From the NCBI RefSeq assembly GCF_002931055.1, contig NZ_PSXX01000001.1, positions 434,001 to 498,000 on the forward strand: a stretch of DNA of 64,000 nucleotides, given 5' to 3'. The stretch comes from Pseudoclavibacter sp. AY1H1 (GTDB lineage Bacteria > Actinomycetota > Actinomycetes > Actinomycetales > Microbacteriaceae). Positions 1-64,000 of the stretch are shown here, piece by piece (the first letter of the stretch is position 1; each line of letters starts with the position of its first letter). Below the pieces are notes generated by a model, which was not told the origin of the DNA, did no database searches, and saw nothing but the letters and a program-made list of their open reading frames with translations. A program made the position numbers and the translations under genes.

Positions 1-673
1 CGAGTCCGTGCGCCGTCATCGCTTCCTCGTACGCTTCCGCCCGGCTGCGGCCGGCGGCGGCAAGCCCTCCGAGATGCGCGATGTCGCGGTGGCCGAGGGA
101 GGTCAGGTGCTCGACCAGGAGGGCGAGGCCCTTGCGGTCGTCGGTACGCACGCAGCCCGCGTTCGGCAGCCCTTCGGCAAGGCCGGATGCCACGACGACG
201 GGACGATCCTCCGCGAGAGCACCGAGCGAGGCGGCATCAGGAAGGGAGCCGGCGATGAGGACGCTCCTCGGCCGCAGATCGCTGAGCGTCGCGATCGTGC
301 CCTCGTCGAGCTGGCGCACGGTCCCAGACTCGGGCAGCACGGCGGTTGTCATCAGCCCGCGCCGACCCGCCCGGTCGAACTCCAGGCTCGCCGCGTCGAT
401 GATCTCCGCGAACACGGGGTTGATCGGGTCTGCCACGAGAATCCCGATGAAGTCGCTCATGTTGGTCGCCAGCGACCTGGCCAGCAGATTCGGTCGGAAC
501 CCCAGCTCGTCGGCGGCTGCGAGCACACGGCTCTTCCGCGCCTCGCTGACCTTCTCCGGATCGCTGTACACGAGCGAGACGAGCGACTTGGACACGCCGG
601 CAACCGCCGCCACGTCGCGAATCGTAGGACGCTTTGCGGGATTTGGGACAGCACGACGCTGTTGCTCTGACAA
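1..673 (-). CDS. LacI-family transcriptional regulator (3' end cut by window edge)
   Basis: DNA-binding repressor or activator that senses a sugar-type ligand. Translation of the minus strand from a TTG at 673 gives an N-terminal helix-turn-helix of LacI type (TIRDVAAVAGVSKSLVSLVY, about residues 16-35), the hinge motif RPNLLARSLA, then a periplasmic-binding-protein-like ligand domain (IGILVADPINPVFAEII). The TTG start is chosen because AGGAG lies 5 bases upstream and the HTH begins at the usual distance from it. The C-terminal third lies beyond base 1. Its target is not visible; the sugar ABC transporter at 2.6-7.5 kb is a possible but unproven target. Family assignment is certain, ligand unknown. 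Confidence 0.9.
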   Translation of the reverse strand, partial: MSEQQRRAVPNPAKRPTIRDVAAVAGVSKSLVSLVYSDPEKVSEARKSRVLAAADELGFRPNLLARSLATNMSDFIGILVADPINPVFAEIIDAASLEFDRAGRRGLMTTAVLPESGTVRQLDEGTIATLSDLRPRSVLIAGSLPDAASLGALAEDRPVVVASGLAEGLPNAGCVRTDDRKGLALLVEHLTSLGHRDIAHLGGLAAAGRSRAEAYEEAMTAHGL

Positions 674-775
674 GAGGTCTCCTGGGGGAAACTCTGGGAG
701 AAGGGCTCCGGGGGAGGGAGCTTCGGAGTGCTAACACTACGCGGAAAGTGCGGCACCGGACGGCAGCACCGCCGG

Positions 776-781
776 TAGAAT
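776..781 (+). promoter_or_regulatory. -10 box TAGAAT, leaderless promoter of the NIF3 gene
   Basis: TAGAAT ends 6 bases before the ATG at 788, so transcription is predicted to begin at the start codon. No Shine-Dalgarno is present (upstream sequence is CGCCCC), which fits a leaderless mRNA. No good -35 box is seen. Confidence 0.55.
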
Positions 782-787
782 CGCCCC

Positions 788-1612
788 ATGGTGACCCGAC
801 TGCGCGACGTGCTCATTTTCGGAGAGCGGAACTGGCCCTCGTCAGGAGCGGAGTCCTGGGACTCGGTCGGTCTCGTCTCCGGCGCGCTCGACGCTGAGGT
901 GGGCCGCATCCTCCTCGCAGTCGATGCCGCCCAGCTGACCGTGAGTGAAGCCGTCGACACATCCGCCGACCTCCTGCTCGTGCATCATCCGCTGCTTCTG
1001 CGAGGCGTCACGACCGTGGCGGAGTCGAGCGCGAAGGGCTCGCTCCTCGCGCAGCTCATCCGCGCGGACTGCGCGCTTCTCGCAGCGCACACGAACGCCG
1101 ACGTCGTGGAGACCGGCACGTCGGCGGCACTCGCCGCTGCGCTCCGGCTCGAGCAGGTCACGCCGATCGTGCCGTCCGCAGACAACCTCGACCGCGGCCT
1201 CGGACGCGTCGGCGTCCTCCCGCAGCCCATGACGCTCGGGGCGCTCGCACGGGCTCTCGCGGGCATACTGCCGGCAACCGCGACGGGGATCCGAGCAGCG
1301 GGCTCCTTCGACCGCCTCGTCGAGACCGTCGCGCTGTGCGGCGGAGCCGGCGACTCGCTGCTCGAGGACCCGAAGGTCGTCGGGGCCGACGTCTACATCA
1401 CGAGCGATCTTCGCCACCACCCGGCCTCGGAGTCGCTCGAGCAGACACTCGCACGCGGTCGGGGGCCCGCACTCATCGACACCTCGCACTGGGCGAGCGA
1501 GTGGCTGTGGCTCGACCATGCTGCTCGTGAGCTGCGCGCGGAATTCCCGCAACTCGACGTCGAGGTGTCCGAGCTCCGCACCGACCCGTGGGAGTTCGCC
1601 ATTCCCCAGTAG
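788..1612 (+). CDS. NIF3-like dinuclear metal centre protein
   Basis: 274 aa, the usual length for the NIF3/YbgI (GTP cyclohydrolase I type 2 homologue) family, a toroidal hexamer with two metals per subunit; its cellular role is not settled. The metal ligands are visible: VHHPLL near residue 60 (two His), AHTNADV near residue 100 (His and Asp), and a C-terminal DTSHWASE supplying His and Glu. It stands upstream of the coiled-coil zinc-ribbon-like gene, a pairing seen in many actinobacteria. The ATG at 788 is preferred because a -10 box sits 6 bases ahead. Confidence 0.9.
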   Translation: MVTRLRDVLIFGERNWPSSGAESWDSVGLVSGALDAEVGRILLAVDAAQLTVSEAVDTSADLLLVHHPLLLRGVTTVAESSAKGSLLAQLIRADCALLAAHTNADVVETGTSAALAAALRLEQVTPIVPSADNLDRGLGRVGVLPQPMTLGALARALAGILPATATGIRAAGSFDRLVETVALCGGAGDSLLEDPKVVGADVYITSDLRHHPASESLEQTLARGRGPALIDTSHWASEWLWLDHAARELRAEFPQLDVEVSELRTDPWEFAIPQ

Positions 1613-1678
1613 TGCGCGGCGGGCCACGTGCGCGCCCTGCGCGGGCGGCACACGACTTCACGACAGAATGAGGGAACT

Positions 1679-1717
1679 ATGAACGACAACCAAGACATGA
1701 ACCGGGGCCAGGCATGA
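1679..1717 (+). CDS. possible 12-residue leader peptide
   Basis: ATG at 1679 follows a GAGGG-type ribosome site and reads MNDNQDMNRGQA before a TGA that overlaps the ATG of the next gene (ATGA at 1714-1717). The arrangement suggests translational coupling: ribosomes finishing the leader restart on the downstream gene, which has no convincing ribosome site of its own. It may alternatively be a chance reading frame in the 5' UTR. Confidence 0.35.
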   Translation: MNDNQDMNRGQA

Positions 1718-2448
1718 AGGCCAGCGAAGCAGACCAGCGCCGTCTGCTCGACCTGGCCGAGGTCGACACCAAGCGCCGCCGTGTGCAGCACGTCGCGAAG
1801 AACCTGCCAGAGCAGCACCACCTGAACGCCCTCGACGAGGAACGGACGAAGCACCGCGCTGAGGTCGTGCAGCTGCTCGGGCAGCTCGAGGACTCGCGCA
1901 GCGAACTCAAGAAGATCGAGTCGGATGTGGAGACTGTCGAGGCGCGTCTGAAGCGCGACAACGACCGGCTGCAGGGTGCGTCGAGCCGGAAGGACATCGA
2001 GGCGCTGCAGCGCGAGATCGAGGTGCTCCAGCGGCGCCGCACGATCCTCGAGGACGGCGAGCTCGTGGTCATGCAGCGCGTGGAGGAGCAGACCGCGGCG
2101 CACGAGGGCGCGCTCGAATCGCAGCGAAGCGTCGAAGACCGCGCGCGGGAGCTCACGGTGCTGCGCGACGCCGCTCGCGACAACCTCAAGGGCGAGTACC
2201 GTGTCCTCTCCGAGCAGCGGGCGAGCGTCCTCGCGAGCCTGCCGGCTGACCTCGTCGCGCTGTACGAGAAGCAGCGTGAGCGCTACGGCGTCGGCGCGGC
2301 CGAGCTCATCGGCAACATCACGACCGGAACCAACGTGGCTCTCGACCGGCCCGAGCTCGAGAAGATCCGCCGCGCCGCGCCGGATGACGTCGTGATCTGC
2401 CCGGACTCTGGCGCCGTCCTGGTCCGCACGGAGAAGTCCGCGCTCTGA
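1714..2448 (+). CDS. CT398/DUF164-type coiled-coil protein with degenerate zinc ribbon
   Basis: 244 aa. Residues about 10-180 form a long charged coiled coil rich in Glu, Arg, Leu and Gln. The C-terminus aligns with the C4 zinc-ribbon domain of the family, but only one Cys remains in the motif (CPDSGAVLVR, where relatives carry a CxxCG signature), and the upstream Cys pair is missing too. Metal binding is therefore unlikely here. Family members are thought to act in assembly of large complexes; the exact role is unknown. The start overlaps the stop of a putative leader peptide. Recognition of the family is good, function is not known. Confidence 0.8.
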   Translation: MKASEADQRRLLDLAEVDTKRRRVQHVAKNLPEQHHLNALDEERTKHRAEVVQLLGQLEDSRSELKKIESDVETVEARLKRDNDRLQGASSRKDIEALQREIEVLQRRRTILEDGELVVMQRVEEQTAAHEGALESQRSVEDRARELTVLRDAARDNLKGEYRVLSEQRASVLASLPADLVALYEKQRERYGVGAAELIGNITTGTNVALDRPELEKIRRAAPDDVVICPDSGAVLVRTEKSAL

Positions 2449-2561
2449 TCTGAGAAAGTCGAGCGCCCGCCGCTGAGTTCTGACATACTCAGTGGCGGAG
2501 CGCCGACGGCGTCGCTTGAAGTGAAACGCATCGTTGCTCCTCAACTATTACTACGGATCGT

Positions 2562-2579
2562 CCGGCACGTACCTGCCGG
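2562..2579. promoter_or_regulatory. short perfect inverted repeat upstream of the ABC ATPase
   Basis: CCGGCA-N6-TGCCGG lies 18 bases before the ATG at 2598. It could be an operator half-site pair or an mRNA hairpin close to the ribosome site GAGGGAG. A second weaker repeat (CCGCTGAGT...ACTCAGTGG, one mismatch) lies near 2480-2507. No regulator can be assigned. Confidence 0.35.
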
Positions 2580-2597
2580 TAATGAGGGAGTACTCCT

Positions 2598-3746
2598 ATG
2601 GCAACTGTGACCTTTGAAAGCGCATCGCGCGTCTACACCGAGGGCGCTCGTCCCGCGGTCGACAGCCTGGATCTCGAGATCGACGACGGAGAGTTCCTCG
2701 TCCTCGTCGGACCATCCGGCTGCGGCAAGTCGACATCGCTGCGCATGCTGGCAGGGCTCGAAGAGGTGAATCACGGCCGCATCCTGATCGGCGACCGCGA
2801 CGTCACGCACCTCCCGCCCAAGGACCGCGATATCGCCATGGTGTTCCAGAGCTACGCGCTCTACCCGCACATGACGGTCGGCGAGAACATGGGCTTCGCG
2901 CTCAAGATCGCTGGCATCAACAAGGAAGAGCGCGCCAAGCGTGTCCTCGAGGCCGCCAAGATCCTCGACCTCGAGCCGTACCTCGACCGCAAGCCGAAGG
3001 CGCTCTCCGGTGGTCAGCGTCAGCGTGTCGCCATGGGTCGCGCCATCGTGCGCAGCCCCCAGGTCTTCCTCATGGATGAGCCGCTCTCCAACCTCGACGC
3101 GAAGCTCCGTGTGCAGACGCGTACGCAGATCGCGAGCCTCACCCGCCGCCTCGGCGTCACAACGGTCTACGTCACGCACGACCAGACCGAGGCCCTCACG
3201 ATGGGTGACCGCATCGCGGTCCTCAAGGACGGGGTCCTCCAGCAGGTCGGAACGCCGCGCGAGCTCTACGCGAAGCCGAAGAACGTCTTCGTCGCCGGCT
3301 TCATCGGCAGCCCGTCGATGAACATCTTCGGTGCCGACCTCACCTCAGAGGGCGTGCGCTTCGGAACCGACGTCATCCCGCTCGAGCGCGCCACGCTGGC
3401 AAAGCTCAAGTCCGGTACCGCCACGGTCGGAGTCCGCCCCGACGACATCATCATCTCGCGCGAGGAGAAGCCGGGCCTCAAGGTCGAGGTCGACCTCGTC
3501 GAGGAGCTGGGCGCTGAGGGCTACCTCTACGGCCACTCGATCATCGACGGAACGCGCACAGACATCGTCGCTCGCGTCGACGGCCGCAGCCACCCTGAGG
3601 TGGGCGAGACGATCTACGTCACCACGGACAACGACCACATCCACATCTTCGACCCGGAGACCGAGCAGCGCATCAGCGGTGCGCTCACGGAGGCCATCCG
3701 CCTGCAGGAGGCGAACGACGCTCTCGCGAGCGGAGCCGCCAACTAG
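2598..3746 (+). CDS. ugpC: carbohydrate ABC transporter ATP-binding protein (UgpC/MsmK/MalK type)
   Basis: Energises uptake of a sugar or glycerol-phosphate-like substrate at the cytoplasmic membrane. 382 aa with all ABC motifs: Walker A GPSGCGKST (38-46), Q-loop Gln84, signature LSGGQ (136-140), Walker B VFLMDEP (156-162) and H-loop His194, followed by the C-terminal OB-like domain of MalK/UgpC proteins (residues about 240-360). A GAGGGAG ribosome site precedes the ATG. It converges on the permease operon at 3947-7464, and in actinobacteria one such ATPase often serves several sugar importers. Substrate cannot be read from sequence. Confidence 0.93.
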   Translation: MATVTFESASRVYTEGARPAVDSLDLEIDDGEFLVLVGPSGCGKSTSLRMLAGLEEVNHGRILIGDRDVTHLPPKDRDIAMVFQSYALYPHMTVGENMGFALKIAGINKEERAKRVLEAAKILDLEPYLDRKPKALSGGQRQRVAMGRAIVRSPQVFLMDEPLSNLDAKLRVQTRTQIASLTRRLGVTTVYVTHDQTEALTMGDRIAVLKDGVLQQVGTPRELYAKPKNVFVAGFIGSPSMNIFGADLTSEGVRFGTDVIPLERATLAKLKSGTATVGVRPDDIIISREEKPGLKVEVDLVEELGAEGYLYGHSIIDGTRTDIVARVDGRSHPEVGETIYVTTDNDHIHIFDPETEQRISGALTEAIRLQEANDALASGAAN

Positions 3747-3765
3747 CACGCTTCTCCAGAGCGGC

Positions 3766-3804
3766 GAACGCCCTCCCCAGATCACAGATCTGGGGAGGGC
3801 GTTC
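3766..3804 (+). terminator. strong hairpin terminator after ugpC
   Basis: Perfect 18-bp stem (3766-3783 with 3787-3804) around a 3-base loop, 20 bases after the stop. No long T tract, as is common in high-GC actinobacteria. Confidence 0.85.
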
Positions 3805-3877
3805 TGCTGTGCGACCGAGGAGATGCGTCGGTATGGGAGAGCGAGGGAGCGGGCACCACGAACTGCTGCGTCAGCGC

Positions 3878-3915
3878 ACGACTGAGGGGGAGCCGGCTGG
3901 CTCCCCCTCAGTCGT
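3878..3915 (-). terminator. hairpin terminator of the sugar permease operon
   Basis: Perfect 17-bp stem (3878-3894 with 3899-3915) and loop GGCT, 31 bases past the stop of the minus-strand permease. With the preceding hairpin it insulates the convergent transcription units. Confidence 0.8.
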
Positions 3916-3946
3916 GTGATGCGAGCGCCCGAGGGCGCCGACGGGA

Positions 3947-4909
3947 TTAGCCCTTCGTGGATCCTGCCAGCAGGCCGCGGACGAAGTAGCGCTGCAGCGA
4001 GAAGAACACGATGAGGGGCACGAGGATGGAGAGGAACGCACCAGCCGTGAGGAGCGGCCATTCCTGACCACGCGAACCCGTGATCTCGGCGAGCAGCTTC
4101 GTCATGGGGGCCACCGCACCGTCCGCGAAGACGAGCGCGACCAGCAGATCGTTCCAGACCCAGAGGAACTGGAAGATGCCGAACGAGGCCACGGCGGGCA
4201 GCGTCAGCGGCACGATGATGCGGAAGAAGATCTGGCCGTGGCTCGCACCGTCGACGCGAGCTGCCTCGATGACCTCACGCGGGATCTCCGAGATGAAGTT
4301 GTGCAGCAGGAAGATGGCGAGCGGCATGGCGAAGATCGAGTGAGCGATCCACACCTGTGCGAAGCCAGCATCTGCTCCGAACGCGGCGATCACGGGGACA
4401 CCGAAGATCTCACCGCGGGCGAAGAGCTGCAGCAGCGGCACGAGTGCCATCTGGATCGGCACGACCTGGAGGGCGAAGACGAGGATGAACAGCCAGTTCT
4501 TGCCTTTGAAGTCCATCCACGCGAACGCGTACGCGGCGAGCAGCGCGATCGCGAGCGGGATGACCGTCGCGGGGAGCGCGATGACGATGGAGTTCAGGAA
4601 CGCCTGCGCCATCGTGAGCTGCGTATTGCCGGAGGCGAGCACTTCGACATAGTTGTCGAAGGTCAGGCCCCAGTTCTGGAAGATCGTCCACCAGCCGGTG
4701 CTGACGACCTCCGCCTTGGGTCGGAACGAGGAGACGAAGAGCCCGAAGGTCGGGATGGTCCACACCACGGCGATCGTGATCGCAGCGATGGTGGCCCAGC
4801 GGCTGGTGAGGTTCTTCTTCACCTTGCCGCTTGTGCTCTTCTCGCCTCGTGCGAGCTGTTCCGCCGTCTTCGTGTCGACGGGCAGTTCGACTGGAACGAT
4901 GGCGCTCAT
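3947..4909 (-). CDS. sugar ABC transporter permease, MalG type
   Basis: 320-aa inner-membrane permease with about six hydrophobic helices and the EAA loop that contacts the ATPase (EAARVDGASHGQIFFRIIVP). Start chosen at the ATG at 4909, which overlaps the stop of the upstream permease by ATGA, implying coupled translation; longer upstream extensions lack membrane-protein composition. Together with the MalF-type permease and lipoprotein it forms an importer for an unidentified carbohydrate. Ends in GLLAGSTKG, typical of MalG-like C-termini. Confidence 0.93.
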   Translation of the reverse strand: MSAIVPVELPVDTKTAEQLARGEKSTSGKVKKNLTSRWATIAAITIAVVWTIPTFGLFVSSFRPKAEVVSTGWWTIFQNWGLTFDNYVEVLASGNTQLTMAQAFLNSIVIALPATVIPLAIALLAAYAFAWMDFKGKNWLFILVFALQVVPIQMALVPLLQLFARGEIFGVPVIAAFGADAGFAQVWIAHSIFAMPLAIFLLHNFISEIPREVIEAARVDGASHGQIFFRIIVPLTLPAVASFGIFQFLWVWNDLLVALVFADGAVAPMTKLLAEITGSRGQEWPLLTAGAFLSILVPLIVFFSLQRYFVRGLLAGSTKG

Positions 4910-6036
4910 CGGATCTCCCTCTGCTTCTTCATCTGGTTCGCGTTGTAGATGATGATCGGCAGCACGAGGATGAACAGCACGACCGCGAAGGCGGCCGATC
5001 GTCCGGTCTCGAAGGTCTTGAACTGCGTGTACATCTCGTTCGCGATGACGCTCGTGTCGTTCGCGCCCGCGGTCATCGTGCGAACGATGTCGAAGACCTT
5101 GAGCGAGGCGATGGAGATCGTCGTGACGACGACGACGAGCGAGGAACGGATGCCGGGGACCGTGACGTTGATGAATCGCTGCCACGGGTTGGCACCGTCG
5201 AGGGACGCGGCTTCGATCTGGTCCATCGGAACGCCCTTGATGGCGGCCGAGAGCACGACCATGGCGAAACCGGTCTGCACCCAGATGAGCACGATGATGA
5301 GGAAGAACGTGTTCAGTGGCGACTCGGCGAGGAAGTCGTATGGCTGCCCGCCGAACCAGACGATGATCTGGTTGAGGAGGCCGATCTGGTCCTGATCGGC
5401 TGGTCGTGCCGTGTACATGAACCGGAAGATGATGGACGCGCCCACGAACGAGATCGCCATGGGCATGAAGACGAGCGCCTTCAGGAACTTCTCACCACGC
5501 GACTTGTCGATGAACACGGCGTAGGCGAGGCCCGCGACTGTCGACAGGATCGGCGTCACGACGACCCAGATGATCGTGTTGAGGACGGTCCGGATTCCGC
5601 TTGGCTGCGTGAAGATCCAGATGAAGTTCTCGAGGCCGACGAAGTCGCCGGACTTGTTCGTGAACGCCTGGCCGGTGGTCTGGATGCTCGGGACGATGAG
5701 TCCGATGATCACCAGGATCAGCGCAGGTGCGAGGAAGCCGATGAGGCCGATCAGGTAGCCGGCGCCTTCACGCGACCGCTGGTCGAACCAGAAGAGCAGC
5801 GCACCGAGCAGGATGGCGACGATTGCCGCCCAGGTGTAGGTGCCGAGGATGAACACGAGTGCGACTGGGACTGCGATGCAGACGACGAGCCGCAGGATCG
5901 TGTATTTCTTGCCGGGTCGAGGGGCGAGCTCGACGAAGTAGACGATGAGCGCAACCACCGCGAGGAACGCGATGATGACGATCGGGACTTGCAGGAGTGG
6001 CGGCAGTTGGGCCAGCCACGTGAAGAAACTTGCCAT
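4906..6036 (-). CDS. sugar ABC transporter permease, MalF type
   Basis: 376-aa integral membrane permease. It has two or three extra N-terminal hydrophobic segments (residues about 15-90) before the standard six-helix domain, and the EAA loop EAASLDGANPWQRFINVTVP near residue 275. A loop between helices (about 205-235) faces outward and probably contacts the binding protein. Second gene of the operon: the binding protein lies upstream across a hairpin, and the MalG-type gene overlaps its stop. Substrate unknown. Confidence 0.93.
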   Translation of the reverse strand: MASFFTWLAQLPPLLQVPIVIIAFLAVVALIVYFVELAPRPGKKYTILRLVVCIAVPVALVFILGTYTWAAIVAILLGALLFWFDQRSREGAGYLIGLIGFLAPALILVIIGLIVPSIQTTGQAFTNKSGDFVGLENFIWIFTQPSGIRTVLNTIIWVVVTPILSTVAGLAYAVFIDKSRGEKFLKALVFMPMAISFVGASIIFRFMYTARPADQDQIGLLNQIIVWFGGQPYDFLAESPLNTFFLIIVLIWVQTGFAMVVLSAAIKGVPMDQIEAASLDGANPWQRFINVTVPGIRSSLVVVVTTISIASLKVFDIVRTMTAGANDTSVIANEMYTQFKTFETGRSAAFAVVLFILVLPIIIYNANQMKKQREIR

Positions 6037-6103
6037 TGTGACCTTCCAGGGTGGCAGACAAGCACGTGCGCGGGGGACGTCGTCGTCCGTGCGGTGGAAT
6101 GCG

Positions 6104-6138
6104 TGTGGAGCACCCGGCGCGACGCCGAGTGCTCCACA
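6104..6138 (-). promoter_or_regulatory. intercistronic hairpin between binding protein and permeases
   Basis: Stem of 10 bp (6104-6113 with 6129-6138), one mismatch, then an inner 5-bp stem CGGCG-CGA-CGCCG. It sits right after the binding-protein stop and before the permease start. In known mal-type operons such structures stabilise the upstream mRNA or partly terminate, giving excess binding protein; this role is inferred. Confidence 0.6.
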
Positions 6139-6147
6139 ACACGGTGC

Positions 6148-7464
6148 TTAGCTGGAGGGCCAGCCTGATTCGATCTGGGTGGTCACGGTGTTGACGTCCG
6201 TGCCGTTGATCCAGTCGATGATGCCCTTCCAGAACGTTCCTGCTCCCACTGCCGAGGGCATGAGGTCAGATCCGTCGAAGCGGAAGGTCGTCGCCGGGTC
6301 CTGGAGGATCGCGATGGACTCCTGCAGGATGGGGCTGGACGCGCTTGCCGGGTCGAGACCCGTGTTCGCGCTGATCACGCCTCCGAGGGAGACGCGGCTG
6401 TTCGCCCACTCAGGGCTGGAGAGGTACTCCTGGACCTTGACCGTGTCCTCGTCCGCGTTGAACGATCCCACGATCTCGCCGCCGCCCGTGACGGCGAGTT
6501 CCTTGCCCTCGACGGGCGGGGTCATGAAGGCCCAGACGTCGCCGTCCTCACCGACCGTGCCGCCCGCTTCGGTGATGAAGCCGTCGTAGAAGGAAGCCTG
6601 GTGGTGCAGCGCGCACGTGCCGTCGACGAGCTTCGCGGCTGGGTCGCCGAATGCGGTCGAGTTGATGGAGCGCACGTCGCCGAAGCCTGCGTTGACGTAG
6701 TCGGGGTTCGTGAGGATCTTGCCTGCTTCATCGAACGCGGCCTGGATGCGCGGGTCGGTGAAGGGAATCTCGTTCGCGACCCACTGGTCGTAGACCTCTG
6801 GTCCCTGCTGGCGGATGACCAGGTCTTCGATCCAGTCGGTGCCCGGCCAGCCGGTTGCGGCGTCTGAGCCGAAGCCGGCGCACCAGGGCGCGGTTCCGGT
6901 CTTGGCCTGGATCTCGCCGGTGAGCGTGATGAGCTCTTCCCACGTCTTCGGTACTTCGTATCCGTTGTCCTTGAAGAACTTCGGCGAGTACCAGACGAAG
7001 CCCTTGAGGTTCGCCATGAGTGGCGCCCCGTAGACCGTGCCGTCGTACGAGGAGTACGTCTTCCAGTCTTCCGACCAGTACTGCTCGAGGTTGCTGACGA
7101 CGCCTTCCGGTGCCTCCGTGAGCAGGCCGCCACTGGCGAGGTCGCCCATGAGGCCGGGCTGCGGGAAGATTGCGATGTCCGGCGGGGTACCGCCCTGGGC
7201 TCGAACGGAGATCTGCGTCTCGAACTCCTTGGAGCCTTCGTAGACGATCTCGATGCCGTTCTCTTCCGCCCAGCCGGCCCACGATTCCTCGAGGAGCTCG
7301 GCTTCGGCGTCGACGATCGTGCCGTAGATCGTGACCTTGTTGTCGCTTGGGCCGCCCGTGCTGTCCTGCACGCCGGGGCCACCGGAACAGGCGGTCAGGG
7401 CGAGACCGGCGACTGCGAGTGCGGCAACCGATGTTGCGGCACGTCGCTTCGTGGATGTTGTCAT
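6148..7464 (-). CDS. sugar ABC transporter substrate-binding lipoprotein
   Basis: 438-aa extracellular solute-binding protein, family 1. N-terminal lipoprotein signal: MTTSTKRRAA, hydrophobic core, lipobox LTAC with the lipidated Cys at residue 26. Mature part carries the two-lobed fold typical of maltose-type binding proteins (KEFETQISVRAQGGTPPDIA). The ATG at 7464 is preferred to upstream in-frame starts because it gives a proper signal peptide and AGGAGGAGTT stands just before it. First gene of the operon; separated from the permeases by a hairpin, which may raise its relative dose. Confidence 0.95.
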   Translation of the reverse strand: MTTSTKRRAATSVAALAVAGLALTACSGGPGVQDSTGGPSDNKVTIYGTIVDAEAELLEESWAGWAEENGIEIVYEGSKEFETQISVRAQGGTPPDIAIFPQPGLMGDLASGGLLTEAPEGVVSNLEQYWSEDWKTYSSYDGTVYGAPLMANLKGFVWYSPKFFKDNGYEVPKTWEELITLTGEIQAKTGTAPWCAGFGSDAATGWPGTDWIEDLVIRQQGPEVYDQWVANEIPFTDPRIQAAFDEAGKILTNPDYVNAGFGDVRSINSTAFGDPAAKLVDGTCALHHQASFYDGFITEAGGTVGEDGDVWAFMTPPVEGKELAVTGGGEIVGSFNADEDTVKVQEYLSSPEWANSRVSLGGVISANTGLDPASASSPILQESIAILQDPATTFRFDGSDLMPSAVGAGTFWKGIIDWINGTDVNTVTTQIESGWPSS

Positions 7465-7780
7465 TGAACTCCTCCTTAAGTCCTTGACTGCGAGCGAACC
7501 GCCGTTCCGGGCAGTCATTGCCCAGATTTGCTGCAAGAGCTCGTCGGTTCGGCCACGGCATTCCTGAGAGCTGCGTGTGGAAATGCCGTGCGCTTTTGGA
7601 GCGTACACGAACTCCTCAGTTGATCCACGCCGTTCACTAAGTCGTTATGAAGGGATGTCCAGCTGCGGTGAATATGGCACGTTCCTCGCTCTGACCCCTG
7701 CTCATGGAAGCATCATTCGCTCACGCTGGGTCAGGTTGTCTGGACAATTTCCGGAGCGTTCTCCAGGCACTACGATGGTG
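7465..7780. other. intergenic region between the sugar-binding protein and rnpB
   Basis: 316 bases with no credible gene. It must hold the minus-strand promoter of the sugar operon. A 9-bp perfect inverted repeat, CACGGCATT (7554-7562) and AATGCCGTG (7582-7590), 19 bases apart, lies about 90 bases upstream of the binding-protein ATG and could be an operator or a leader hairpin. No clear LacI-type palindrome with central CG was found. Confidence 0.5.
7771..7776 (+). promoter_or_regulatory. -10 box TACGAT of rnpB
   Basis: TACGAT ends 5 bases before the first base of the predicted P1 helix (7782), the spacing expected for the RNase P RNA start. The -35 region is weak. Confidence 0.55.
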
Positions 7781-7781
7781 C

Positions 7782-8154
7782 GTGAGCAGGTCGACCAGGC
7801 GGTCGCGTCATGGGAAGCCATGCCGAGGAACGTCCGGGCTCCGCAGAGCAGGACGGTGGGTAACGCCCACCCGGGGAAACCCGCGAGACAGTGCCACAGA
7901 AAGCAGACCGCCCCGCCGCGTCCTTCGGGATGCAGGGGTAAGGGTGAAAGGGTGGGGTAAGAGCCCACCGGGCGTCTGGTGACAGGCGCCGCAAGGTAAA
8001 CCTCGTCCGGAGCAAGGCCATACAGGGGATGACGACGCTGCTCGCTGAGTCCCCGGGTAGGCCGCTAGATGCACGCGGCAACGTGTGCGCGAGAGAGATG
8101 GCCGCCCCCGATTCACATCGGGACAGAACCCGGCGTATCGGTCGGCCTGCTCAC
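7782..8154 (+). ncRNA. rnpB: RNase P RNA (bacterial class A)
   Basis: Catalytic RNA that trims the 5' leader of tRNA precursors with the RnpA protein. Conserved core blocks appear in order: GAGGAACGTCCGGGCTCC (about 7832), GACGGTGGGTAACGCCCACC, AACCCGCGAGACAGTGCCAC with ACAGAAA (P4/J regions), GGTAAGGGTGAAAGGGTG, GTAAGAGCCCACCGG, and GGTAAAC...CGGAGCAAGGCC. The ends are set by the P1 helix: GTGAGCAGGTCGAC at 7782-7795 pairs with GTCGGCCTGCTCAC at 8141-8154 with one G-U pair. Length of 373 nt is normal. Any apparent reading frames across it are chance. Confidence 0.96.
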
Positions 8155-8169
8155 TCTCTTGGTCGCGGT

Positions 8170-8204
8170 GCCGGGCTCGAAGCTGTTCTGGCTTGCGGCC
8201 CGGC
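8170..8204 (+). terminator. candidate terminator of rnpB
   Basis: GCCGGGC (8170-8176) pairs with GCCCGGC (8198-8204); an inner AAGC/GCTT stem closes a 7-base loop. It lies 15 bases after the end of the RNase P RNA and before the convergent ppgK stop. Confidence 0.45.
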
Positions 8205-8242
8205 CTCCGCCGTTCGATTCAGCGCGTGTCGAGGGTCGGGGA

Positions 8243-9025
8243 TCAGACCCAGTGCTCGGCTGCGAGGCATGCTGAGCCGACGATGCCAGCGTTGTTCATG
8301 AACTCGGCGACGACGATGGGGGTCTCGACGTCGATGTAGTGCAGGAACTCGTCTGCCTGCTTGGAGATGCCGCCCGAGACGATGAAGACGTCGGGGGAGA
8401 AGAGCGCCTCGAGCTGACGGTAATAGGGAGTGAGTCGCGAACCCCATTCCGAGAACGACAGCTCATCGCGCTCGCGCACCTTCGACGAGGCGAACTTCTC
8501 GTAGTCGCTGTGGTCGCCGATGCTGATATGCCCGAGCTCGGAGTTCGGGAACAGGTGGCCCCCGTAGAACATGGCCGTCCCGATCCCCGTGCCGAGCGTC
8601 GTCATTATGACGCTGTCGAGTCGCCCGTGCGCCACGCCGAAGCGCACCTCCGCGATGCCGGCAGCGTCTGCATCGTTTGCGAGCGCCACTTCGCGCCCGA
8701 CCGCCTCGGAGAAGGCCGCCCTGGCGGCGAAGTCGATCCAGCGCGGCGAGATGTTGGCCGCGGAGCGCGTCACCCCGTGCTTGACGATCGCGGGAACGCT
8801 GATGCCCACCGGGACGTCCGTGTCGCCGTCGAGGTCCTTGTCCCAGATCTTGCGGACGATCTCCATGGTCGCGTCGATGACCTCGCGCGGGTCGCCGCCG
8901 ACCGGCGTCGGCACCTTGCGCCGCTTGGAGAGCAGCTCGCCCGTGCGGAGGTCGACGAGTGCCCCCTTGATGCCGGTGCCGCCGATGTCGATGCCGATGG
9001 CCTTGGTGGCTCTGCTCTTGCCCAT
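8243..9025 (-). CDS. ppgK: polyphosphate glucokinase
   Basis: ROK-family kinase that phosphorylates glucose with inorganic polyphosphate (often also ATP), feeding glycolysis in actinobacteria. 260 aa. Visible motifs: DIGGTGIKG phosphate-binding loop near the N-terminus, ANDADAAGIAE with the catalytic Asp, TLGTGIGTAMF, and the actinobacterial PpgK segment SSKVRERDELSFSEWGSR, followed by LFSPDVFIVSGGISK. The ATG at 9025 is preferred over that at 9037 because TATGCT ends 7 bases before it, implying a leaderless mRNA. Convergent with rnpB. Confidence 0.93.
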   Translation of the reverse strand: MGKSRATKAIGIDIGGTGIKGALVDLRTGELLSKRRKVPTPVGGDPREVIDATMEIVRKIWDKDLDGDTDVPVGISVPAIVKHGVTRSAANISPRWIDFAARAAFSEAVGREVALANDADAAGIAEVRFGVAHGRLDSVIMTTLGTGIGTAMFYGGHLFPNSELGHISIGDHSDYEKFASSKVRERDELSFSEWGSRLTPYYRQLEALFSPDVFIVSGGISKQADEFLHYIDVETPIVVAEFMNNAGIVGSACLAAEHWV

Positions 9026-9032
9026 GCGTGTG

Positions 9033-9038
9033 AGCATA
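9033..9038 (-). promoter_or_regulatory. -10 box TATGCT, leaderless promoter of ppgK
   Basis: On the minus strand TATGCT is followed by 7 bases and the ATG at 9025; no Shine-Dalgarno. Decides the start codon. Confidence 0.55.
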
Positions 9039-9065
9039 TCGGGAGCGGGGTGCCCGTTCGCGCCG

Positions 9066-9938
9066 TCAGCTCGATGGCACGGTGAGGATCCGCGGGCCGT
9101 CTGAGGTGACGACGACGGTGTGCTCCCACTGGGCGCACCGAGAGCCATCGGCGGTCACGACGGTCCAGCCGTCATCCCAGAGGCGCCAGTCCGAGGTTCC
9201 GAGCGTGAGCATCGGCTCGACGGTGAAGACCATTCCCTCTTCGATGACCGTGGTGTGCTGCGCGGAGTCGTAGTGCGGGATGATCAGGCCGGAGTGGAAG
9301 GCTCCACCGACACCGTGGCCCGTGTAGTCGCGCACGACCCCGTAGCCGAACCTGCTGGCGTACTTCTCGATGACGCGCCCGATGACGTTGACCTGCCGTC
9401 CGGGCTTGGCTGCGGCTATGCCGCGCATCATGGCCTCGTGCGTGCGCTCGACGAGCAGCCGCGACTCGTCGGCGACGTCGCCGACGAGGTACATGCGGTT
9501 CGTGTCTCCGTGCATGCCCTCGAAGTAGGCGGTGATGTCGACGTTGAGGATGTCCCCGGATTCGAGCACCGTGTCGTCTGGGATCCCGTGGCAGATCACC
9601 TCGTTGAGCGAGGTGCAGCTCGATTTCGGGAACCCGCGGTAGCCGAGCGTCGACGGATAGGCGCCTCGCGCGGTCACGAAGTCGTGCGCGATGCTGTCGA
9701 GCTCATCGGTGGTGACGCCTGGGACGGCGAACTGCTCGAGGTGCTCGAGGGCATCGGCGGCGATGGCGGATGCCCGTTCGATCCGGGCGATCTCCTCCGG
9801 CGTGTAGACGTCCCCGCCCGTCCACGTGTCCGGAGCCTGCTTGCCGACGTACGGCGGGCGGGCGATGGCGGCTGGGACGGATCTGGCCGGGGCGCTGCGG
9901 CCGGGGATGAGGAGTCCTGTGTTCGGGTCTTTCGGCAT
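9066..9938 (-). CDS. map: type I methionine aminopeptidase
   Basis: Removes N-terminal Met from nascent proteins. 290 aa; the first ~40 residues form the extension found in actinobacterial MetAP1c with a proline-rich stretch (RPPYVGKQAP). Metal ligands of the pita-bread fold are present: NVDITAYFEGMHGDTN (two Asp), GHGVGGAFH (His), EPMLTLG (Glu) and WEHTVVVT (Glu). The substrate His is in EVICHGIP. Start ATG at 9938 is supported by a TAGGCT box 7 bases upstream. It diverges from a small gene with only 12 bases between the two start codons. Confidence 0.95.
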   Translation of the reverse strand: MPKDPNTGLLIPGRSAPARSVPAAIARPPYVGKQAPDTWTGGDVYTPEEIARIERASAIAADALEHLEQFAVPGVTTDELDSIAHDFVTARGAYPSTLGYRGFPKSSCTSLNEVICHGIPDDTVLESGDILNVDITAYFEGMHGDTNRMYLVGDVADESRLLVERTHEAMMRGIAAAKPGRQVNVIGRVIEKYASRFGYGVVRDYTGHGVGGAFHSGLIIPHYDSAQHTTVIEEGMVFTVEPMLTLGTSDWRLWDDGWTVVTADGSRCAQWEHTVVVTSDGPRILTVPSS

Positions 9939-9951
9939 ACGCTTGAGCCTA
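9938..9951. promoter_or_regulatory. two face-to-face leaderless promoters
   Basis: Plus strand: TACGCT (9938-9943), 7 bases, ATG at 9951. Minus strand: TAGGCT (9951-9946), 7 bases, ATG at 9938. Each -10 box touches the other gene's start codon, so both promoters fit in a 12-bp gap. Binding of polymerase to one should exclude the other. Confidence 0.6.
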
Positions 9952-10139
9952 TGACCGATACGCATGCACAGGAATTCTGGTACAACTCGCGCACGGGCGA
10001 GGTCGAGGTCGGACGGCAGTCCCTCGGCTCCGAGCTCGTCGGCCCGTTCGCATCCGAGGCAGAGGCGAAGCGCGCCCCTGAGAAGCTTCAGGAGCGCGCG
10101 AAGGCCTGGGCTGAGGAAGAGGCCGAAGAGGACCGCTGA
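9951..10139 (+). CDS. small conserved acidic protein (SPOR-like annotation in relatives)
   Basis: 62 aa, MTDTHAQEFWYNSRTGEVEV at the start, then GPFASEAEAKRAPEKLQERA and an acidic AEEEAEED tail. The pattern FWYN..TGEVE..GPF.S..EA resembles small actinobacterial proteins often named SPOR domain-containing; it is far too short for a complete SPOR domain and no signal peptide is present, so it is cytoplasmic. Divergent from map with overlapping promoters. Function unknown. Confidence 0.75.
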   Translation: MTDTHAQEFWYNSRTGEVEVGRQSLGSELVGPFASEAEAKRAPEKLQERAKAWAEEEAEEDR

Positions 10140-10172
10140 CCTTCGGCGTCCCTCCTCGTTCTCGAGGCGGCC

Positions 10173-11000
10173 CTAGCCGGACTGGTCCTCGAAGCTCTCC
10201 GCCTCCGAGGGGAACGCGCCTGACTTGACCTCGTCGCGGTAGCTCGATGCGGCGTCGAGGAGGATGCCGCGCAGGTCGGCGTACTTGCGCACGAAGCGCG
10301 GCATGCGACCGGTGCCGAGGCCCATCGCGTCGGTCCATACGAGGATCTGGCCGTCGCACTCGGCACCGGCGCCGATGCCGATGGTCGGGATGACGAGCTC
10401 CCGCGTGATCTCCGCGGCCAGGACGGCTGGGACCATCTCGAGGACCACGCTGAACGCGCCGGCGTCCTGCACCGCCCGAGCGTCCGCTCGAACTCGCTCC
10501 GCCGCGTCGCCTCGGCCCTGCACGACGTGCCCGCCGAGGCCGTGCTCGCTCTGCGGGGTGTAGCCGATGTGGGCCATCACGGGGATCCCGGCCTCGACGA
10601 TGCGCTTGATAGTGGCCTGCGAACGCACGCCGCCCTCGAGCTTCACCGCCTGCACGCCGGCCTCCTTCATGAACCTGACCGCGGTGTCCAGAGCCTGCTC
10701 GGGTCCGCGCTCGTAGCTGCCGAACGGAAGATCTGCGACGACGAGGGCTCGCGACACGCCGCGTGCGACGGAGCGTGCCATGGGAATCAGCTCGTCGACC
10801 GTGACGGGCAGCGTCGAGGTCTCACCGAGCACCGTGGTGGCCGCGGAGTCTCCGACGAGGAGCACGTCGATGCCTGCCTCGTCAAACACCGCAGCGGTCA
10901 TGGCGTCGTAGCTCGTGAGCGCGGTGATGCGCTCGCCGGCGGCCTTGGCCGTCTGAAAGTGTCGAATTCGGACTCGCTTCGGTGCACTGGCCTGAGACAT
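10173..11000 (-). CDS. panB: 3-methyl-2-oxobutanoate hydroxymethyltransferase
   Basis: First committed step of pantothenate (CoA) synthesis: transfers a hydroxymethyl group from 5,10-methylene-tetrahydrofolate to alpha-ketoisovalerate. 275 aa, normal length. Typical segments: [33 protein letters not shown] (Mg ligand Asp), [10 protein letters not shown] (second Asp), AVKLEGG (Lys), [27 protein letters not shown]. Start at 11000 is chosen because TATGAT ends 7 bases upstream. Diverges from glnA2; panB also lies near glnA2-glnE in mycobacteria. Confidence 0.95.
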
Positions 11001-11007
11001 GCAGGCC

Positions 11008-11013
11008 ATCATA
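11008..11013 (-). promoter_or_regulatory. -10 box TATGAT, leaderless promoter of panB
   Basis: Minus-strand TATGAT, 7 bases, then the ATG at 11000; no ribosome site. Two in-frame ATGs overlap the box and are therefore disfavoured as starts. Confidence 0.55.
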
Positions 11014-11075
11014 CGGCGGGGCGGCCTCAGGCCCAGTAGCCTAGGGGGAGGCGCACAACAAGAATTGGAGCCCGA

Positions 11076-12413
11076 GTGGACAAGCAGCAGGACTTCGTAC
11101 TCCGCCAGATCGAGGAGCGCGGGATCAAGTTCATCCGCCTGTGGTTTACGGATGTTCTCGGAACACTGAAGTCCGTGGCAATCGCACCGGCGGAGGTGGA
11201 GGGTGCCTTCAACGAGGGCATCGGACTCGACGGCTCTGCCGTCGAGGGGTTCACGAGGCGGTCTGAGGCCGACATGCTCCTGCACCCGGATCCGTCGACG
11301 TTCCAGATGCTCCCGTGGCGCGGTGAGATCGACCCGACCGCTCGGATGTTCTGCGACATCTCCACTCCGGACGGGCAGCCCTCGGTCACAGACCCGCGAC
11401 GCGTGCTTCGCCGCGCGCTGGACGTGGCGTCGGCGCAGGGCTTCACCTTCTACGTGCACCCCGAGATCGAGTTCTACCTGCTGAAGTCCGACGAGGCACT
11501 CAGCGGCGAGCCGGTGCCGGCAGACAACGCTGGCTACTTCGACAACGTGCCAGGCGGAACCGCTCACGACTTCCGTCGTCGCGCAGTGCGCATCCTGGAA
11601 GACCTGGGCATCTCGGTCGAGTACAGCCACCACGAGGCTGGCCCAGGCCAGAACGAGATCGACCTCAGGTTCTCGGATGCGCTCAACACGGCCGACAACG
11701 TCATGACGTTCCGCACCGTGGTCAAGGAAGTCGCCATCGAGCAGGGCGTGTACGCCACGTTCATGCCCAAGCCGATGTGGCAGCACCCTGGCAGCGGCAT
11801 GCACACGCACGTCTCGCTCTTCGAGGGCGACACGAACGTGTTCCACGAGCCGGGCGCCGAGTACCAGCTGTCGAAGATCGGCAGGCACTTCGTCGCGGGT
11901 CTCCTCAAGCACGCGCCGGAGATCACGGCTGTGACGAACCAGTTCGTCAACTCCTACAAGCGCATCTGGGGCGGAGACGAGGCCCCGAGCTACGCGTGCT
12001 GGGGCCACAACAACAGCTCTGCGCTCGTGCGCATCCCGACCTACAAGCCCAACAAGGGCGGCTCGGCTCGGGTCGAGTACCGCGGCATCGACTCTGCGGC
12101 CAACCCGTACCTCGCGTATGCGGTCCTGCTCTCGGCCGGCCTCAAGGGCGTGTCGGAGGAGTACGAGCTCCCGGCCGAGATCGAGGGAGACATCTGGGAG
12201 ATGTCGCCGCGTGAGCGCAGCGTGCTCGGCTTCGACCCGCTGCCCTCGAGCCTCAACGAGGCCATCGCCATCATGGAGAACTCGGAGCTCGTCGCCGAAA
12301 CGCTCGGAGAGCAGGTCTTCGCCTACTTCCTCGCGAACAAGCGTGCGGAATGGAAGCAGTACCGCGCTCAGGTGACGCCGTTCGAGCTCGCCTCGAACCT
12401 GCACTCCTTGTAA
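11076..12413 (+). CDS. glnA2: glutamine synthetase family protein GlnA2 (GSI-alpha type)
   Basis: 445 aa, GSI fold with N-terminal beta-grasp (1-100) and catalytic domain. Metal and substrate motifs: [11 protein letters not shown] (Glu ligands near 130-132), [14 protein letters not shown] (185-198), [11 protein letters not shown] (239-249), and the ATP/phosphate-site segment ARVEYRG (331-337). The stretch where GlnA1 enzymes carry the adenylylated Tyr reads GDIWEMS here, with Trp374, so covalent control by the next gene product is not expected. GTG start at 11076. Only 3 bases separate it from glnE. In some actinobacteria GlnA2-like enzymes act on polyamines; ammonium ligation cannot be assumed. 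Confidence 0.9.
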
Positions 12414-12416
12414 GCC

Positions 12417-15400
12417 GTGCGCTCTGACGGTCTGCGAACGCGCCTCGCGAGGGCGGGTTTCGCTGCGCCCAGCGAAGCCGAGCCGCGCCTTGTGGAGCTC
12501 GCCGAGCTGACCGGGGTGCGGGCAGACGACGTGTTCTCCGTCGTCGACGAGCGCGTCGCCGATCCGGACCAGGCGCTCCAGTGGCTCGTGTATCTCGCGC
12601 GGCAGCACCCGAGTGCCGTCGACTCGCTGTTCGCGGAGCGACCCAACGCCAAGACCGTCGTCCGTCTGCTCGGGGCGTCGACAGGCCTGGCCGAGTTCTT
12701 CCTGCGCCACCCGCGCACGATGGAGGTCGTGCAGTCCGGCGAGTCCGAGCTGCCGACTCGCGCCGAGCTGCAGCGCCGGATGGCGGCGAGTGTCGGCGTC
12801 GACGCCGACCAGGCAGACGCCGACGGCGGATTCGGCATGGCTGTCGCGCAGATCACGGGCTCTGAGGCGATTCGCTCGCTCCGCATCCGCTACCGCACCG
12901 AACTGGCCCGCATCACCGCCTTCGACCTGGCCCAGGACGACCAGCGCGGATGCGTCCGCGAGGTGAGTCGTGCTCTTGCCGACCTCGCGGGAGAGACGCT
13001 GGATGCCGCGATCATGGTCGCCCGTGCAGAGACCCAGGCGCCACCGAGCGGATTCGGACGCTTCCCTGCCGAGGACGTCGAGTGCGTTCGCCTCTCGGTG
13101 ATCGGCATGGGCAAGGCCGGCGCCGAGGAGCTCAACTACATCAGCGACGTCGACATCATGTTCGTCGCCGAATCGTCCGATCCGGAGCGCGTCGCTGTCC
13201 CGAAGGCCGTCGAGATCGGCACGAGGCTCGCCAGCCTCACGATGCGCGTCATCGACTCGACGGACATCGAGCCAGCGCTCTGGGAGGTGGATGCGAACCT
13301 CAGGCCCGAGGGCAAGGACGGCGCCCTGGTGCGCACGATCGACTCGTACGCGCGCTACTACGAGCGGTGGGCGAAGAACTGGGAGTTCCAGGCACTCATC
13401 AAGTCCAGGGCCATGGCGGGCGACCTGAGGCTCGGAGAGGAATTCGAGCGCCGCGTCGAGCCGCTGATCTGGGCGAGCGCCAGCCGCGCGGACTTCGTCG
13501 ACCAGGTACGGGCGATGCGCGAGCGCGTGACCGAGCACATCCCTGCAGAGGAAGTCGATCTGCAGATCAAGCTCGGACCTGGCGGGCTCCGCGATATCGA
13601 GTTCACCGTCCAGCTCCTTCAGCTCGTGCATGGTCAGCATGACGAGACCGTGAGGGAACGGTCGACGCTCGCGGCGCTCGAGGCGCTCAGCGAGGGCGGC
13701 TACATCGGGCGCGACGACGCGAATCAGTTCTCCTCCGACTACGAGTTCCTTCGCCTGCTCGAGCACCGGATCCAGCTGCGTGCCCTGCGGCGCACGCACC
13801 TCATGCCGACGAGCGACATCGAACGTGCCGTCCTGGCTCGCTCGGCGAGCTTCGCGAACTCACGCGAGCTCACCGACGAGTGGCAGCGGGTGAAGCTCCG
13901 TGTCCGCGGTCTGCACGAGAAGGTCTTCTATCGCCCACTGCTCTCCGCGGTCGCGGCGCTGCCCACGGAGGGGTTCGCGCTGAGCTCGGACCAGGCGGAG
14001 GCTCGCCTGCGCGCCATCGGATTCCTCGACCCGCGGGGCGCGCTCGCGCACATCACTGCGCTCGTGAAGGGGGTGTCCCGCAGAGCGATCATGCAGCGCA
14101 CGCTGCTGCCGGTGCTCATCGACTGGTTCTCGCAGGGCAGCGACCCCGACAGCGGATTCCTCGCCTTCAGGAAGCTCTCGGAGCGGCTCGGCGACACCGC
14201 GTGGTACCTGAGGCTCCTGCGCGACAGCTCGGCGGCGGCCAAGCGGCTCACGCAGCTGCTCTCCGGTTCGAAGTTCGCAGCAGAGTTCTTCGAGCTCTAC
14301 CCGGAGGCGGTGAAGTGGCTGGACGACGACGCCCAGCTGAAGCCCCGCACCCTCACCGCGCTGCTCGACGAGGTCGCCACCACGATCCGCCGCCACGACG
14401 ACGAGGTTGCCCTTCGGAGGGCCCTTCGCACGTTCCGTCGGCGCGAGGTCCTGCGCCTGGCCATCGGCGGTCTCCTCAGCCTCATCGACATCAAGCAGAC
14501 GGGCGCGGGTCTCTCCGACATCGCGACGGCGACGCTCCACGGTGCGTACGACGCGGTCCGACGCATCGACAAGGTCGAGTACCCTCCGTTCGCGATCATC
14601 GCCATGGGCCGTTACGGCGGTCGCGAGCTCGGCTTCGGCTCGGATCTCGACGTCCTCTACGTCTTCGAGAAGGGCGACTTCGAGAACCCCGACCTCGCGA
14701 GTCGGCGAGCCCTGTCGCTCGTGCACCGGATCGTGGAGTTCACGGCCGACCCGCGCATGCCGATCGACCTGGATGCGGGGCTCCGCCCTGAGGGCAAGTC
14801 CGGGCCCCTCGTCCGGTCGCTGTCCGCCTATCGCAGCTACTACGCCCGCTGGTCGCTCGGCTGGGAGACCCAGGCGCTGCTGCGTGCCCACGACGTCGTC
14901 GGGGATGCCAACGTGCGTGACCGGTTCATGGACCTCGTCGACGAGGTCCGGTACGGCAAGGAGCTGTCCGAGGACGGCCTTCGCGAGGTACGGCGCATCA
15001 AGGCGAGAGTCGAGAACGAGCGGCTGCCGCAGGGAGCGGATCCAACGCGACATCTCAAGCTCGGGCGCGGCTCGCTGAGCGACGTCGAGTGGCTCGCCCA
15101 GACCCTGCAGCTGCAGCACGCGACGCATCGCACGTCCCTTCGGACGACATCGACGCTCGGCACCATCGACGCCGCACAGGACGAGGAGCTGCTGACGCCG
15201 ACCGACGCCAATCAGCTGCGCGACGCCTGGCTGCTGGCCTCGCGGGTGCGCTCGGCGCTGTACCTGGCGACGAACAAGCAGTCCGACCTGCTGCCCCAGG
15301 ACGGTCCGACGCTCGATGCAGTGGCACGTGCACTGGGCTACGCGCCGGGCTCGGGCCCGCACCTCGAGGACGACTACCTCGGGGAGACCCGCCGCGCTCG

Positions 15401-15434
15401 TCGCGTCTTCGAGCGACTCTTCTACGGCGAGTAG
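12417..15434 (+). CDS. glnE: bifunctional glutamine synthetase adenylyltransferase/deadenylyltransferase
   Basis: Attaches and removes AMP on the regulatory Tyr of GlnA1 in response to nitrogen status. 1005 aa, full length. Two nucleotidyltransferase domains are visible, each followed by a helical GlnE domain: N-terminal site with [12 protein letters not shown] (about 240-252) and C-terminal site with [15 protein letters not shown] (about 739-753); the paired Asp of each are the metal ligands. LRPEGKDG and LRPEGKSG mark the second half of each domain. GTG start 3 bases after glnA2, clearly co-transcribed. Its likely target, GlnA1, lies 0.5 kb downstream on the other strand. Confidence 0.96.
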
Positions 15435-15491
15435 CCGCCCGCTCCTTGCTCCGTCAGACGCGGACGAGAGCGAGGACTGAGAGCCTTCGAC

Positions 15492-15818
15492 TTAGGACTG
15501 CGCGGACTGCTGCTCGATGATGGCGCGCTCGAGGCTGTCGGCGATCAGGACCGCGTCGAGGCCGGACTGCCTGCCGATGCCGACGGCGTGCTGGGCCTCG
15601 TGCGAGGCGAGTGCCTGCAACGCGGACTTCGGCGTCGTGAACTCGTGGGCGAGGAGCTCGTCGATGGCACTGTCGACGTCCGCGTTGTGCCGGTGCCAGT
15701 CCTCGCTCTGCGGCTCGGACGAGAGCCGACGGACGGCCGCGGCGTGGATGCTCGCGGCGAGCCGCTTGTGGTGGTCGATCGCGGCCAGAGCCTGCTCGTG
15801 GAGTTCTGCTTCATCCAT
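15492..15818 (-). CDS. small helical hypothetical protein
   Basis: 108 aa, predicted all-helical and acidic (MDEAELHEQALAAIDHHKRL; SLERAIIEQQSAQS at the end). It has no signal peptide, membrane segment or catalytic motif I recognise. Start at ATG 15818 is chosen because upstream in-frame sequence is cysteine/proline-rich and unlike the rest. It lies between glnE and the glnA1 terminator, convergent with glnE; involvement in nitrogen metabolism is only a guess by position. Confidence 0.65.
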   Translation of the reverse strand: MDEAELHEQALAAIDHHKRLAASIHAAAVRRLSSEPQSEDWHRHNADVDSAIDELLAHEFTTPKSALQALASHEAQHAVGIGRQSGLDAVLIADSLERAIIEQQSAQS

Positions 15819-15895
15819 CCACCCAGCCTGCCATGCCGTCCAGCGCCTACCTGGAAGGCACGGAGGTGCCGGCGTGCACATCGCCACGCGCAAAA

Positions 15896-15934
15896 CGCCC
15901 GGCCCGCCTCGCAGAGTGCGAGACAGGCCGGGCG
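15896..15934 (-). terminator. intrinsic terminator of glnA1
   Basis: CGCCCGGCC (15896-15904) pairs with GGCCGGGCG (15926-15934); an inner 6-bp stem (15908-15913 with 15917-15922) closes a GAG loop. Read on the minus strand it is followed by GTTTTG, a short U tract. Confidence 0.8.
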
Positions 15935-15952
15935 TGGAGCTACCGCGACGAG

Positions 15953-17377
15953 TTAGACGCCGTAGTAGAGCTCGAACTCGTACGGGTGCGGGCGCTGCGC
16001 GAGCGGCTGCACTTCGTTGACCGTCTTGTAGTTGATCCAGTTCTCGATGAGCTCCGGCGTGAAGACGTTGCCCTTGGTGAGGTACTCGTGGTCAGCCTCG
16101 AGAGCTGCGAGCGCCTCAGGCAGCGAGGTGGCGAGCTGCGGGATGCTCTTCGCCTCTTCCGGGGGAAGCTCGTAGAGGTCCTTGTCGACGGGCTCGTGCG
16201 GCTCGATGCGGTTCTGGATACCGTCGAGGCCGGCCATGAGCTGGGCCGCGAACGCGAGGTACGGGTTGGCCGAGGCGTCCGGTGCGCGGAACTCGATGCG
16301 CTTCGCCTTCGGGTTGGAGCCCGTGATCGGGATGCGGATCGCAGCCGAGCGGTTTCCTGCCGAGTAGACCAGGTTGATGGGAGCCTCGAAGCCCTTCACC
16401 AGGCGGTGGTAGGAGTTCGTCGTCGGGTTGGTGAACGCCGCGAGCGAGTTGGCGTGCGCAAGCAGACCGCCGATGTACCAGCGAGCCGTGTCGGAGAGCG
16501 AACCGTAGCCGGCCTCGTCGTAGAAGAGCGGCTCGCCGTCCTTCCAGAGCGACTGGTGCGTGTGCATGCCCGAGCCGTTGTCGTTGTAGAGCGGCTTCGG
16601 CATGAACGTGGCCGACTTGCCCCACTGCTCAGCGGTGTTCTTGACGATGTACTTGAACTTCAGGATGTCATCTGCAGCGCTGACCATCGTGTCGAAGCGG
16701 TAGTTGATCTCCTGCTGCCCGCCGGTGCCCACCTCGTGGTGCGAGCGCTCGAGGATGAAACCAGCCTCGATGAGCTTGAGCGTGATGTCGTCGCGCAGGT
16801 CTGCCGTCTTGTCGACGGGGGAGACGGGGAAGTAGCCACCCTTGAACGGCGTCTTGTTGCCGAGGTTGCCGCCCTCTTCTTCGCGGCCGGAGTTCCAGGC
16901 GCCCTCTTCGGAGTCGACCGAGTAGAAGCTCTGGTTCGACGTCACGGAGTAGCGCACGTCGTCGAAGATGTAGAACTCGGCCTCGGGAGCGAAGAACGCT
17001 GTGTCGGCGATGCCCGTCGAGGACAGGTAGTCGACAGCCTTCTTCGCGACCTGGCGCGGGTCGCGGTGGTAGATCTCACCGGTGCGCGGGTTGTAGATGT
17101 CGAAGACCATGATCAGGGTCTTGGCGTCACGGAACGGGTCGAGGTACGCGGTCGTCACGTCGGGGATGAGCTGCATGTCCGACTCGTGGATCGACGCGAA
17201 ACCGCGGATCGAGGAGCCGTCGAAGAGCTGGCCGACGGAGAAGAACTCCTCGTCGACGGTCGACGCGGGGATGTTGAAGTGCTGCTGCACACCCGGGAGG
17301 TCGGTGAAGCGGATGTCGAGGAACTTGACATCGTTATCGGCGATATAGGCGAGGACTTCAGACGGTTCTTTGAACAT
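15953..17377 (-). CDS. glnA: type I glutamine synthetase, adenylylatable
   Basis: Central ammonium-assimilating enzyme: glutamate + NH3 + ATP to glutamine. 474 aa, GSI-beta length, dodecameric. Motifs: FDGSSIRGF (52-60), [10 protein letters not shown] (130-139), [17 protein letters not shown] (212-228), [12 protein letters not shown] (267-278), [11 protein letters not shown] (358-368), and the adenylylation site [11 protein letters not shown] with Tyr402. Start ATG at 17377 preceded by GGAGAA. Upstream lies a complete four-element GlnR box, so transcription should rise under nitrogen limitation, and GlnE at 12417-15434 should control activity. Confidence 0.97.
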
Positions 17378-17441
17378 GGCTTCTCCGGGTCGTGTCGAAG
17401 GTGTTGGCGGACGGGGTCCTGTCACAAGCTAACCACTCGCT

Positions 17442-17479
17442 GTTGCCCCTTGGTCACTGTTATGTTTCGTGCACGTTAC
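17442..17479 (-). promoter_or_regulatory. GlnR box upstream of glnA1
   Basis: Read on the minus strand: GTAAC-N6-GAAAC-N6-GTGAC-N6-GCAAC, at 17479-17475, 17468-17464, 17457-17453 and 17446-17442. All three spacers are exactly 6 bases, matching the published GlnR consensus gTnAc-n6-GaAAc repeated twice. It lies about 65-100 bases before the glnA start. Confidence 0.85.
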
Positions 17480-17534
17480 GCAGAGCGTGATATGCAGGGG
17501 CGATCGGGCACCGAGGAGGCTCGGATTGCGAAGG

Positions 17535-17540
17535 TAAACT
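17535..17540 (+). promoter_or_regulatory. -10 box TAAACT, leaderless promoter of the RDD gene
   Basis: TAAACT is followed by 6 bases (GTCCGG) and the ATG at 17547; no ribosome site. Confidence 0.55.
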
Positions 17541-17546
17541 GTCCGG

Positions 17547-17972
17547 ATGCCCGCACAGTCAAGCAGTCCGGAGTTCGCACGCCCGGAGAACAACCGCTAC
17601 CCGGGCTACCGCCTCGGCTACCCCGAGGAAGGGCGAGGCTCGATTGGGCCCATGCGCCGACGCATCCCCGCCCTCATCGTGGACTACGCCCTCGCTGCCG
17701 GCGTCGCGTTCCTCTTCTTCGACTACGAGTCGATCGCGATCCTGCTCCTCTTCTTCTCCATGAGCTCCGTGGGCATCATGCTCTTCGGGGGTTCGGCGGG
17801 ACACCTGCTGTTCCGGATGCGCGTGACCAGACTCGATGGCTCAGCCCCCGGCTACGTGCGTCCCCTCATCCGCCAGCTCCTCGTGACGCTCGTGCTGCCC
17901 ATGCTCGTCTGGGACAGCGACCAGCGCGGCGGCCACGACATCATGACAAAACTCGCCCTGCGGCTCGTGTAG
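17547..17972 (+). CDS. RDD family membrane protein
   Basis: 141 aa. After a ~30-residue hydrophilic N-terminus comes the RDD domain: MRRRIPALIVDYALAAG with the Arg and Asp that name the family, then hydrophobic helices at about 44-60 and 63-82 and a third at about 112-126, and HDIMTKLALRLV at the end. Such proteins neighbour glnA and DUF4191 genes in many actinobacteria; their function is unknown, with transport or membrane assembly suggested. Leaderless start. Confidence 0.85.
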   Translation: MPAQSSSPEFARPENNRYPGYRLGYPEEGRGSIGPMRRRIPALIVDYALAAGVAFLFFDYESIAILLLFFSMSSVGIMLFGGSAGHLLFRMRVTRLDGSAPGYVRPLIRQLLVTLVLPMLVWDSDQRGGHDIMTKLALRLV

Positions 17973-17987
17973 AGCGACAGGGCGAGT
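17951..17987. terminator. shared bidirectional terminator of RDD and DUF4191 genes
   Basis: ACTCGCCCTG (17951-17960) pairs with CAGGGCGAGT (17978-17987) with an inner GCTC/GAGC stem. The left arm lies inside the RDD reading frame, so the stop codon falls in the loop. Confidence 0.7.
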
Positions 17988-18008
17988 CTCTGGCGGGGAT
18001 GCTGCGGA

Positions 18009-18728
18009 TCAGCGCATCTGCGAACGCGACGAGCGCATCCGCATCGGGTCAATGCCCTTGGGGATCGGAAGCGCGTTGCTGCCGAGCGCCTTGAGTCGGC
18101 TCGTCACGGCGACGATCTCCGGCTTGGTGAGCTTCTTCGGGAGCTTGTTGAGGGTCTTGCGGACCTTGACGAGCTTCACGTCGTCGGCGCCCGTCCCCAC
18201 GTGGAAGTGGTGGATGGGCACGTTCGGCAGGATTCGCGCGGTCTTGCGGCGCTCGTCGTCGAGCAGTCGCTTGGTGCCGGACTTGCTGCCCTCGGTGAGG
18301 ATGACAACGCCGGGCTTGCCGATCGCACGGTAGACCGCATCCTGCGTCTTCGCGTTGAAGGCGACCGGCATCTCGCTGGTCTGCCAGGTTCCGCGCATGG
18401 CGCTGGTGAGCACCTGGCCGGTTGCACCGGCGCGCCCTTCGAGTTGCCCGAAGGCCACCCGCTCGGCGCGCCAGTTCAGCGTGAACATGAAGAGGAGCAC
18501 GCCGACCATGAGGCCGAGGATCATCGTGAGGATCCAGATGAGCGCGTTCGATCCAGGCAGGAAGATGCTCACGAGCGCTGCGATGATCAGGGGGACGAGC
18601 ACGGCAGCGGCCATGATCCAAGGTGCGGTCTTGTCGTACTTGACCGTCATCTTGAGGACTTGCCAGATCTGCTTGAAGCGACCTGGTTCTTTTTCCGCTG
18701 CTGCGCTGGCTTGTGGAGAGTTCGCCAT
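18009..18728 (-). CDS. DUF4191 membrane protein
   Basis: 239 aa with two adjacent hydrophobic helices near residues 38-60 and 63-85 (PWIMAAAVLVPLIIAALVSI and IWILTMILGLMVGVLLFMFT), then a cytoplasmic domain rich in Arg and Lys ending KGIDPMRMRSSRSQMR. Matches the actinobacterial DUF4191 family, usually found beside glnA and lipoate genes. No catalytic motif. A TATTCT box lies 9 bases before the ATG at 18728. Function unknown. Confidence 0.85.
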   Translation of the reverse strand: MANSPQASAAAEKEPGRFKQIWQVLKMTVKYDKTAPWIMAAAVLVPLIIAALVSIFLPGSNALIWILTMILGLMVGVLLFMFTLNWRAERVAFGQLEGRAGATGQVLTSAMRGTWQTSEMPVAFNAKTQDAVYRAIGKPGVVILTEGSKSGTKRLLDDERRKTARILPNVPIHHFHVGTGADDVKLVKVRKTLNKLPKKLTKPEIVAVTSRLKALGSNALPIPKGIDPMRMRSSRSQMR

Positions 18729-18844
18729 AGTGCATCCAGAATACCGGCACTTCACCCCGTATTCACATTCGGACTCGTGACGACTTCTCCACAGACGATG
18801 AAGCTGGTGCACTCCGCTGGTGTGGGGACCGTCAGACTCCCGTT

Positions 18845-20572
18845 GTGCGAGCCAGAAATCTGCCGGGAACCGACCGCCTCGACCGCCCCGAGTGCTTCGA
18901 CGTCGTGGGCTGGCGGGTCGTCGAGGTGCTCGACGATACCGGCGCCTGGCATCGCCTCCTGGCGGTGTCGAGGGAGCAGGCGGCACCGGATGAGGAGGAA
19001 TGGCTCTCCGGGGCAGCAGGCGTCTCGCAACCGCAGCTTCCTGCCGCAGCTCTCAACGGCACGGTTGAGCTTGTCGTGGAGGTCGAGGCGAGCGGGGGAC
19101 CGACGCTCACCGAGCTCTGCGAGGTCTTCGACGAGGTCAGCGCCCCGAGCATCCCCGTGCTGCTCGACATTGGTCTGACGGATCGCCGAGAGGCCGTGGC
19201 GGTACTCGAGGCGACGATCGGATCCAGCGTGGGGGAGCTGCTCGACCGGCCATACCCCCTCGCGACCGGTGAGATCGTGACGATCCTCGCCCCGCTCGCC
19301 GAGACGCTCGCCGAGCTTCACCGAGCGGGCCTCGCTCTCGGCGGCTTGGGCCTCGAGGACGTTCGGCTCACCGCTCAGGGGCGACCCGTCGTCAAGAGGT
19401 GGGACACGCTGTCACGCCTCGAGGGGTTCGACGACCGGCTGCAGCCCGGCATCGTCCGCGACTGGAAGGCCTTCGAGGGCTTCGCCGATCTGGTCCTCGC
19501 GCAGCTGCCGACCGAGCTCGAGCTGCCGGCGGCACTCGAGCGCGAACTCGACAGGTGCTTGAGCGGTGATGTGGATGCTGAGCTGCCCGAGCGCCTGCTC
19601 GACGCGCTCTTCGCCTGGCACGATGCAAGTGACATCCAGGACCCGGCTGCGGGAGAGCGCTCTCCACGTCGGGCCTTGCTGGCGCATGAGTCGACGCTGC
19701 CGCACGTGGCTCCGGCTACCGGCGGGCACGATGACTTCGATCCTGCGGGTGCCGACACACGCCGCTTGACCAGTTCGCTGCTCGACGGCGATGACGACGA
19801 CGCAGGCGGGGACTTCGCCGAGGCAGGCGCTGCAGGCAGAGACGTCCGCCTCGGGCACTCCGTGCGGGCCCGAGGGGAAGCCAGACGTCGAGATCGCCCC
19901 GAGGCTCCCGATCAGCGGGCGTCTCGCGATGGGCGGAGCAGGAGGCGGCAGCGGGCGCGTCGGCAGCCCGGTTTCCTGCGCCGCACGCTGGGCACCATCA
20001 GGCTGCCTTTTCGCATCGCGGCAGCTGCCGCAGTGGTCCTGTGCATCTGCGCCGCGACGCTGGGGGTGCTCGGTGAGGCACCTGGTGGGGGAGAGGATTC
20101 GGCTCCGAGCGTGCCAACGAGCGATGCTCGGCCCGCCCAGACCGCTGAGTCGGGCCCTCCGAGCTCCGGGAACCCGCCGGTGAACGAGACGATGCCCGTC
20201 GCCGACTCAGCTGGGGCCCCTGACTGGCGCGCACGCGCCATGGCGGACGATCCGACCGTCGCCGTGCTGGCCCTGGTCGAGCGGCGGGCCGAGTGCCTTG
20301 CCAGCGAGACCGCCGGTTGTCTCGAGGAGGTGTACCAGAGTGACGCGCCGGGCCTGCACGCGGACCTCGCCCGCGGTGGGGGCGCAGCAGACCAGCTCGC
20401 GGGACTGACAGCGGCGACACTCAGGGATCGCTACGGCGACCTCGTCGTGGTGGATCTGTGGCCGGCGGACGCGATCCAGGCCGCAGAGACACCACCGGCC
20501 TCCCTCACGATTGCTCGTGGGGAGGCCGGCTGGCGTCTGCGGGATGTCCGAGGAGCGGCAGCTCCTCAGTGA
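18845..20572 (+). CDS. membrane-anchored protein-kinase-like pseudokinase
   Basis: 575 aa. Residues about 20-265 have the rhythm of a Ser/Thr kinase: a helix-alphaC-like region, TGEIVTILAPLAETLAELHR (141-160), and GLALGGLGLEDVRLTAQGRP (162-181), which matches the catalytic-loop segment but lacks the catalytic Asp and Asn; no DFG or glycine loop is evident. So catalysis is unlikely. A disordered, Arg-rich linker (330-380) precedes one transmembrane helix (about 390-410) and an external domain of ~165 residues with paired Cys (CLASETAGC). GTG start at 18845. Its role may be signalling or scaffolding; no partner is visible nearby. Confidence 0.7.
   Translation: MRARNLPGTDRLDRPECFDVVGWRVVEVLDDTGAWHRLLAVSREQAAPDEEEWLSGAAGVSQPQLPAAALNGTVELVVEVEASGGPTLTELCEVFDEVSAPSIPVLLDIGLTDRREAVAVLEATIGSSVGELLDRPYPLATGEIVTILAPLAETLAELHRAGLALGGLGLEDVRLTAQGRPVVKRWDTLSRLEGFDDRLQPGIVRDWKAFEGFADLVLAQLPTELELPAALERELDRCLSGDVDAELPERLLDALFAWHDASDIQDPAAGERSPRRALLAHESTLPHVAPATGGHDDFDPAGADTRRLTSSLLDGDDDDAGGDFAEAGAAGRDVRLGHSVRARGEARRRDRPEAPDQRASRDGRSRRRQRARRQPGFLRRTLGTIRLPFRIAAAAAVVLCICAATLGVLGEAPGGGEDSAPSVPTSDARPAQTAESGPPSSGNPPVNETMPVADSAGAPDWRARAMADDPTVAVLALVERRAECLASETAGCLEEVYQSDAPGLHADLARGGGAADQLAGLTAATLRDRYGDLVVVDLWPADAIQAAETPPASLTIARGEAGWRLRDVRGAAAPQ
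20550..20567. terminator. weak hairpin between convergent pseudokinase and sucB genes
   Basis: GAGGAGC-GGCA-GCTCCTC, a 7-bp stem inside the end of the pseudokinase gene. Only 5 bases separate the two convergent stops, so this is the only candidate terminator there. Confidence 0.35.
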
Positions 20573-20577
20573 CGGCT

Positions 20578-22059
20578 CTAGAGTCCGAGCTGTCCTTCGA
20601 ACGCGCCCTCTTCGAGGCGGTTCTTCACCTGCGAGAGGAAGCGAGCCGCGTCGGCACCGTCGATGATGCGGTGGTCGTAGCTCAGCGCGAGGAAGACCAG
20701 TGAGCGAATCGCGATGGACTCCTGGCCGTCTGCCGTCTTCACGACAGCGGGACGCTTCGCGACGATCCCGGTCCCGAGGATCGCGCTCTGCGGGAGGAAG
20801 ACGACGGGCGTGTCGAACAGCGCGCCGCGCGAGCCCGTGTTCGTGACCGTGAACGTTCCGCCGGCAAGCTCGTCCGGGAGCAGCTTGTTGTCACGCGTGC
20901 GCTCGGCGAGGTCAGCGATCTGGCCTGCGAGGCCGGCGATGTCGAACTGCGACGCCTTCTTGATGACCGGCGTGAGCAGGCCGCGCTCGGTGTCGACCGC
21001 CATGGCGATGTTCTCGGACTCCGGGTAGACGATGGAGTCTCCGTCGACCGTGGAGTTGATGATCGGGAAGCTCTGGAGCGCTTCTGCCGCCGCGAGGGTG
21101 AAGAACGGCAGGAACGAGAGCTTGTTGCCCGTCTTCGCGTGGAAGTCGCCCTTGACGCGGTCACGCAGCTGCGCGATGCGAGTCACGTCGACCTCGACGA
21201 CCGTCGTGAGCTGGGCCGTCGAGTTCATCGAAGCGACAGCGCGCTCGGCAACGACCTTGCGGAGACGCGACATCTTCGCCGTCGTGCCACGCAGCTCGGA
21301 GACCTCGAACGGAGTGGGCTCGCCGGGGGTGCCGGCCGAGGCTGCCGCTGCCGGAGCTGCGGACTTGCTCGACTCAGCGAAGGCGACGACGTCTTCCTTG
21401 CGGATGCGCCCGCCGACTCCGGTGCCCTGGACCTTCGAGAGGTCGACGCCAGCGTCTGCCGCGAGCTTGCGAACGAGCGGCGTGACGTAGCGGGGGTCGG
21501 AGCTCGAGGCGGCCTGCGCCGTCTCACCAGCCTGCTTGGGCTGCGAAGGCTGCTTGGGCTGCGCCGGCGGCTTCGGAGCGGAAGCGGACTGCTGCGCCGT
21601 CTGCGCGGCAGGGGTCGCGGCCTGCTTGGCGGGAGCCTCAGACGTCGTCTCCTTCTCGGGAGCCGGCTCTGCGTAGCCCTCGTCTTCCTTGTCTGCAGGG
21701 GCTTCTTCGGCCTCGGGAGCCGCGGCGGGCTGCGAGGTCGACTCGGCTGCTTCCTCGACCTCGGGCTCGGCCTGAGCCTCTTCGGCCGCAGGAGCGCTGT
21801 CGTCGGAGGACGACGCGCCGGAGCCGTCGCCGAGGCGAGCGAGCACTGCGCCGACCTCGACGGTCTCGTCTTCGCCAACGAGGATCTCCTCGAGGACGCC
21901 GGCGATGGGCGACGGGATCTCGGTGTCGACCTTGTCCGTCGAGACCTCGAGCAGTGGCTCGTCGACCTCGACGGTGTCGCCGACGCTCTTCAGCCAGCGG
22001 GTGACGGTTCCTTCGGTGACACTCTCGCCGAGTGCCGGGAGCGTTACGTCTTCGCTCAT
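20578..22059 (-). CDS. sucB: dihydrolipoamide acyltransferase (E2), 2-oxoglutarate dehydrogenase type
   Basis: E2 core of a 2-oxo acid dehydrogenase complex, moving acyl groups from E1 to CoA. 493 aa: one lipoyl domain (1-76) with lipoyl-Lys43 in VSTDKVDTE, a long Ala/Pro/Glu-rich linker (80-200), an E3-binding domain (YVTPLVRKLAADAGVDLSKV), and the catalytic domain ending with the active-site His in LSYDHRIIDGADAARF. Actinobacterial enzymes of this type are annotated sucB or dlaT and can serve both pyruvate and 2-oxoglutarate complexes. Co-oriented with lpdA 32 bases upstream, forming an E3-E2 operon. Confidence 0.9.
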   Translation of the reverse strand: MSEDVTLPALGESVTEGTVTRWLKSVGDTVEVDEPLLEVSTDKVDTEIPSPIAGVLEEILVGEDETVEVGAVLARLGDGSGASSSDDSAPAAEEAQAEPEVEEAAESTSQPAAAPEAEEAPADKEDEGYAEPAPEKETTSEAPAKQAATPAAQTAQQSASAPKPPAQPKQPSQPKQAGETAQAASSSDPRYVTPLVRKLAADAGVDLSKVQGTGVGGRIRKEDVVAFAESSKSAAPAAAASAGTPGEPTPFEVSELRGTTAKMSRLRKVVAERAVASMNSTAQLTTVVEVDVTRIAQLRDRVKGDFHAKTGNKLSFLPFFTLAAAEALQSFPIINSTVDGDSIVYPESENIAMAVDTERGLLTPVIKKASQFDIAGLAGQIADLAERTRDNKLLPDELAGGTFTVTNTGSRGALFDTPVVFLPQSAILGTGIVAKRPAVVKTADGQESIAIRSLVFLALSYDHRIIDGADAARFLSQVKNRLEEGAFEGQLGL

Positions 22060-22091
22060 GATGTGGGTTCTCCTTGAGTGGTTCTGGCTGG

Positions 22092-23465
22092 TCAGAGGGC
22101 GTGCAGCGGGACTCCGGCGAGCAGACGCGCTGCCTCGCCGATCGTCTCACCCTGCGTCGGGTGGGCGTGGATGAGGTGCGCGACGTCCTCTGGGTAGGCC
22201 TCCCAGTTGACGATGAGCTGAGCTTCGCTCACGAGCTCGCCGACGCGGCCGCCGATCATGTGGACACCGACGATCGGGCCGTCGTTGACGCGCACGAGCT
22301 TGACGGTGCCGCTTGTGCCGAGGATCGAGCTCTTCGCGTTGCCCGCGAGGTTGTACTCGGCCGTGGAGATGGCGTCGTCGCCGAACTTCTCCTTCGCCTT
22401 CGCCTCGGAGTAGCCGACGGATGCGATCTCCGGGTCGGAGTACGTGATCTTCGGGATGTTGATGTCCTCGACCTGCACGGGGTTGAGGCCGGCGATCTGC
22501 TCGGCGACGAAGATGCCGTGCTGGTAGCTGCGGTGCGCGAGCTGAAGGCCGGGAACGATGTCGCCGATGGCGTAGACGCCGGGGACGTTGGTCTGCAGCG
22601 TCTCGTCGACGGGCACGAAGCCGCGGTCCGTCGTGACGCCGACCTCTTCGAGGCCGATGCCGTCGGTCACGGGGCCGCGACCGACCGCGACGAGGAGCAG
22701 GTCGGCGTCGAGCACGTCGCCCGACTCGAGCTCGACGTGCACGCCGTACTCGTCCTGCGTGACGCCCTTGAAGCGGACGCCGAGCTTGAAGTCGATGCCA
22801 CGCTTCTTGTAGGCGCGCTCGAGCTGCTTGGAGACGGACTCCTCTTCAGCGGGAGCGAGGTGCTTGAGGCCCTCGACGATCGTGACCTCGACGCCGAACG
22901 AGCGCCAGACGCTGGCGAACTCCAGGCCGATGACGCCGCCGCCGAGGATGACGACGCGGTTCGGGAGCCACTCGAGCTCGAGCGCCTGCTCGCTCGTGAT
23001 GACGTTGCCCGAGATCTCGAGGCCCGGCAGCGAACGCGAGAAGGACCCGGTTGCGAGGACGACGTTCTTGCCCGTGAGCGTGTCGTCCCCGACCTGGACG
23101 GTCGTAGGGGAGACGAGCTTGCCCTCTCCCTGGAAGACGGTGACGCCCTTGGCCTTCAGGAGGCCCTGGAGGCCCTTGAACTTGCTGGCGACGATTCCCT
23201 CGCGGAAGGCGTTGACCTTCACGATGTCGACGCCCTGGAACTCGGTGAGCACGCCGACCGATGATGCCTCGTGTGCGTTGTCGGCAAGCTCTGCCGCGTG
23301 GAGCATGGCCTTGGTAGGCACGCAGCCACGGTGGAGGCAGGTGCCTCCGAGCTTGTCCTTCTCAACCAGAGCGACGGTTGAGCCCAGCTGAACGGCGCGG
23401 ATAGCTGCGGCGTATCCCGCACTTCCTCCGCCAAGGACGACGAGGTCGAAATTGTGTTCTGACAC
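22092..23465 (-). CDS. lpdA: dihydrolipoyl dehydrogenase (E3)
   Basis: FAD enzyme that reoxidises the lipoamide of E2 and passes electrons to NAD. 457 aa, normal length. N-terminal FAD site LGGGSAGYAAAIRA (11-24), redox disulfide GGTCLHRGCVPTK with Cys43 and Cys48, NAD-binding GGGVIGLEFASVW, and the C-terminal His-Glu pair in HAHPTQGE. A GTG start at 23465 is preferred to an ATG 27 bases upstream because GAGGGAG lies 8 bases before the GTG. Upstream of sucB in an apparent operon. Confidence 0.95.
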   Translation of the reverse strand: MSEHNFDLVVLGGGSAGYAAAIRAVQLGSTVALVEKDKLGGTCLHRGCVPTKAMLHAAELADNAHEASSVGVLTEFQGVDIVKVNAFREGIVASKFKGLQGLLKAKGVTVFQGEGKLVSPTTVQVGDDTLTGKNVVLATGSFSRSLPGLEISGNVITSEQALELEWLPNRVVILGGGVIGLEFASVWRSFGVEVTIVEGLKHLAPAEEESVSKQLERAYKKRGIDFKLGVRFKGVTQDEYGVHVELESGDVLDADLLLVAVGRGPVTDGIGLEEVGVTTDRGFVPVDETLQTNVPGVYAIGDIVPGLQLAHRSYQHGIFVAEQIAGLNPVQVEDINIPKITYSDPEIASVGYSEAKAKEKFGDDAISTAEYNLAGNAKSSILGTSGTVKLVRVNDGPIVGVHMIGGRVGELVSEAQLIVNWEAYPEDVAHLIHAHPTQGETIGEAARLLAGVPLHAL

Positions 23466-23583
23466 CCGGAAAACTCCCTCAATGGAATTCATAGAGAAGC
23501 GGCGGCCGGTTTCTGGTCGCCACGCGCGGCGAAATTACCCCTCAGGGAAGCCTACACGCGTCGAACTGGCAGGAATAACCAGC

Positions 23584-25050
23584 TCAGGAACGGGACTCGA
23601 GCAGTGCGATGAGCGTTCGCACCATGACGCCGGTGGCGCCCTTGGGGACGTAGCCGTAGGCGGTCGAGGTGTTGTTCGAGGGGCCCGCGATGTCGAGGTG
23701 CACCCAGGGGATGGTGCCTTCGCCGTCGGCTCGCTCGCCGACGAAGCGCTCGAGGAACGCGGCCGCGACGAGCATGCCGGCCGAGCGGTTGCCGGAGCGC
23801 ATGTTGGCGAGGTCAGCCACGGGGGACTTGAGCGTTTCTCCGACCTCCTCCGGGATGGGCATCGCCCAGGAGGGCTCGCCGATCGAGCGCGATGCCTCGA
23901 TGACGCTGCTGATCCAGGCGTCGTCGTTGCCCATGACCGCGGTGGTGCGGTCGCCGAGGGCGACGATCTGGGCGCCGGTCAGCGTCGCGATGTCGATGAT
24001 GAGGTCGGGGTGCTCTTCGCTGGCTGCGGCGATGCCGTCGGCCATGACGATGCGGCCCTCTGCGTCGGTGTTGGTGATCTCGACGGTCTTGCCGCCGTAG
24101 ATCGTCACGACGTCGTCGGGGCGTGTGGCCGTGCTCGAAGGCATGTTCTCGGCGATGCAGAGCCAGCCCGTGATGGCGACCTTGATGTCGAGCTCGACCG
24201 CGGCCTGGAGAACGCCGACGATCGTCGCCGCTCCGGCCATGTCGAACTTCATGCCGACCATGGAGCCGGCCGGCTTGAGCGAGAGCCCGCCCGTGTCGAA
24301 GGTGATGCCCTTCCCGACGAGCGCGACGTGCAGCTGCGCGCCCTCCGGCCGGTAGTCGAGACGGACGAGACGTGGGCCGCGCGAGGAGCCCTGTCCGACG
24401 GCCGTCAGGCCGCCGAAGCCCCCATCGCGCAGCTGCTCGGCGTCCCAGACCCGGGACTCGATGCCCTTCGACTCTGCGACGCGCACCGCGATGTCGGCGA
24501 GGGCAGCGGGAGGGAGGTCGTTCGGTGGCGTGTTGACGGCATCCTGGACCAGAGCGACGGACGACGCGATGGCGCTCACCCTGGCGATCTCGGCGGATGC
24601 GCGAGCCTCGTCGGCAGTCACGATGCTGATCGTCGCCAGCGCGGTGTCATCTTCCTCGGACTTGTAAGGCGTGAAGCGGTAGCTGGCAAGGACGGCGCCG
24701 AGGAGGACTGCCTCGCGGATCGCGGGGTCGAGGGCGTCGACATCGATGGAGATGGCCGAGGTGGCGACTGCGCGAGCCAGGGCACCTCCTGCTCGCCTCG
24801 CCTGCTCCTCGTCGCTTGCGTCGCCGAGACCGAGGGCGATGGCCGCCCGGACACCGCCCTCGACCGGGATGGCGATCTTCTGCGTCTCGCCGCTCTTGCC
24901 GAGGAAGCCCGTGGCCTCGAGATACCGCTCGAGATCCGGCAGCCCGGCGGGAGCCGAGACGGTGAGCGATTCCTCCAGTCGGATCACGGGGAGCACCAGC
25001 AGCTGTGCATCGGGAGCGGATTCGGCGAGTTCCAGGGTGGCAAGCGTCAT
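23584..25050 (-). CDS. pepA: leucyl aminopeptidase (M17)
   Basis: Two-metal hexameric aminopeptidase. 488 aa: divergent N-terminal domain (1-165) and catalytic domain with VGKGITFDTGGLSLKP (Lys and Asp ligands), KFDMAGAATIVG, and the signature NTDAEGRI (Asp, Glu, catalytic Arg). Start at 25050 rather than 25062 because a TATGCT box ends 7 bases before it, giving a leaderless mRNA. Divergent from the PAC2 gene. Confidence 0.95.
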   Translation of the reverse strand: MTLATLELAESAPDAQLLVLPVIRLEESLTVSAPAGLPDLERYLEATGFLGKSGETQKIAIPVEGGVRAAIALGLGDASDEEQARRAGGALARAVATSAISIDVDALDPAIREAVLLGAVLASYRFTPYKSEEDDTALATISIVTADEARASAEIARVSAIASSVALVQDAVNTPPNDLPPAALADIAVRVAESKGIESRVWDAEQLRDGGFGGLTAVGQGSSRGPRLVRLDYRPEGAQLHVALVGKGITFDTGGLSLKPAGSMVGMKFDMAGAATIVGVLQAAVELDIKVAITGWLCIAENMPSSTATRPDDVVTIYGGKTVEITNTDAEGRIVMADGIAAASEEHPDLIIDIATLTGAQIVALGDRTTAVMGNDDAWISSVIEASRSIGEPSWAMPIPEEVGETLKSPVADLANMRSGNRSAGMLVAAAFLERFVGERADGEGTIPWVHLDIAGPSNNTSTAYGYVPKGATGVMVRTLIALLESRS

Positions 25051-25057
25051 GCAGGCC

Positions 25058-25063
25058 AGCATA
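25058..25063 (-). promoter_or_regulatory. -10 box TATGCT, leaderless promoter of pepA
   Basis: Minus-strand TATGCT, 7 bases, ATG at 25050. Almost the same sequence context (box then GGCCTGC then ATG) occurs at panB. Confidence 0.55.
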
Positions 25064-25139
25064 TTGCGAGCGCGTGGAGCCACGCCTGCCGTCTCGTGCG
25101 CCAAGCGCGAACGCCCGTACCAACGTCAGCCTTCCGACC

Positions 25140-25145
25140 TAGCAT
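25140..25145 (+). promoter_or_regulatory. -10 box TAGCAT, leaderless or near-leaderless promoter of the PAC2 gene
   Basis: TAGCAT is followed by 7 bases and the ATG at 25153. A GGAG is also present in the 7 bases, so a short leader cannot be excluded. Confidence 0.5.
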
Positions 25146-25152
25146 TGGAGCT

Positions 25153-26067
25153 ATGAGCGAGACTGAGCGCATCTTCCGAGTGGCTGCCGCATGGCATGAC
25201 GTCCCTGCAGGCCTGCCCCTCATCGTCGCGCTGCGTGGCGGTCACGACGCCGGAGCCGTGGCGGCGCAGGTCTCCGACGAGATCATCGGTCTCGACGAGG
25301 ACGCCCGGATCGTCGCGGAGTTCGATGTCGACGAGCTCTACGACTACCGCGCGCGGCGCCCGATCGTGTCCGTCTCGAATGGTCGAGTGAAGTCCGTGTC
25401 GTCACCTCGTCTCGACCTCAGGCTCGTCGCCGACGAGCTCGGCCAGGAGTTCCTGTTCCTCTCTGGCTTCGAACCGGACTACCGGTGGCGGCTGTTCAGC
25501 GAGGCACTCGTGGATGCTGTCGACGCGCTCGAGGTCTCCTCGACGACCTGGGTGCACGCCGTGCCCATGCCGGTTCCCCACACGCGTCCCATTCGCATCG
25601 CCGCGACCGGCAATCGCGAGGAGCTCGTGGATTCCCTCTCGGTGTGGAACCCGACGACCGAGGCGCCGGCTCACGTCATGCAGTACTTCCAGGTTCGGGC
25701 TGAGGAGCTCGGCCATCCCGTTCTGAGCCTCGCGATGCTGATTCCGCACTACGTCGCCGACTCCTCGGTGCCGGCGGGCGCGGTCGCGGCGCTGTCCGCC
25801 CTGGGAAGCGCGACCGGTCGCATGATCGCCACCGAGGCGTTGCGTGAGCGGGATCGCACGTTCCGCGCTGGCGTCGATGCCGAGCTCGAGTCCAATCCGG
25901 ATGGGCAGAAGCTCATCCACGCCCTCGAGACGCAGCACGACGCCTACCTGCAGAATCTCGCGGTGACCAACGACTTCGAGGACGCGGCCGGCGAGCTGCC
26001 CTCTGCAGACCAGCTCGCCGCGGAGATCGAGCGCTATCTGGCGCTTGGCCGCGACGACGACGCCTGA
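25153..26067 (+). CDS. PAC2 family protein (proteasome-assembly-chaperone-like)
   Basis: 304 aa. N-terminal PAC2 fold: LIVALRGGHDAGAVAAQVSD, then EFDVDELYDYRARRPIVSVS, LFLSGFEPDYRWRLF, and TTWVHAVPMPVPHTRP, all hallmarks of the actinobacterial PAC2/DUF75 family. A helical, acidic C-terminus (about 215-304) is typical. Role unproven; relatives are distant homologues of eukaryotic 20S assembly chaperones. Often adjacent to pepA as here. Confidence 0.88.
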   Translation: MSETERIFRVAAAWHDVPAGLPLIVALRGGHDAGAVAAQVSDEIIGLDEDARIVAEFDVDELYDYRARRPIVSVSNGRVKSVSSPRLDLRLVADELGQEFLFLSGFEPDYRWRLFSEALVDAVDALEVSSTTWVHAVPMPVPHTRPIRIAATGNREELVDSLSVWNPTTEAPAHVMQYFQVRAEELGHPVLSLAMLIPHYVADSSVPAGAVAALSALGSATGRMIATEALRERDRTFRAGVDAELESNPDGQKLIHALETQHDAYLQNLAVTNDFEDAAGELPSADQLAAEIERYLALGRDDDA

Positions 26068-26155
26068 GGTCCTGCCCGGGTTCGTCCCGGTGACCGTTTC
26101 GGTGTGACGGCCTTCTCGTCCGCGCCGTGTGGCGTGTCCCGGTGGCGGGACGCGA

Positions 26156-26161
26156 GACAAT
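26156..26161 (+). promoter_or_regulatory. -10 box GACAAT, possible leaderless promoter of the MFS gene
   Basis: GACAAT is followed by 7 bases and the ATG at 26169, with no ribosome site. Confidence 0.4.
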
Positions 26162-26168
26162 AGTTCAG

Positions 26169-27485
26169 ATGAACCGCCGCCTTGCTCCCGCGATGTTCGC
26201 CATCACGGCGATCGCCTACATGGTCGCCGTCACGCAGCGATCGTCACTCGGGGTCGCCGGCGTGCTCGCCAGCGAGCGTTTCGAGGTCGGGGCCGCTGCG
26301 CTGTCGACGCTGGCCGTCGCGCAGCTGGCGGTCTATGCCGCCCTGCAGATTCCGGTCGGCATGCTGCTCGACCGATTCGGGCCGTCGAGGCTCATCCTCG
26401 TCGGGGCGCTGCTCATGTCCGGAGGGCAGCTGATCGTGGCGCTTGCGCCGGAACTCGGTGTCGCGGTCATGGGCCGGATGCTCGTCGGTGCCGGGGACGC
26501 GACGACCTTCGTCTCAGGGCTCCGGATCATCGCCGCGTGGTTCCCGCCGCGGCGGGTGCCGGTCTTCGTGCAGTGGTACGGCAACCTCGGCCAGCTGGGA
26601 CAGGTGCTCTCTGCTGTCCCGTTCGGCTTCCTGCTGCGGTCCACGTCCTGGACGCCGGCGTTCCTCTCCGTCGCAAGCCTCGCACTGATCACCTCGGTCG
26701 CGGTCGCGGTGTTCCTGCGGGACAGCCCGGAGCTGCGCAGAGCCGGCGAGGCGATCAGCGTCCGTGGCGTCATGGGGAAAGTCGCCCAGGCCGCGCGCCG
26801 CCCGGGGACGAGGCTCGGATTCTGGGCGCACTTCACGACGCAGTTCCCTGGAACGGTCTTCGGCCTGCTGTGGGGGTTCCCGCTCATGACGCAGGGCATG
26901 GGGCTGGAGCCGGCCCTTGCCTCGTCGCTGCTCCCCGTGATCGTGCTCGCGGGAATGGTCCTCGGCCCATTCCTCGGGGTGCTCACGGGGCGATACCCGC
27001 TCCGGCGTTCCAACCTCGTGCTGATCTGCGCCCTGCTCATCCTGGGCGTCTGGGTGGCGATGCTCCTGTGGCCCGGCCTGCCGCCGCTCTGGCTCCTGAT
27101 CGTGCTCCTGGTCGTGATGGGCATCGGCGGCTCGGGCTCGGCGATCGGCTTCGACTACGCTCGCACCTTCAACCCCGCTTCGAGCCTCGGATCGGCGTCC
27201 GGCATCGTGAACGTCGGGGGTTTCGTCGCGAGCTTCACGACCATGTTCCTGATCGGCATCTCGCTGGACGGGCTCGGCATCGGCGTGGCGGGAGCAGTGG
27301 ACTGGCAGCAGTACAAGCTCGCGTTCTGGGTGATCCCCGGCATCATGCTCATCGGGCTGAGCGGCCTGCTGCTCAGCAGACGACGCACGAGGGGCCGCAT
27401 GGCGCGCGATGAGGGAATAATCATCGACCCGCTCTGGGTTGCAATAGGCAGGAGATGGTTCGGGTCGGGCAGGCGTGGGATGTGA
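26169..27485 (+). CDS. MFS transporter
   Basis: 438 aa with about 12 hydrophobic helices. The major facilitator signature between helices 2 and 3 is visible (PVGMLLDRFGPSRLI), and RRYPL-type basic loops mark the second half (LTGRYPLRRSN). Ends with a basic cytoplasmic tail. Substrate not predictable. Start ATG at 26169 begins the first helix after three residues of basic N-terminus (MNRRLAP), and a -10-like box sits 7 bases ahead. Confidence 0.88.
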   Translation: MNRRLAPAMFAITAIAYMVAVTQRSSLGVAGVLASERFEVGAAALSTLAVAQLAVYAALQIPVGMLLDRFGPSRLILVGALLMSGGQLIVALAPELGVAVMGRMLVGAGDATTFVSGLRIIAAWFPPRRVPVFVQWYGNLGQLGQVLSAVPFGFLLRSTSWTPAFLSVASLALITSVAVAVFLRDSPELRRAGEAISVRGVMGKVAQAARRPGTRLGFWAHFTTQFPGTVFGLLWGFPLMTQGMGLEPALASSLLPVIVLAGMVLGPFLGVLTGRYPLRRSNLVLICALLILGVWVAMLLWPGLPPLWLLIVLLVVMGIGGSGSAIGFDYARTFNPASSLGSASGIVNVGGFVASFTTMFLIGISLDGLGIGVAGAVDWQQYKLAFWVIPGIMLIGLSGLLLSRRRTRGRMARDEGIIIDPLWVAIGRRWFGSGRRGM

Positions 27486-27504
27486 ATGTCACGCGTGAAT
27501 CCAA

Positions 27505-27530
27505 GGTTTCTCCCGAAACCGTGCCATAAT
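27505..27530 (+). promoter_or_regulatory. palindrome and -10-like box upstream of sigA
   Basis: GGTTTC-TCCC-GAAACC (27505-27520) directly precedes CATAAT (27525-27530), about 87 bases before the sigma factor ATG. The palindrome occupies the -35 region, so it could be an operator or an alternative-sigma element. A TTGACA near 27569 has no well-spaced -10. Confidence 0.4.
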
Positions 27531-27616
27531 CAACGGATGGACCCTGCGGGTCTGCCTCTGCGCAGACTTGACAAGGGCCTTCCTTATGCCCGCACCGTGA
27601 CGAGAGGGGTCTGAAC

Positions 27617-29023
27617 ATGGCGACACGCACGGGAGCTACCACGGCTACTGCAGAAGCAACCGAGGACATCAAGAAGGCGCCAGCGCGCAAGCGCGCAGCG
27701 CCGGTCAAGAAGGCGAGCGCCGAATCGAGTGCCGCTGTCGAGACCGAGAGCGCAGCTGACGAAGCAGCGGGCACCAAGAAGCCTGCCGCGAAGCGCGCAC
27801 CTGCGAAGCGCAAGGCAGCGACTGCCTCGGAGGGCGCGCCAGCCAAGGCTGCGCCCCGCAAGCGGGCGGCGACGAAGAAGAAGGCTGAAGGCGACGAGCC
27901 GGAAGACGGCGTCGAAGAAGGCGAGATCGAAGAGGTCGATGTCGACGCGGATGCGTCCGATGCCGTCGACTCCGACGACGACTCGGTCAAGCCGGCCGAC
28001 CCGAAGGACGCGAAGGCCGACTCCGAGAAGGCGCGCGTCAAGGGTGCCATCGTGCTCACGCCGAGTGACGACGAGGAAGAGACCCCGGTCTACTCCGCTG
28101 CGATCACCGGCGCGACGGCCGACCCCGTCAAGGACTACCTGAAGCAGATCGGAAAGGTCGCACTGCTGAACGCGGCCGAAGAGGTCGACCTCGCCATGCG
28201 CATCGAGGCGGGCCTGTTCGCCGCCGAGAAGCTCAAGGAGCAGGAGGGCGAGCTCGACAAGCAGCTCGTTCGCGAGCTCAAGTGGGTCTCTCGTGACGGC
28301 GATCGCGCGAAGAGCCACCTCCTCGGCGCCAACCTCCGACTGGTCGTGAGCCTCGCCAAGCGGTACACGGGTCGCGGCATGCAGTTCCTGGATCTGATCC
28401 AGGAGGGAAACATGGGCCTCATCCGTGCAGTCGAGAAGTTCGACTACACGAAGGGCTTCAAGTTCTCGACGTACGCCACCTGGTGGATCCGTCAGGCGAT
28501 CACGCGCGCAATGGCCGACCAGGCGCGCACGATCCGCATCCCGGTGCACATGGTCGAGGTCATCAACAAGCTGGCTCGCGTGCAGCGCCAGATGCTGCAG
28601 GACCTCGGTCGCGAGCCCACGCCTGAGGAGCTCGCCAAGGAGCTCGACATGACGCCCGAGAAGGTCGTCGAGGTGCAGAAGTACGGTCGCGAGCCGATCT
28701 CGCTCCACACCCCGCTTGGTGAAGACGGCGACAGCGAGTTCGGTGACCTCATCGAGGACACCGAGGCTGTCGTTCCAGCCGACGCAGTGAGCTTCACGAT
28801 GCTGCAGCGTCAGCTCGAGTCGCTGCTCGACTCGCTTGCAGAGCGCGAAGCTGGCGTCATCCGCATGCGCTTCGGCCTCGGAGACGGCATGCCGAAGACG
28901 CTTGACCAGATCGGCGACACGTTCGGCGTGACCCGCGAGCGTATCCGCCAGATCGAGTCGAAGACGATGGCGAAGCTGCGTCACCCGTCACGCTCGCAGT
29001 CGCTGCGCGACTACCTCGAGTAG
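27617..29023 (+). CDS. sigA: primary RNA polymerase sigma factor (SigA/HrdB/RpoD)
   Basis: Housekeeping sigma-70. 468 aa: a long Lys/Ala and Asp/Glu-rich N-terminal region 1 (1-165) typical of actinobacterial SigA, region 1.2 ([20 protein letters not shown]), region 2 with [20 protein letters not shown] and [13 protein letters not shown] for -10 recognition, region 3, and region 4 with [19 protein letters not shown] for -35 binding, ending SQSLRDYLE. Upstream of DUF7455 and murT, a common actinobacterial neighbourhood. Followed by a strong terminator. Confidence 0.97.
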
Positions 29024-29035
29024 GCACGAATCCAG

Positions 29036-29077
29036 TACGACGAAGGCCCGGATGCTTGCATCCGGGCCTTCGTCGTA
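29036..29077 (+). terminator. very strong hairpin terminator after sigA
   Basis: 20-bp perfect arms (29036-29055 and 29058-29077) that begin 13 bases after the stop. Probably also serves the convergent DUF7455 gene. Confidence 0.9.
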
Positions 29078-29110
29078 CGCGGTCGAACCGCGGTGGTGTC
29101 TCGGTGGCGG

Positions 29111-29350
29111 CTACTCCGCCGGCTGACCAGCCGCAGCCTTCTCGCCGTGCAGGCGCGAGGTCTCGTCGTGCCAGGCGACCGCCTGCTTGCGAAGCTTCTC
29201 TTCGTGGCGCGTCGCGTGGTGCGCGCAGAAGAGGAGTTCGCCGGCGCTCAGCTGGACGCGGACGTAGGCCTGAGCTCCACACGCGTCGCAACGGTCTGTT
29301 GCGGCAATTGGCGCCGAGTCGGTGCGCAGGGCCGTTGTGCTTTCCGTCAT
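29111..29350 (-). CDS. DUF7455 small zinc-ribbon-like protein
   Basis: 79 aa. Contains DRCDACGAQAYVRV and LLFCAHHATRHEEKL: a CxxC pair and a CxHH-type pair that could bind one zinc ion. The tail is helical. GGAGG before the ATG at 29350. Conserved next to the primary sigma factor in actinobacteria; function unknown, possibly an RNA polymerase-associated factor (inference by position only). Confidence 0.85.
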   Translation of the reverse strand: MTESTTALRTDSAPIAATDRCDACGAQAYVRVQLSAGELLFCAHHATRHEEKLRKQAVAWHDETSRLHGEKAAAGQPAE

Positions 29351-29578
29351 GATGCCTCCAAAGCTTCAGTGATCTGCCGATCAGGACAATTAGAGCACGG
29401 GCACCGGATTCCCGTGTGCTTTCGGCGGTCAGGTTCGCCCTGCGCGTAGCAGTGTTTCACCCGCGTGACGACCCGGGGTCCGTCGTGGGCGCGTGAGATA
29501 CTGGCCGCGGTCGGCGAGCCGGGGGATTCTCGCCGCAGACGCTGACGCGCACGTGGTTGCGCAGGATGAGGAGTGTGC

Positions 29579-30862
29579 ATGGGTGGCAAGCTGCGGCGGA
29601 TGATCGCCGTCGGTCTCGGACGGAGCGCGCGCGGAGCGATGCGTCTCCGCGGAGGCGGCTCAGCAGTCCCCGGCAGAGTGGCGCTCGCCATCTCCCCGGA
29701 CTTCCTCGAGACGGCCGTGGCGAAGCTCCCGCTCGGCGTCATCTTCGTCTCCGGGTCGAACGGCAAGTCGACGACGACGCACTTCCTGACCCGCATGCTT
29801 CGGCGGCACGGGCTCAGGGTGTTCACGAACTCCTCCGGCGGCAACCTCCCGCAGGGCATCGCGTCGTCGATGCTCCCGGATGTCGACGTCAACGGCAACC
29901 TGCGAGCGGACATCGCTGTCCTCGAGGTCGACGAGGCCTACGGGCCCCGCCTCCTCCCGCACCTGCATCCACGCGGGGTGCTGCTCCTCAACGTGCAGGT
30001 CGATCAGCTGAACCGCTTCTACGACCCGTCTCGGGTCACTGAGTTCCTCAGGACCATCGCGGCCGCATGCGGCGACTTCAGCGTCCTGAACGCCGATGAC
30101 GCATCGCTTCGCGGACTTCCCGTCTCGCTGGATGCGCCGGTGACCTGGTTCGGGGTCGCACCTGAGCTCATCGAGCAGTCCCCGAATGGTCTCTCGAACT
30201 TCGATGACATCTCAGCCGCGAGCGTCGAGGTCGCCGCAGGCGAGCGCGCCGTGCAGGTCGTGGCACTGCAGGGGCGCGATGCGACGCTGCGGATCGGCGA
30301 CGAGGAGCTGGAGATCCGTCTCCCCGCGCGTGGCCTGCACTACGCGCTCGATGCTGCTGGTGCAGCGGCGACTGCTCAGCGCATCCTCGGCGATTCCTTC
30401 GTTCCCGCGCTTGTCGCGGAGGCGCTCGGCGAGTCGCAGACCGTGTACGGGCGTGGTGAGGTGATGAGCGTCCGCGGGGAGGACATCGAGATCATCATGA
30501 TGAAGAACCCGCCGAGCCTGCAGATGAACCTCGATGCGCTCGAGGAGGCTCCGGAGCAGGTGTTCGTCTCCGTCGACGAGGGAACCCCCGACCCGTCCTG
30601 GATCTTCGGTGCCGATCTCAGCCGCCTCGAGCACGTCGACGTTGTCTCCGGCACGAAGGCCTGGCAGATCGCGACGAGGCTCGGCTACGGCGACATTCCG
30701 GTCGGTCTCGTGGAGCCCAGCCTCGGGGAGGCGCTCGAGAAGTTCCTGGCACTGCCCAAGCCCAGCCGCGGCATGAAGACCATGATCGTCAACTACGAGC
30801 AGATGATGTCGATTCGCCGACGACTCGGGCAATCGGGTATCGAGGGGAAGGTCAACTCATGA
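29579..30862 (+). CDS. murT: MurT-like Mur ligase lacking the cysteine ribbon
   Basis: In the MurT-GatD complex MurT activates the D-Glu alpha-carboxyl of lipid II with ATP, and ammonia from GatD then amidates it. 427 aa. Mur-ligase ATP loop VSGSNGKSTT (57-66), VLEVDEAYGPRLLPHLHPRG, LLLNVQVDQLNRFYDPSRV, and the DUF1727 C-terminus with TPDPSWIFGADL (Asp339 likely aligns with the triad Asp of Staphylococcus MurT). The four-Cys zinc ribbon normally inserted after the central beta region is absent: the only Cys is Cys165, and residues 190-230 carry no Cys. GAGGAG precedes ATG 29579. Overlaps gatD by 4 bases. See findings for a possible altered reaction. Confidence 0.85.
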   Translation: MGGKLRRMIAVGLGRSARGAMRLRGGGSAVPGRVALAISPDFLETAVAKLPLGVIFVSGSNGKSTTTHFLTRMLRRHGLRVFTNSSGGNLPQGIASSMLPDVDVNGNLRADIAVLEVDEAYGPRLLPHLHPRGVLLLNVQVDQLNRFYDPSRVTEFLRTIAAACGDFSVLNADDASLRGLPVSLDAPVTWFGVAPELIEQSPNGLSNFDDISAASVEVAAGERAVQVVALQGRDATLRIGDEELEIRLPARGLHYALDAAGAAATAQRILGDSFVPALVAEALGESQTVYGRGEVMSVRGEDIEIIMMKNPPSLQMNLDALEEAPEQVFVSVDEGTPDPSWIFGADLSRLEHVDVVSGTKAWQIATRLGYGDIPVGLVEPSLGEALEKFLALPKPSRGMKTMIVNYEQMMSIRRRLGQSGIEGKVNS

Positions 30863-31617
30863 AGCTGCGAATCGCTCACCTCTACCCGGTGGAGCTCGGA
30901 ATCAACGGAGATGTCGGCAACGTCACGGTGCTCGCGAAGCGTGCGCGCGTGCGCGGCTTCGATGTCGAAGTGGTGAACGTCGGACGTGGGGCGGCCTCGC
31001 TGCCCGGCGACATCGACCTGCTGCACGTCGGCTCCGGCCCTCTTGCTGCCGTGCAGACGGTGCAGGCTGACGCGCTGCAGCACGCTGAGCAGCTCCGCGA
31101 CCTCGTCGCGGCTGGCCTGCCGCTGCTCGCGATCGGCGGAGGGTGGGAGCTGCTCGGATCGAGCATCACCCACGATGACGGCGAGCTCACCGGTCTCGGC
31201 GTCTTCGCCTCCAGGGCTGTCCGGGAGCCGGCGCAGAGCGTCGCGGAGACGGTCGTGCGCACCCCGGGTGGACTCCTCGCGGGGTTCGCGAACCACAATG
31301 CCGTCACCTCCCTCGACGCGGGGTCGGAGCCGCTCGGCGAGGTTGTCCGTGGCTTCGGCAACGGCGGCTCAGCTGCGGAGAACAGCGGAGCCGAGGGCGT
31401 GCAGCGCCTGGGCGCGATCGGCACGCACCTGCACGGCCCCATCCTGGCCTTGAACCCCACGCTGGCAGACCAGCTCCTGCAGCAGGCCGTGCATCGTCAC
31501 GATGCTGACCGCACGCTCGGCGACGGCGGAGCGGAACTGGAACGACTCGACGGCTGGTCGCAGAACGCACGCCACGCGTTGATGCGGAGAATCGGCGTGT
31601 CCGCTCCAGCGGTTTGA
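30859..31617 (+). CDS. gatD: GatD-like class I amidotransferase without the nucleophile Cys
   Basis: 252 aa, homologous to GatD, the glutaminase that supplies ammonia to MurT. The nucleophile elbow, normally LAICGGYQLLG, reads LAIGGGWELLG: codon 93 (31135-31137) is GGC, Gly, where Cys is expected. The His of the triad region is kept (IGTHLHGPIL, His192). So the protein should not hydrolyse glutamine by the known mechanism, yet the frame is intact and translationally coupled to murT (ATGA). It may be structural or may present another amine donor. Confidence 0.85.
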   Translation: MKLRIAHLYPVELGINGDVGNVTVLAKRARVRGFDVEVVNVGRGAASLPGDIDLLHVGSGPLAAVQTVQADALQHAEQLRDLVAAGLPLLAIGGGWELLGSSITHDDGELTGLGVFASRAVREPAQSVAETVVRTPGGLLAGFANHNAVTSLDAGSEPLGEVVRGFGNGGSAAENSGAEGVQRLGAIGTHLHGPILALNPTLADQLLQQAVHRHDADRTLGDGGAELERLDGWSQNARHALMRRIGVSAPAV

Positions 31618-31623
31618 CCTAGC

Positions 31624-31647
31624 TGTCTGACCGTCTGACTGTCTGAC
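31624..31647. repeat. three tandem 8-bp units
   Basis: TGTCTGAC, CGTCTGAC, TGTCTGAC follow one another just past the gatD stop and before the terminator. Probably slippage-derived; no function known. Confidence 0.6.
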
Positions 31648-31651
31648 CGAG

Positions 31652-31681
31652 GCGCTGGCGTGCCTCAGCGCACGCCAGCGC
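31652..31681. terminator. bidirectional terminator between gatD and the racemase pair
   Basis: GCGCTGGCGTGC (31652-31663) pairs perfectly with GCACGCCAGCGC (31670-31681), loop CTCAGC. It serves gatD on the plus strand and the convergent racemase operon on the minus strand. Confidence 0.8.
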
Positions 31682-31686
31682 GTCGC

Positions 31687-32739
31687 TCAGCGGCGGCTGA
31701 AGCTCCGCGAGACGCGGGAGGTGAGTCCCGTCACGATCTCGTCGCCGACGGTTTCGCCCCACACCGCCCACTGCTCCGCGGTCGCCTCTCCCTGCGAGCC
31801 GTCGCCGAAGACGATGCAGGGTGCGCCCGCCGAGATGCCATCAGCATCGCTCGGGAGCGCGACGACCGTCTCGTCGACGCCCACCTCGACGACCGGTGCG
31901 ACGTGTCCATCGACAACCACGTAGGCGCCTGAGTCGGGGTCGGACTGGATACCGTCGCCGAAGCCCACGGCGATGCTCGCGAGGCCGTGGCGTGCATCCA
32001 GGACCGGGGCTCGCAGCTGCATGGCCGGCCTCAGCCCGAGGTCCGCCGCACTTCGATCGCCGAACGGCGAGATGCCGTAGGCGGCGATGCCGACCCTCAC
32101 GAGGTCGAAGTGCGCCTCGGGCAGATCGATGACGGCCGCGCTCGCTCCGAGATGGAGGAGCTCGAACTCCGCGCCGAGGCTTCTGGCCTCGTCGACGGCG
32201 GCCTCGAACAGGGCCGTCGATGCGAGGTCGGCACTGTGCGAGGTGTCAGAGAGATGGCTCCACGCGGCGACGACCTCGAGCTTGCCGAGCGACTGCAGCC
32301 TGAGGGCCTCCGTGACGAACTCGGCCCAGCGCGGCTGGTCGGCGCCCCCGCGGTGCAGGCCGGTGTCGATCTTGAGGTGCACTCGTGGTGTGCGCGCCGC
32401 GTCGCTCGCCGCAATCGCCTCCAGCTGCCAGAACGTCTGCACGCCGAGGTCGACTCGCGCTTCTGCCGCGGCCGCGAAGTCGGTGTCCTGGCCATGCATC
32501 CAGGCGAAGAGGGGTACCTCCACGCCTGCAGCGCGGAGATCGATCCCCGCGGTCGACTCCAGAACGCCGAAGGAGGAGACCCCAGCCTCCAGCCCCGTGC
32601 GCACGACCTCGTGCAGGCCGTGCCCATAGGCGTTCGACTTGACGGCAAGCATGAACTGCGAGCCGGAGGCAAGCTCCTTCAGGGCGCTGATGTTGTGGCT
32701 GATGGCCTCGAGATCGACGTGCGCCGTTGCGCGGCTCAT
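31687..32739 (-). CDS. alanine-racemase-like subunit with PLP lysine but Phe for catalytic Tyr
   Basis: 350 aa, fold-type III PLP racemase. The PLP-lysine motif is intact (VKSNAYGHG, Lys34), as are the other barrel ligands: Arg130 in KIDTGLHRGG, His162 in WSHLSD, Ser200 in GASAA, Arg215 and Tyr221 in VRVGIAAYG. In the C-terminal domain the catalytic Tyr (GYADG in normal enzymes) is Phe260 in VGFGDG, and the CMDQ motif has become GVDE. In alanine racemase that Tyr serves the active site of the partner subunit. Starts within the stop of the next gene upstream (ATGA), so the two are coupled. Confidence 0.88.
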   Translation of the reverse strand: MSRATAHVDLEAISHNISALKELASGSQFMLAVKSNAYGHGLHEVVRTGLEAGVSSFGVLESTAGIDLRAAGVEVPLFAWMHGQDTDFAAAAEARVDLGVQTFWQLEAIAASDAARTPRVHLKIDTGLHRGGADQPRWAEFVTEALRLQSLGKLEVVAAWSHLSDTSHSADLASTALFEAAVDEARSLGAEFELLHLGASAAVIDLPEAHFDLVRVGIAAYGISPFGDRSAADLGLRPAMQLRAPVLDARHGLASIAVGFGDGIQSDPDSGAYVVVDGHVAPVVEVGVDETVVALPSDADGISAGAPCIVFGDGSQGEATAEQWAVWGETVGDEIVTGLTSRVSRSFSRR

Positions 32740-33434
32740 GTGTAGCTCCGTTCGAATCGGGGACTCATCCGGCTCGCGATGGCCGCAGCTCGCAGGCCGG
32801 TCGCATGCTGCCAGTCGAGGATGCTCGGCTCGCCGACGGCCGGGTCGCCGAAGAGGGTCGCCAGCTCGCCCGGCTGCGCTTCTGCGCCGAGCAGGTCGAC
32901 GGAGAACTGGTCCATCGAGATGGCGCCGACGATGGTGCGCGTCTTCCCGCCGATGAGCACGGATGCGGTGTTCGAGGCACGGCGGACAACCCCGTGGGCG
33001 TAGCCGACGCCGACGAGTGCGAGCTGCGTCGCTTCCGTCGTGACGTAGCTGTACCCGTAGGACACGCCCTCGCCGGCTCCGACATCCTTCACGGCCAGGA
33101 TCTCGGCGCTCACGCGCATCGCGGGCCGGTAGGCGCGATCCGTGAGCCCGAACAGGGAGCCGCCCGTGATCCTGTCGGAGTTCACGGAGTCCGCGTCGAG
33201 CAGCTTCGTGCTCAGATGCGACAGGGAGGCGCGCTCGAGCCCAGGGGAGACGATGAAGCCGTCGTATCCCTCGCTGTCGAGTGCTTCTGCGACGCGGAGA
33301 GCGCCATGGCCGTAGGCGTCTGCGCGCAGGTCGGCGTAGCTGGCCGTCTCCGAACCGAGGAGTCGGGTCGAGTTCTCGCGGATCGCGCGGAGGTCGATGT
33401 GGATGCGTCTGCGCACCGGCTCGGGAGTCTGCAC
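32736..33434 (-). CDS. short alanine-racemase-like subunit with catalytic Tyr but no PLP lysine
   Basis: 232 aa against about 370 for the family. N-terminus aligns (IHIDLRAIREN) but the PLP-lysine motif reads LRADAYGHG with Arg37 for Lys, and most of the barrel between residues about 62 and 85 is deleted. The C-terminal domain is well kept: RPAMRVSAEI, VSYGYSY, VGYAHG with the catalytic Tyr145, and SMDQF with Met174. It cannot bind PLP by itself. Together with the following gene it could supply the Tyr side of one composite active site. GTG start at 33434 behind GAGAGGG. First gene of a two-gene operon. Confidence 0.82.
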   Translation of the reverse strand: MQTPEPVRRRIHIDLRAIRENSTRLLGSETASYADLRADAYGHGALRVAEALDSEGYDGFIVSPGLERASLSHLSTKLLDADSVNSDRITGGSLFGLTDRAYRPAMRVSAEILAVKDVGAGEGVSYGYSYVTTEATQLALVGVGYAHGVVRRASNTASVLIGGKTRTIVGAISMDQFSVDLLGAEAQPGELATLFGDPAVGEPSILDWQHATGLRAAAIASRMSPRFERSYT

Positions 33435-33634
33435 GTTGTGCCCTCTCTGGTCGTCGCTGGCGTGGTCAGGCTAGCACCGGCGGTTCGGTGGCCCGCTGAG
33501 GCGCGCGTGTGGGCGCTGTGGTGTGGGAGCCGCGAGAAAGCCCGCATCCGGTCTACGCTCGAAGGTGGCCTGCCGCTGAACGCGGTTGGCCGAGATCACA
33601 GGCACGATGACGCAGAAGAAGGACGAGGACCTCG

Positions 33635-35734
33635 GTGGCGAATTCCGGAGACGCATACTCAGCCAGACACCTCTCGGTGCTCGACGGGCTCGATGCGGTC
33701 CGGAAGCGGCCGGGCATGTACATCGGCTCGACCGACTCGCGTGGCCTCATGCACTGCCTGTGGGAGATCATCGACAACTCGGTCGACGAGGCCCTTGCCG
33801 GTCACGGCTCACGCATCCGAGTCCAGCTGCACAGCGATGGATCCGTCAGCGTCGATGACGACGGGCGAGGCGTCCCCGTCGACATCGAGCCGAAGACCGG
33901 TCTCAGCGGCGTCGAGGTCGTCTTCACCAAGCTCCACGCGGGTGGCAAGTTCGGCGCAAGCAACTACGGGTCGGCGGGAGGCCTCCACGGTGTCGGTGCC
34001 TCGGTGGTGAACGCGCTCTCCGCGCGCCTCGACGTCGAGGTCGACCGGGGCGGGAAGACCTACGCGATGAGCTTCCGGCGCGGCGAGCCAGGCATCTTCG
34101 AGGATGGTGCCGGCGGGCCCAGCCCGACGTCGAACTTCGTCCCCTTCACGGATACGAGCGAGCTCCGCGTCGTGGGCAAAGCGAAGCGCGGCGTCTCCGG
34201 CACACGGGTTCGCTATTGGGCTGACCCGCAGGTGTTCATCCGCGAGGCGAGCTTCCAGACCAACGACCTCGCCGAGCGCGCGAGGCAGACGGCGTTCCTG
34301 GTACCAGGCCTCGAGATGGTCATCGAGGATGCCCGTGACGAGTCGGTCGCGCCCACGACGCAGCAGTTCCGCTTCGACGGCGGGATCACGGAGTTCGCCG
34401 ACTTCCTGGCACCGGACGCTCCGACGACGGACACCTGGCGCATCGAGGGGAGCGGGGAATTCACGGAGACCATCCCGGTGCTCGACGACGAGGGCCTCCA
34501 GCTCGTGACGAAGGAAGTCGCGCGCACGATGCACGTCGATCTCGCGTTGCGCTGGGGCACCGGCTACGAGACGACCGTGAAGAGCTTCGTGAACATCATC
34601 TCGACGCCCAAGGGCGGCTCTCACCTCGCCGGGTTCGAGCAGGGGATGCTCCGTTTCTTCCGGGCAGAGGTCGAGAAGAATGCCCGACGCCTCAAGGTCG
34701 GCAACGACAAGCTCGACAAGGACGACGTCCTGGCGGGCCTCACCGCCGTCGTGACGGTCCGCATCCCGGAGCCCCAGTTCGAGGGGCAGACGAAGGAGGT
34801 CCTGGGAACGCCAGCGGCCAGGGCGATCGTCCAGAAGGCCGTGACGGCAGGCCTGACCGAGAAGTTCTCGTCGACCAAGCGCCAGGACAAGGCCGAGGCC
34901 AACCTCCTGCTCGACAAGGTCGTGCAGGAGATGAAGTCGCGCCTCTCCGCTCGCGCCCACAAGGAGACGCAGCGACGCAAGAACGCACTCGAGAGCTCCT
35001 CGCTGCCGACCAAGCTCGTCGACTGCCGATCGAACGATGTGGCGCAGAGCGAGCTCTTCATCGTCGAGGGTGACTCCGCGCTCGGCACCGCGAAGCCGGC
35101 GAGGAACTCGGAGTTCCAGGCGCTCCTCCCCATCCGCGGCAAGATCCTCAACGTGCAGAAGGCCTCGGTCTCCGACATGCTCTCCAACTCGGAGTGCGCG
35201 TCGATCATCCAGGTCGTCGGCGCAGGGTCGGGGCGCAGCTTCGACATCGGCCAGGCTCGCTACGGCAAGGTCATCCTGATGAGCGACGCCGACGTCGACG
35301 GCGCGCACATCAGGACGCTGCTGCTCACGCTCTTCTTCCGCTACATGAGGCCCATGCTCGACGCGGGTCGTGTCTTCGCGGCCGTGCCGCCCCTGCACAG
35401 GGTGGTCATCATGCATGCGGGCAGGAAGCCCAACGAGACCGTCTACACCTACTCCGAGAAGGAACTGCACACGCTGCTCTCGAAGCTCGAGAAGCAGGGG
35501 AAGCGGTACCAGGATCCGATCCAGCGCTACAAGGGCCTCGGCGAGATGGATGAGGACCAGCTCTGGAACACGACCATGGACCCGAGCGCGCGCCTGCTCA
35601 GGCGCGTCACGAACGCGGACGCGCACAACGCCGAGCGCGTGTTCGATCTGCTCATGGGCAGCGAGGTCGCGCCTCGCAAGGAGTTCATCATCGAAGGATC
35701 CGAGCACGTGGCTCGGGCGGACATCGACGTCTAG
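33635..35734 (+). CDS. parE: DNA topoisomerase IV subunit B
   Basis: ATPase subunit of a type IIA topoisomerase. 699 aa: GHKL ATPase (WEIIDNSVDEAL with the Mg-binding Asn; GGLHGVGASVVNALS), transducer domain, and TOPRIM domain with FIVEGDSALG and DADVDGAHIRTL metal motifs, then YKGLGEMDEDQLW. GTG start at 33635 behind GAGGAC; no longer in-frame start is better. Converges on the matching A subunit, an arrangement that suggests paired function rather than gyrase, whose genes normally lie by the origin. Confidence 0.93.
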   Translation: MANSGDAYSARHLSVLDGLDAVRKRPGMYIGSTDSRGLMHCLWEIIDNSVDEALAGHGSRIRVQLHSDGSVSVDDDGRGVPVDIEPKTGLSGVEVVFTKLHAGGKFGASNYGSAGGLHGVGASVVNALSARLDVEVDRGGKTYAMSFRRGEPGIFEDGAGGPSPTSNFVPFTDTSELRVVGKAKRGVSGTRVRYWADPQVFIREASFQTNDLAERARQTAFLVPGLEMVIEDARDESVAPTTQQFRFDGGITEFADFLAPDAPTTDTWRIEGSGEFTETIPVLDDEGLQLVTKEVARTMHVDLALRWGTGYETTVKSFVNIISTPKGGSHLAGFEQGMLRFFRAEVEKNARRLKVGNDKLDKDDVLAGLTAVVTVRIPEPQFEGQTKEVLGTPAARAIVQKAVTAGLTEKFSSTKRQDKAEANLLLDKVVQEMKSRLSARAHKETQRRKNALESSSLPTKLVDCRSNDVAQSELFIVEGDSALGTAKPARNSEFQALLPIRGKILNVQKASVSDMLSNSECASIIQVVGAGSGRSFDIGQARYGKVILMSDADVDGAHIRTLLLTLFFRYMRPMLDAGRVFAAVPPLHRVVIMHAGRKPNETVYTYSEKELHTLLSKLEKQGKRYQDPIQRYKGLGEMDEDQLWNTTMDPSARLLRRVTNADAHNAERVFDLLMGSEVAPRKEFIIEGSEHVARADIDV

Positions 35735-35764
35735 CTGCACAACTCGGTGGCCAGGACGCCGGAC

Positions 35765-35802
35765 GCCAGAGGCCGGCTCCCGATCGGGGGCCGGCCTCTG
35801 GC
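35765..35802. terminator. bidirectional terminator between parE and parC
   Basis: GCCAGAGGCCGGC (35765-35777) pairs with GCCGGCCTCTGGC (35790-35802), with an inner CCCGATCGGG palindrome. Confidence 0.85.
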
Positions 35803-35819
35803 ATGCTGCGCGCAGCAGC

Positions 35820-38366
35820 TCAGTCTGTCGCCGGTGTCTCAGGGCTGCTCTCGGCTGACGACGCGTCGGCGGCGGCGTCGGCGTCGGCGAGTGGTGTCGG
35901 GTCTCCGATGCCGCGTCCGATGAGGTCGACGACCTGGTCGAGTGGCGTGCCAGACGCGTCGCGCTTCGCGCCGCCCGTCGGGAGGGCGCGGATCGCACCA
36001 TCACGCGCGTTGCCGAACGGGGCGCCCGGGCCGACCCAGGCGGCGCTGAGGCGTCGCTCCCCGCGCAGGAGCCGCTGGGCCCGGACGCCGCCGGTCGCGC
36101 GCCCCTTCGCCGGGAACTCGCTGAGGCTGGACACCTTCGCCGTGCCCGAGTCGGTGCCCTCGAGGGCGTCCTCGTTTCGCGCGACGCTCGCGACCTCGCA
36201 GATCTCGACGTTGGCCGCCGCGACGACGGAGAACGCGAGGACCACGGCGCCGTCGGAGACTTTCATGCCGGCCATGCCGGCCGCGGAACGGCCCTGCGGA
36301 CGAACGAGCTTCCCCGAGAAGCGCAGCAGCTGCGCGTCATCCGTCACGAAGACCAGCTCATCCTCGTCTGAGGCGAGGGCGGCCCCGACGACCTCGTCCC
36401 CGGCCTTGAGCGTCATGATCTCGAGCTCTCGGTTCTTGCCGAAGTCGATGCCCGTCACCCGCTTGACGACGCCCAGCTTCGTCCCGAGCGCGATCGGCGT
36501 CTCCTGGTCGATGGGCACGAGCGCGACGACCTGCTCCTTGGGGCTCGTGAGCCCGATGAAGTCGTGTGCCTTGACTCCGGCCGAGAGCAGCACCGACCCC
36601 TGGGGGCTGGAGGGGAGGGCCACGACGGGCACGCGGATCAGCCGCCCGAGGTTCGTGACGGCGCCGAGCTCGCCCTGGACCGTCGTGGTGACGTGGGAGC
36701 GCACAGCGTCGTGCTTGCTGCGCCTCGACGGCTGCTGGAGGCGCGCATCCGCGTCAGCCGTGTCGACCCTGAGGAGTCGCCCCGTGGTGGAGAGCAGCAC
36801 CTGGGTGGGCGAGTCCGCGAGCTGCAGCTGCGTGGTCTCGATCGCCTTGCCACGCTTCGGCGGGGTGCCCTGGCCCTCGGTGAGCAGCGTGCGTCGCGGC
36901 GTCGCGAAGCGGTCGCTGGTCTCCTGGAGCTCGGAGCCGACCTGCGCGCGCAGCAGTTTCTCGTCGCCGAGCAGACGCTCGAGCTCGGCGATCTCCTGCT
37001 TGAGCTGGTCGCGCTCCGACTCGAGCTCGATGCGCGAGAACTTCGTGAGGCGGCGTAGGCGCAGCTCCAGGATGTAGTCCGACTGCAGCTCCGAGAGATC
37101 GAAGACGATGCGCAGCCGCTCGCCGGCCGCCGAGGCGTCGTCGCTCGACCGGATGATCTGGATGACCTCGTCGATGTCGAGGATCGCGACGAGGAGGCCC
37201 TCGACGAGGTGCAGGCGCTCGAGCCTCCGCGCGAGCCGGAAGGCGCTTCGCCTGCGCACCACCTGGATGCGGTGGTCGAGGTACACGCGGAGCAGCTCGA
37301 TGAGCCCGAGCGTCTGCGGACCCCCGTTGACCAGCGCCACGTTGTTGATGTGGAACATGTCCTCGAGGGGCGTGTGCCGGTACAGCTGCTCGAGCACGGC
37401 GTCTGGGTCGAATCCGGTCTTGATCTCGATGACGAGGCGCAGGCCGTGCTTGCGGTCGGTGAGGTCGGCGACGTCGCTGATGCCGGCGAGCTTCTTCGCC
37501 TGGACGCCGTCCTTGATCTTCTCGATGACCTTCTCGGGTCCGACCATGTAGGGGAGTTCGGTCACGACGATGCCCGACTTGCGGGCCGTCACCCGTTCCA
37601 CGCTTGCCGTGGCACGCGTCCGGAATGATCCGCGACCTCCCGCGTACGCATCCCTGATGCCGTCGAGGCCGGTGATCCGCGCGCCGGACGGCAGGTCCGG
37701 GCCCGGGATGAACTGCATGATCTCCTCGAGCGTCGCACCGGGGTTCTCGAGCAGGTGCAGCGCCCCCGCGATCACCTCTCCGAGGTTGTGCGGCGCCATG
37801 TTCGTGGCCATGCCCACCGCGATGCCACTCGCTCCGTTGACGAGGAGATGCGGCCAGGCAGCAGGAAGCACTTCGGGCTGCGTGGTCGAGTTGTCGTAGT
37901 TCGGCACGAAGTCGACGACGTCCTCGTCGAGCTCCGCGGTGAGCGCCAGAGCGGCGGCATCGAGGCGAGCCTCCGTGTAGCGCGGGGCTGCCGGGCCGTC
38001 ATCGAGCGATCCGAAGTTGCCGTGCCCATCGATCGTCGGCACGCGCTGCACGAAGCCCTGGGCCATGCGCACGAGCGCATCGTAGATGGCGGTGTCGCCG
38101 TGGGGGTGGAGGCGTCCCATGACCTCGCCCACGACGCGCGCCGACTTGACGTGCCCCCGGTCGGGTCGGAGCCCCATCTCGGCCATCTGGTAGAGGATGC
38201 GCCGCTGGACCGGCTTCAGGCCGTCGCGCGCGTCCGGGAGCGCTCTCGCGTAGATGACCGAGTACGCGTACTCGAGGAAAGAGGACTGCATCTCTGTCGA
38301 GACGTCGATGTCCTCGATGCGCTGCTCGCTCATCGAAGCGGAGTCGTCGTTGCGTGTTGTACTCAT
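35820..38366 (-). CDS. parC: DNA topoisomerase IV subunit A
   Basis: DNA breakage-reunion subunit. 848 aa: N-terminal winged-helix core with ARALPDARDGLKPVQRRILY, the quinolone-region motif HPHGDTAIYDALVRMAQ (Thr where Ser or Ala is common), the DNA-linking Tyr in APRYTEARL, a coiled-coil (about 440-490), and six-bladed C-terminal repeats ending in an acidic, Ala/Asp-rich tail. AGGTGA precedes the ATG at 38366. No GyrA box was recognised, consistent with a topoisomerase IV rather than gyrase. Confidence 0.92.
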   Translation of the reverse strand: MSTTRNDDSASMSEQRIEDIDVSTEMQSSFLEYAYSVIYARALPDARDGLKPVQRRILYQMAEMGLRPDRGHVKSARVVGEVMGRLHPHGDTAIYDALVRMAQGFVQRVPTIDGHGNFGSLDDGPAAPRYTEARLDAAALALTAELDEDVVDFVPNYDNSTTQPEVLPAAWPHLLVNGASGIAVGMATNMAPHNLGEVIAGALHLLENPGATLEEIMQFIPGPDLPSGARITGLDGIRDAYAGGRGSFRTRATASVERVTARKSGIVVTELPYMVGPEKVIEKIKDGVQAKKLAGISDVADLTDRKHGLRLVIEIKTGFDPDAVLEQLYRHTPLEDMFHINNVALVNGGPQTLGLIELLRVYLDHRIQVVRRRSAFRLARRLERLHLVEGLLVAILDIDEVIQIIRSSDDASAAGERLRIVFDLSELQSDYILELRLRRLTKFSRIELESERDQLKQEIAELERLLGDEKLLRAQVGSELQETSDRFATPRRTLLTEGQGTPPKRGKAIETTQLQLADSPTQVLLSTTGRLLRVDTADADARLQQPSRRSKHDAVRSHVTTTVQGELGAVTNLGRLIRVPVVALPSSPQGSVLLSAGVKAHDFIGLTSPKEQVVALVPIDQETPIALGTKLGVVKRVTGIDFGKNRELEIMTLKAGDEVVGAALASDEDELVFVTDDAQLLRFSGKLVRPQGRSAAGMAGMKVSDGAVVLAFSVVAAANVEICEVASVARNEDALEGTDSGTAKVSSLSEFPAKGRATGGVRAQRLLRGERRLSAAWVGPGAPFGNARDGAIRALPTGGAKRDASGTPLDQVVDLIGRGIGDPTPLADADAAADASSAESSPETPATD

Positions 38367-38417
38367 GTCACCTGTCGGGAGGGTCGTGCTCGGCGCCCCT
38401 GTGGGAGACTGGGACGG

Positions 38418-39566
38418 ATGTCGTCCATGCTATTCAGCGCGGCGAGCGGTCGCCCGACGCTCTCCGACGTGTTGCCGAATTCGCTCGCTTCTCTGCGGGG
38501 TGAGACCGGGTCCCTCGGGCTGCCGGAGACCCGCTCGGTCGTGGTCATGCTCGTCGACGGGCTCGGAGCCTCGATGCTCCGCGCCCGCACGGGGCACGCC
38601 AGGCGCCTCACGGCGGACTGGCGCAAGAAGGACACCGCCTTCTCGTTCCCGTCGACCACCGTCGCGGGGATCACCTCGCTCACGACGGCGACTCGAGCTG
38701 GTGAGCACGGGCTGCTCGGCTACTCCCTCTTCGACCGGGCTGCTGGGGTCATCCGCAACCAGCTCTCGGGCTGGGGGGACGGGATGGACCCCGCAACCTG
38801 GCAGCTGCGCCGCACGATCTTCGAGGAGCTGCGTGACGGGGGCTCCGATGTGCAGAGCATCGTCGTGGGGATGCCGCAGTACCGCGACTCCGGCCTCACG
38901 CACGCCTCCCTCCGTGGTGCCCTCTACCTTGAGGGCGGCACGATGCAGGAGCGGGTCGAGGTCACGCTGCGGGCACTCGACGACCACCCTCGCGCGCTCA
39001 TCTACCTGTACAACGCGGAGCTCGACCAGGCGGGGCACGCCCATGGCTGGGAGTCGGACGCCTGGCTGGCACGCCTGGAGGAGCTCGACGCGGCCTTCGA
39101 CGGACTCGCCAGGGGAGTGGATGCCGGCACCGGCATCCTCGTCACTGCCGACCACGGCATGATCGACATCCCCAGGCATCGCCAGATTGATGTCGACGAC
39201 GACGACCCGCTCTTCGACGGCGTGCTCGCCATGGCGGGCGAGCCACGGCTTCGCCACCTCTACCTCGAGCCGGGAGCACCGGCGGAGGCCGCGGGAGACC
39301 TGCGCGACAGGTGGATCGCATCCCAGGGTGCGCGCGCCACGATCGTCACGCGGCAGGAGGCGGTCTCCGACGGGTGGTACGGACCGAATGTCGACCCCGT
39401 CGCTGCAGAGCGCATCGGCGATGTCGTCGTCGCGGCGACGAAGGGAGTCACGTTCTACGCCGCTTCGATGCAGTCAGGTGCAAGGCTCGTCGTCGGCCAG
39501 CATGGATCGATCACCCCGGAAGAGACGATCGTCCCGCTCATCCGCGCGGGGGCCTTCACGCGCTGA
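38418..39566 (+). CDS. alkaline-phosphatase-superfamily phosphodiesterase/nucleotide pyrophosphatase
   Basis: 382 aa, cytoplasmic (no signal peptide). Two-metal ligands of the family are in place: VDGLG (Asp), FPSTTVAG with the nucleophile Thr, the Asp and His in NAELDQAGHAHGWES, TADHGM (Asp-His) and VGQHGS (His). Similar actinobacterial proteins sit between parC and sepH. The ATG at 38418 is the first in-frame start after parC's divergent promoter region; the ribosome site is weak. Substrate unknown. Confidence 0.88.
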   Translation: MSSMLFSAASGRPTLSDVLPNSLASLRGETGSLGLPETRSVVVMLVDGLGASMLRARTGHARRLTADWRKKDTAFSFPSTTVAGITSLTTATRAGEHGLLGYSLFDRAAGVIRNQLSGWGDGMDPATWQLRRTIFEELRDGGSDVQSIVVGMPQYRDSGLTHASLRGALYLEGGTMQERVEVTLRALDDHPRALIYLYNAELDQAGHAHGWESDAWLARLEELDAAFDGLARGVDAGTGILVTADHGMIDIPRHRQIDVDDDDPLFDGVLAMAGEPRLRHLYLEPGAPAEAAGDLRDRWIASQGARATIVTRQEAVSDGWYGPNVDPVAAERIGDVVVAATKGVTFYAASMQSGARLVVGQHGSITPEETIVPLIRAGAFTR

Positions 39567-39575
39567 GACGCGCCG

Positions 39576-40676
39576 CTACTCGTCGCTGCGGGTCCCGAAG
39601 ACGATCTCGTCCCAGCTCGGCATCGCGGCGCGCCCAGTGCGCTTCGACGAGTGCTTCGACGGTGCGGGTTCGTGCGCCTCGTGCTTGGGGTCATCGAGTC
39701 CGTCGAGCGGGACGTCGACTGCCCGCACACCACCTGAGCCGAGATCGCTCGGCTCGATGGTCTCCGTCTCGAAGCTGTCCTCGTCCCGAACTCGGGGAGT
39801 GAAGAGCTTGACGGGCGTCTGCTCGGACGCTGTCGAGTGAGCATCGTCGCTCTCGCGCCCTGAGTCCTGATCATCGCCGTCCTCGGCGTCGTCCTCGAAG
39901 GACTGCGGGACGCGCTCCCCGCGACGTCGCCGGAGGGCCTCGAGGAGATCCGCCGTCTCGTGGTGCTGCTGCTCGGTCGCTCGCTCGAGCCGTGACGCCG
40001 CGGCACCGATCCACGAGACCGGCTCCTTGCTCACCGGCTCCACGGAGGGTGCCGGTGAGGCTTCACGCTGCGGGGACTCCATGACGGCGCGGAGCCGGGG
40101 GCTGCCGAGCGACGCGGGCTCGCCCTGCTGCGAGAGCATCGTCGCCGTCGGGTTCAGAGGGGTGAGCGCCTGCGTCTTCGGCTCGAAGCCCCACAGCGCT
40201 TCTCGCGAGATCTCGTCCACGGCGAACGACAGGCCGATTCTCCAGCCCTCTTCGTCGTCCTTCCAGGCATCCCAAATCACCGCGGCCGCCGAGGACGCCT
40301 CGAGGCGGTCGTCGATGACCTCGCCGAAGCTCGTGCCGTCCTGGCCGAGGGGGTCGGTGTCGGTCTTCAGCCGGACGGTGACCGCGCGCGCCTGGCGCAC
40401 GAGGTAGTCGCGCTCGGCGCGAACCGGTCCCTCGAAGCGGACCACGTCCTCACGGGCTGCCCCAGTGAGCTCGATGACCTCGTCGATCGTCTTCCCGGCG
40501 CGGATGAGCTGCTGGATGGCCCGCGGAGGCACCTTCGGCGCGTCGACGCGAGTGGAGATGCGCGGGCGCAGCGCGTCGCGGAGCGCTTCGTCGATCACGA
40601 CGCGGAAGCGCTGGCCGTCATCTCCGGACACGACGAGGGCACCTTCATCCAGGTCGATGAATCTGAGCTCATGCAT
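39576..40676 (-). CDS. sepH: septation protein SepH (DUF3071)
   Basis: Actinobacterial cell-division protein that stimulates FtsZ assembly. 366 aa: N-terminal DUF3071 domain (MHELRFIDLDEGALVV to about residue 170) including a helix-turn-helix-like segment (IQQLIRAGKTIDEVIELTG) and the RAERDYLVRQARAV and LWGFEP signatures, followed by a disordered acidic/basic C-terminus (about 190-340) and a conserved tail AMPSWDEIVFG. AGGAG precedes the ATG at 40676. Convergent with the phosphodiesterase gene with 9 bases between stops. Confidence 0.92.
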   Translation of the reverse strand: MHELRFIDLDEGALVVSGDDGQRFRVVIDEALRDALRPRISTRVDAPKVPPRAIQQLIRAGKTIDEVIELTGAAREDVVRFEGPVRAERDYLVRQARAVTVRLKTDTDPLGQDGTSFGEVIDDRLEASSAAAVIWDAWKDDEEGWRIGLSFAVDEISREALWGFEPKTQALTPLNPTATMLSQQGEPASLGSPRLRAVMESPQREASPAPSVEPVSKEPVSWIGAAASRLERATEQQHHETADLLEALRRRRGERVPQSFEDDAEDGDDQDSGRESDDAHSTASEQTPVKLFTPRVRDEDSFETETIEPSDLGSGGVRAVDVPLDGLDDPKHEAHEPAPSKHSSKRTGRAAMPSWDEIVFGTRSDE

Positions 40677-40814
40677 GCTCGTACTCCTTGGCGTTGCCGA
40701 TTCCTGCGCCACAGCATCACACGTGACGAGGGCGGAATCGGGGAGCCCCGGGGCGCGCCGTCCAACTCAGGCGAGTATTCGATCTCGCTCCGCGCGAACA
40801 CTGCTCACTTCGGT

Positions 40815-40843
40815 TTGAGTTTCACCCCTGAGTCGTGCACAAT
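40815..40843 (+). promoter_or_regulatory. sigma-70-like promoter of the DUF4193 gene
   Basis: TTGAGT (40815-40820), 17-base spacer, CACAAT (40838-40843). The 5' leader then holds a small GGGGG-AGTT-CCCCC hairpin (40854-40867) before the ATG at 40891. Confidence 0.6.
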
Positions 40844-40890
40844 TGCCGCGCCTGGGGGAGTTCCCCCCCATTGAAGAGATTTGGATAGGT

Positions 40891-41187
40891 ATGGCGACCG
40901 ACTACGACGCACCTCGCAAGACCGACGATGACGCAGAGTCCATCGAGGCGCTGAAGGAGCGAGTGCCGGATCGTCTCTCCGGCAGCGTTGACGCCGAAGA
41001 TGCGGACAACCCCGGCAGCTTCGACCTCTCTGCAGCAGACCTCGCAGACGTTGAACTCGAGACCGTGGTGATCCCGCCGCAGGCCGACGAGTTCACCTGC
41101 GTCGAGTGCTTCCTCGTCAAGCACCGCTCGCAGCTCGAGAAGAGCTCGGCCCTCGGGCCGATCTGCCACGACTGCGCAACCGCCTGA
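40891..41187 (+). CDS. DUF4193 protein with Cys4 zinc-binding motif
   Basis: 98 aa, acidic N-terminal half (DRLSGSVDAEDADNPGSFDL) and a C-terminal FTCVECFLVKHRSQL...GPICHDCATA that can form a CxxC/CxxC zinc site. Typical actinobacterial DUF4193; neighbours of dut and DUF3093 across the phylum. Strong promoter and a strong terminator suggest high expression. Function unknown; zinc binding is inferred from the four Cys. Confidence 0.9.
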   Translation: MATDYDAPRKTDDDAESIEALKERVPDRLSGSVDAEDADNPGSFDLSAADLADVELETVVIPPQADEFTCVECFLVKHRSQLEKSSALGPICHDCATA

Positions 41188-41202
41188 TCGAAGGCAGAGC
41201 AC

Positions 41203-41242
41203 ACGACCGAAGCCGCATCCTCAGGGATGCGGCTTCGGTCGT
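41203..41242 (+). terminator. strong terminator after the DUF4193 gene
   Basis: 18-bp perfect stem (41203-41220 with 41225-41242), loop TCAG. Confidence 0.88.
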
Positions 41243-41300
41243 CTGTCGGTGAGACAGGGGAACGCGGCTCAGGGTCGAGCGACGGGCGCGTCCCGCTGCA

Positions 41301-41765
41301 TCAGCTCGTCTGACGCCTGTTCACGGCCCGAGCCTCGGTGATGGCAGCCGCGAGCTCGGTGGGCCGACGCGTCGAGATGAGCCAGTAGGGGACCGGGTCC
41401 GCGTCGTCGGTGATCTCGATCGTGAGCGAGGTCGGGATCCAGCCGCGGATGCACAGCCAGGCACGCAGGTCCAGCTGGGGGCCCGCGGCGAGACGAGCAC
41501 GCTCACGGGTCGTGTGGGGGAGGCACTGCCCGGTGAAGCTCAGTGGCACGTGGGCGCCCGCGACCCGGACCTGGGTCGCCGTGACCTCGATGATGGGCGA
41601 GTAGGCGAGGACGAGCGTGAGGAACGCGGCGTAGAGCGTCACTGCGATGGCCGCGCCGATCCAGAAGTTGATCGGCGTGAACACGAGGATGACGGCGGGC
41701 ACCATGAGGAAGCCGACGGCGTACACCCACGCGGCTGGCCACAAGCGCTCGTGGAAGACAGGCAT
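41301..41765 (-). CDS. DUF3093 membrane protein
   Basis: 154 aa. Two N-terminal hydrophobic helices (about 9-30 and 33-56: AWVYAVGFLMVPAVILVFTP, then IGAAIAVTLYAAFLTLVLAY) and a soluble C-terminal domain with LRAWLCIRGWIPTSLTIEIT and PVPYWLISTRRPTELAAAI, the DUF3093 signature. Conserved between DUF4193 and dut in actinobacteria. Function unknown. Divergent from dut. Confidence 0.88.
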   Translation of the reverse strand: MPVFHERLWPAAWVYAVGFLMVPAVILVFTPINFWIGAAIAVTLYAAFLTLVLAYSPIIEVTATQVRVAGAHVPLSFTGQCLPHTTRERARLAAGPQLDLRAWLCIRGWIPTSLTIEITDDADPVPYWLISTRRPTELAAAITEARAVNRRQTS

Positions 41766-41828
41766 GGAGATATTGCATCACGCTTTGTCGTGCGCCGCTG
41801 TCAGATCACGATCCGGTCACGCCTCGGC

Positions 41829-41834
41829 TAGGCT
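41829..41834 (+). promoter_or_regulatory. -10 box TAGGCT, leaderless promoter of dut
   Basis: TAGGCT, 6 bases, GTG at 41841; no Shine-Dalgarno. Confidence 0.55.
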
Positions 41835-41840
41835 CGTACG

Positions 41841-42302
41841 GTGAGCATTGCCATAGATGTGCCCGTCTCGGGCGTCCTCCCCACGTTCGCCCAGCCAGGC
41901 GACGCCGGGGCCGACCTGATCGCGACCGAATCCGTCACTCTCGCCCCCGGCCAGCGCGCCGTCGTGGGCACGGGGGTTCGACTCGAGCTTCCGGCGGGAA
42001 CCGTCGGCTTCGTGATGCCGCGCTCGGGGCTGGCGGCGAAGCACGGCATAACGCTCGTCAACGCGCCTGGCACCATCGACTCCGGCTATCGGGGTGAGGT
42101 GAAGGTGATCATGCTCAACACCGATTCGTCCGAGAGCTACGCCATCGCGGCAGGCGACCGGATCGCGCAGCTCGTGGTCATGCAGCTCGCGCCAGTGCGT
42201 TTCATCCAGACCGAGCAGCTCTCCGCCTCGCAGCGTGGAGAGGGCGGCTTCGGCTCCACCGGCTATTCGTCTGACCAGGAGGCACCCAATGGGACTGTTT
42301 GA
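41841..42302 (+). CDS. dut: deoxyuridine 5'-triphosphate nucleotidohydrolase
   Basis: Trimeric dUTPase that keeps uracil out of DNA and makes dUMP for thymidylate synthesis. 153 aa with the five motifs: PGDAGADL, PRSGLAAKHG, NAPGTIDSGYRGEV, GDRIAQLVV and the C-terminal RGEGGFGSTG loop that closes over substrate. GTG start at 41841, predicted leaderless. The following DUF3710 gene starts 14 bases inside its 3' end. Confidence 0.96.
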   Translation: MSIAIDVPVSGVLPTFAQPGDAGADLIATESVTLAPGQRAVVGTGVRLELPAGTVGFVMPRSGLAAKHGITLVNAPGTIDSGYRGEVKVIMLNTDSSESYAIAAGDRIAQLVVMQLAPVRFIQTEQLSASQRGEGGFGSTGYSSDQEAPNGTV

Positions 42303-43044
42303 TTTCCTCAAGAAGGAAGAAGAGAAGCCTGAGAAGGCCGACAAGCTCACCGTCGACGATGACGGCATCGACGAGGAAGAACTCGACGACGCGGTTGAGC
42401 TCGAAGACGACGAGGACATGGACGCGAAGTCCGCGCCTGACGATCGCGAGACCCGCGGGCCCTTCGATATCTCCGAGGCGAGCCCCGCGAAGCGCTACGT
42501 GGACCTGGGGGCGCTGCGCATCCCGGCGCGCGAAGGACTCGGGCTCCGGCTCGAGGTCGAGGAGAAGACGAAGCGACTCGTCGCCGTCGCCCTCGACTAC
42601 AAGGAGTCGACCATGCAGATCCAGGCGTTCGCAGCGCCACGGTCCACCGGCCTCTGGCACTCGATCATGGCCCAGCTCGCCGAGCAGGTCCGCAAGCAGG
42701 GCGGAACGGCGGAAGAGGTGGAGGGCATCCTCGGCCCCGTCCTCGACACGAAGATCCCGGTCGTCATCAAGGGTGCTGCGTCGAACCAGACCAGGTCCGC
42801 GCGCTTCTTCGGTGTCGATGGTCCTCGCTGGTTCCTCCGAGGCGTCCTGACGGGCAAGGCGTTGCGCGACGAGGCCACCCGCGTCGAGCTCGTCGAGCTG
42901 TTCAGGAGTGTCGTCGTCGTCCGCGGTGATGCCCCGCTGCCGCCACGTGAGCTCCTGACGCTCGTCGTCCCGAAGGCCATGGCCGACCCGACGTCGAAGA
43001 CGGCAACCGAGGACGCCGCATCCGGGGAGGCAGAGCAGGCATGA
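42289..43044 (+). CDS. DUF3710 protein
   Basis: 251 aa. Short N-terminus MGLFDFLKKEEEKPEKA, an acidic stretch (about 20-55), then the conserved domain from RYVDLGALRIPAREGLGLRL through GTAEEVEGILGPVL and RFFGVDGPRWFLRGVLTG to the hydrophobic strands near 215-235. Start overlaps dut, a coupled operon. Function unknown; conserved with dut and DUF3159 in actinobacteria. Confidence 0.88.
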   Translation: MGLFDFLKKEEEKPEKADKLTVDDDGIDEEELDDAVELEDDEDMDAKSAPDDRETRGPFDISEASPAKRYVDLGALRIPAREGLGLRLEVEEKTKRLVAVALDYKESTMQIQAFAAPRSTGLWHSIMAQLAEQVRKQGGTAEEVEGILGPVLDTKIPVVIKGAASNQTRSARFFGVDGPRWFLRGVLTGKALRDEATRVELVELFRSVVVVRGDAPLPPRELLTLVVPKAMADPTSKTATEDAASGEAEQA

Positions 43045-43790
43045 CGCTGCCCGAGGACGAACGGCCCGAGCAGGCAGAGCCCTCCGCCGACGCGCCCAAC
43101 AGGCGCAAGCTGGAAGACGCCGCGAAGTCGTCGTCGCTCGGCAGGCTCACGGAGGGCGGCATCTCCGGCGCGTCGCTCCTGGCTGCCATGGGCGGTGTTC
43201 GCGGCCTGGTCGAGACACTGCTTCCAGGCATCGTGTTCCTCGTGCTGTTCACCCTCGGCACCGAGTTGTGGATCGCCGTCCTCGCGCCGGCGGTCCTCGG
43301 TCTCCTCTTCATCGTGGTCCGCGCAGTGCAGAAGGAGCCCGTCGTTCCCGCGATCTCGGGCCTCGTCGCGCTCCTGATCTCCGGCATCCTCGCGATGACG
43401 ACGGGCAGGGGCGAGAACTTCTACCTCGTCGGGTTCTACACCAACGCCGCCTACGGTGCGGCTCTGCTCGTCTCGGTCCTCGTCCGCTGGCCCGTCATCG
43501 GTCTGGTCACGGGGCTCATCACCGGGCAGGGGTCGAGCTGGCGCCAGGACCGCGCGATGCTGCGGTGGATGTCCGTCATCACGCTCGTGTGGGTCGGCTT
43601 CTTCGCGCTTCGACTCGTCGTGCAGCTGCCGCTCTACTTCGCCGGCAACGTCGAGGCGCTCGGCCTCGCCCGGCTGCTCATGGGCACCCCCATGTATGCC
43701 GTCGTCCTGGTCGTGACGGTGCTCTTCGTCCGGGCGCTCCTGAGTGCGTCCCGGTCGGGAGAGCAGAGTGAACCAGGTAAAGTATCTTGA
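43041..43790 (+). CDS. DUF3159 membrane protein
   Basis: 249 aa, five to six hydrophobic helices starting near residue 60 (GIVFLVLFTLGTELWIAVLA and following), with motifs GENFYLVGFYTNAAYG and WRQDRAMLRWMSVIT typical of DUF3159. Overlaps DUF3710 by ATGA. Its stop lies inside the palindrome that precedes the aconitase gene. Function unknown. Confidence 0.88.
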   Translation: MTLPEDERPEQAEPSADAPNRRKLEDAAKSSSLGRLTEGGISGASLLAAMGGVRGLVETLLPGIVFLVLFTLGTELWIAVLAPAVLGLLFIVVRAVQKEPVVPAISGLVALLISGILAMTTGRGENFYLVGFYTNAAYGAALLVSVLVRWPVIGLVTGLITGQGSSWRQDRAMLRWMSVITLVWVGFFALRLVVQLPLYFAGNVEALGLARLLMGTPMYAVVLVVTVLFVRALLSASRSGEQSEPGKVS

Positions 43791-43800
43791 TGTCAAGATA
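43783..43800. promoter_or_regulatory. palindromic operator TATCTTGATGTCAAGATA upstream of aconitase
   Basis: Perfect 8-bp arms around a TG centre. The size and sequence resemble MarR-family operators; TamR, a MarR-family protein that senses citrate-type ligands, controls aconitase in Streptomyces (recalled knowledge, exact site not checked). It lies about 110 bases before the acnA start. Confidence 0.65.
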
Positions 43801-43909
43801 AAAGCGTCTCGATCAACTCAGGATCACCTTCGAGGCAAGCCACGGCGAGACGCGAGATGATTGCTGGGCGCGGGCCGCGCACCCAGAGTTGCAAAGAAGG
43901 AGCCGAGAC

Positions 43910-46726
<2,817 letters not shown>

Positions 46727-46742
46727 CGGGCGCAGCGCAGAA

Positions 46743-46776
46743 CCGAAGGGCGGAGCCGAGAGGCTCCGCCCTTCGG
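46743..46776 (+). terminator. hairpin terminator after acnA
   Basis: 15-bp perfect stem (46743-46757 with 46762-46776), loop GAGA. Confidence 0.85.
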
Positions 46777-46879
46777 CGTCGTACACGATTCGCGCCCTCA
46801 CTCGCTGAGTACGGGCGCTGTGCGCGTGCATCTCCGGTCGATACCGTTGGAGCGATTTCCCACGACGAAGGAGTTCCGC

Positions 46880-48031
46880 ATGAGCACTGAGATTCCCATC
46901 CGCACCGTACTGAGCCCAGGCCGCTATGTGCAGGGCAAGGGCGCACTTGCACGGCTCGGGGAGTTCGTCGCGCAGATCGGGTCCACCCCGCTGCTGCTCG
47001 CGGACGACTTCGTCTGGGACCTCCTCGGGGAGCGCCTCTCGACCTCGTTCACCGGGGGAGAGGCCGAGGTCCCGCGCGAGCGCTTCAACGGCGTCGCCTC
47101 CTCGGGAGAGATCGACCGCATCGTCGAGGTCATCACGGCGAGCGGCAGCGACGTGATCGTCGCCGTCGGTGGAGGCAGCACGATCGACGCCGCGAAGGCC
47201 GCGGGCCACCTCGCTGGCGTCCGATGGGTGAGTGTCCCCACAGTCGCATCCACCGACGCGCCGACCTCGGCGCTCGCCGTCATCTACACGGAGGCAGGGG
47301 AGTTCGAGGAGTACCGCTTCTTCCCGCGCAACCCCGACCTCGTGCTCATCGACTCCCAGCTCGTGGCGGATGCACCCGCACGGTTCCTCGTGGCTGGTTT
47401 CGGCGATGCGCTGGCCACCTGGCTCGAGGCCCGTGCGACGAGCCGCTCCAACGCGAGCACGATGGCGGGTGGGCTGCCCACGCAGACCGGAACGGCCCTC
47501 GCGAAGCTCAGCTGGGACGTCCTCTGGGAGAACGCGGCGACCGCGCTGGACGCCGTCGAGGACGGCGTGGTGACGCCGGCTCTCGAGCGCGCCATCGAGG
47601 CGAACACGCTGCTCTCGGGACTCGGCTTCGAGTCAGGTGGGCTCGCTGCCGCCCACGCGATCCACAACGGGCTGACAGCCGCCCCGCAGACGCATGGCCT
47701 GCAGCACGGCGAGAAGGTCAACATCGGATCGATCGCTCAGCTCATCCTCGAGGGGGCTCCCGCGGAGGAGATCCGCGATTTCATCGTCTTCACCACGAAG
47801 CTCGGGCTTCCGACGACGCTCACGGAGATCGGGCTCTCCACCGACGACAAGCACGAGCTGCGGCTCGTCGCCGAGGCCGCGACCGTGGCGGGGGAGACGA
47901 TCCACAACATGCCGTTCGCGGTGACGTCCGACGATGTCATCTCCGCGCTCACCTCGCTCGAGCGGCTCTCGCGCCGTATCCGCGCCGAGGCCGGGCTCCC
48001 CGAGCCTGTCAAGTACCACGCCAAGCACTGA
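46880..48031 (+). CDS. gldA: glycerol dehydrogenase (iron-containing alcohol dehydrogenase family)
   Basis: NAD-dependent oxidation of glycerol or a related 1,2-diol. 383 aa. NAD motif VAVGGGSTIDAAKA, metal ligands Asp in GFGDALATW, His in AAAHAIHNGL and His in THGLQHGEKV. Similar to glycerol-1-phosphate and glycerol dehydrogenases; the bacterial setting favours glycerol dehydrogenase. AAGGAG precedes the ATG at 46880. Stands alone between two terminators. Confidence 0.88.
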   Translation: MSTEIPIRTVLSPGRYVQGKGALARLGEFVAQIGSTPLLLADDFVWDLLGERLSTSFTGGEAEVPRERFNGVASSGEIDRIVEVITASGSDVIVAVGGGSTIDAAKAAGHLAGVRWVSVPTVASTDAPTSALAVIYTEAGEFEEYRFFPRNPDLVLIDSQLVADAPARFLVAGFGDALATWLEARATSRSNASTMAGGLPTQTGTALAKLSWDVLWENAATALDAVEDGVVTPALERAIEANTLLSGLGFESGGLAAAHAIHNGLTAAPQTHGLQHGEKVNIGSIAQLILEGAPAEEIRDFIVFTTKLGLPTTLTEIGLSTDDKHELRLVAEAATVAGETIHNMPFAVTSDDVISALTSLERLSRRIRAEAGLPEPVKYHAKH

Positions 48032-48047
48032 CGACGACCCCACGACA

Positions 48048-48091
48048 CGAAGGCGCCTCCTCACCCGAGCTTCGGGGAGGAGGCGCCTTCG
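48048..48091. terminator. bidirectional terminator between gldA and fadB
   Basis: 14-bp stem (48048-48061 with 48078-48091) with an inner hairpin. Serves both convergent genes. Confidence 0.82.
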
Positions 48092-48107
48092 TTGTCAGCT
48101 GACGGGG

Positions 48108-50249
48108 TCAGTGCGCCGCGGCTCCGCGGATCGGCGGCGTATGGAAGGTGCCTCCGAACGCCTTCTGGGAGGCTCCGACCCGGTCGAGGTAGGGCGTGAT
48201 GCCTCCCGCCTGGAACGGGTAGCCAGCTCCCAGGATGAGGCACAGGTCGATATCCTCCGGCCCCGCAACGACCTGCTCATCGAGCATCCGCTTGATCTCG
48301 TCGGCGAGGCCGACCTCGACGCGGTCGGCGAATGAGGCGGCGGTCATCGGCGTCTTGCCACCCGCGACGATCTGCACGGCCTTCTTGTCGAAGCCCTTCA
48401 CGCGGCCCTTGCCGTCACGGTCGTACAGCTTGCCGTAGTCGGCCAGCCTGTGGAGGTTCTCGGACTCGAAGAACCGATCAGGGAACGCCTTGTGATGCGT
48501 GTCGAGCACGTGGGCGCCGACCTTGAGCCCCACCAGCTCGAGCAGCTCGAACGGTGTCATCGGGAGGCCGATCCTGTCGAGCGCGTGGTCCACGGTCTCG
48601 AACGAGGTGCCGGTGTCGACCGCGTTCATGGCCTCGCCAAGGACCTTGGCGAGGACGCGGTTCACGACGAATCCTGGCGCATCCCTGGTGATGACGGCGG
48701 TCTTCTTGAGGTTCTTCGCGGTTGCCATCGCCGTCGCCAGCGTCGCGTCGTCGGTGCTGTCGGTCCGCACGACCTCGATGAGCGGCATCTGCGCGACGGG
48801 GTTGAAGAAGTGGAAGCCCACGAGGCGCCCCGGGTGTTCGAGCTGAGCGCCGATCTCCGCGACCGAGAGGGAGGAGGTGTTCGTGGCGAGAACGGTCTCG
48901 GGTCCCACGATCTTCTCGAAGTCCGCAAAGACCTGCTGCTTGACGCCCAGCTCCTCGAAGACCGCCTCGATGACCCAGTCGCAGTCCGCGAACTCGCTCC
49001 GGTCGGTCGTGCCGTGGACGAGGCCGATCAGTCGGCCGTACTCGTCGCTCTCGATCCGCCCCTTCTCGTGCAGCTTCTCGAGCTCGCGCCGGATGGCCGC
49101 GACTCCCGTGTCGACGCGAGCCTGGTCGAGATCGGTGATGACGACCGGCACCTTCAGGCGGCGCACGAAGAGCGTCGCGAACTGTGTCGCCATGAGGCCG
49201 GCACCGATGACGCCGACCTTGTCGATGCGGCGAGCGAGGGCCTTGTCCGGGGCGCCTGCGGGGCGCTTCGCACGCTTCTGCACCAGGTTGAAGGCGTAGA
49301 TCGAGGCCACAAACTGGTCGCCGGAGATGAGGTCGGCCAGGGCCTCGTCCTCCGCGGCGAAGCCCTTCTCCCGGTCGTCGCCCTTCGCGAGCTTCAGCAG
49401 CTCGAGTGCGCGGTAGGGAGCGAGCGCGACGGTGCCGAGCTTCTCCTCAAGCGACTTCCTGGCGATGCTGATCGCGAGATCCCACTTCGCGAGGCGCTCG
49501 AGGCGTCCGGGAGCGTTCGGCCGCTTGACCTCGATGTCTCCGCCGATGACCTTGTCGGCCCAGGCCAGCGAGTCCTCCAGGAAGTTCAAGCTCGGGAAGA
49601 TCGCGTCGGCGATGCCGAGCTCCGCCACCTGGGGTCCCTTGAGCATCCGGTTCTGCTTGAGCGGATTCTCGATGATGACCTTGAGGGCGTTCTCGATGCC
49701 GATGAGATTCGGGAGGATGCTCGCGCCTCCCCAGCCCGGAACGAGGCCGAGGAAGGTCTCGGGCAGGGCGAATGCCGGAACGGTCGCGTCGACCGTGCGG
49801 TAGTCGGAGTTGAGCCCGATCTCGACGCCGCCTCCGAGCGCGAGTCCGTTGTAGAACGTGAAGCTGGGTACTCCGAGCTTGCCGAGGGAGCCGAGCACCT
49901 CATGGCCGAGCCTCGCGAGGAGGAGCGCGACCTCTCGGCTCGGGATCGATCCCACGTTGGAGAGATCAGCTCCGGCTGCGAAGTTGAAGCGCTTGCCCGT
50001 GATCGCAACCGCATGGATGTCATGGGAGGAGGCGCGGGCGCGCAGGCCGGAGAGGACCTCGCCGAGTTGGGCGAGCGTCTCCGGTCCGAGCGTGTTCGGG
50101 CGCGTGTAGTCGTGGCCGTTGTCGAGGGTGATGAGGGCCAGCGTGCGGCCGCTCGGCAGCGTGACGTCACGGACGAGCGAGTGCGTCACGACCTCGTCGG
50201 TGCTCATGGCGAGCAGGGGAGCGTAGCGTGCTCGAAGATCGGTTGCCAT
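48108..50249 (-). CDS. fadB: multifunctional fatty-acid oxidation protein (enoyl-CoA hydratase/3-hydroxyacyl-CoA dehydrogenase)
   Basis: 713 aa. N-terminal crotonase domain (about 30-290) with FAAGADLSNV and NGLALGGGVEIGLNSDYR plus LPETFLGLVPGWGG (the two catalytic Glu region); then a 3-hydroxyacyl-CoA dehydrogenase with NAD loop VGVIGAGLMATQFA, GFHFFNPVAQMPLIEVV (catalytic His) and APGFVVNRVLAKVLGEAMN; and C-terminal HCDH domains. ATG at 50249 gives MATDLRARYAPLL. Follows the thiolase gene by 5 bases: classical alpha/beta pair of beta-oxidation. Confidence 0.93.
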   Translation of the reverse strand: MATDLRARYAPLLAMSTDEVVTHSLVRDVTLPSGRTLALITLDNGHDYTRPNTLGPETLAQLGEVLSGLRARASSHDIHAVAITGKRFNFAAGADLSNVGSIPSREVALLLARLGHEVLGSLGKLGVPSFTFYNGLALGGGVEIGLNSDYRTVDATVPAFALPETFLGLVPGWGGASILPNLIGIENALKVIIENPLKQNRMLKGPQVAELGIADAIFPSLNFLEDSLAWADKVIGGDIEVKRPNAPGRLERLAKWDLAISIARKSLEEKLGTVALAPYRALELLKLAKGDDREKGFAAEDEALADLISGDQFVASIYAFNLVQKRAKRPAGAPDKALARRIDKVGVIGAGLMATQFATLFVRRLKVPVVITDLDQARVDTGVAAIRRELEKLHEKGRIESDEYGRLIGLVHGTTDRSEFADCDWVIEAVFEELGVKQQVFADFEKIVGPETVLATNTSSLSVAEIGAQLEHPGRLVGFHFFNPVAQMPLIEVVRTDSTDDATLATAMATAKNLKKTAVITRDAPGFVVNRVLAKVLGEAMNAVDTGTSFETVDHALDRIGLPMTPFELLELVGLKVGAHVLDTHHKAFPDRFFESENLHRLADYGKLYDRDGKGRVKGFDKKAVQIVAGGKTPMTAASFADRVEVGLADEIKRMLDEQVVAGPEDIDLCLILGAGYPFQAGGITPYLDRVGASQKAFGGTFHTPPIRGAAAH

Positions 50250-50254
50250 GGTGC

Positions 50255-51481
50255 TCAGCGTCCCTTCTTGCCGAAGCCTCGGCGTGCGTGCGACTTGCCG
50301 TTCCAGTTCGGGTTCTCCCAGATGACCGTGCCGCCCTGTCCGAGTCCGACGCACATCGCGGTCAGGCCGAAGCGAACTTCCGGGTGCTCCTCGAACTGCT
50401 TCGCGAGCTGCGTCATGAGGCGGACACCTGAGGATGCGAGGGGATGCCCGATGGCAATGGCTCCACCGTACGGGTTGACCGAGGGGTCGTCGTCGTCAAT
50501 GCCGTAGTGGTCGAGGAACGACAGCACCTGGACGGCGAAGGCCTCGTTGAGCTCGAAGAGTCCGATGTCGTCGATCGTCATGCCGGCGCGATCGAGGGCC
50601 TTCTCGGTCGAGGGCACGGGCCCGAGACCCATGACCTCGGGCTGCACTCCGGCGAACGCGAACGTCACCATGCGCATCTTCGGGGCGAGGCCGAACTCCT
50701 TCGCGGCGGCGCTCGAGGCCAGGATGGCGGCCGTGGCCCCGTCGTTGAGCCCGCTGGCATTTCCGGCCGTCACTCGGCCGTGCGGGCGGAACGGGGTCTT
50801 CAGCGTCGAGAGCGTCGCCATGTTCGTCTCTGGTCGGAGCGTCTCGTCGCGGGTCGCAAGGCCCCAGCCCGCTTCGGATTCGATGGCGACGGGGATGAGG
50901 TCCGGCTGCAGCTGGCCGTTCTCGTAGGCGGCAGCGGCCTTCTGCTGGCTGCGCATCGCGTAGCGGTCGCTGCGTTCGCGTGTGAGCTGCGGGAATCGAT
51001 CGTGGAGTCGCTCGGCGGTCTTGCCCATGTTCAGGGCGTCACCGCTGACGAGCTGCTCGGCGACGAAGCGCGGGTTGGGGTCTGCACCGATGCCGAGCGG
51101 GTGCCTGCCCATGTGCTCGACGCCGCCGGCGATGGTGACGTCGTAGGCCCCGAAGCCGATGCCGGACCCCATGGTGGTGACGGCCGTCATGGCGCCAGCG
51201 CACATGCGGTCGATGGCGAGGCCGGGAACGGTGTTCGGAAGTCCAGCGAGGATCGCCGTGGATCGGCCGAGCGTCAGTCCCTGGTCGCCCTGCTGGGTCG
51301 TCGCGGCGATGGCGACGTCGTCGTAGCGTTCGTGCGGGATCTGCGGGTTCCGGTCGAGGAGACCCTTGATCGCCTTGACTGCGAGGTCATCCGCACGGGT
51401 CTTCCAGTACATGCCCTTCTCGCCCGCACGTCCGAATGGGGTTCGAACGCCGTCGATGAACAACACTTCTCGATTGGCCAC
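50255..51481 (-). CDS. fadA: acetyl-CoA C-acyltransferase (thiolase)
   Basis: Last step of beta-oxidation, cleaving 3-ketoacyl-CoA. 408 aa. Nucleophile Cys in IDRMCAGAMTAV, His in IAIGHPLASSG, and second Cys in TAMCVGLGQGG. GTG start at 51481 is preferred to an ATG 15 bases upstream because GGAGG sits 5 bases before the GTG. Forms an operon with fadB downstream. Confidence 0.93.
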   Translation of the reverse strand: MANREVLFIDGVRTPFGRAGEKGMYWKTRADDLAVKAIKGLLDRNPQIPHERYDDVAIAATTQQGDQGLTLGRSTAILAGLPNTVPGLAIDRMCAGAMTAVTTMGSGIGFGAYDVTIAGGVEHMGRHPLGIGADPNPRFVAEQLVSGDALNMGKTAERLHDRFPQLTRERSDRYAMRSQQKAAAAYENGQLQPDLIPVAIESEAGWGLATRDETLRPETNMATLSTLKTPFRPHGRVTAGNASGLNDGATAAILASSAAAKEFGLAPKMRMVTFAFAGVQPEVMGLGPVPSTEKALDRAGMTIDDIGLFELNEAFAVQVLSFLDHYGIDDDDPSVNPYGGAIAIGHPLASSGVRLMTQLAKQFEEHPEVRFGLTAMCVGLGQGGTVIWENPNWNGKSHARRGFGKKGR

Positions 51482-51556
51482 ACTGCCTCCAAGCATCTAT
51501 TGACTCGGTCATCCTATGGATGCTCGCCTGATCGGAAGCCAATGCGTCGTGTGAAG

Positions 51557-52783
51557 CTACGAATCCTCGTCGTTCTGCACGGAAGTCAATTGGTCAGCTT
51601 CTACAAAAGCCGAGGCGATTCCCTGTGCAACCTCGCTGGTCTGCCAGGCCCGTGCGCCGAGCTCGCGCAGGTGCTCGGCGACGGCGTCGGCGGAGACAGG
51701 CTGACGCGGGACCCAGGCGGCTCGACGCAGCAGCTCCGGAGTGAGCAGGTTCTCAACCGGCATGTGGAGGGTCTCAGCGTGGGCGACGAGGAACTCGCGC
51801 GCGAGCTTGAGCCGACGGTCCGCCTCGGGGGAGCGCTGCTCCCACTGGCGGTGGTGCGGCATGCGGTCCGGGGCCCGTGGCGCCTGCGGAGGCAGCTCCT
51901 CGGTCGTGAGTCCGCGCTCGACGGCACCCCACCAGCGGTCGAGCTGGGTTCGGGATGCGCGTCCGGTGAATTCCTTCAGGCGTGCCAGCTCGCCTCGAGT
52001 GCGGGGCATGGCTGTCGCGACCGCTGCGAGCGCTCGGTCCGGGAAGAGTCGCCCAGGGGCGGTGTCGGTACTGCGCGCCGCCTCGTCGCGAGAGAGCCAG
52101 AGCTCCCTCGCCACAGCGAGGGCCCTCGGGCTGCGGAGCCGGCTGATGCCGCCGATCCGGCGCCACGGGTCCGGCTTCTTGACCCCCAGCTCGCGAGTGA
52201 GGATGTCCGCGAACTCCTCGCGGGCGGCATCGAGCTTCTCGGCGTCGATGAGCTCCTGGTGGAGCTGGTCCCTGACGTCGATGAGCAGCTCCACGTCGAG
52301 CGCAGCGTACGCGAGCCAGGTCTCCGGCAGTGGGCGAGTCGACCAGTCGGCGGCTGAGTGCGCCTTCTCGAGCGTGATGCCGAGCAGGCGCTCGATGACG
52401 GCGCCGAGCCCGACTCGCTCGTACCCGAGGAGCCTCGCCGCGAGCTCGGTGTCGAAGATGAGGCTCGGGTCGAGATCGAGCTCGCGGAGGCACGGAAGAT
52501 CCTGTGTCGCCGCGTGGAAGATCCACTCCTCGTCGCCGATGATCTCCTGCAGCCGCGCGAGCGATCCCGTCGCGATGGGATCGATGAGGAGCGTGCCGCT
52601 CCCTCGCCGGTAGAGCTGCACCAGGTAGGCGCGCTCCGAGTATCGGTATCCGGATGCGCGCTCCGCATCCACGGCTACGGGTCCCGTGCCGGCGGCGAGA
52701 CGATCGAGTGCCGCCTGCAACTGCGCTTCGGTCTCGATCACCTCCAGTCCGCCAGCTTTCAGACGGTCGGCATCAAGCCCCAT
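51557..52783 (-). CDS. rnd: ribonuclease D / HRDC-domain 3'-5' exoribonuclease
   Basis: 408 aa. DEDD exonuclease domain with VAVDAERASGYRY (Asp-Glu pair), FHAATQDLPCLRELD (Asp) and YAALDVELL (Asp and Tyr); HRDC domain after about residue 210 (RALAVARELWLSRDEAARS) and a further helical repeat. Processes RNA 3' ends. Its start lies 11 bases inside the end of the DUF3000 gene, so the two are coupled. Confidence 0.92.
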   Translation of the reverse strand: MGLDADRLKAGGLEVIETEAQLQAALDRLAAGTGPVAVDAERASGYRYSERAYLVQLYRRGSGTLLIDPIATGSLARLQEIIGDEEWIFHAATQDLPCLRELDLDPSLIFDTELAARLLGYERVGLGAVIERLLGITLEKAHSAADWSTRPLPETWLAYAALDVELLIDVRDQLHQELIDAEKLDAAREEFADILTRELGVKKPDPWRRIGGISRLRSPRALAVARELWLSRDEAARSTDTAPGRLFPDRALAAVATAMPRTRGELARLKEFTGRASRTQLDRWWGAVERGLTTEELPPQAPRAPDRMPHHRQWEQRSPEADRRLKLAREFLVAHAETLHMPVENLLTPELLRRAAWVPRQPVSADAVAEHLRELGARAWQTSEVAQGIASAFVEADQLTSVQNDEDS

Positions 52784-53378
52784 CTTTCGCCTTCCTCAAG
52801 TGCTGGAGAACCTGGACTCCGTCGTCGGCCTCGGTCTCCGGGGGCATGCCCGCCAGCAGGCAGAGCAGCTCGCCCCAGGCTTCCGCGTGAGCCGCGAGGT
52901 CCGTCTCCCGTGGGGTCCAGGATGCTCGGAGTTCGATCTGGGCGCCCTCGCCCTGGTCTTCCAGCTCGCCGAAGCCTCGACCGTTGATGGTCGTCGCCGT
53001 GCCGGACGGGTGCTCGAAGGCCGCGCCTCTGGACTCAAGGGCATCCATCAGCCACGACCAGGCAACGGGCGCGAGGAAGGGGTCGACGCCGATCTCGGGT
53101 TCGAGGGGAGCCTGGGCGAAGCACACGACGCGGAAGGCGCCGCGCCAGGCTTCTGGCTCGCTCTCGTCGTGCAGCAGGATGAACCTGCCGGTTCCGAGTT
53201 CGGAATCGCTCGCGTGAGCAGTAGGCCGCACGTCTCCGGAGAGGGCGAGCGACTCGGGGGCCAGGTTCGCCGGGGGGCGGATCTCGCTCACCGTGAGGGC
53301 AGAGCGGAACTCGGCCGCACGGACCGCCTCTACGGCGGCCTCGAACTCCGGGGCGGATCGATGCAACGGGACAACCAC
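52773..53378 (-). CDS. DUF3000 protein
   Basis: 201 aa, soluble. Conserved pieces: RSAPEFEAAVEAVRAAEFRS at the start, LSGDVRPT, GTGRFILLHDESEPEAWRG, RVVCFAQAPLEPEIGVDPFL, ALESRGA, LEDQGEGAQIELRASWTP. Found upstream of RNase D in actinobacteria. Function unknown. GTG start at 53378 with a leaderless-type promoter. Confidence 0.87.
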   Translation of the reverse strand: MVVPLHRSAPEFEAAVEAVRAAEFRSALTVSEIRPPANLAPESLALSGDVRPTAHASDSELGTGRFILLHDESEPEAWRGAFRVVCFAQAPLEPEIGVDPFLAPVAWSWLMDALESRGAAFEHPSGTATTINGRGFGELEDQGEGAQIELRASWTPRETDLAAHAEAWGELLCLLAGMPPETEADDGVQVLQHLRKAKDGA

Positions 53379-53384
53379 GCGACG

Positions 53385-53390
53385 AGACTA
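53385..53390 (-). promoter_or_regulatory. -10 box TAGTCT, leaderless promoter of the DUF3000-rnd operon
   Basis: Minus-strand TAGTCT, 6 bases, GTG at 53378; no ribosome site. Confidence 0.5.
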
Positions 53391-53482
53391 GGCCTGGCCC
53401 TGGGCTCCGCAGATCAGGCGCGCCGTGTCGGAACGTCGCCCGTCCGGCGTGTTCACGGCCGGGTTGCGTCATCATCGACGTG

Positions 53483-54664
53483 ATGTGTGCCGCAAAACGT
53501 GCCTCAACCGAGTCGTCGTCGTCGGCGACGAAATTCGCCGCAGCCTCGCTCGGCGCTCTCGTCGTGGGACTCGGGGCCGTCGTCGCGACCGCCTCGACCA
53601 TGGTCGCGCGCGCAGTCGTCACCCCGCCGCGACGCCGCAAGGATCCGGTCCGCCTGCTCGGCGTCGACAAGCAGGCAGGGACCGTCACGCTCGCACGAAC
53701 GCCCGAGACGGCCGCTCCCGGGCACTACAGCCTCGTCTTCGCGGCAGAGACGGGTCGCGCCAACGTGGGTGCAGTGGTCGACGAGTCAGAGCGCACCGTG
53801 ACGAGGCGCTTCTGGGGGGAGCAGGGCGCGCAGCTCGAGCGGGTGCGGGCCGTGCGCCTGGCATCGGCGCCGCAGCTGTGGGTTCGGGACCTCAACCTGC
53901 CCTGGCGCTGGGTCGATGTGCAGACGCCACTCGGTGCGATGCCAGCCTGGCTCATCCCCGCGGCTCAGGCCAGCGACTCGTGGGCGATCCACGTCCACGG
54001 TCGCGGTGCGGTCATGACGGAGCCCCTCCGGGCCGTTCCGCTCTTCCGCGGTCGAGGCTGGAACTCGCTCGTCGTGAGCTACCGCAACGACGCTCTGGCG
54101 CCGCCCTCGCCAGACGGCAAGTTCGGCCTGGGAGCCACGGAGTGGCGCGACGTCGAGTCGGCGATGGACTGGGCCGTGTCCAGGGGTGCTCGGCGCATCA
54201 TCCTCGTCGGGTGGTCGATGGGCGGGGGCACGGTCATGCAGGCGGCCCTCAACGCGCGACACCGGGAGCTCATCGCGGGCATCTTCCTCGAGTCTCCGGC
54301 GTTGAGCTGGCGATCGATCCTTCGATATCAGGGGTCGGCCATGCGGCTCCCTCGTTTCGTGACCGCCCTCGGCATCTGGCTCATCGGCAGCCCGCTCGCG
54401 CGGCCCCTCCTCGGCCTGGAAGCGCCGATTCCGCTCTCGAAGCTGGAGATCCTTGATCGGCTCGCCGAGCTGACGGTGCCCATCCTGCTCTTCCACTCGA
54501 GTGGCGACACGGTTGTGCCGGTCGATGCGAGCCGGGAGCTCGCCAGGCGGCGCCCGGACCTCGTCACCTATCGGGAGTTCGAACGGGCACTGCACACGCG
54601 GCTCTGGAACGTCGACAGCGGGAGATGGGAGCAGTCGCTGGACGAGTGGCTGGCGACCTTCTAG
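53483..54664 (+). CDS. alpha/beta hydrolase with N-terminal membrane anchor
   Basis: 393 aa. A hydrophobic segment at about 16-42 (FAAASLGALVVGLGAVVATA) likely anchors or exports the enzyme. Hydrolase core: oxyanion strand IHVHGRG, nucleophile elbow GWSMGGG, Asp in HSSGDTVVPVDAS, and catalytic His in RALHTRLW. Resembles prolyl-oligopeptidase-like/CocE-type peptidase relatives. Start GTG 53480 or ATG 53483; a CATCAT box 7 bases before the ATG favours the latter weakly. Converges on sufE; the stops interlock in a CTAG. Confidence 0.85.
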   Translation: MCAAKRASTESSSSATKFAAASLGALVVGLGAVVATASTMVARAVVTPPRRRKDPVRLLGVDKQAGTVTLARTPETAAPGHYSLVFAAETGRANVGAVVDESERTVTRRFWGEQGAQLERVRAVRLASAPQLWVRDLNLPWRWVDVQTPLGAMPAWLIPAAQASDSWAIHVHGRGAVMTEPLRAVPLFRGRGWNSLVVSYRNDALAPPSPDGKFGLGATEWRDVESAMDWAVSRGARRIILVGWSMGGGTVMQAALNARHRELIAGIFLESPALSWRSILRYQGSAMRLPRFVTALGIWLIGSPLARPLLGLEAPIPLSKLEILDRLAELTVPILLFHSSGDTVVPVDASRELARRRPDLVTYREFERALHTRLWNVDSGRWEQSLDEWLATF

Positions 54665-55104
54665 GAGCGTCCGTCCGCCGAGAGGAGCTCGAGCAGCTGG
54701 CGCTTCGCCCGCGCCTGCAGGGCCACCATGCCGCTTCGTCGCAGCGGTGAGACCAGATCCGTGAGCCCGAGGGCGCCCGGGAGATCCTCGGGAAGCCCCA
54801 GGAGAGCCTCCGGTTGCTGCCCATCCACGCCCTGGACAAGCGCAGCCGCGAAGCCCCGTGTCATCGGCGCGCCGGGTGGAACGGAGATGCGCAGGCGCAC
54901 ACGCCGCTCCGGGGTCAACGAGACGTCGAAGAAGACGGGCGACTGACACTCGATGACGCGCTCGAACGACGCTGTGTCGCCCGGGTCGACGCCGGGGAGC
55001 TCTGCACCGATCTCGGCGAGGAGTTCGAGGCGGTCGCGGGGTGATACCTCGAGCAGCTCCTCGCGGAGCAGATCGAGGGATTCCGGAAGCGTGACGTCGT
55101 GCAT
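54661..55104 (-). CDS. sufE: SufE-family sulfur-transfer protein
   Basis: 147 aa. Accepts sulfur from a SufS-type desulfurase for iron-sulfur assembly. The acceptor Cys lies in ECQSPVFFDV (residue 52) as in the family, and RGFAAALVQGVDG and LGLTDLVSPLRRSGM are typical. No partner suf genes in the window. A TACCGT box 6 bases before the ATG implies a leaderless mRNA. Confidence 0.9.
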   Translation of the reverse strand: MHDVTLPESLDLLREELLEVSPRDRLELLAEIGAELPGVDPGDTASFERVIECQSPVFFDVSLTPERRVRLRISVPPGAPMTRGFAAALVQGVDGQQPEALLGLPEDLPGALGLTDLVSPLRRSGMVALQARAKRQLLELLSADGRS

Positions 55105-55110
55105 GCCACC

Positions 55111-55116
55111 ACGGTA
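55111..55116 (-). promoter_or_regulatory. -10 box TACCGT, leaderless promoter of sufE
   Basis: Minus-strand TACCGT, 6 bases (GGTGGC), ATG at 55104. Confidence 0.5.
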
Positions 55117-55213
55117 CCGGGCAGGTGCCCTGACGACGCGCAGCTGAGCGGCTGACGGTAGGATCTACAGGAGCCCGCACCGGGCATTACTCACTGGAAA
55201 GTACGAGGACTCC

Positions 55214-56260
55214 GTGGGCGTAGGCCGCTTGCTGCACCTGACCGAACTCTCACCGACCGTCACGGCGGCAGAGATGGTGAAGGACCTCGTGCCTCCCAGG
55301 CAGTTCGACGCCGCCAAGTTCGCCACGTACCGGCCCGATCCCGAGTACCCGTCCCAGGCCGCCGCCGTTGAGGCGGGGGAGCGCTTCGCCGGAGTGAAGG
55401 CAGCTCCCGCGTCCGGCAGCAAGGGCCTCTTCGGCTTCCTCAAGAAGGCACCACCCGTCAAGCCCGGCATCTATCTCGACGGCGGCTTCGGCGTCGGCAA
55501 GACGCACCTGCTCGCCTCGATCTGGCACGCGCACCCGGGACGCAAGTACTTCGGCACCTTCATCGAGTACACCGCGCTCGTGGGCGCTCTCGGCTATGCC
55601 GAGGCGGTCCGCTCACTGCGGGGCACCAGCCTCATCGCCATCGACGAGTTCGAGCTCGACGACCCGGGCGACACGATGGTCATGTCCAGACTCCTCGGTG
55701 AGCTCGTCGACTCGGGTACGAGCATCGCCGCGACGAGCAACACCCCGCCGAACGCACTAGGCGAGGGTCGCTTCGCGGCCTCGGACTTCCTCCGCGAGAT
55801 CACGAAGCTGGCCGACGTCTTCGACACCCTGCGCATCGACGGGACCGACTACCGGCGCCGCGACATGTCCGGCCACGCCGCCGTCACGCCGCCGGAGCGC
55901 CTCGACTCGCTGGTGGAAGACGCGGTCGCCGACGGCAGGTCCGTCGCGTACGACGGCTTCGACGACCTCGTGCAGCACCTCGCCACCGTGCACCCATCCA
56001 AGTACGTCCGGCTCGTCGAGGACATCGACCTCCTCGCCCTCAGCGATGTGCACGAGCTGACCGACCAGGCTGAGGCCCTCCGCTTCGTCGCCTTCATCGA
56101 CCGCGTCTATGACGCGCAGATCCCCATCGCGGCTTCTGGGCTCGCCCTCGACCGGATCTTCGGCGGCGGGATGATCGACGGCGGCTACCGGAAGAAGTAC
56201 CTGCGCTGCGTCTCCAGGCTCATCGCCTCGACTGCGCAGGAGCAGACCGCCTCCGTGTGA
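55214..56260 (+). CDS. zapE: cell division protein ZapE (AFG1-like AAA ATPase)
   Basis: 348 aa. Walker A GGFGVGKTH (90-98), Walker B SLIAIDEFELDD, sensor region IAATSNTPPNALGEGRF, and RFVAFIDRVYDAQIPI near the end, as in AFG1/ZapE. In proteobacteria ZapE modulates FtsZ; in actinobacteria the role is untested. GTG start at 55214 behind GAGGA. A TAGGAT box about 50 bases upstream (55159-55164) may be its -10. Confidence 0.88.
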   Translation: MGVGRLLHLTELSPTVTAAEMVKDLVPPRQFDAAKFATYRPDPEYPSQAAAVEAGERFAGVKAAPASGSKGLFGFLKKAPPVKPGIYLDGGFGVGKTHLLASIWHAHPGRKYFGTFIEYTALVGALGYAEAVRSLRGTSLIAIDEFELDDPGDTMVMSRLLGELVDSGTSIAATSNTPPNALGEGRFAASDFLREITKLADVFDTLRIDGTDYRRRDMSGHAAVTPPERLDSLVEDAVADGRSVAYDGFDDLVQHLATVHPSKYVRLVEDIDLLALSDVHELTDQAEALRFVAFIDRVYDAQIPIAASGLALDRIFGGGMIDGGYRKKYLRCVSRLIASTAQEQTASV

Positions 56261-56336
56261 CGGGCGCGTCCCGTGCCACGCCTCCGGTGGCGCGATGACG
56301 CTCGCGACACAGACTCGTAACACACCGGGCCGCTCC

Positions 56337-56352
56337 GAAACATGATGGAAAC
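56337..56352 (+). promoter_or_regulatory. weak GlnR-like half-sites upstream of amtB
   Basis: GAAAC-N6-GAAAC (56337-56341, 56348-56352), with GTAAC at 56317-56321 out of the 11-base register. It lacks the full consensus seen at glnA1, so regulation by GlnR is only possible. Confidence 0.3.
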
Positions 56353-56465
56353 GGTCCCGCCCCATCACTGACACGCGCCTTGCGCAGACTCATTGCATCT
56401 CCCCACTCCGTGTCACGACGACGCGGCCTCCAGGTCGCAGCACGGGTGGCGAAAGCGAGGATGCA

Positions 56466-57698
56466 ATGGATACCGGTGGAACCGCCTGGCTGATGATCAG
56501 CGCAGCGCTTGTGCTCTTCATGACACCAGGACTCGCCCTCTTCTACGGCGGCATGGTGAAGGAAAAGAGCGTCGTGAGCATGATGATGCTCTCGTTCGGG
56601 GCCCTCGGCCTCGTCGCAGTGCTCTGGATCCTCTACGGCTACAACATGTCGGCTGTCTCGGGAGATTCCTTCTTCCAGTTCGCGGGAGACCCCCTCTCCG
56701 ACTTCGCGCTCACCAACCTGATCCAGGACAGCAACGCGACCGCCGGTGCGGCGTACGGCGGCACCTTCGCCATCATCACCACTGCTCTCATCTCGGGAGC
56801 CATCGCAGACCGAGCCAAGTTCGGTGCCTGGATGCTCTTCGCCGGCATCTTCGCGACGTTCGTGTACTTCCCCGTCGCTGCCTGGGTCTGGGGCGGTGGC
56901 TGGATCATGCAGCTCGGCGCGCAGCTCGGCTTCGAGGGTGTCGAGGTCATCGACTACGCGGGTGGCACGGCGGTGCACATCAACGCCGGAGCGGCCGCGC
57001 TGGCCCTCGCTCTTGTCCTCGGCAAGCGCGTCGGCTTCGGCAAGGGCATCACGCAGCCCCACAACGTTCCTCTTGTCCTCCTCGGAACCGCGATCCTCTG
57101 GTTCGGCTGGTTCGGCTTCAACGTCGGCGCGGCGTGGGGAGACCTCGAGGGCACCGAGTTCCCGGGACCCGGACTGCTCTTCATCAACACCATCGCGGCT
57201 CCCGCCGCGGGTATCCTCGGCTGGATCATCGTCGAGAAGCTGCGCAACGGCAAGGCGACCTCGATCGGTGCCGCGTCGGGCGCGATCGCCGGCCTGGTCG
57301 CGATCACACCGGCCTGCGCCGTGCTGACGCCCGGATGGGCGCTGCTGCTCGGCCTCGTGTCCGGTGTCCTGTGCGCCTTCGCGATCGAGCTGAAGTTCAA
57401 GCTCGGCTTCGACGACTCGCTCGACGTCGTGGGCCTGCACCTCGTCGGCGGCCTCGTCGGCTCCATCTGGCCCGGCCTGTTCGCCTTCGACACCGGTCTC
57501 TTCACCGGTGGCGGGTTCGAGCAGCTCATCGTCCAGCTCATCGCTTCCCTCGGTGTCCTCCTCTACTCGTTCGGAGTGAGCTTCCTCGTGGCCTGGGTCA
57601 TCCAGAAGACCATCGGCTTCCGGGTGCGCCACGAGGACGAAGTGGCCGGCGTCGACGTGGTCGTGCACGGCGAGACCGGCTACGCGCTGTCCCGCTGA
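56466..57698 (+). CDS. amtB: ammonium transporter
   Basis: 410 aa Amt/MEP/Rh channel, about 11 membrane helices. Twin pore His: GTAVHINAGAAAL (about 168-180) and GLHLVGGLVGS (about 325); signature YAGGTAVHINAG; FYGGMVKEKSV at the outer vestibule start. No cleavable signal is evident, unlike Gram-negative AmtB. No glnB/glnK gene follows. Works with GlnA1/GlnE in ammonium assimilation. Ribosome site GCGAGG before the ATG at 56466. Confidence 0.95.
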   Translation: MDTGGTAWLMISAALVLFMTPGLALFYGGMVKEKSVVSMMMLSFGALGLVAVLWILYGYNMSAVSGDSFFQFAGDPLSDFALTNLIQDSNATAGAAYGGTFAIITTALISGAIADRAKFGAWMLFAGIFATFVYFPVAAWVWGGGWIMQLGAQLGFEGVEVIDYAGGTAVHINAGAAALALALVLGKRVGFGKGITQPHNVPLVLLGTAILWFGWFGFNVGAAWGDLEGTEFPGPGLLFINTIAAPAAGILGWIIVEKLRNGKATSIGAASGAIAGLVAITPACAVLTPGWALLLGLVSGVLCAFAIELKFKLGFDDSLDVVGLHLVGGLVGSIWPGLFAFDTGLFTGGGFEQLIVQLIASLGVLLYSFGVSFLVAWVIQKTIGFRVRHEDEVAGVDVVVHGETGYALSR

Positions 57699-57807
57699 TC
57701 ACGCGGACGGCCTTCGGGGGCTGTGTATCCACACCTGTGGATGCACGGCCCCCGTTCTCGTTCCTCACCCCGAGCGCACCCCCAAGGGATGGGACTCGGC
57801 AACCCGG

Positions 57808-57813
57808 TACGGT
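57808..57813 (+). promoter_or_regulatory. -10 box TACGGT, leaderless promoter of the DUF456 gene
   Basis: TACGGT, 7 bases, ATG at 57821. Confidence 0.5.
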
Positions 57814-57820
57814 TGAGGGC

Positions 57821-58321
57821 ATGAGCGCACCTGTGATCGCAGCAATCGTCGCCGTGGTCCTCGCCATCGTCGGCATCGTCGGCATCATCGTTCCCGTGCT
57901 GCCAGGCAGCATCACGATCGTCATCGGCTTCCTCGTCTGGGCGATCTTCGCCGGCTCGTGGCCCGTCTGGGTTGCGTTCGCGATCGGCGCCATTCTGCTC
58001 ATCACGGGCATGATCATCGGCTGGGTGCTCACGGGGCGTGGCCTGCGCAAGAAACAGGTCCCGAATCGCTCCGTGCTCATCGGGCTCGGCGTCGGCATCG
58101 TCGGGCTGTTCGTGCTGCCGGCGTTCGGGCTGCCGATCGGCTTCGCCGTCGGTCTCGTGGCCTCGGAGTACGTGAGGGTCCGGGAGTTCCGCGCAGCTCT
58201 CGACTCGAGTTGGACCGCAGTGAAGGCGCTGGGCCTCGGCATGGTTATCGAGCTCATGTGCGCGCTCGTCGCCACGACGATTCTCGCGATCTCGGTCTTC
58301 GTCCACTTCATCTGGCTCTGA
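57821..58321 (+). CDS. DUF456 membrane protein
   Basis: 166 aa, four to five hydrophobic segments beginning at residue 5. The GxxLPGxP-like family motif appears as IVPVLPGSITIV and again LPAFGLPIGFAVG; SEYVRVREFRAALDSSW lies in the loop before the last helix. Typical DUF456; function unknown. Predicted leaderless. Confidence 0.87.
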   Translation: MSAPVIAAIVAVVLAIVGIVGIIVPVLPGSITIVIGFLVWAIFAGSWPVWVAFAIGAILLITGMIIGWVLTGRGLRKKQVPNRSVLIGLGVGIVGLFVLPAFGLPIGFAVGLVASEYVRVREFRAALDSSWTAVKALGLGMVIELMCALVATTILAISVFVHFIWL

Positions 58322-58433
58322 GTTTCCTGAACTCTCGGGCAGGTCTGACTTCGACTTTTGCGCAGATCCCCATACCCTGGGTGGAGCTGTCCGCGTTCTG
58401 TGCGCGAGAGCAGATCGTGTTCGGAGGAGCCGT

Positions 58434-59312
58434 ATGTCGAACGGGGAGACCTCGAACGCCGTACTGGCGTTCGTGAAGAAGCGCCCTGGTGAGCTCGCTG
58501 CGGCGACCATGAGCGTCATCGCCGTGGGTGCCGTGGTCGCTGCGCTGACGGTCTCGAGCGGTCAGGGCGCCAAGGTCGCCGAGCCGATCGACACGGTTGC
58601 CGCCCCGGAGACGACGAGCGTTGCCGCATCGACGGCGAACTCGAGTGACGTCGTGAACCTGCACATGCTGGCGCAGCCGCTCGCCAGCCTGCCTGCTGAG
58701 CGGGTGGGATCTGCGCAGAAGACTGCGCTGGAGGATGCCCTCAAGCAGGTCAAGGACGCACTCAGTGCGACGGCGTCGGAGGCAGATTCGCTGCAGACGG
58801 CGTATACGGCGCTCCAGAACGCAGTGGGCGGTATGGCCACGAGCACGCTCGCGCTGGGTCGTGAGCATCGCCTGCAGGTGACGCTCGCATCGGCGGACAT
58901 CCTCACGGCCTACGACGCTGCGCTCATCGAACTGGATGACGCCGCCGACGACCGTGCGCGCACGAGCGGCATCGCATCCGTCGTGCGCCAGGGCACCGCC
59001 GCTCAGAGCTCCCACAGCGCCGCCGTCAACTCCCAGCAGGGCGAGGACCCCAACGCGCCGGAGCCTCCACTGGATGATTCCGGAGACGACGAGCCCACCC
59101 AGGCCCCCAGCCCGTCGGAGCCGGTACCGCCGGCGCTGACGGCCCAGCCTGTCCCGGACGGTCCTGGTGCCAGCACGCCCCCGACGGAGCCCGAAGAGAC
59201 ACCGGCGCCGACGGATCCCCCCGTTCCGGAGCCGACCGAGGGTCCCAACGAGCCGCAACCGACCGGGGAGCCGACGCCCACCGCCGAATCGGGCAGTACA
59301 CCGAGCACCTGA
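58434..59312 (+). CDS. membrane-anchored secreted protein with proline-rich tail
   Basis: 292 aa, not assigned to a family. One hydrophobic segment at about 21-42 (LAAATMSVIAVGAVVAALTV) after a basic N-terminus. Residues about 70-195 are helical with repeated Ala/Ser/Leu (possible coiled coil), and the final ~90 residues are low-complexity Pro, Thr, Glu and Ser, typical of wall-spanning or O-mannosylated linkers. GGAGGAG before the ATG. Terminator follows. Function unknown. Confidence 0.75.
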   Translation: MSNGETSNAVLAFVKKRPGELAAATMSVIAVGAVVAALTVSSGQGAKVAEPIDTVAAPETTSVAASTANSSDVVNLHMLAQPLASLPAERVGSAQKTALEDALKQVKDALSATASEADSLQTAYTALQNAVGGMATSTLALGREHRLQVTLASADILTAYDAALIELDDAADDRARTSGIASVVRQGTAAQSSHSAAVNSQQGEDPNAPEPPLDDSGDDEPTQAPSPSEPVPPALTAQPVPDGPGASTPPTEPEETPAPTDPPVPEPTEGPNEPQPTGEPTPTAESGSTPST

Positions 59313-59340
59313 CGCTCGGGCGTTGGCCCGGACATCAGAG

Positions 59341-59376
59341 AGCCGGCCGCAGTGCATCCCTGCACTGCGGCCGGCT
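59341..59376. terminator. strong bidirectional terminator
   Basis: 16-bp perfect stem (59341-59356 with 59361-59376), loop TCCC, between the secreted protein and the nuclease gene on the other strand. Confidence 0.88.
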
Positions 59377-59416
59377 CTTGTGCTGAGCCCGGCCGTGCGG
59401 GCGCCCGTCTGTCAGA

Positions 59417-62269
59417 TCAGGCTCGTGCCCTGCGCCGCCTCAGGAGCAGCGCGAATGCTCCCGCGAGCAGGCTCGCCCCACCGCCGACAGCCAGGAGTGC
59501 GCCGAGATCGGCCCCGGTGCTCGCGAGCTGCTGGGCTTCCGCGCCTGGGCCATCGTCCGAGCTGTCCCCGTGTGCGCCTGGGGCCGCGGGACCTGCGCCG
59601 GGCGTCGCGAACGCACCGGGTCCACCAGCATCGCTCGGAGTCGGAGTCGCAGTCGGGGTCGACTGCGACTCGGAGGGGACCGGCGTGCTCGTCGGATCCG
59701 CCGTCGCCGTCGGCTGCGGCGACGGCTCTTCGGCGAAGTCCAGTCCGATGAGGAACGGGTTGTGATCGGAGGAGCGGTACACATCGCCCGAGTAGAGCTG
59801 TGTGCGGTTGTAGTTGTTTCGGCTGTACTCCGTGCCGACCTGCTCGTAGGCGTTGATCGTCCAGACGTCGGCGCCCGTGACCGCGTCCTCCGCTGCGTTG
59901 CTCGCCAGGATGTGGTCGAGCGACCCGACAGCGCCGCCGAAGCTGTACGAATACTCGGTACCCGGTGAGCCGGGAACTCCAGCGGCGCGGTTGCGCGCAT
60001 CCCCCAGGTTCGTGAAGCCCGCATCCGCGAGCACGCGCATGGGGGCCTCGTGGGAGTAGCTGTTGAAGTCACCGGTCAGGAAGACCAGATCGGTGCCGTG
60101 CTCCGCGCGCTGTGCCTCCGTGAAGCGGACGAGGGCCTGCGCCTGCCGTGTTCGGTCGCCGTTCCAGCCACCGACGGCTGCTGCGGGTCCGACGTCGTCG
60201 TCGTCGTTGGCATTGTCGCCGTCGCCTGAACCGCCCTTCGACTTGAAGTGGTTCGCGACGACGACGAACTCCGTGTCCGTCGCTGGGTCAGAGAACGCCT
60301 GGGCGAGGGGCGCGCGACCGTTCGCGAAGGCCGGGTCGTCGAGGATGCTCGATGGGTGGCTCACCTCGACGGAGGCTGGCTGGTAGATGAACGCCGTGCG
60401 GATGACGTCGTCGCCCGTGGACGGCACCTCTGCGGGGGATGGAACGTGGGCCCACCGCTCCGAGCCTGCCGCCGTGTTGAGCGCCGTGACGAGATCGACG
60501 AGCGCCGCGTCGCGGTCCTTGCCGAAGTCCGACGAGTCCTCGATCTCCTCGAGCGCGACGATGTCGGCGTCGAGCTGATTGATCGCGGCCACGATCTTCG
60601 CTTCCTGCCTCGCGAGGTTCGCCTCGTCCCAAGCGCCGCGCGGGAGGCATCCGTTGGCGCTCACCGGCTTGCCATCCCGATCGGTGTAGCTCTCACTCGG
60701 GTCGCAGAAGTCGACGCCGAGGCTCGTGAAGTAGTTGAGCACGTTGAACGTGCCCAGCTGGAGGCTGCCGCCGACCAGCTCGGGAGCGGGCTCGCGGGCA
60801 TCGGAGAAGGTGGCTGGTGCGCCGTTGCTGCCCGTGAGCGTCGATGTGGGCTGGAAGCGGTAGCTGTCGAAGGAGTAGTGCACGACGACTGGCTGCGTGA
60901 AGTTCGCTGTCGCACCGATCGTGACGGGCGACTCGATGCTCAGGTAGGGGAGCGGGATGTCGGCGTTGATGAGGCCGCCACCTTCTCGACGGAGGAAGTC
61001 AGTCGATGCGCCGTCATCGAGGATGACGCTGTTGGCGGCGTTGTACTCCTCCTGCGCGACCGCCTCTGGGCTGCCCGGTGCCCCAGCCTCCGTCGGCGTC
61101 ACAAGCAGACGTTCGCCGACGGAGAGCCCGATCTCTCCGTACTGGTTGAGCGCGTAGTTGTCTGCCACTCGGTAGGTGCCAGCTGGGGCGAGGAGCATTC
61201 CCTCGAAGCGCTCCCGCTCCTCGTCCGTCTCCGGCCACTCGATCGAGAGGGGCTCTACGACGTCCGCAGGCCCGCGCTCGAGCTGCTCGACAGCGCTTGC
61301 GCTGATCTGTGTCGACTCGAACCGCTCAGCGACCCGTCCGGTGACCGCGACTCGATCGCCGATCCTGACGTTGGCGGCGGCTGCCGGGCCGTAGACGAAG
61401 ATGCCGGTCGAGGCGGTGTGCGCGGTCGGGTCGGTCGCGCCTCGGGTCTGGATGTTGAAGCCGCCGAGTCCGCCTTCCGCGTAGACCGCGGTGACGATGC
61501 CCTCGGTCGTCACCGTCTGGTCGACCATCGGCGACGCCGAGCCCGTGCCCTGGATCTCCGCGATCGACGCGAGCTCCGTGCTTGGCGGCACCGTCGGGGT
61601 CGAGCTCGCCGTGGGCTCGGGGGTGGTGGTCGAGCCGTTCGCGGAGCTCTCGGGGGTCGGCGCCGCGGCGACGAAATCGGCGGAGTTCTGGTCGGTGTCG
61701 ACCCCCGTCGTCGCGCGCTGCGTGCTCAGAGCATTGTCGAGTTCCGGCGCAGGAGCTGAGCCCTCGAAGACGCTCGCGGTGCCATAGCCGACAAGATCAA
61801 CGACTGCAGCCGCGCCTGTGCCGTCCGCTCCGGGAAGGCTGATCACGTCGATCGTGCTCGCGAGAGCCACGATGCCACCACGCGCGCCCATGGCGATGTC
61901 GCCGCTCGAATCAGGGGTCGGCAGCTCGCCGGTGCTGGCGCTGCCGGCTGCCAGCGCGAGGAGATAGTGACTCCCAGGTGCCACATCGCCCGAGAGTTCG
62001 GCGACTCCGCCGAGGTTGCCGCTCGCGGAGAAGTACTGGACGGACCAGCCTTCGATGCTCACCGCCGAAGCGCTCGGGTTGTAGAGCTCGACGAAGTCGT
62101 TCGAGAAGCTCGACCCCGTGTTGCCACCGCCGCCGTACGCCTCGTTGATGACGAGCTCGGTGCCGCTGGGAGCCGCGAAAGTCGGGGGCGCGGCGGCAAC
62201 GAGCAGGCCGCCTCCAGCAAGGGTCGACGCGGTTCCCACCGCAAGGAGCTTCTGCCAAGTTCGAGTCAC
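59417..62269 (-). CDS. ExeM/NucH-type extracellular nuclease with LAxTG wall anchor
   Basis: 950 aa. Signal peptide at 1-32 (ends FAAPSG), lamin-tail domain (about 36-150: ELVINEAYGGGGN...DFVELYNPSA), a Ser/Thr/Pro linker, an OB-fold-like domain (about 240-500), and an endonuclease/exonuclease/phosphatase domain with GTFNVLNYF, DIVALEEIEDSSDF (Glu), NHFKSKGG, TGDFNSY and GSLDHILAS. The C-terminus has LASTG (915-919), a hydrophobic helix and RRRRARA: a class E-type sortase signal. GTG start at 62269 behind AGGAGG. Secreted DNase or phosphodiesterase, likely nutritional or against extracellular DNA. Confidence 0.92.
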   Translation of the reverse strand: MTRTWQKLLAVGTASTLAGGGLLVAAAPPTFAAPSGTELVINEAYGGGGNTGSSFSNDFVELYNPSASAVSIEGWSVQYFSASGNLGGVAELSGDVAPGSHYLLALAAGSASTGELPTPDSSGDIAMGARGGIVALASTIDVISLPGADGTGAAAVVDLVGYGTASVFEGSAPAPELDNALSTQRATTGVDTDQNSADFVAAAPTPESSANGSTTTPEPTASSTPTVPPSTELASIAEIQGTGSASPMVDQTVTTEGIVTAVYAEGGLGGFNIQTRGATDPTAHTASTGIFVYGPAAAANVRIGDRVAVTGRVAERFESTQISASAVEQLERGPADVVEPLSIEWPETDEERERFEGMLLAPAGTYRVADNYALNQYGEIGLSVGERLLVTPTEAGAPGSPEAVAQEEYNAANSVILDDGASTDFLRREGGGLINADIPLPYLSIESPVTIGATANFTQPVVVHYSFDSYRFQPTSTLTGSNGAPATFSDAREPAPELVGGSLQLGTFNVLNYFTSLGVDFCDPSESYTDRDGKPVSANGCLPRGAWDEANLARQEAKIVAAINQLDADIVALEEIEDSSDFGKDRDAALVDLVTALNTAAGSERWAHVPSPAEVPSTGDDVIRTAFIYQPASVEVSHPSSILDDPAFANGRAPLAQAFSDPATDTEFVVVANHFKSKGGSGDGDNANDDDDVGPAAAVGGWNGDRTRQAQALVRFTEAQRAEHGTDLVFLTGDFNSYSHEAPMRVLADAGFTNLGDARNRAAGVPGSPGTEYSYSFGGAVGSLDHILASNAAEDAVTGADVWTINAYEQVGTEYSRNNYNRTQLYSGDVYRSSDHNPFLIGLDFAEEPSPQPTATADPTSTPVPSESQSTPTATPTPSDAGGPGAFATPGAGPAAPGAHGDSSDDGPGAEAQQLASTGADLGALLAVGGGASLLAGAFALLLRRRRARA

Positions 62270-62375
62270 GGTGTCCTCCTGGGCGTGCGTCTGTGACGGG
62301 TCGCGGTCACCGTATCGCCACGGTCTCGCCCAGCGACTTCGCGCACGTGAACACCCGGTGAACGGGGCAGCCCGT

Positions 62376-63383
62376 CTACCCGGCCTTCGAGCGCGTCGCT
62401 GAGCCGGCCTTCGAGCGCTTGGCTGAGGCATCGGCCTTCGGCGCAGCCTTGGTCTTTCCCTGCTTCGCGGGAGCGGACTTCTTCGGAGTCGTCTTGCTGG
62501 CAGCGTTCTTCTTCGCGCCCGCCTTCTTCTTGCCGCTCCTGCCCTGAGCTCCGGCGCTCGACCTCGTCTTCTTCGCGACGCCCTTCTTCGCAGGTGTCGT
62601 CTTCCCCTTGTCGATGCTCCTGCGAAGCGCCTCCATGAGGTCGATCACCTCGCCGCCTGGTTCAGAATCCTCGGACTCGCCGAAGGTCGCCGCCGTGTCG
62701 AGGGCGTCCCCCTCCGCGAGCTTCGCGTCGATGAGCTGCTGCAGCTGCTCCTGGTAGTCGTCGGTGAAGCGATCCGGCGCGAAGTCGGCCGCGAACGAGT
62801 CGACCAGCGACGCCGACATCTTCAGCTCCTTCGCCGAGATCCTCACGCGTTCGTCGAGGGCCGGGAACTTCGCCTCGCGCACCTCGTCGTCCCAGAGCAG
62901 GGACTGCAGCATGAGCACGTCGCCTCGGGTCCGAAGCGCGCCCAGCCGCGACTTCTGCCGCAGCGAGAAGTGCACGATGGCGGTCCTGTCGGTCTTCTCC
63001 AGTGTCTTGCGCAGCAGCACGTACGCCTTCGCCGACTTCGAATCGGGTTCGAGGAAGTAGCTGCGGTCGAACATGATCGGGTCGAGCTGTCTGCTCGGCA
63101 CGAACTCGACGACGTCGATCTCACGGCTGCGCTCTTCCGGCAGTGAGCTCAGGTCCTCCTCCGTGAGTACGACGGTCCTGTCCTCCTCGGCGTAGGCCTT
63201 GTCGATGTGCTCGAAGTCGACGACCTTCCCGCAGACCTCGCAACGTCGCTGGTAGCGGATGCGCCCGCCATCCTTGTCATGGACCTGGTGCAGGTGCACG
63301 TCGTGGTCCTCGGTGGCGCTGTACAGCTTCACGGGCACATTGACGAGGCCGAAGGCGATCGAGCCTTTCCAGATGGATCTCAT
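62376..63383 (-). CDS. ku: DNA end-binding protein Ku
   Basis: Homodimeric ring that binds double-strand ends and recruits LigD in non-homologous end joining. 335 aa: Ku core (1-250) with MRSIWKGSIAFGLVNVPVKL, HQVHDKDGGRIRY, VEFVPSRQLDPIMFDRSYFL and VLLRKTLEKTDRTAIVHF, then a ~85-residue Lys/Ala-rich basic tail (TTPAKKGVAKKTRSSAG...) as in other actinobacteria. Divergent from ligD with 93 bases between starts. Confidence 0.96.
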   Translation of the reverse strand: MRSIWKGSIAFGLVNVPVKLYSATEDHDVHLHQVHDKDGGRIRYQRRCEVCGKVVDFEHIDKAYAEEDRTVVLTEEDLSSLPEERSREIDVVEFVPSRQLDPIMFDRSYFLEPDSKSAKAYVLLRKTLEKTDRTAIVHFSLRQKSRLGALRTRGDVLMLQSLLWDDEVREAKFPALDERVRISAKELKMSASLVDSFAADFAPDRFTDDYQEQLQQLIDAKLAEGDALDTAATFGESEDSEPGGEVIDLMEALRRSIDKGKTTPAKKGVAKKTRSSAGAQGRSGKKKAGAKKNAASKTTPKKSAPAKQGKTKAAPKADASAKRSKAGSATRSKAG

Positions 63384-63476
63384 GCGCCCAGTACAGCCGA
63401 CCAGTCACGTCGTAAACCGGGCCGAGGCTGTGTATTCGCCGTTCCACGACTCAGGAGTCCGGTGCATCCTGGGCCG

Positions 63477-64000
63477 ATGGCGACGTCCCAGCAGACGGTG
63501 GTGGTCGAGGGGCACCGGGTGACCCTGACGAACCTCGACAAGGTGCTGTACCCCGCGTCGGGCACGACAAAAGCGGAGGTGCTCTCGTACTACGCGGAGA
63601 TCGCGCCCTTCATGCTTCCGCACATCCGGCAGCGGCCGGTGACCCGGAAGCGGTGGGTGGACGGCGTCGGCACGGCAGAGCACCCCGGGAAGGTCTTCTT
63701 CCAGAAGGATCTCGAGGCGAGCGCGCCGGACTGGGTGCCGCGGGAGGGGATCGATCACCGGGACCACAGGAACGAGTATCCGATCGTCCGTGATGTCGCG
63801 ACGCTGACGTGGCTCGCCCAGGTCGCGGCGCTGGAGCTCCACGTGCCGCAGTGGCGCTTCTCGGCTCACGGCGCCGCTCTGAATCCGGACCGGATGGTGC
63901 TCGACCTTGATCCGGGGGAGGGCGCTGGGCTCCTGGAGTGCGCCGAGGTTGCGCGCCTCGCGCGCCGCATCCTGAGGGACATGGGGCTCGACCCGGTCCC
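63477..64000 (+). CDS. ligD: DNA ligase D, N-terminal polymerase domain (cut by window end)
   Basis: First 174 residues of the NHEJ ligase. Begins MATSQQTVVVEGHRVTLTNL, with LDKVLYPASGTTKAEVLSYY and RQRPVTRKRWVDGVG typical of the LigD polymerase/primase domain and the metal motif MVLDLDPGEG (paired Asp). The polymerase domain comes first, as in many actinobacterial LigD proteins; phosphoesterase and ligase parts, if present, lie beyond 64000. Divergent from ku, the partner gene. Confidence 0.93.
   Translation, partial: MATSQQTVVVEGHRVTLTNLDKVLYPASGTTKAEVLSYYAEIAPFMLPHIRQRPVTRKRWVDGVGTAEHPGKVFFQKDLEASAPDWVPREGIDHRDHRNEYPIVRDVATLTWLAQVAALELHVPQWRFSAHGAALNPDRMVLDLDPGEGAGLLECAEVARLARRILRDMGLDPV

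Follow-up and report, generated by a model that had tools for sequence, protein, structure and literature searches.

Two overlapping genes of Pseudoclavibacter sp. AY1H1 very probably encode the subunits of an obligate heterodimer: a PLP-dependent racemase of amino acids that has the alanine racemase (Alr) fold and would contain only one active site (rough probability 0.87, as judged from sequence). Both genes lie on the minus strand of the window, i.e. the whole stretch of 64,000 nucleotides that was analysed, and subunit A (the 'donor') is located upstream of subunit B (the 'barrel') in the order of transcription:

32736 to 33434, minus strand: subunit A, 232 aa, GTG start, a barrel stub without the PLP lysine plus a complete Ala_racemase_C domain.
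31687 to 32739, minus strand: subunit B, 350 aa, ATG start, a complete Ala_racemase_N domain with the PLP lysine.
32736 to 32739, minus strand: ATGA overlap between the stop codon of A and the start codon of B (the plus strand reads TCAT).

A preliminary description of this DNA had reported both reading frames and their ATGA overlap, and they were found where it placed them; the strand, which it did not give, is the minus strand. The same gap of -4 is found in 18 of 25 A-B loci, with starts chosen by program, and translational coupling of A and B through ATGA is likely. The Ala_racemase_N model (PF01168, 169 bits) matches B over its entire length (positions 1–220 of 220), in the barrel domain that includes the PLP lysine K34, and the Ala_racemase_C domain of B begins at model position 29, i.e. 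lacks the first 28 positions. Conversely, A matches Ala_racemase_N only over positions 1–54 of 220, which agrees with the barrel deletion described previously, and matches Ala_racemase_C over positions 1–127 of 127 (PF00842, 107 bits), with the catalytic tyrosine Y126, M174 and the MDQ motif present. With the NCBIfam model TIGR00492 (alr, cut-off 168 bits), B scores above the cut-off (188.5) and A below it (118.3).

The residues of both chains were assigned by alignment to the Alr of Streptomyces lavendulae and with the residue list found in the available text of PMC3485190:

33324 to 33326, minus strand: Arg37 of A (CGC), which replaces the PLP lysine.
33057 to 33059, minus strand: Tyr126 of A (TAC), in VSYG, equivalent to the catalytic Tyr265 (Geobacillus) or Tyr270' (S. 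lavendulae).
33000 to 33002, minus strand: Tyr145 of A (TAC), the tyrosine of GYADG, equivalent to Tyr284 (Geobacillus) or Tyr289 (S. lavendulae).
32910 to 32915, minus strand: Met174-Asp175 of SMDQ in A, equivalent to Met312-Asp313.
32638 to 32640, minus strand: Lys34 of B (AAG), the PLP lysine, equivalent to Lys39 (Lys38 in S. lavendulae).
31960 to 31962, minus strand: Phe260 of B (TTC), at the position of Tyr284 and not at that of the catalytic tyrosine.
31741 to 31743, minus strand: Asp333 of B (GAC), at the position of the gate Tyr354 (Geobacillus) or Tyr361 (S. lavendulae).

The alignment to S. lavendulae also equates Y38, R130 and R215 of B with Tyr42, Arg136 and Arg224, respectively, and reveals that the VSYG segment carrying Tyr270' is deleted from B. 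The codons given earlier for K34 and F260 of B and for R37 and Y145 of A are right, as are the PLP lysine of B, its replacement by arginine in A and the SMDQ of A. It had also been recognized that B has lost the catalytic tyrosine and that A has kept it, but these events had been assigned to F260 and Y145, two positions that the numbering of the S. lavendulae and Geobacillus enzymes rules out: the loss in B is that of the VSYG segment and the residue kept by A is Y126. As 12 of the 45 relatives of B that are readable at the F260 position still have a tyrosine there, the deletion and not F260 is the key loss of B. Y126 is invariant in both A alignments examined, and the invariant residues of A include the donor set Y126, R151 and M174. 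The corrected assignment makes the observation of complementary losses stronger than first stated.

In known Alr, the active site is shared, Lys39 being provided by one subunit and Tyr265' by the other (PMC3485190 and PMC3245724, in the parts available). As these residues come from different subunits, one complete site, made of the barrel of B and the donor domain of A, is possible whereas the other is not. In sequence, the share of B comprises the barrel, the PLP lysine K34, R130, H162 and R215, and that of A comprises Y126, R151 and M174-D175. The mirror-image counterpart is impossible: the lysine and a full barrel are both missing from A, and the catalytic tyrosine is missing from B. The following model can be drawn: A would dock on B in the place taken by the second protomer in an ordinary Alr dimer, the two bases on opposite sides of PLP would be Y126 and K34, and the translational coupling through ATGA would hold the A:B ratio near 1:1. 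The pairing proposed in the preliminary description, with one composite site complete and the other doubly dead, thus gains support from the complementary losses, the adjacency of the genes, the natural fusions and the genomes that carry split genes only.

The two genes recur across the family. A was used as query in 199 genomes of Microbacteriaceae, and the A-like, unusual or tandem Alr loci were then classified as A (C domain complete but barrel not, to which the lysine-less but barrel-bearing genes of G147 and G008 were added by hand), B (full barrel and a C domain without the VSYG stretch) or complete (both). The co-occurrence that the preliminary description had suggested looking for extends to 48 loci, one per genome, in 27 genera, with 48 A genes and 47 B genes. 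Each of the 47 B genes immediately follows an A in the same orientation, an arrangement that the class definitions do not impose; the sole A without a B is that of G012, whose contig breaks off after the first part of a B. Neither a complete copy nor a B without an A was found within the A-bearing loci. The PLP lysine is absent from all A (0/48) and present in all B (47/47), and an arginine replaces it in 36 of the 48 A genes (the position is empty in G084, and the letter seen in G001 is an alignment artefact). The catalytic tyrosine is found in 48/48 A and in 0/46 readable B, an absence partly built into the tally because class B is defined by the missing VSYG; the B of G177 ends before this point, and that of G112 ends soon after it, with the deletion visible. 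Catalytic lysine and tyrosine are therefore never found in one polypeptide (48/48 A without the former, 46/46 readable B without the latter). The equivalent of Met312 is present in 48/48 A. The gate residue 354 is acidic in all 45 readable B (Asp in 28, Glu in 17), versus Tyr354 in 44/44 complete housekeeping copies, which all have the lysine and for which the catalytic tyrosine was a selection criterion. These tallies are not fully blind, owing to the class definitions and the two hand assignments, whereas the Pfam census of 85 genera described below is.

Of 80 loci from named records, 21 with an A-B pair were retained as the named set; L059, whose B is cut off, and 58 loci, mostly from Streptomyces and with matches mostly starting near the C domain of A, were left out. 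The named loci belong to Pseudoclavibacter, Leifsonia, Agreia, Frigoribacterium, Gulosibacter and MAGs. Their B all have the lysine and an acidic residue 354 (21/21 each), and their A have Arg (19), Ala (1) or no readable motif (1, L053) at the lysine position. Outside the family (139 of 149 genomes), none of the matches listed to the A profile lies in a frame shorter than 353 aa.

The census, which was not seeded with A, used the PF00842 model and covered 85 genomes, each representing one genus code. It yielded 26 separate B-type C domains (25 partial ones and that of G037), each adjoining a complete C domain. The acidic-gate pair is present in 27 of the 85 genera: 25 direct cases, G012 (contig end) and G015, in which the C domain of B escapes Pfam detection. 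Split housekeeping enzymes occur in four (G020, G049, G073 and G077), and either split kind in 29 of 85. The single C domain of G009 starts at position 17. Nine genera carry adjacent pairs of complete alr genes (G004, G007, G011, G026, G031, G034, G035, G040 and G071). In tandem complete pairs (L033, L034, L244–L250 and L142), the first copy has Tyr354 and the second Asp or Glu at this position, which makes the second copies candidates for a complete racemase with the specificity of the A-B pair.

Both A and B are under purifying selection. In the 10 pairwise comparisons made for each gene between the window and four close Pseudoclavibacter records, the NG86 dN/dS ranges from 0.062 to 0.102 for A and from 0.082 to 0.148 for B, and is lower for A in 9 of the 10 pairs. 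These four records (L042–L045) all keep a 232-aa A, a 350-aa B and the ATGA overlap, so that the decay of the short gene in sister species, which the preliminary description had raised, was not found; in L053, a distant MAG named Pseudoclavibacter, both A and B are open. AlphaFold2 predicts that both chains fold confidently as Alr (22-row alignments; pLDDT 90.3 and pTM 0.87 for A, pLDDT 91.2 and pTM 0.89 for B), and the best Foldseek matches of the A and B models are the S. lavendulae Alr structures 1vfh and 1vft, respectively.

In the window's genome, a 630-aa natural fusion (L001:295-2187, minus strand, contig C12) is encoded between glmS and tsaB. Its first half is a barrel that contains VVKANAYGHG and Tyr354 and is devoid of VSYG, and its second half is a lysine-less stub followed by a C domain with VSYG and AMDQ. 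This fused Tyr354 enzyme at the glmS-tsaB locus is probably the housekeeping alanine racemase. Fusions were found in 10 genomes (G000, G073, G188 and G136 of genus code g1; G020, G100 and G161 of g21; G049, G119 and G174 of g50), the housekeeping setting being checked in the window's own genome. Besides L001, the fusion loci are L252, L253, L254, L255, L256, L174, L133, L179 and L181. The g50 fusions are devoid of a barrel stub in the donor half, which is followed by TsaE in the same frame (above the cut-off for G049). Three putative Agreia genomes (G140, G077 and G192) carry a housekeeping pair that is unfused and has B ahead of A.

Ala_racemase_C and Ala_racemase_N domains were counted in 21 genomes picked as informative and not at random. 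Eleven genomes, eight from this set (G136, G020, G100, G161, G049, G119, G174 and G140), one from the census (G077) and two others (G192 and G015), have only split Ala_racemase_C genes, i.e. no complete Alr by this domain, and the sole system of G015 is one window-type pair. The D-Ala-D-Ala ligase Ddl is above the cut-off in 11/11 of these genomes and the D-amino acid transaminase Dat in 0/11, with weaker class IV transaminase matches in 10/11; for this reason, the split enzymes probably make D-Ala there. The weaker Ala_racemase_N matches present in all 21 genomes count against this argument. Likewise, three g50 genomes each encode one extra Ala_racemase_N protein without Ala_racemase_C (91–97 bits, frames of 362–395 aa):

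G049, C1, 1119628 to 1120299: Ala_racemase_N protein.
G119, C1, 1168504 to 1169175: Ala_racemase_N protein.
G174, C13, 280707 to 281378: Ala_racemase_N protein.

In a 0.93-Mb single-contig genome, the only Ala_racemase_C gene lies in a split pair (L259:3726-5646, plus strand), with a gatD-like gene adjoining. The window's genome also encodes a third, complete and distant Alr-like protein (L003, C5:37370-38452) beside apparent IclR-type regulators, perhaps with a catabolic role. As this gene and the fused one are present, the A-B pair need not be essential in that genome.

Other explanations of the pair can be weighed against these data. B retains the whole barrel and the PLP contacts, removal of Tyr265 reportedly turns the Geobacillus Alr into an aldolase and Tyr-less Alr are said to have side activities, so that B might act as a homodimeric PLP aldolase or transaminase, A being a separate regulator or chaperone. 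This is unlikely: A adjoins B in all 26 census cases and has the lower dN/dS in 9/10 pairs, its invariant residues include the donor residues Y126, R151 and M174, and natural fusions join both halves in one chain. Even less probable is that A modulates another Alr, such as a complete paralogue or the fused enzyme; other Alr genes are indeed present in the window's genome, but A adjoins B in 47/47 loci readable for both, with the 4-base overlap in 18/25, and G015 has no Ala_racemase_C gene besides the pair.

A catalytically silent PLP-binding pair, serving as PLP carrier or sensor, has nothing specific in its favour and is very improbable, since both acid-base residues and their partners are retained and there are Ddl-bearing genomes that have split genes only. 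The deletions in both A and B could suggest degenerating duplicates or an assembly artefact, which has next to no probability: no stop codon interrupts any of the listed matches to A, 11 genomes have only split Ala_racemase_C genes, dN/dS values of 0.06–0.15 together with the confident AlphaFold2 folds rule out a pair of pseudogenes, and the presence of the pattern in 48 genomes rules out a sequencing frameshift. Its recurrence in 48 genomes and 27 genera under such dN/dS argues against chance or decay, and the obligate A-B heterodimer with one site remains the favoured reading.

The route from tandem to split pair is largely visible in relatives, which include complete tandems and decayed forms; the lysine-less A genes of G147 (Ser in place of Lys) and G008 (Thr in place of Lys), in which most of the barrel is left, are likely evolutionary intermediates. 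It would begin with a tandem duplication of alr, after which the Tyr354 gate of the downstream copy would change to Asp or Glu, each copy would reciprocally lose one site and the unused barrel would be deleted. A tree of barrels was computed from 107 of 116 rows, after removal of the A barrel of G008 and of eight third-type rows. One of its branches (support 99) separates the acidic-gate racemases, whether complete or split, from all others, and the Asp group and the Glu group each include complete copies. The best tree implies three changes for B and six for all split states. A tree in which all split B are kept in one group is 18.4 log units worse, yet a single origin is not rejected (p-AU 0.246), so that several origins are claimed only from the differing architectures and barrel groups. 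The fused and putative Agreia housekeeping barrels are placed among housekeeping copies, apart from the acidic-gate group, and those of Agreia group with the first copies of the tandem-bearing G026 and G011 (support 91). In the donor-domain tree, weakly resolved owing to few columns and with many open forks, the donor of the putative Agreia housekeeping pair is found within a group of complete Asp-gate copies (support 97). From these placements, the donor would derive from the downstream copy in Agreia and from the upstream copy in window-type pairs, which suggests that the tandem was resolved in opposite ways.

The window-type pair belongs to a conserved block (sigA, murT-like, gatD-like, A-B, type II topoisomerase subunits), each family of which is present in 19–22 of 22 loci (window and 21 named). 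The conserved neighbours in the window are:

29573 to 30862, plus strand: MurT-like Mur ligase (95.9 bits, NCBIfam cut-off 800).
30859 to 31617, plus strand: GatD-like glutamine amidotransferase (100.5 bits, NCBIfam cut-off 450).
33635 to 35734, plus strand: type II topoisomerase subunit B (gyrB/parE family), outside the system.

Group-B peptidoglycan with a D-diamino acid in its bridge is typical of the Microbacteriaceae, and the MurT/GatD-like pair is perhaps a ligase that uses a different amino donor in this peptidoglycan. According to the available text of PMC3485190, the Tyr354 gate helps restrict Alr to alanine, and Lyr/Bar enzymes lack it. The acid found instead in B (D333 in the window) could hold a positively charged side chain of the substrate. 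This gate and the proximity of the murT/gatD-like genes make it probable that the window-type pair acts, at least in part, on an amino acid other than alanine; the first candidate, held at a little short of even odds, is a diamino acid destined for group-B peptidoglycan. No literature specific to the substrate of this group was recognized in the papers searched. G015, whose only pair has an acidic gate and adjoins a gatD-like gene, argues for a supply of D-Ala by such pairs as well, or for D-Ala being obtained elsewhere.

Alanine racemase, a drug target that most bacteria cannot do without, is a textbook example of a homodimer. The A-B pair shares with homodimeric Alr (PF01168 and PF00842; the closest solved structures are 1vfh and 1vft of S. 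lavendulae) the fold, the PLP lysine, the catalytic tyrosine, Arg136/Arg219 and a site between the barrel and the partner's C domain. However, known Alr have one gene and two equivalent sites, whereas A-B has two genes and one predicted site, one barrel being nearly gone, the tyrosine segment being gone from the other chain and Tyr354 being replaced by Asp. Engineered fragmentary Alr, and intersubunit complementation or dominance among Lys and Tyr mutants of Alr, are said to indicate that the site needs two chains and that different ones can assemble; these are laboratory constructs, whereas A-B is natural and widespread. Heterodimers of an active and a dead paralogue are known for trypanosome deoxyhypusine synthase, AdoMetDC-prozyme, serine palmitoyltransferase LCB1/LCB2 and archaeal tRNA-splicing endonucleases, which likewise reflect duplication followed by a division of labour between subunits, but these are other enzymes and none is an Alr. 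Lyr/Bar, described as dimers of one chain whereas A-B has two different chains, resemble B in being devoid of the Tyr354 gate. They have Thr or Ala at 354 and Asn after the equivalent of Arg136 (PMC3485190, available text), whereas B has Asp333 and Arg130-Gly131; by these residues B falls outside Lyr/Bar, Asp333 being neither Thr nor Ala and Gly131 not being Asn. No heterodimeric, split or pseudoenzyme Alr was found in the open PMC literature searched, in the text available, which is weak evidence of absence. The pair represents a genuine and conserved arrangement of an enzyme already known, and this literature search found no description of it.

Taken as a whole, these data can be read jointly, if tentatively and with the odds leaning against the combination: within a single actinobacterial family, an essential homodimer of cell-wall synthesis would have repeatedly become a one-site enzyme (A-B, B-A, fusions, and the g50 barrel with barrel-less donor and TsaE), the same tandem being resolved in both directions, and the acidic-gate pair would be the missing D-diamino-acid racemase of group-B peptidoglycan, whose product the MurT/GatD-like ligase would use. 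A one-site Alr that is apparently the sole racemase of its family in some genomes raises the question of why there are two equivalent sites elsewhere, and the A-B pair would offer a clean single-site system for kinetics. The series of complete tandems, decayed barrels, split pairs and fusions would allow a direct test of ratchet-like evolution of heteromers. If the acidic-gate pair makes D-diamino acids, a gap in the synthesis of group-B peptidoglycan would be filled.
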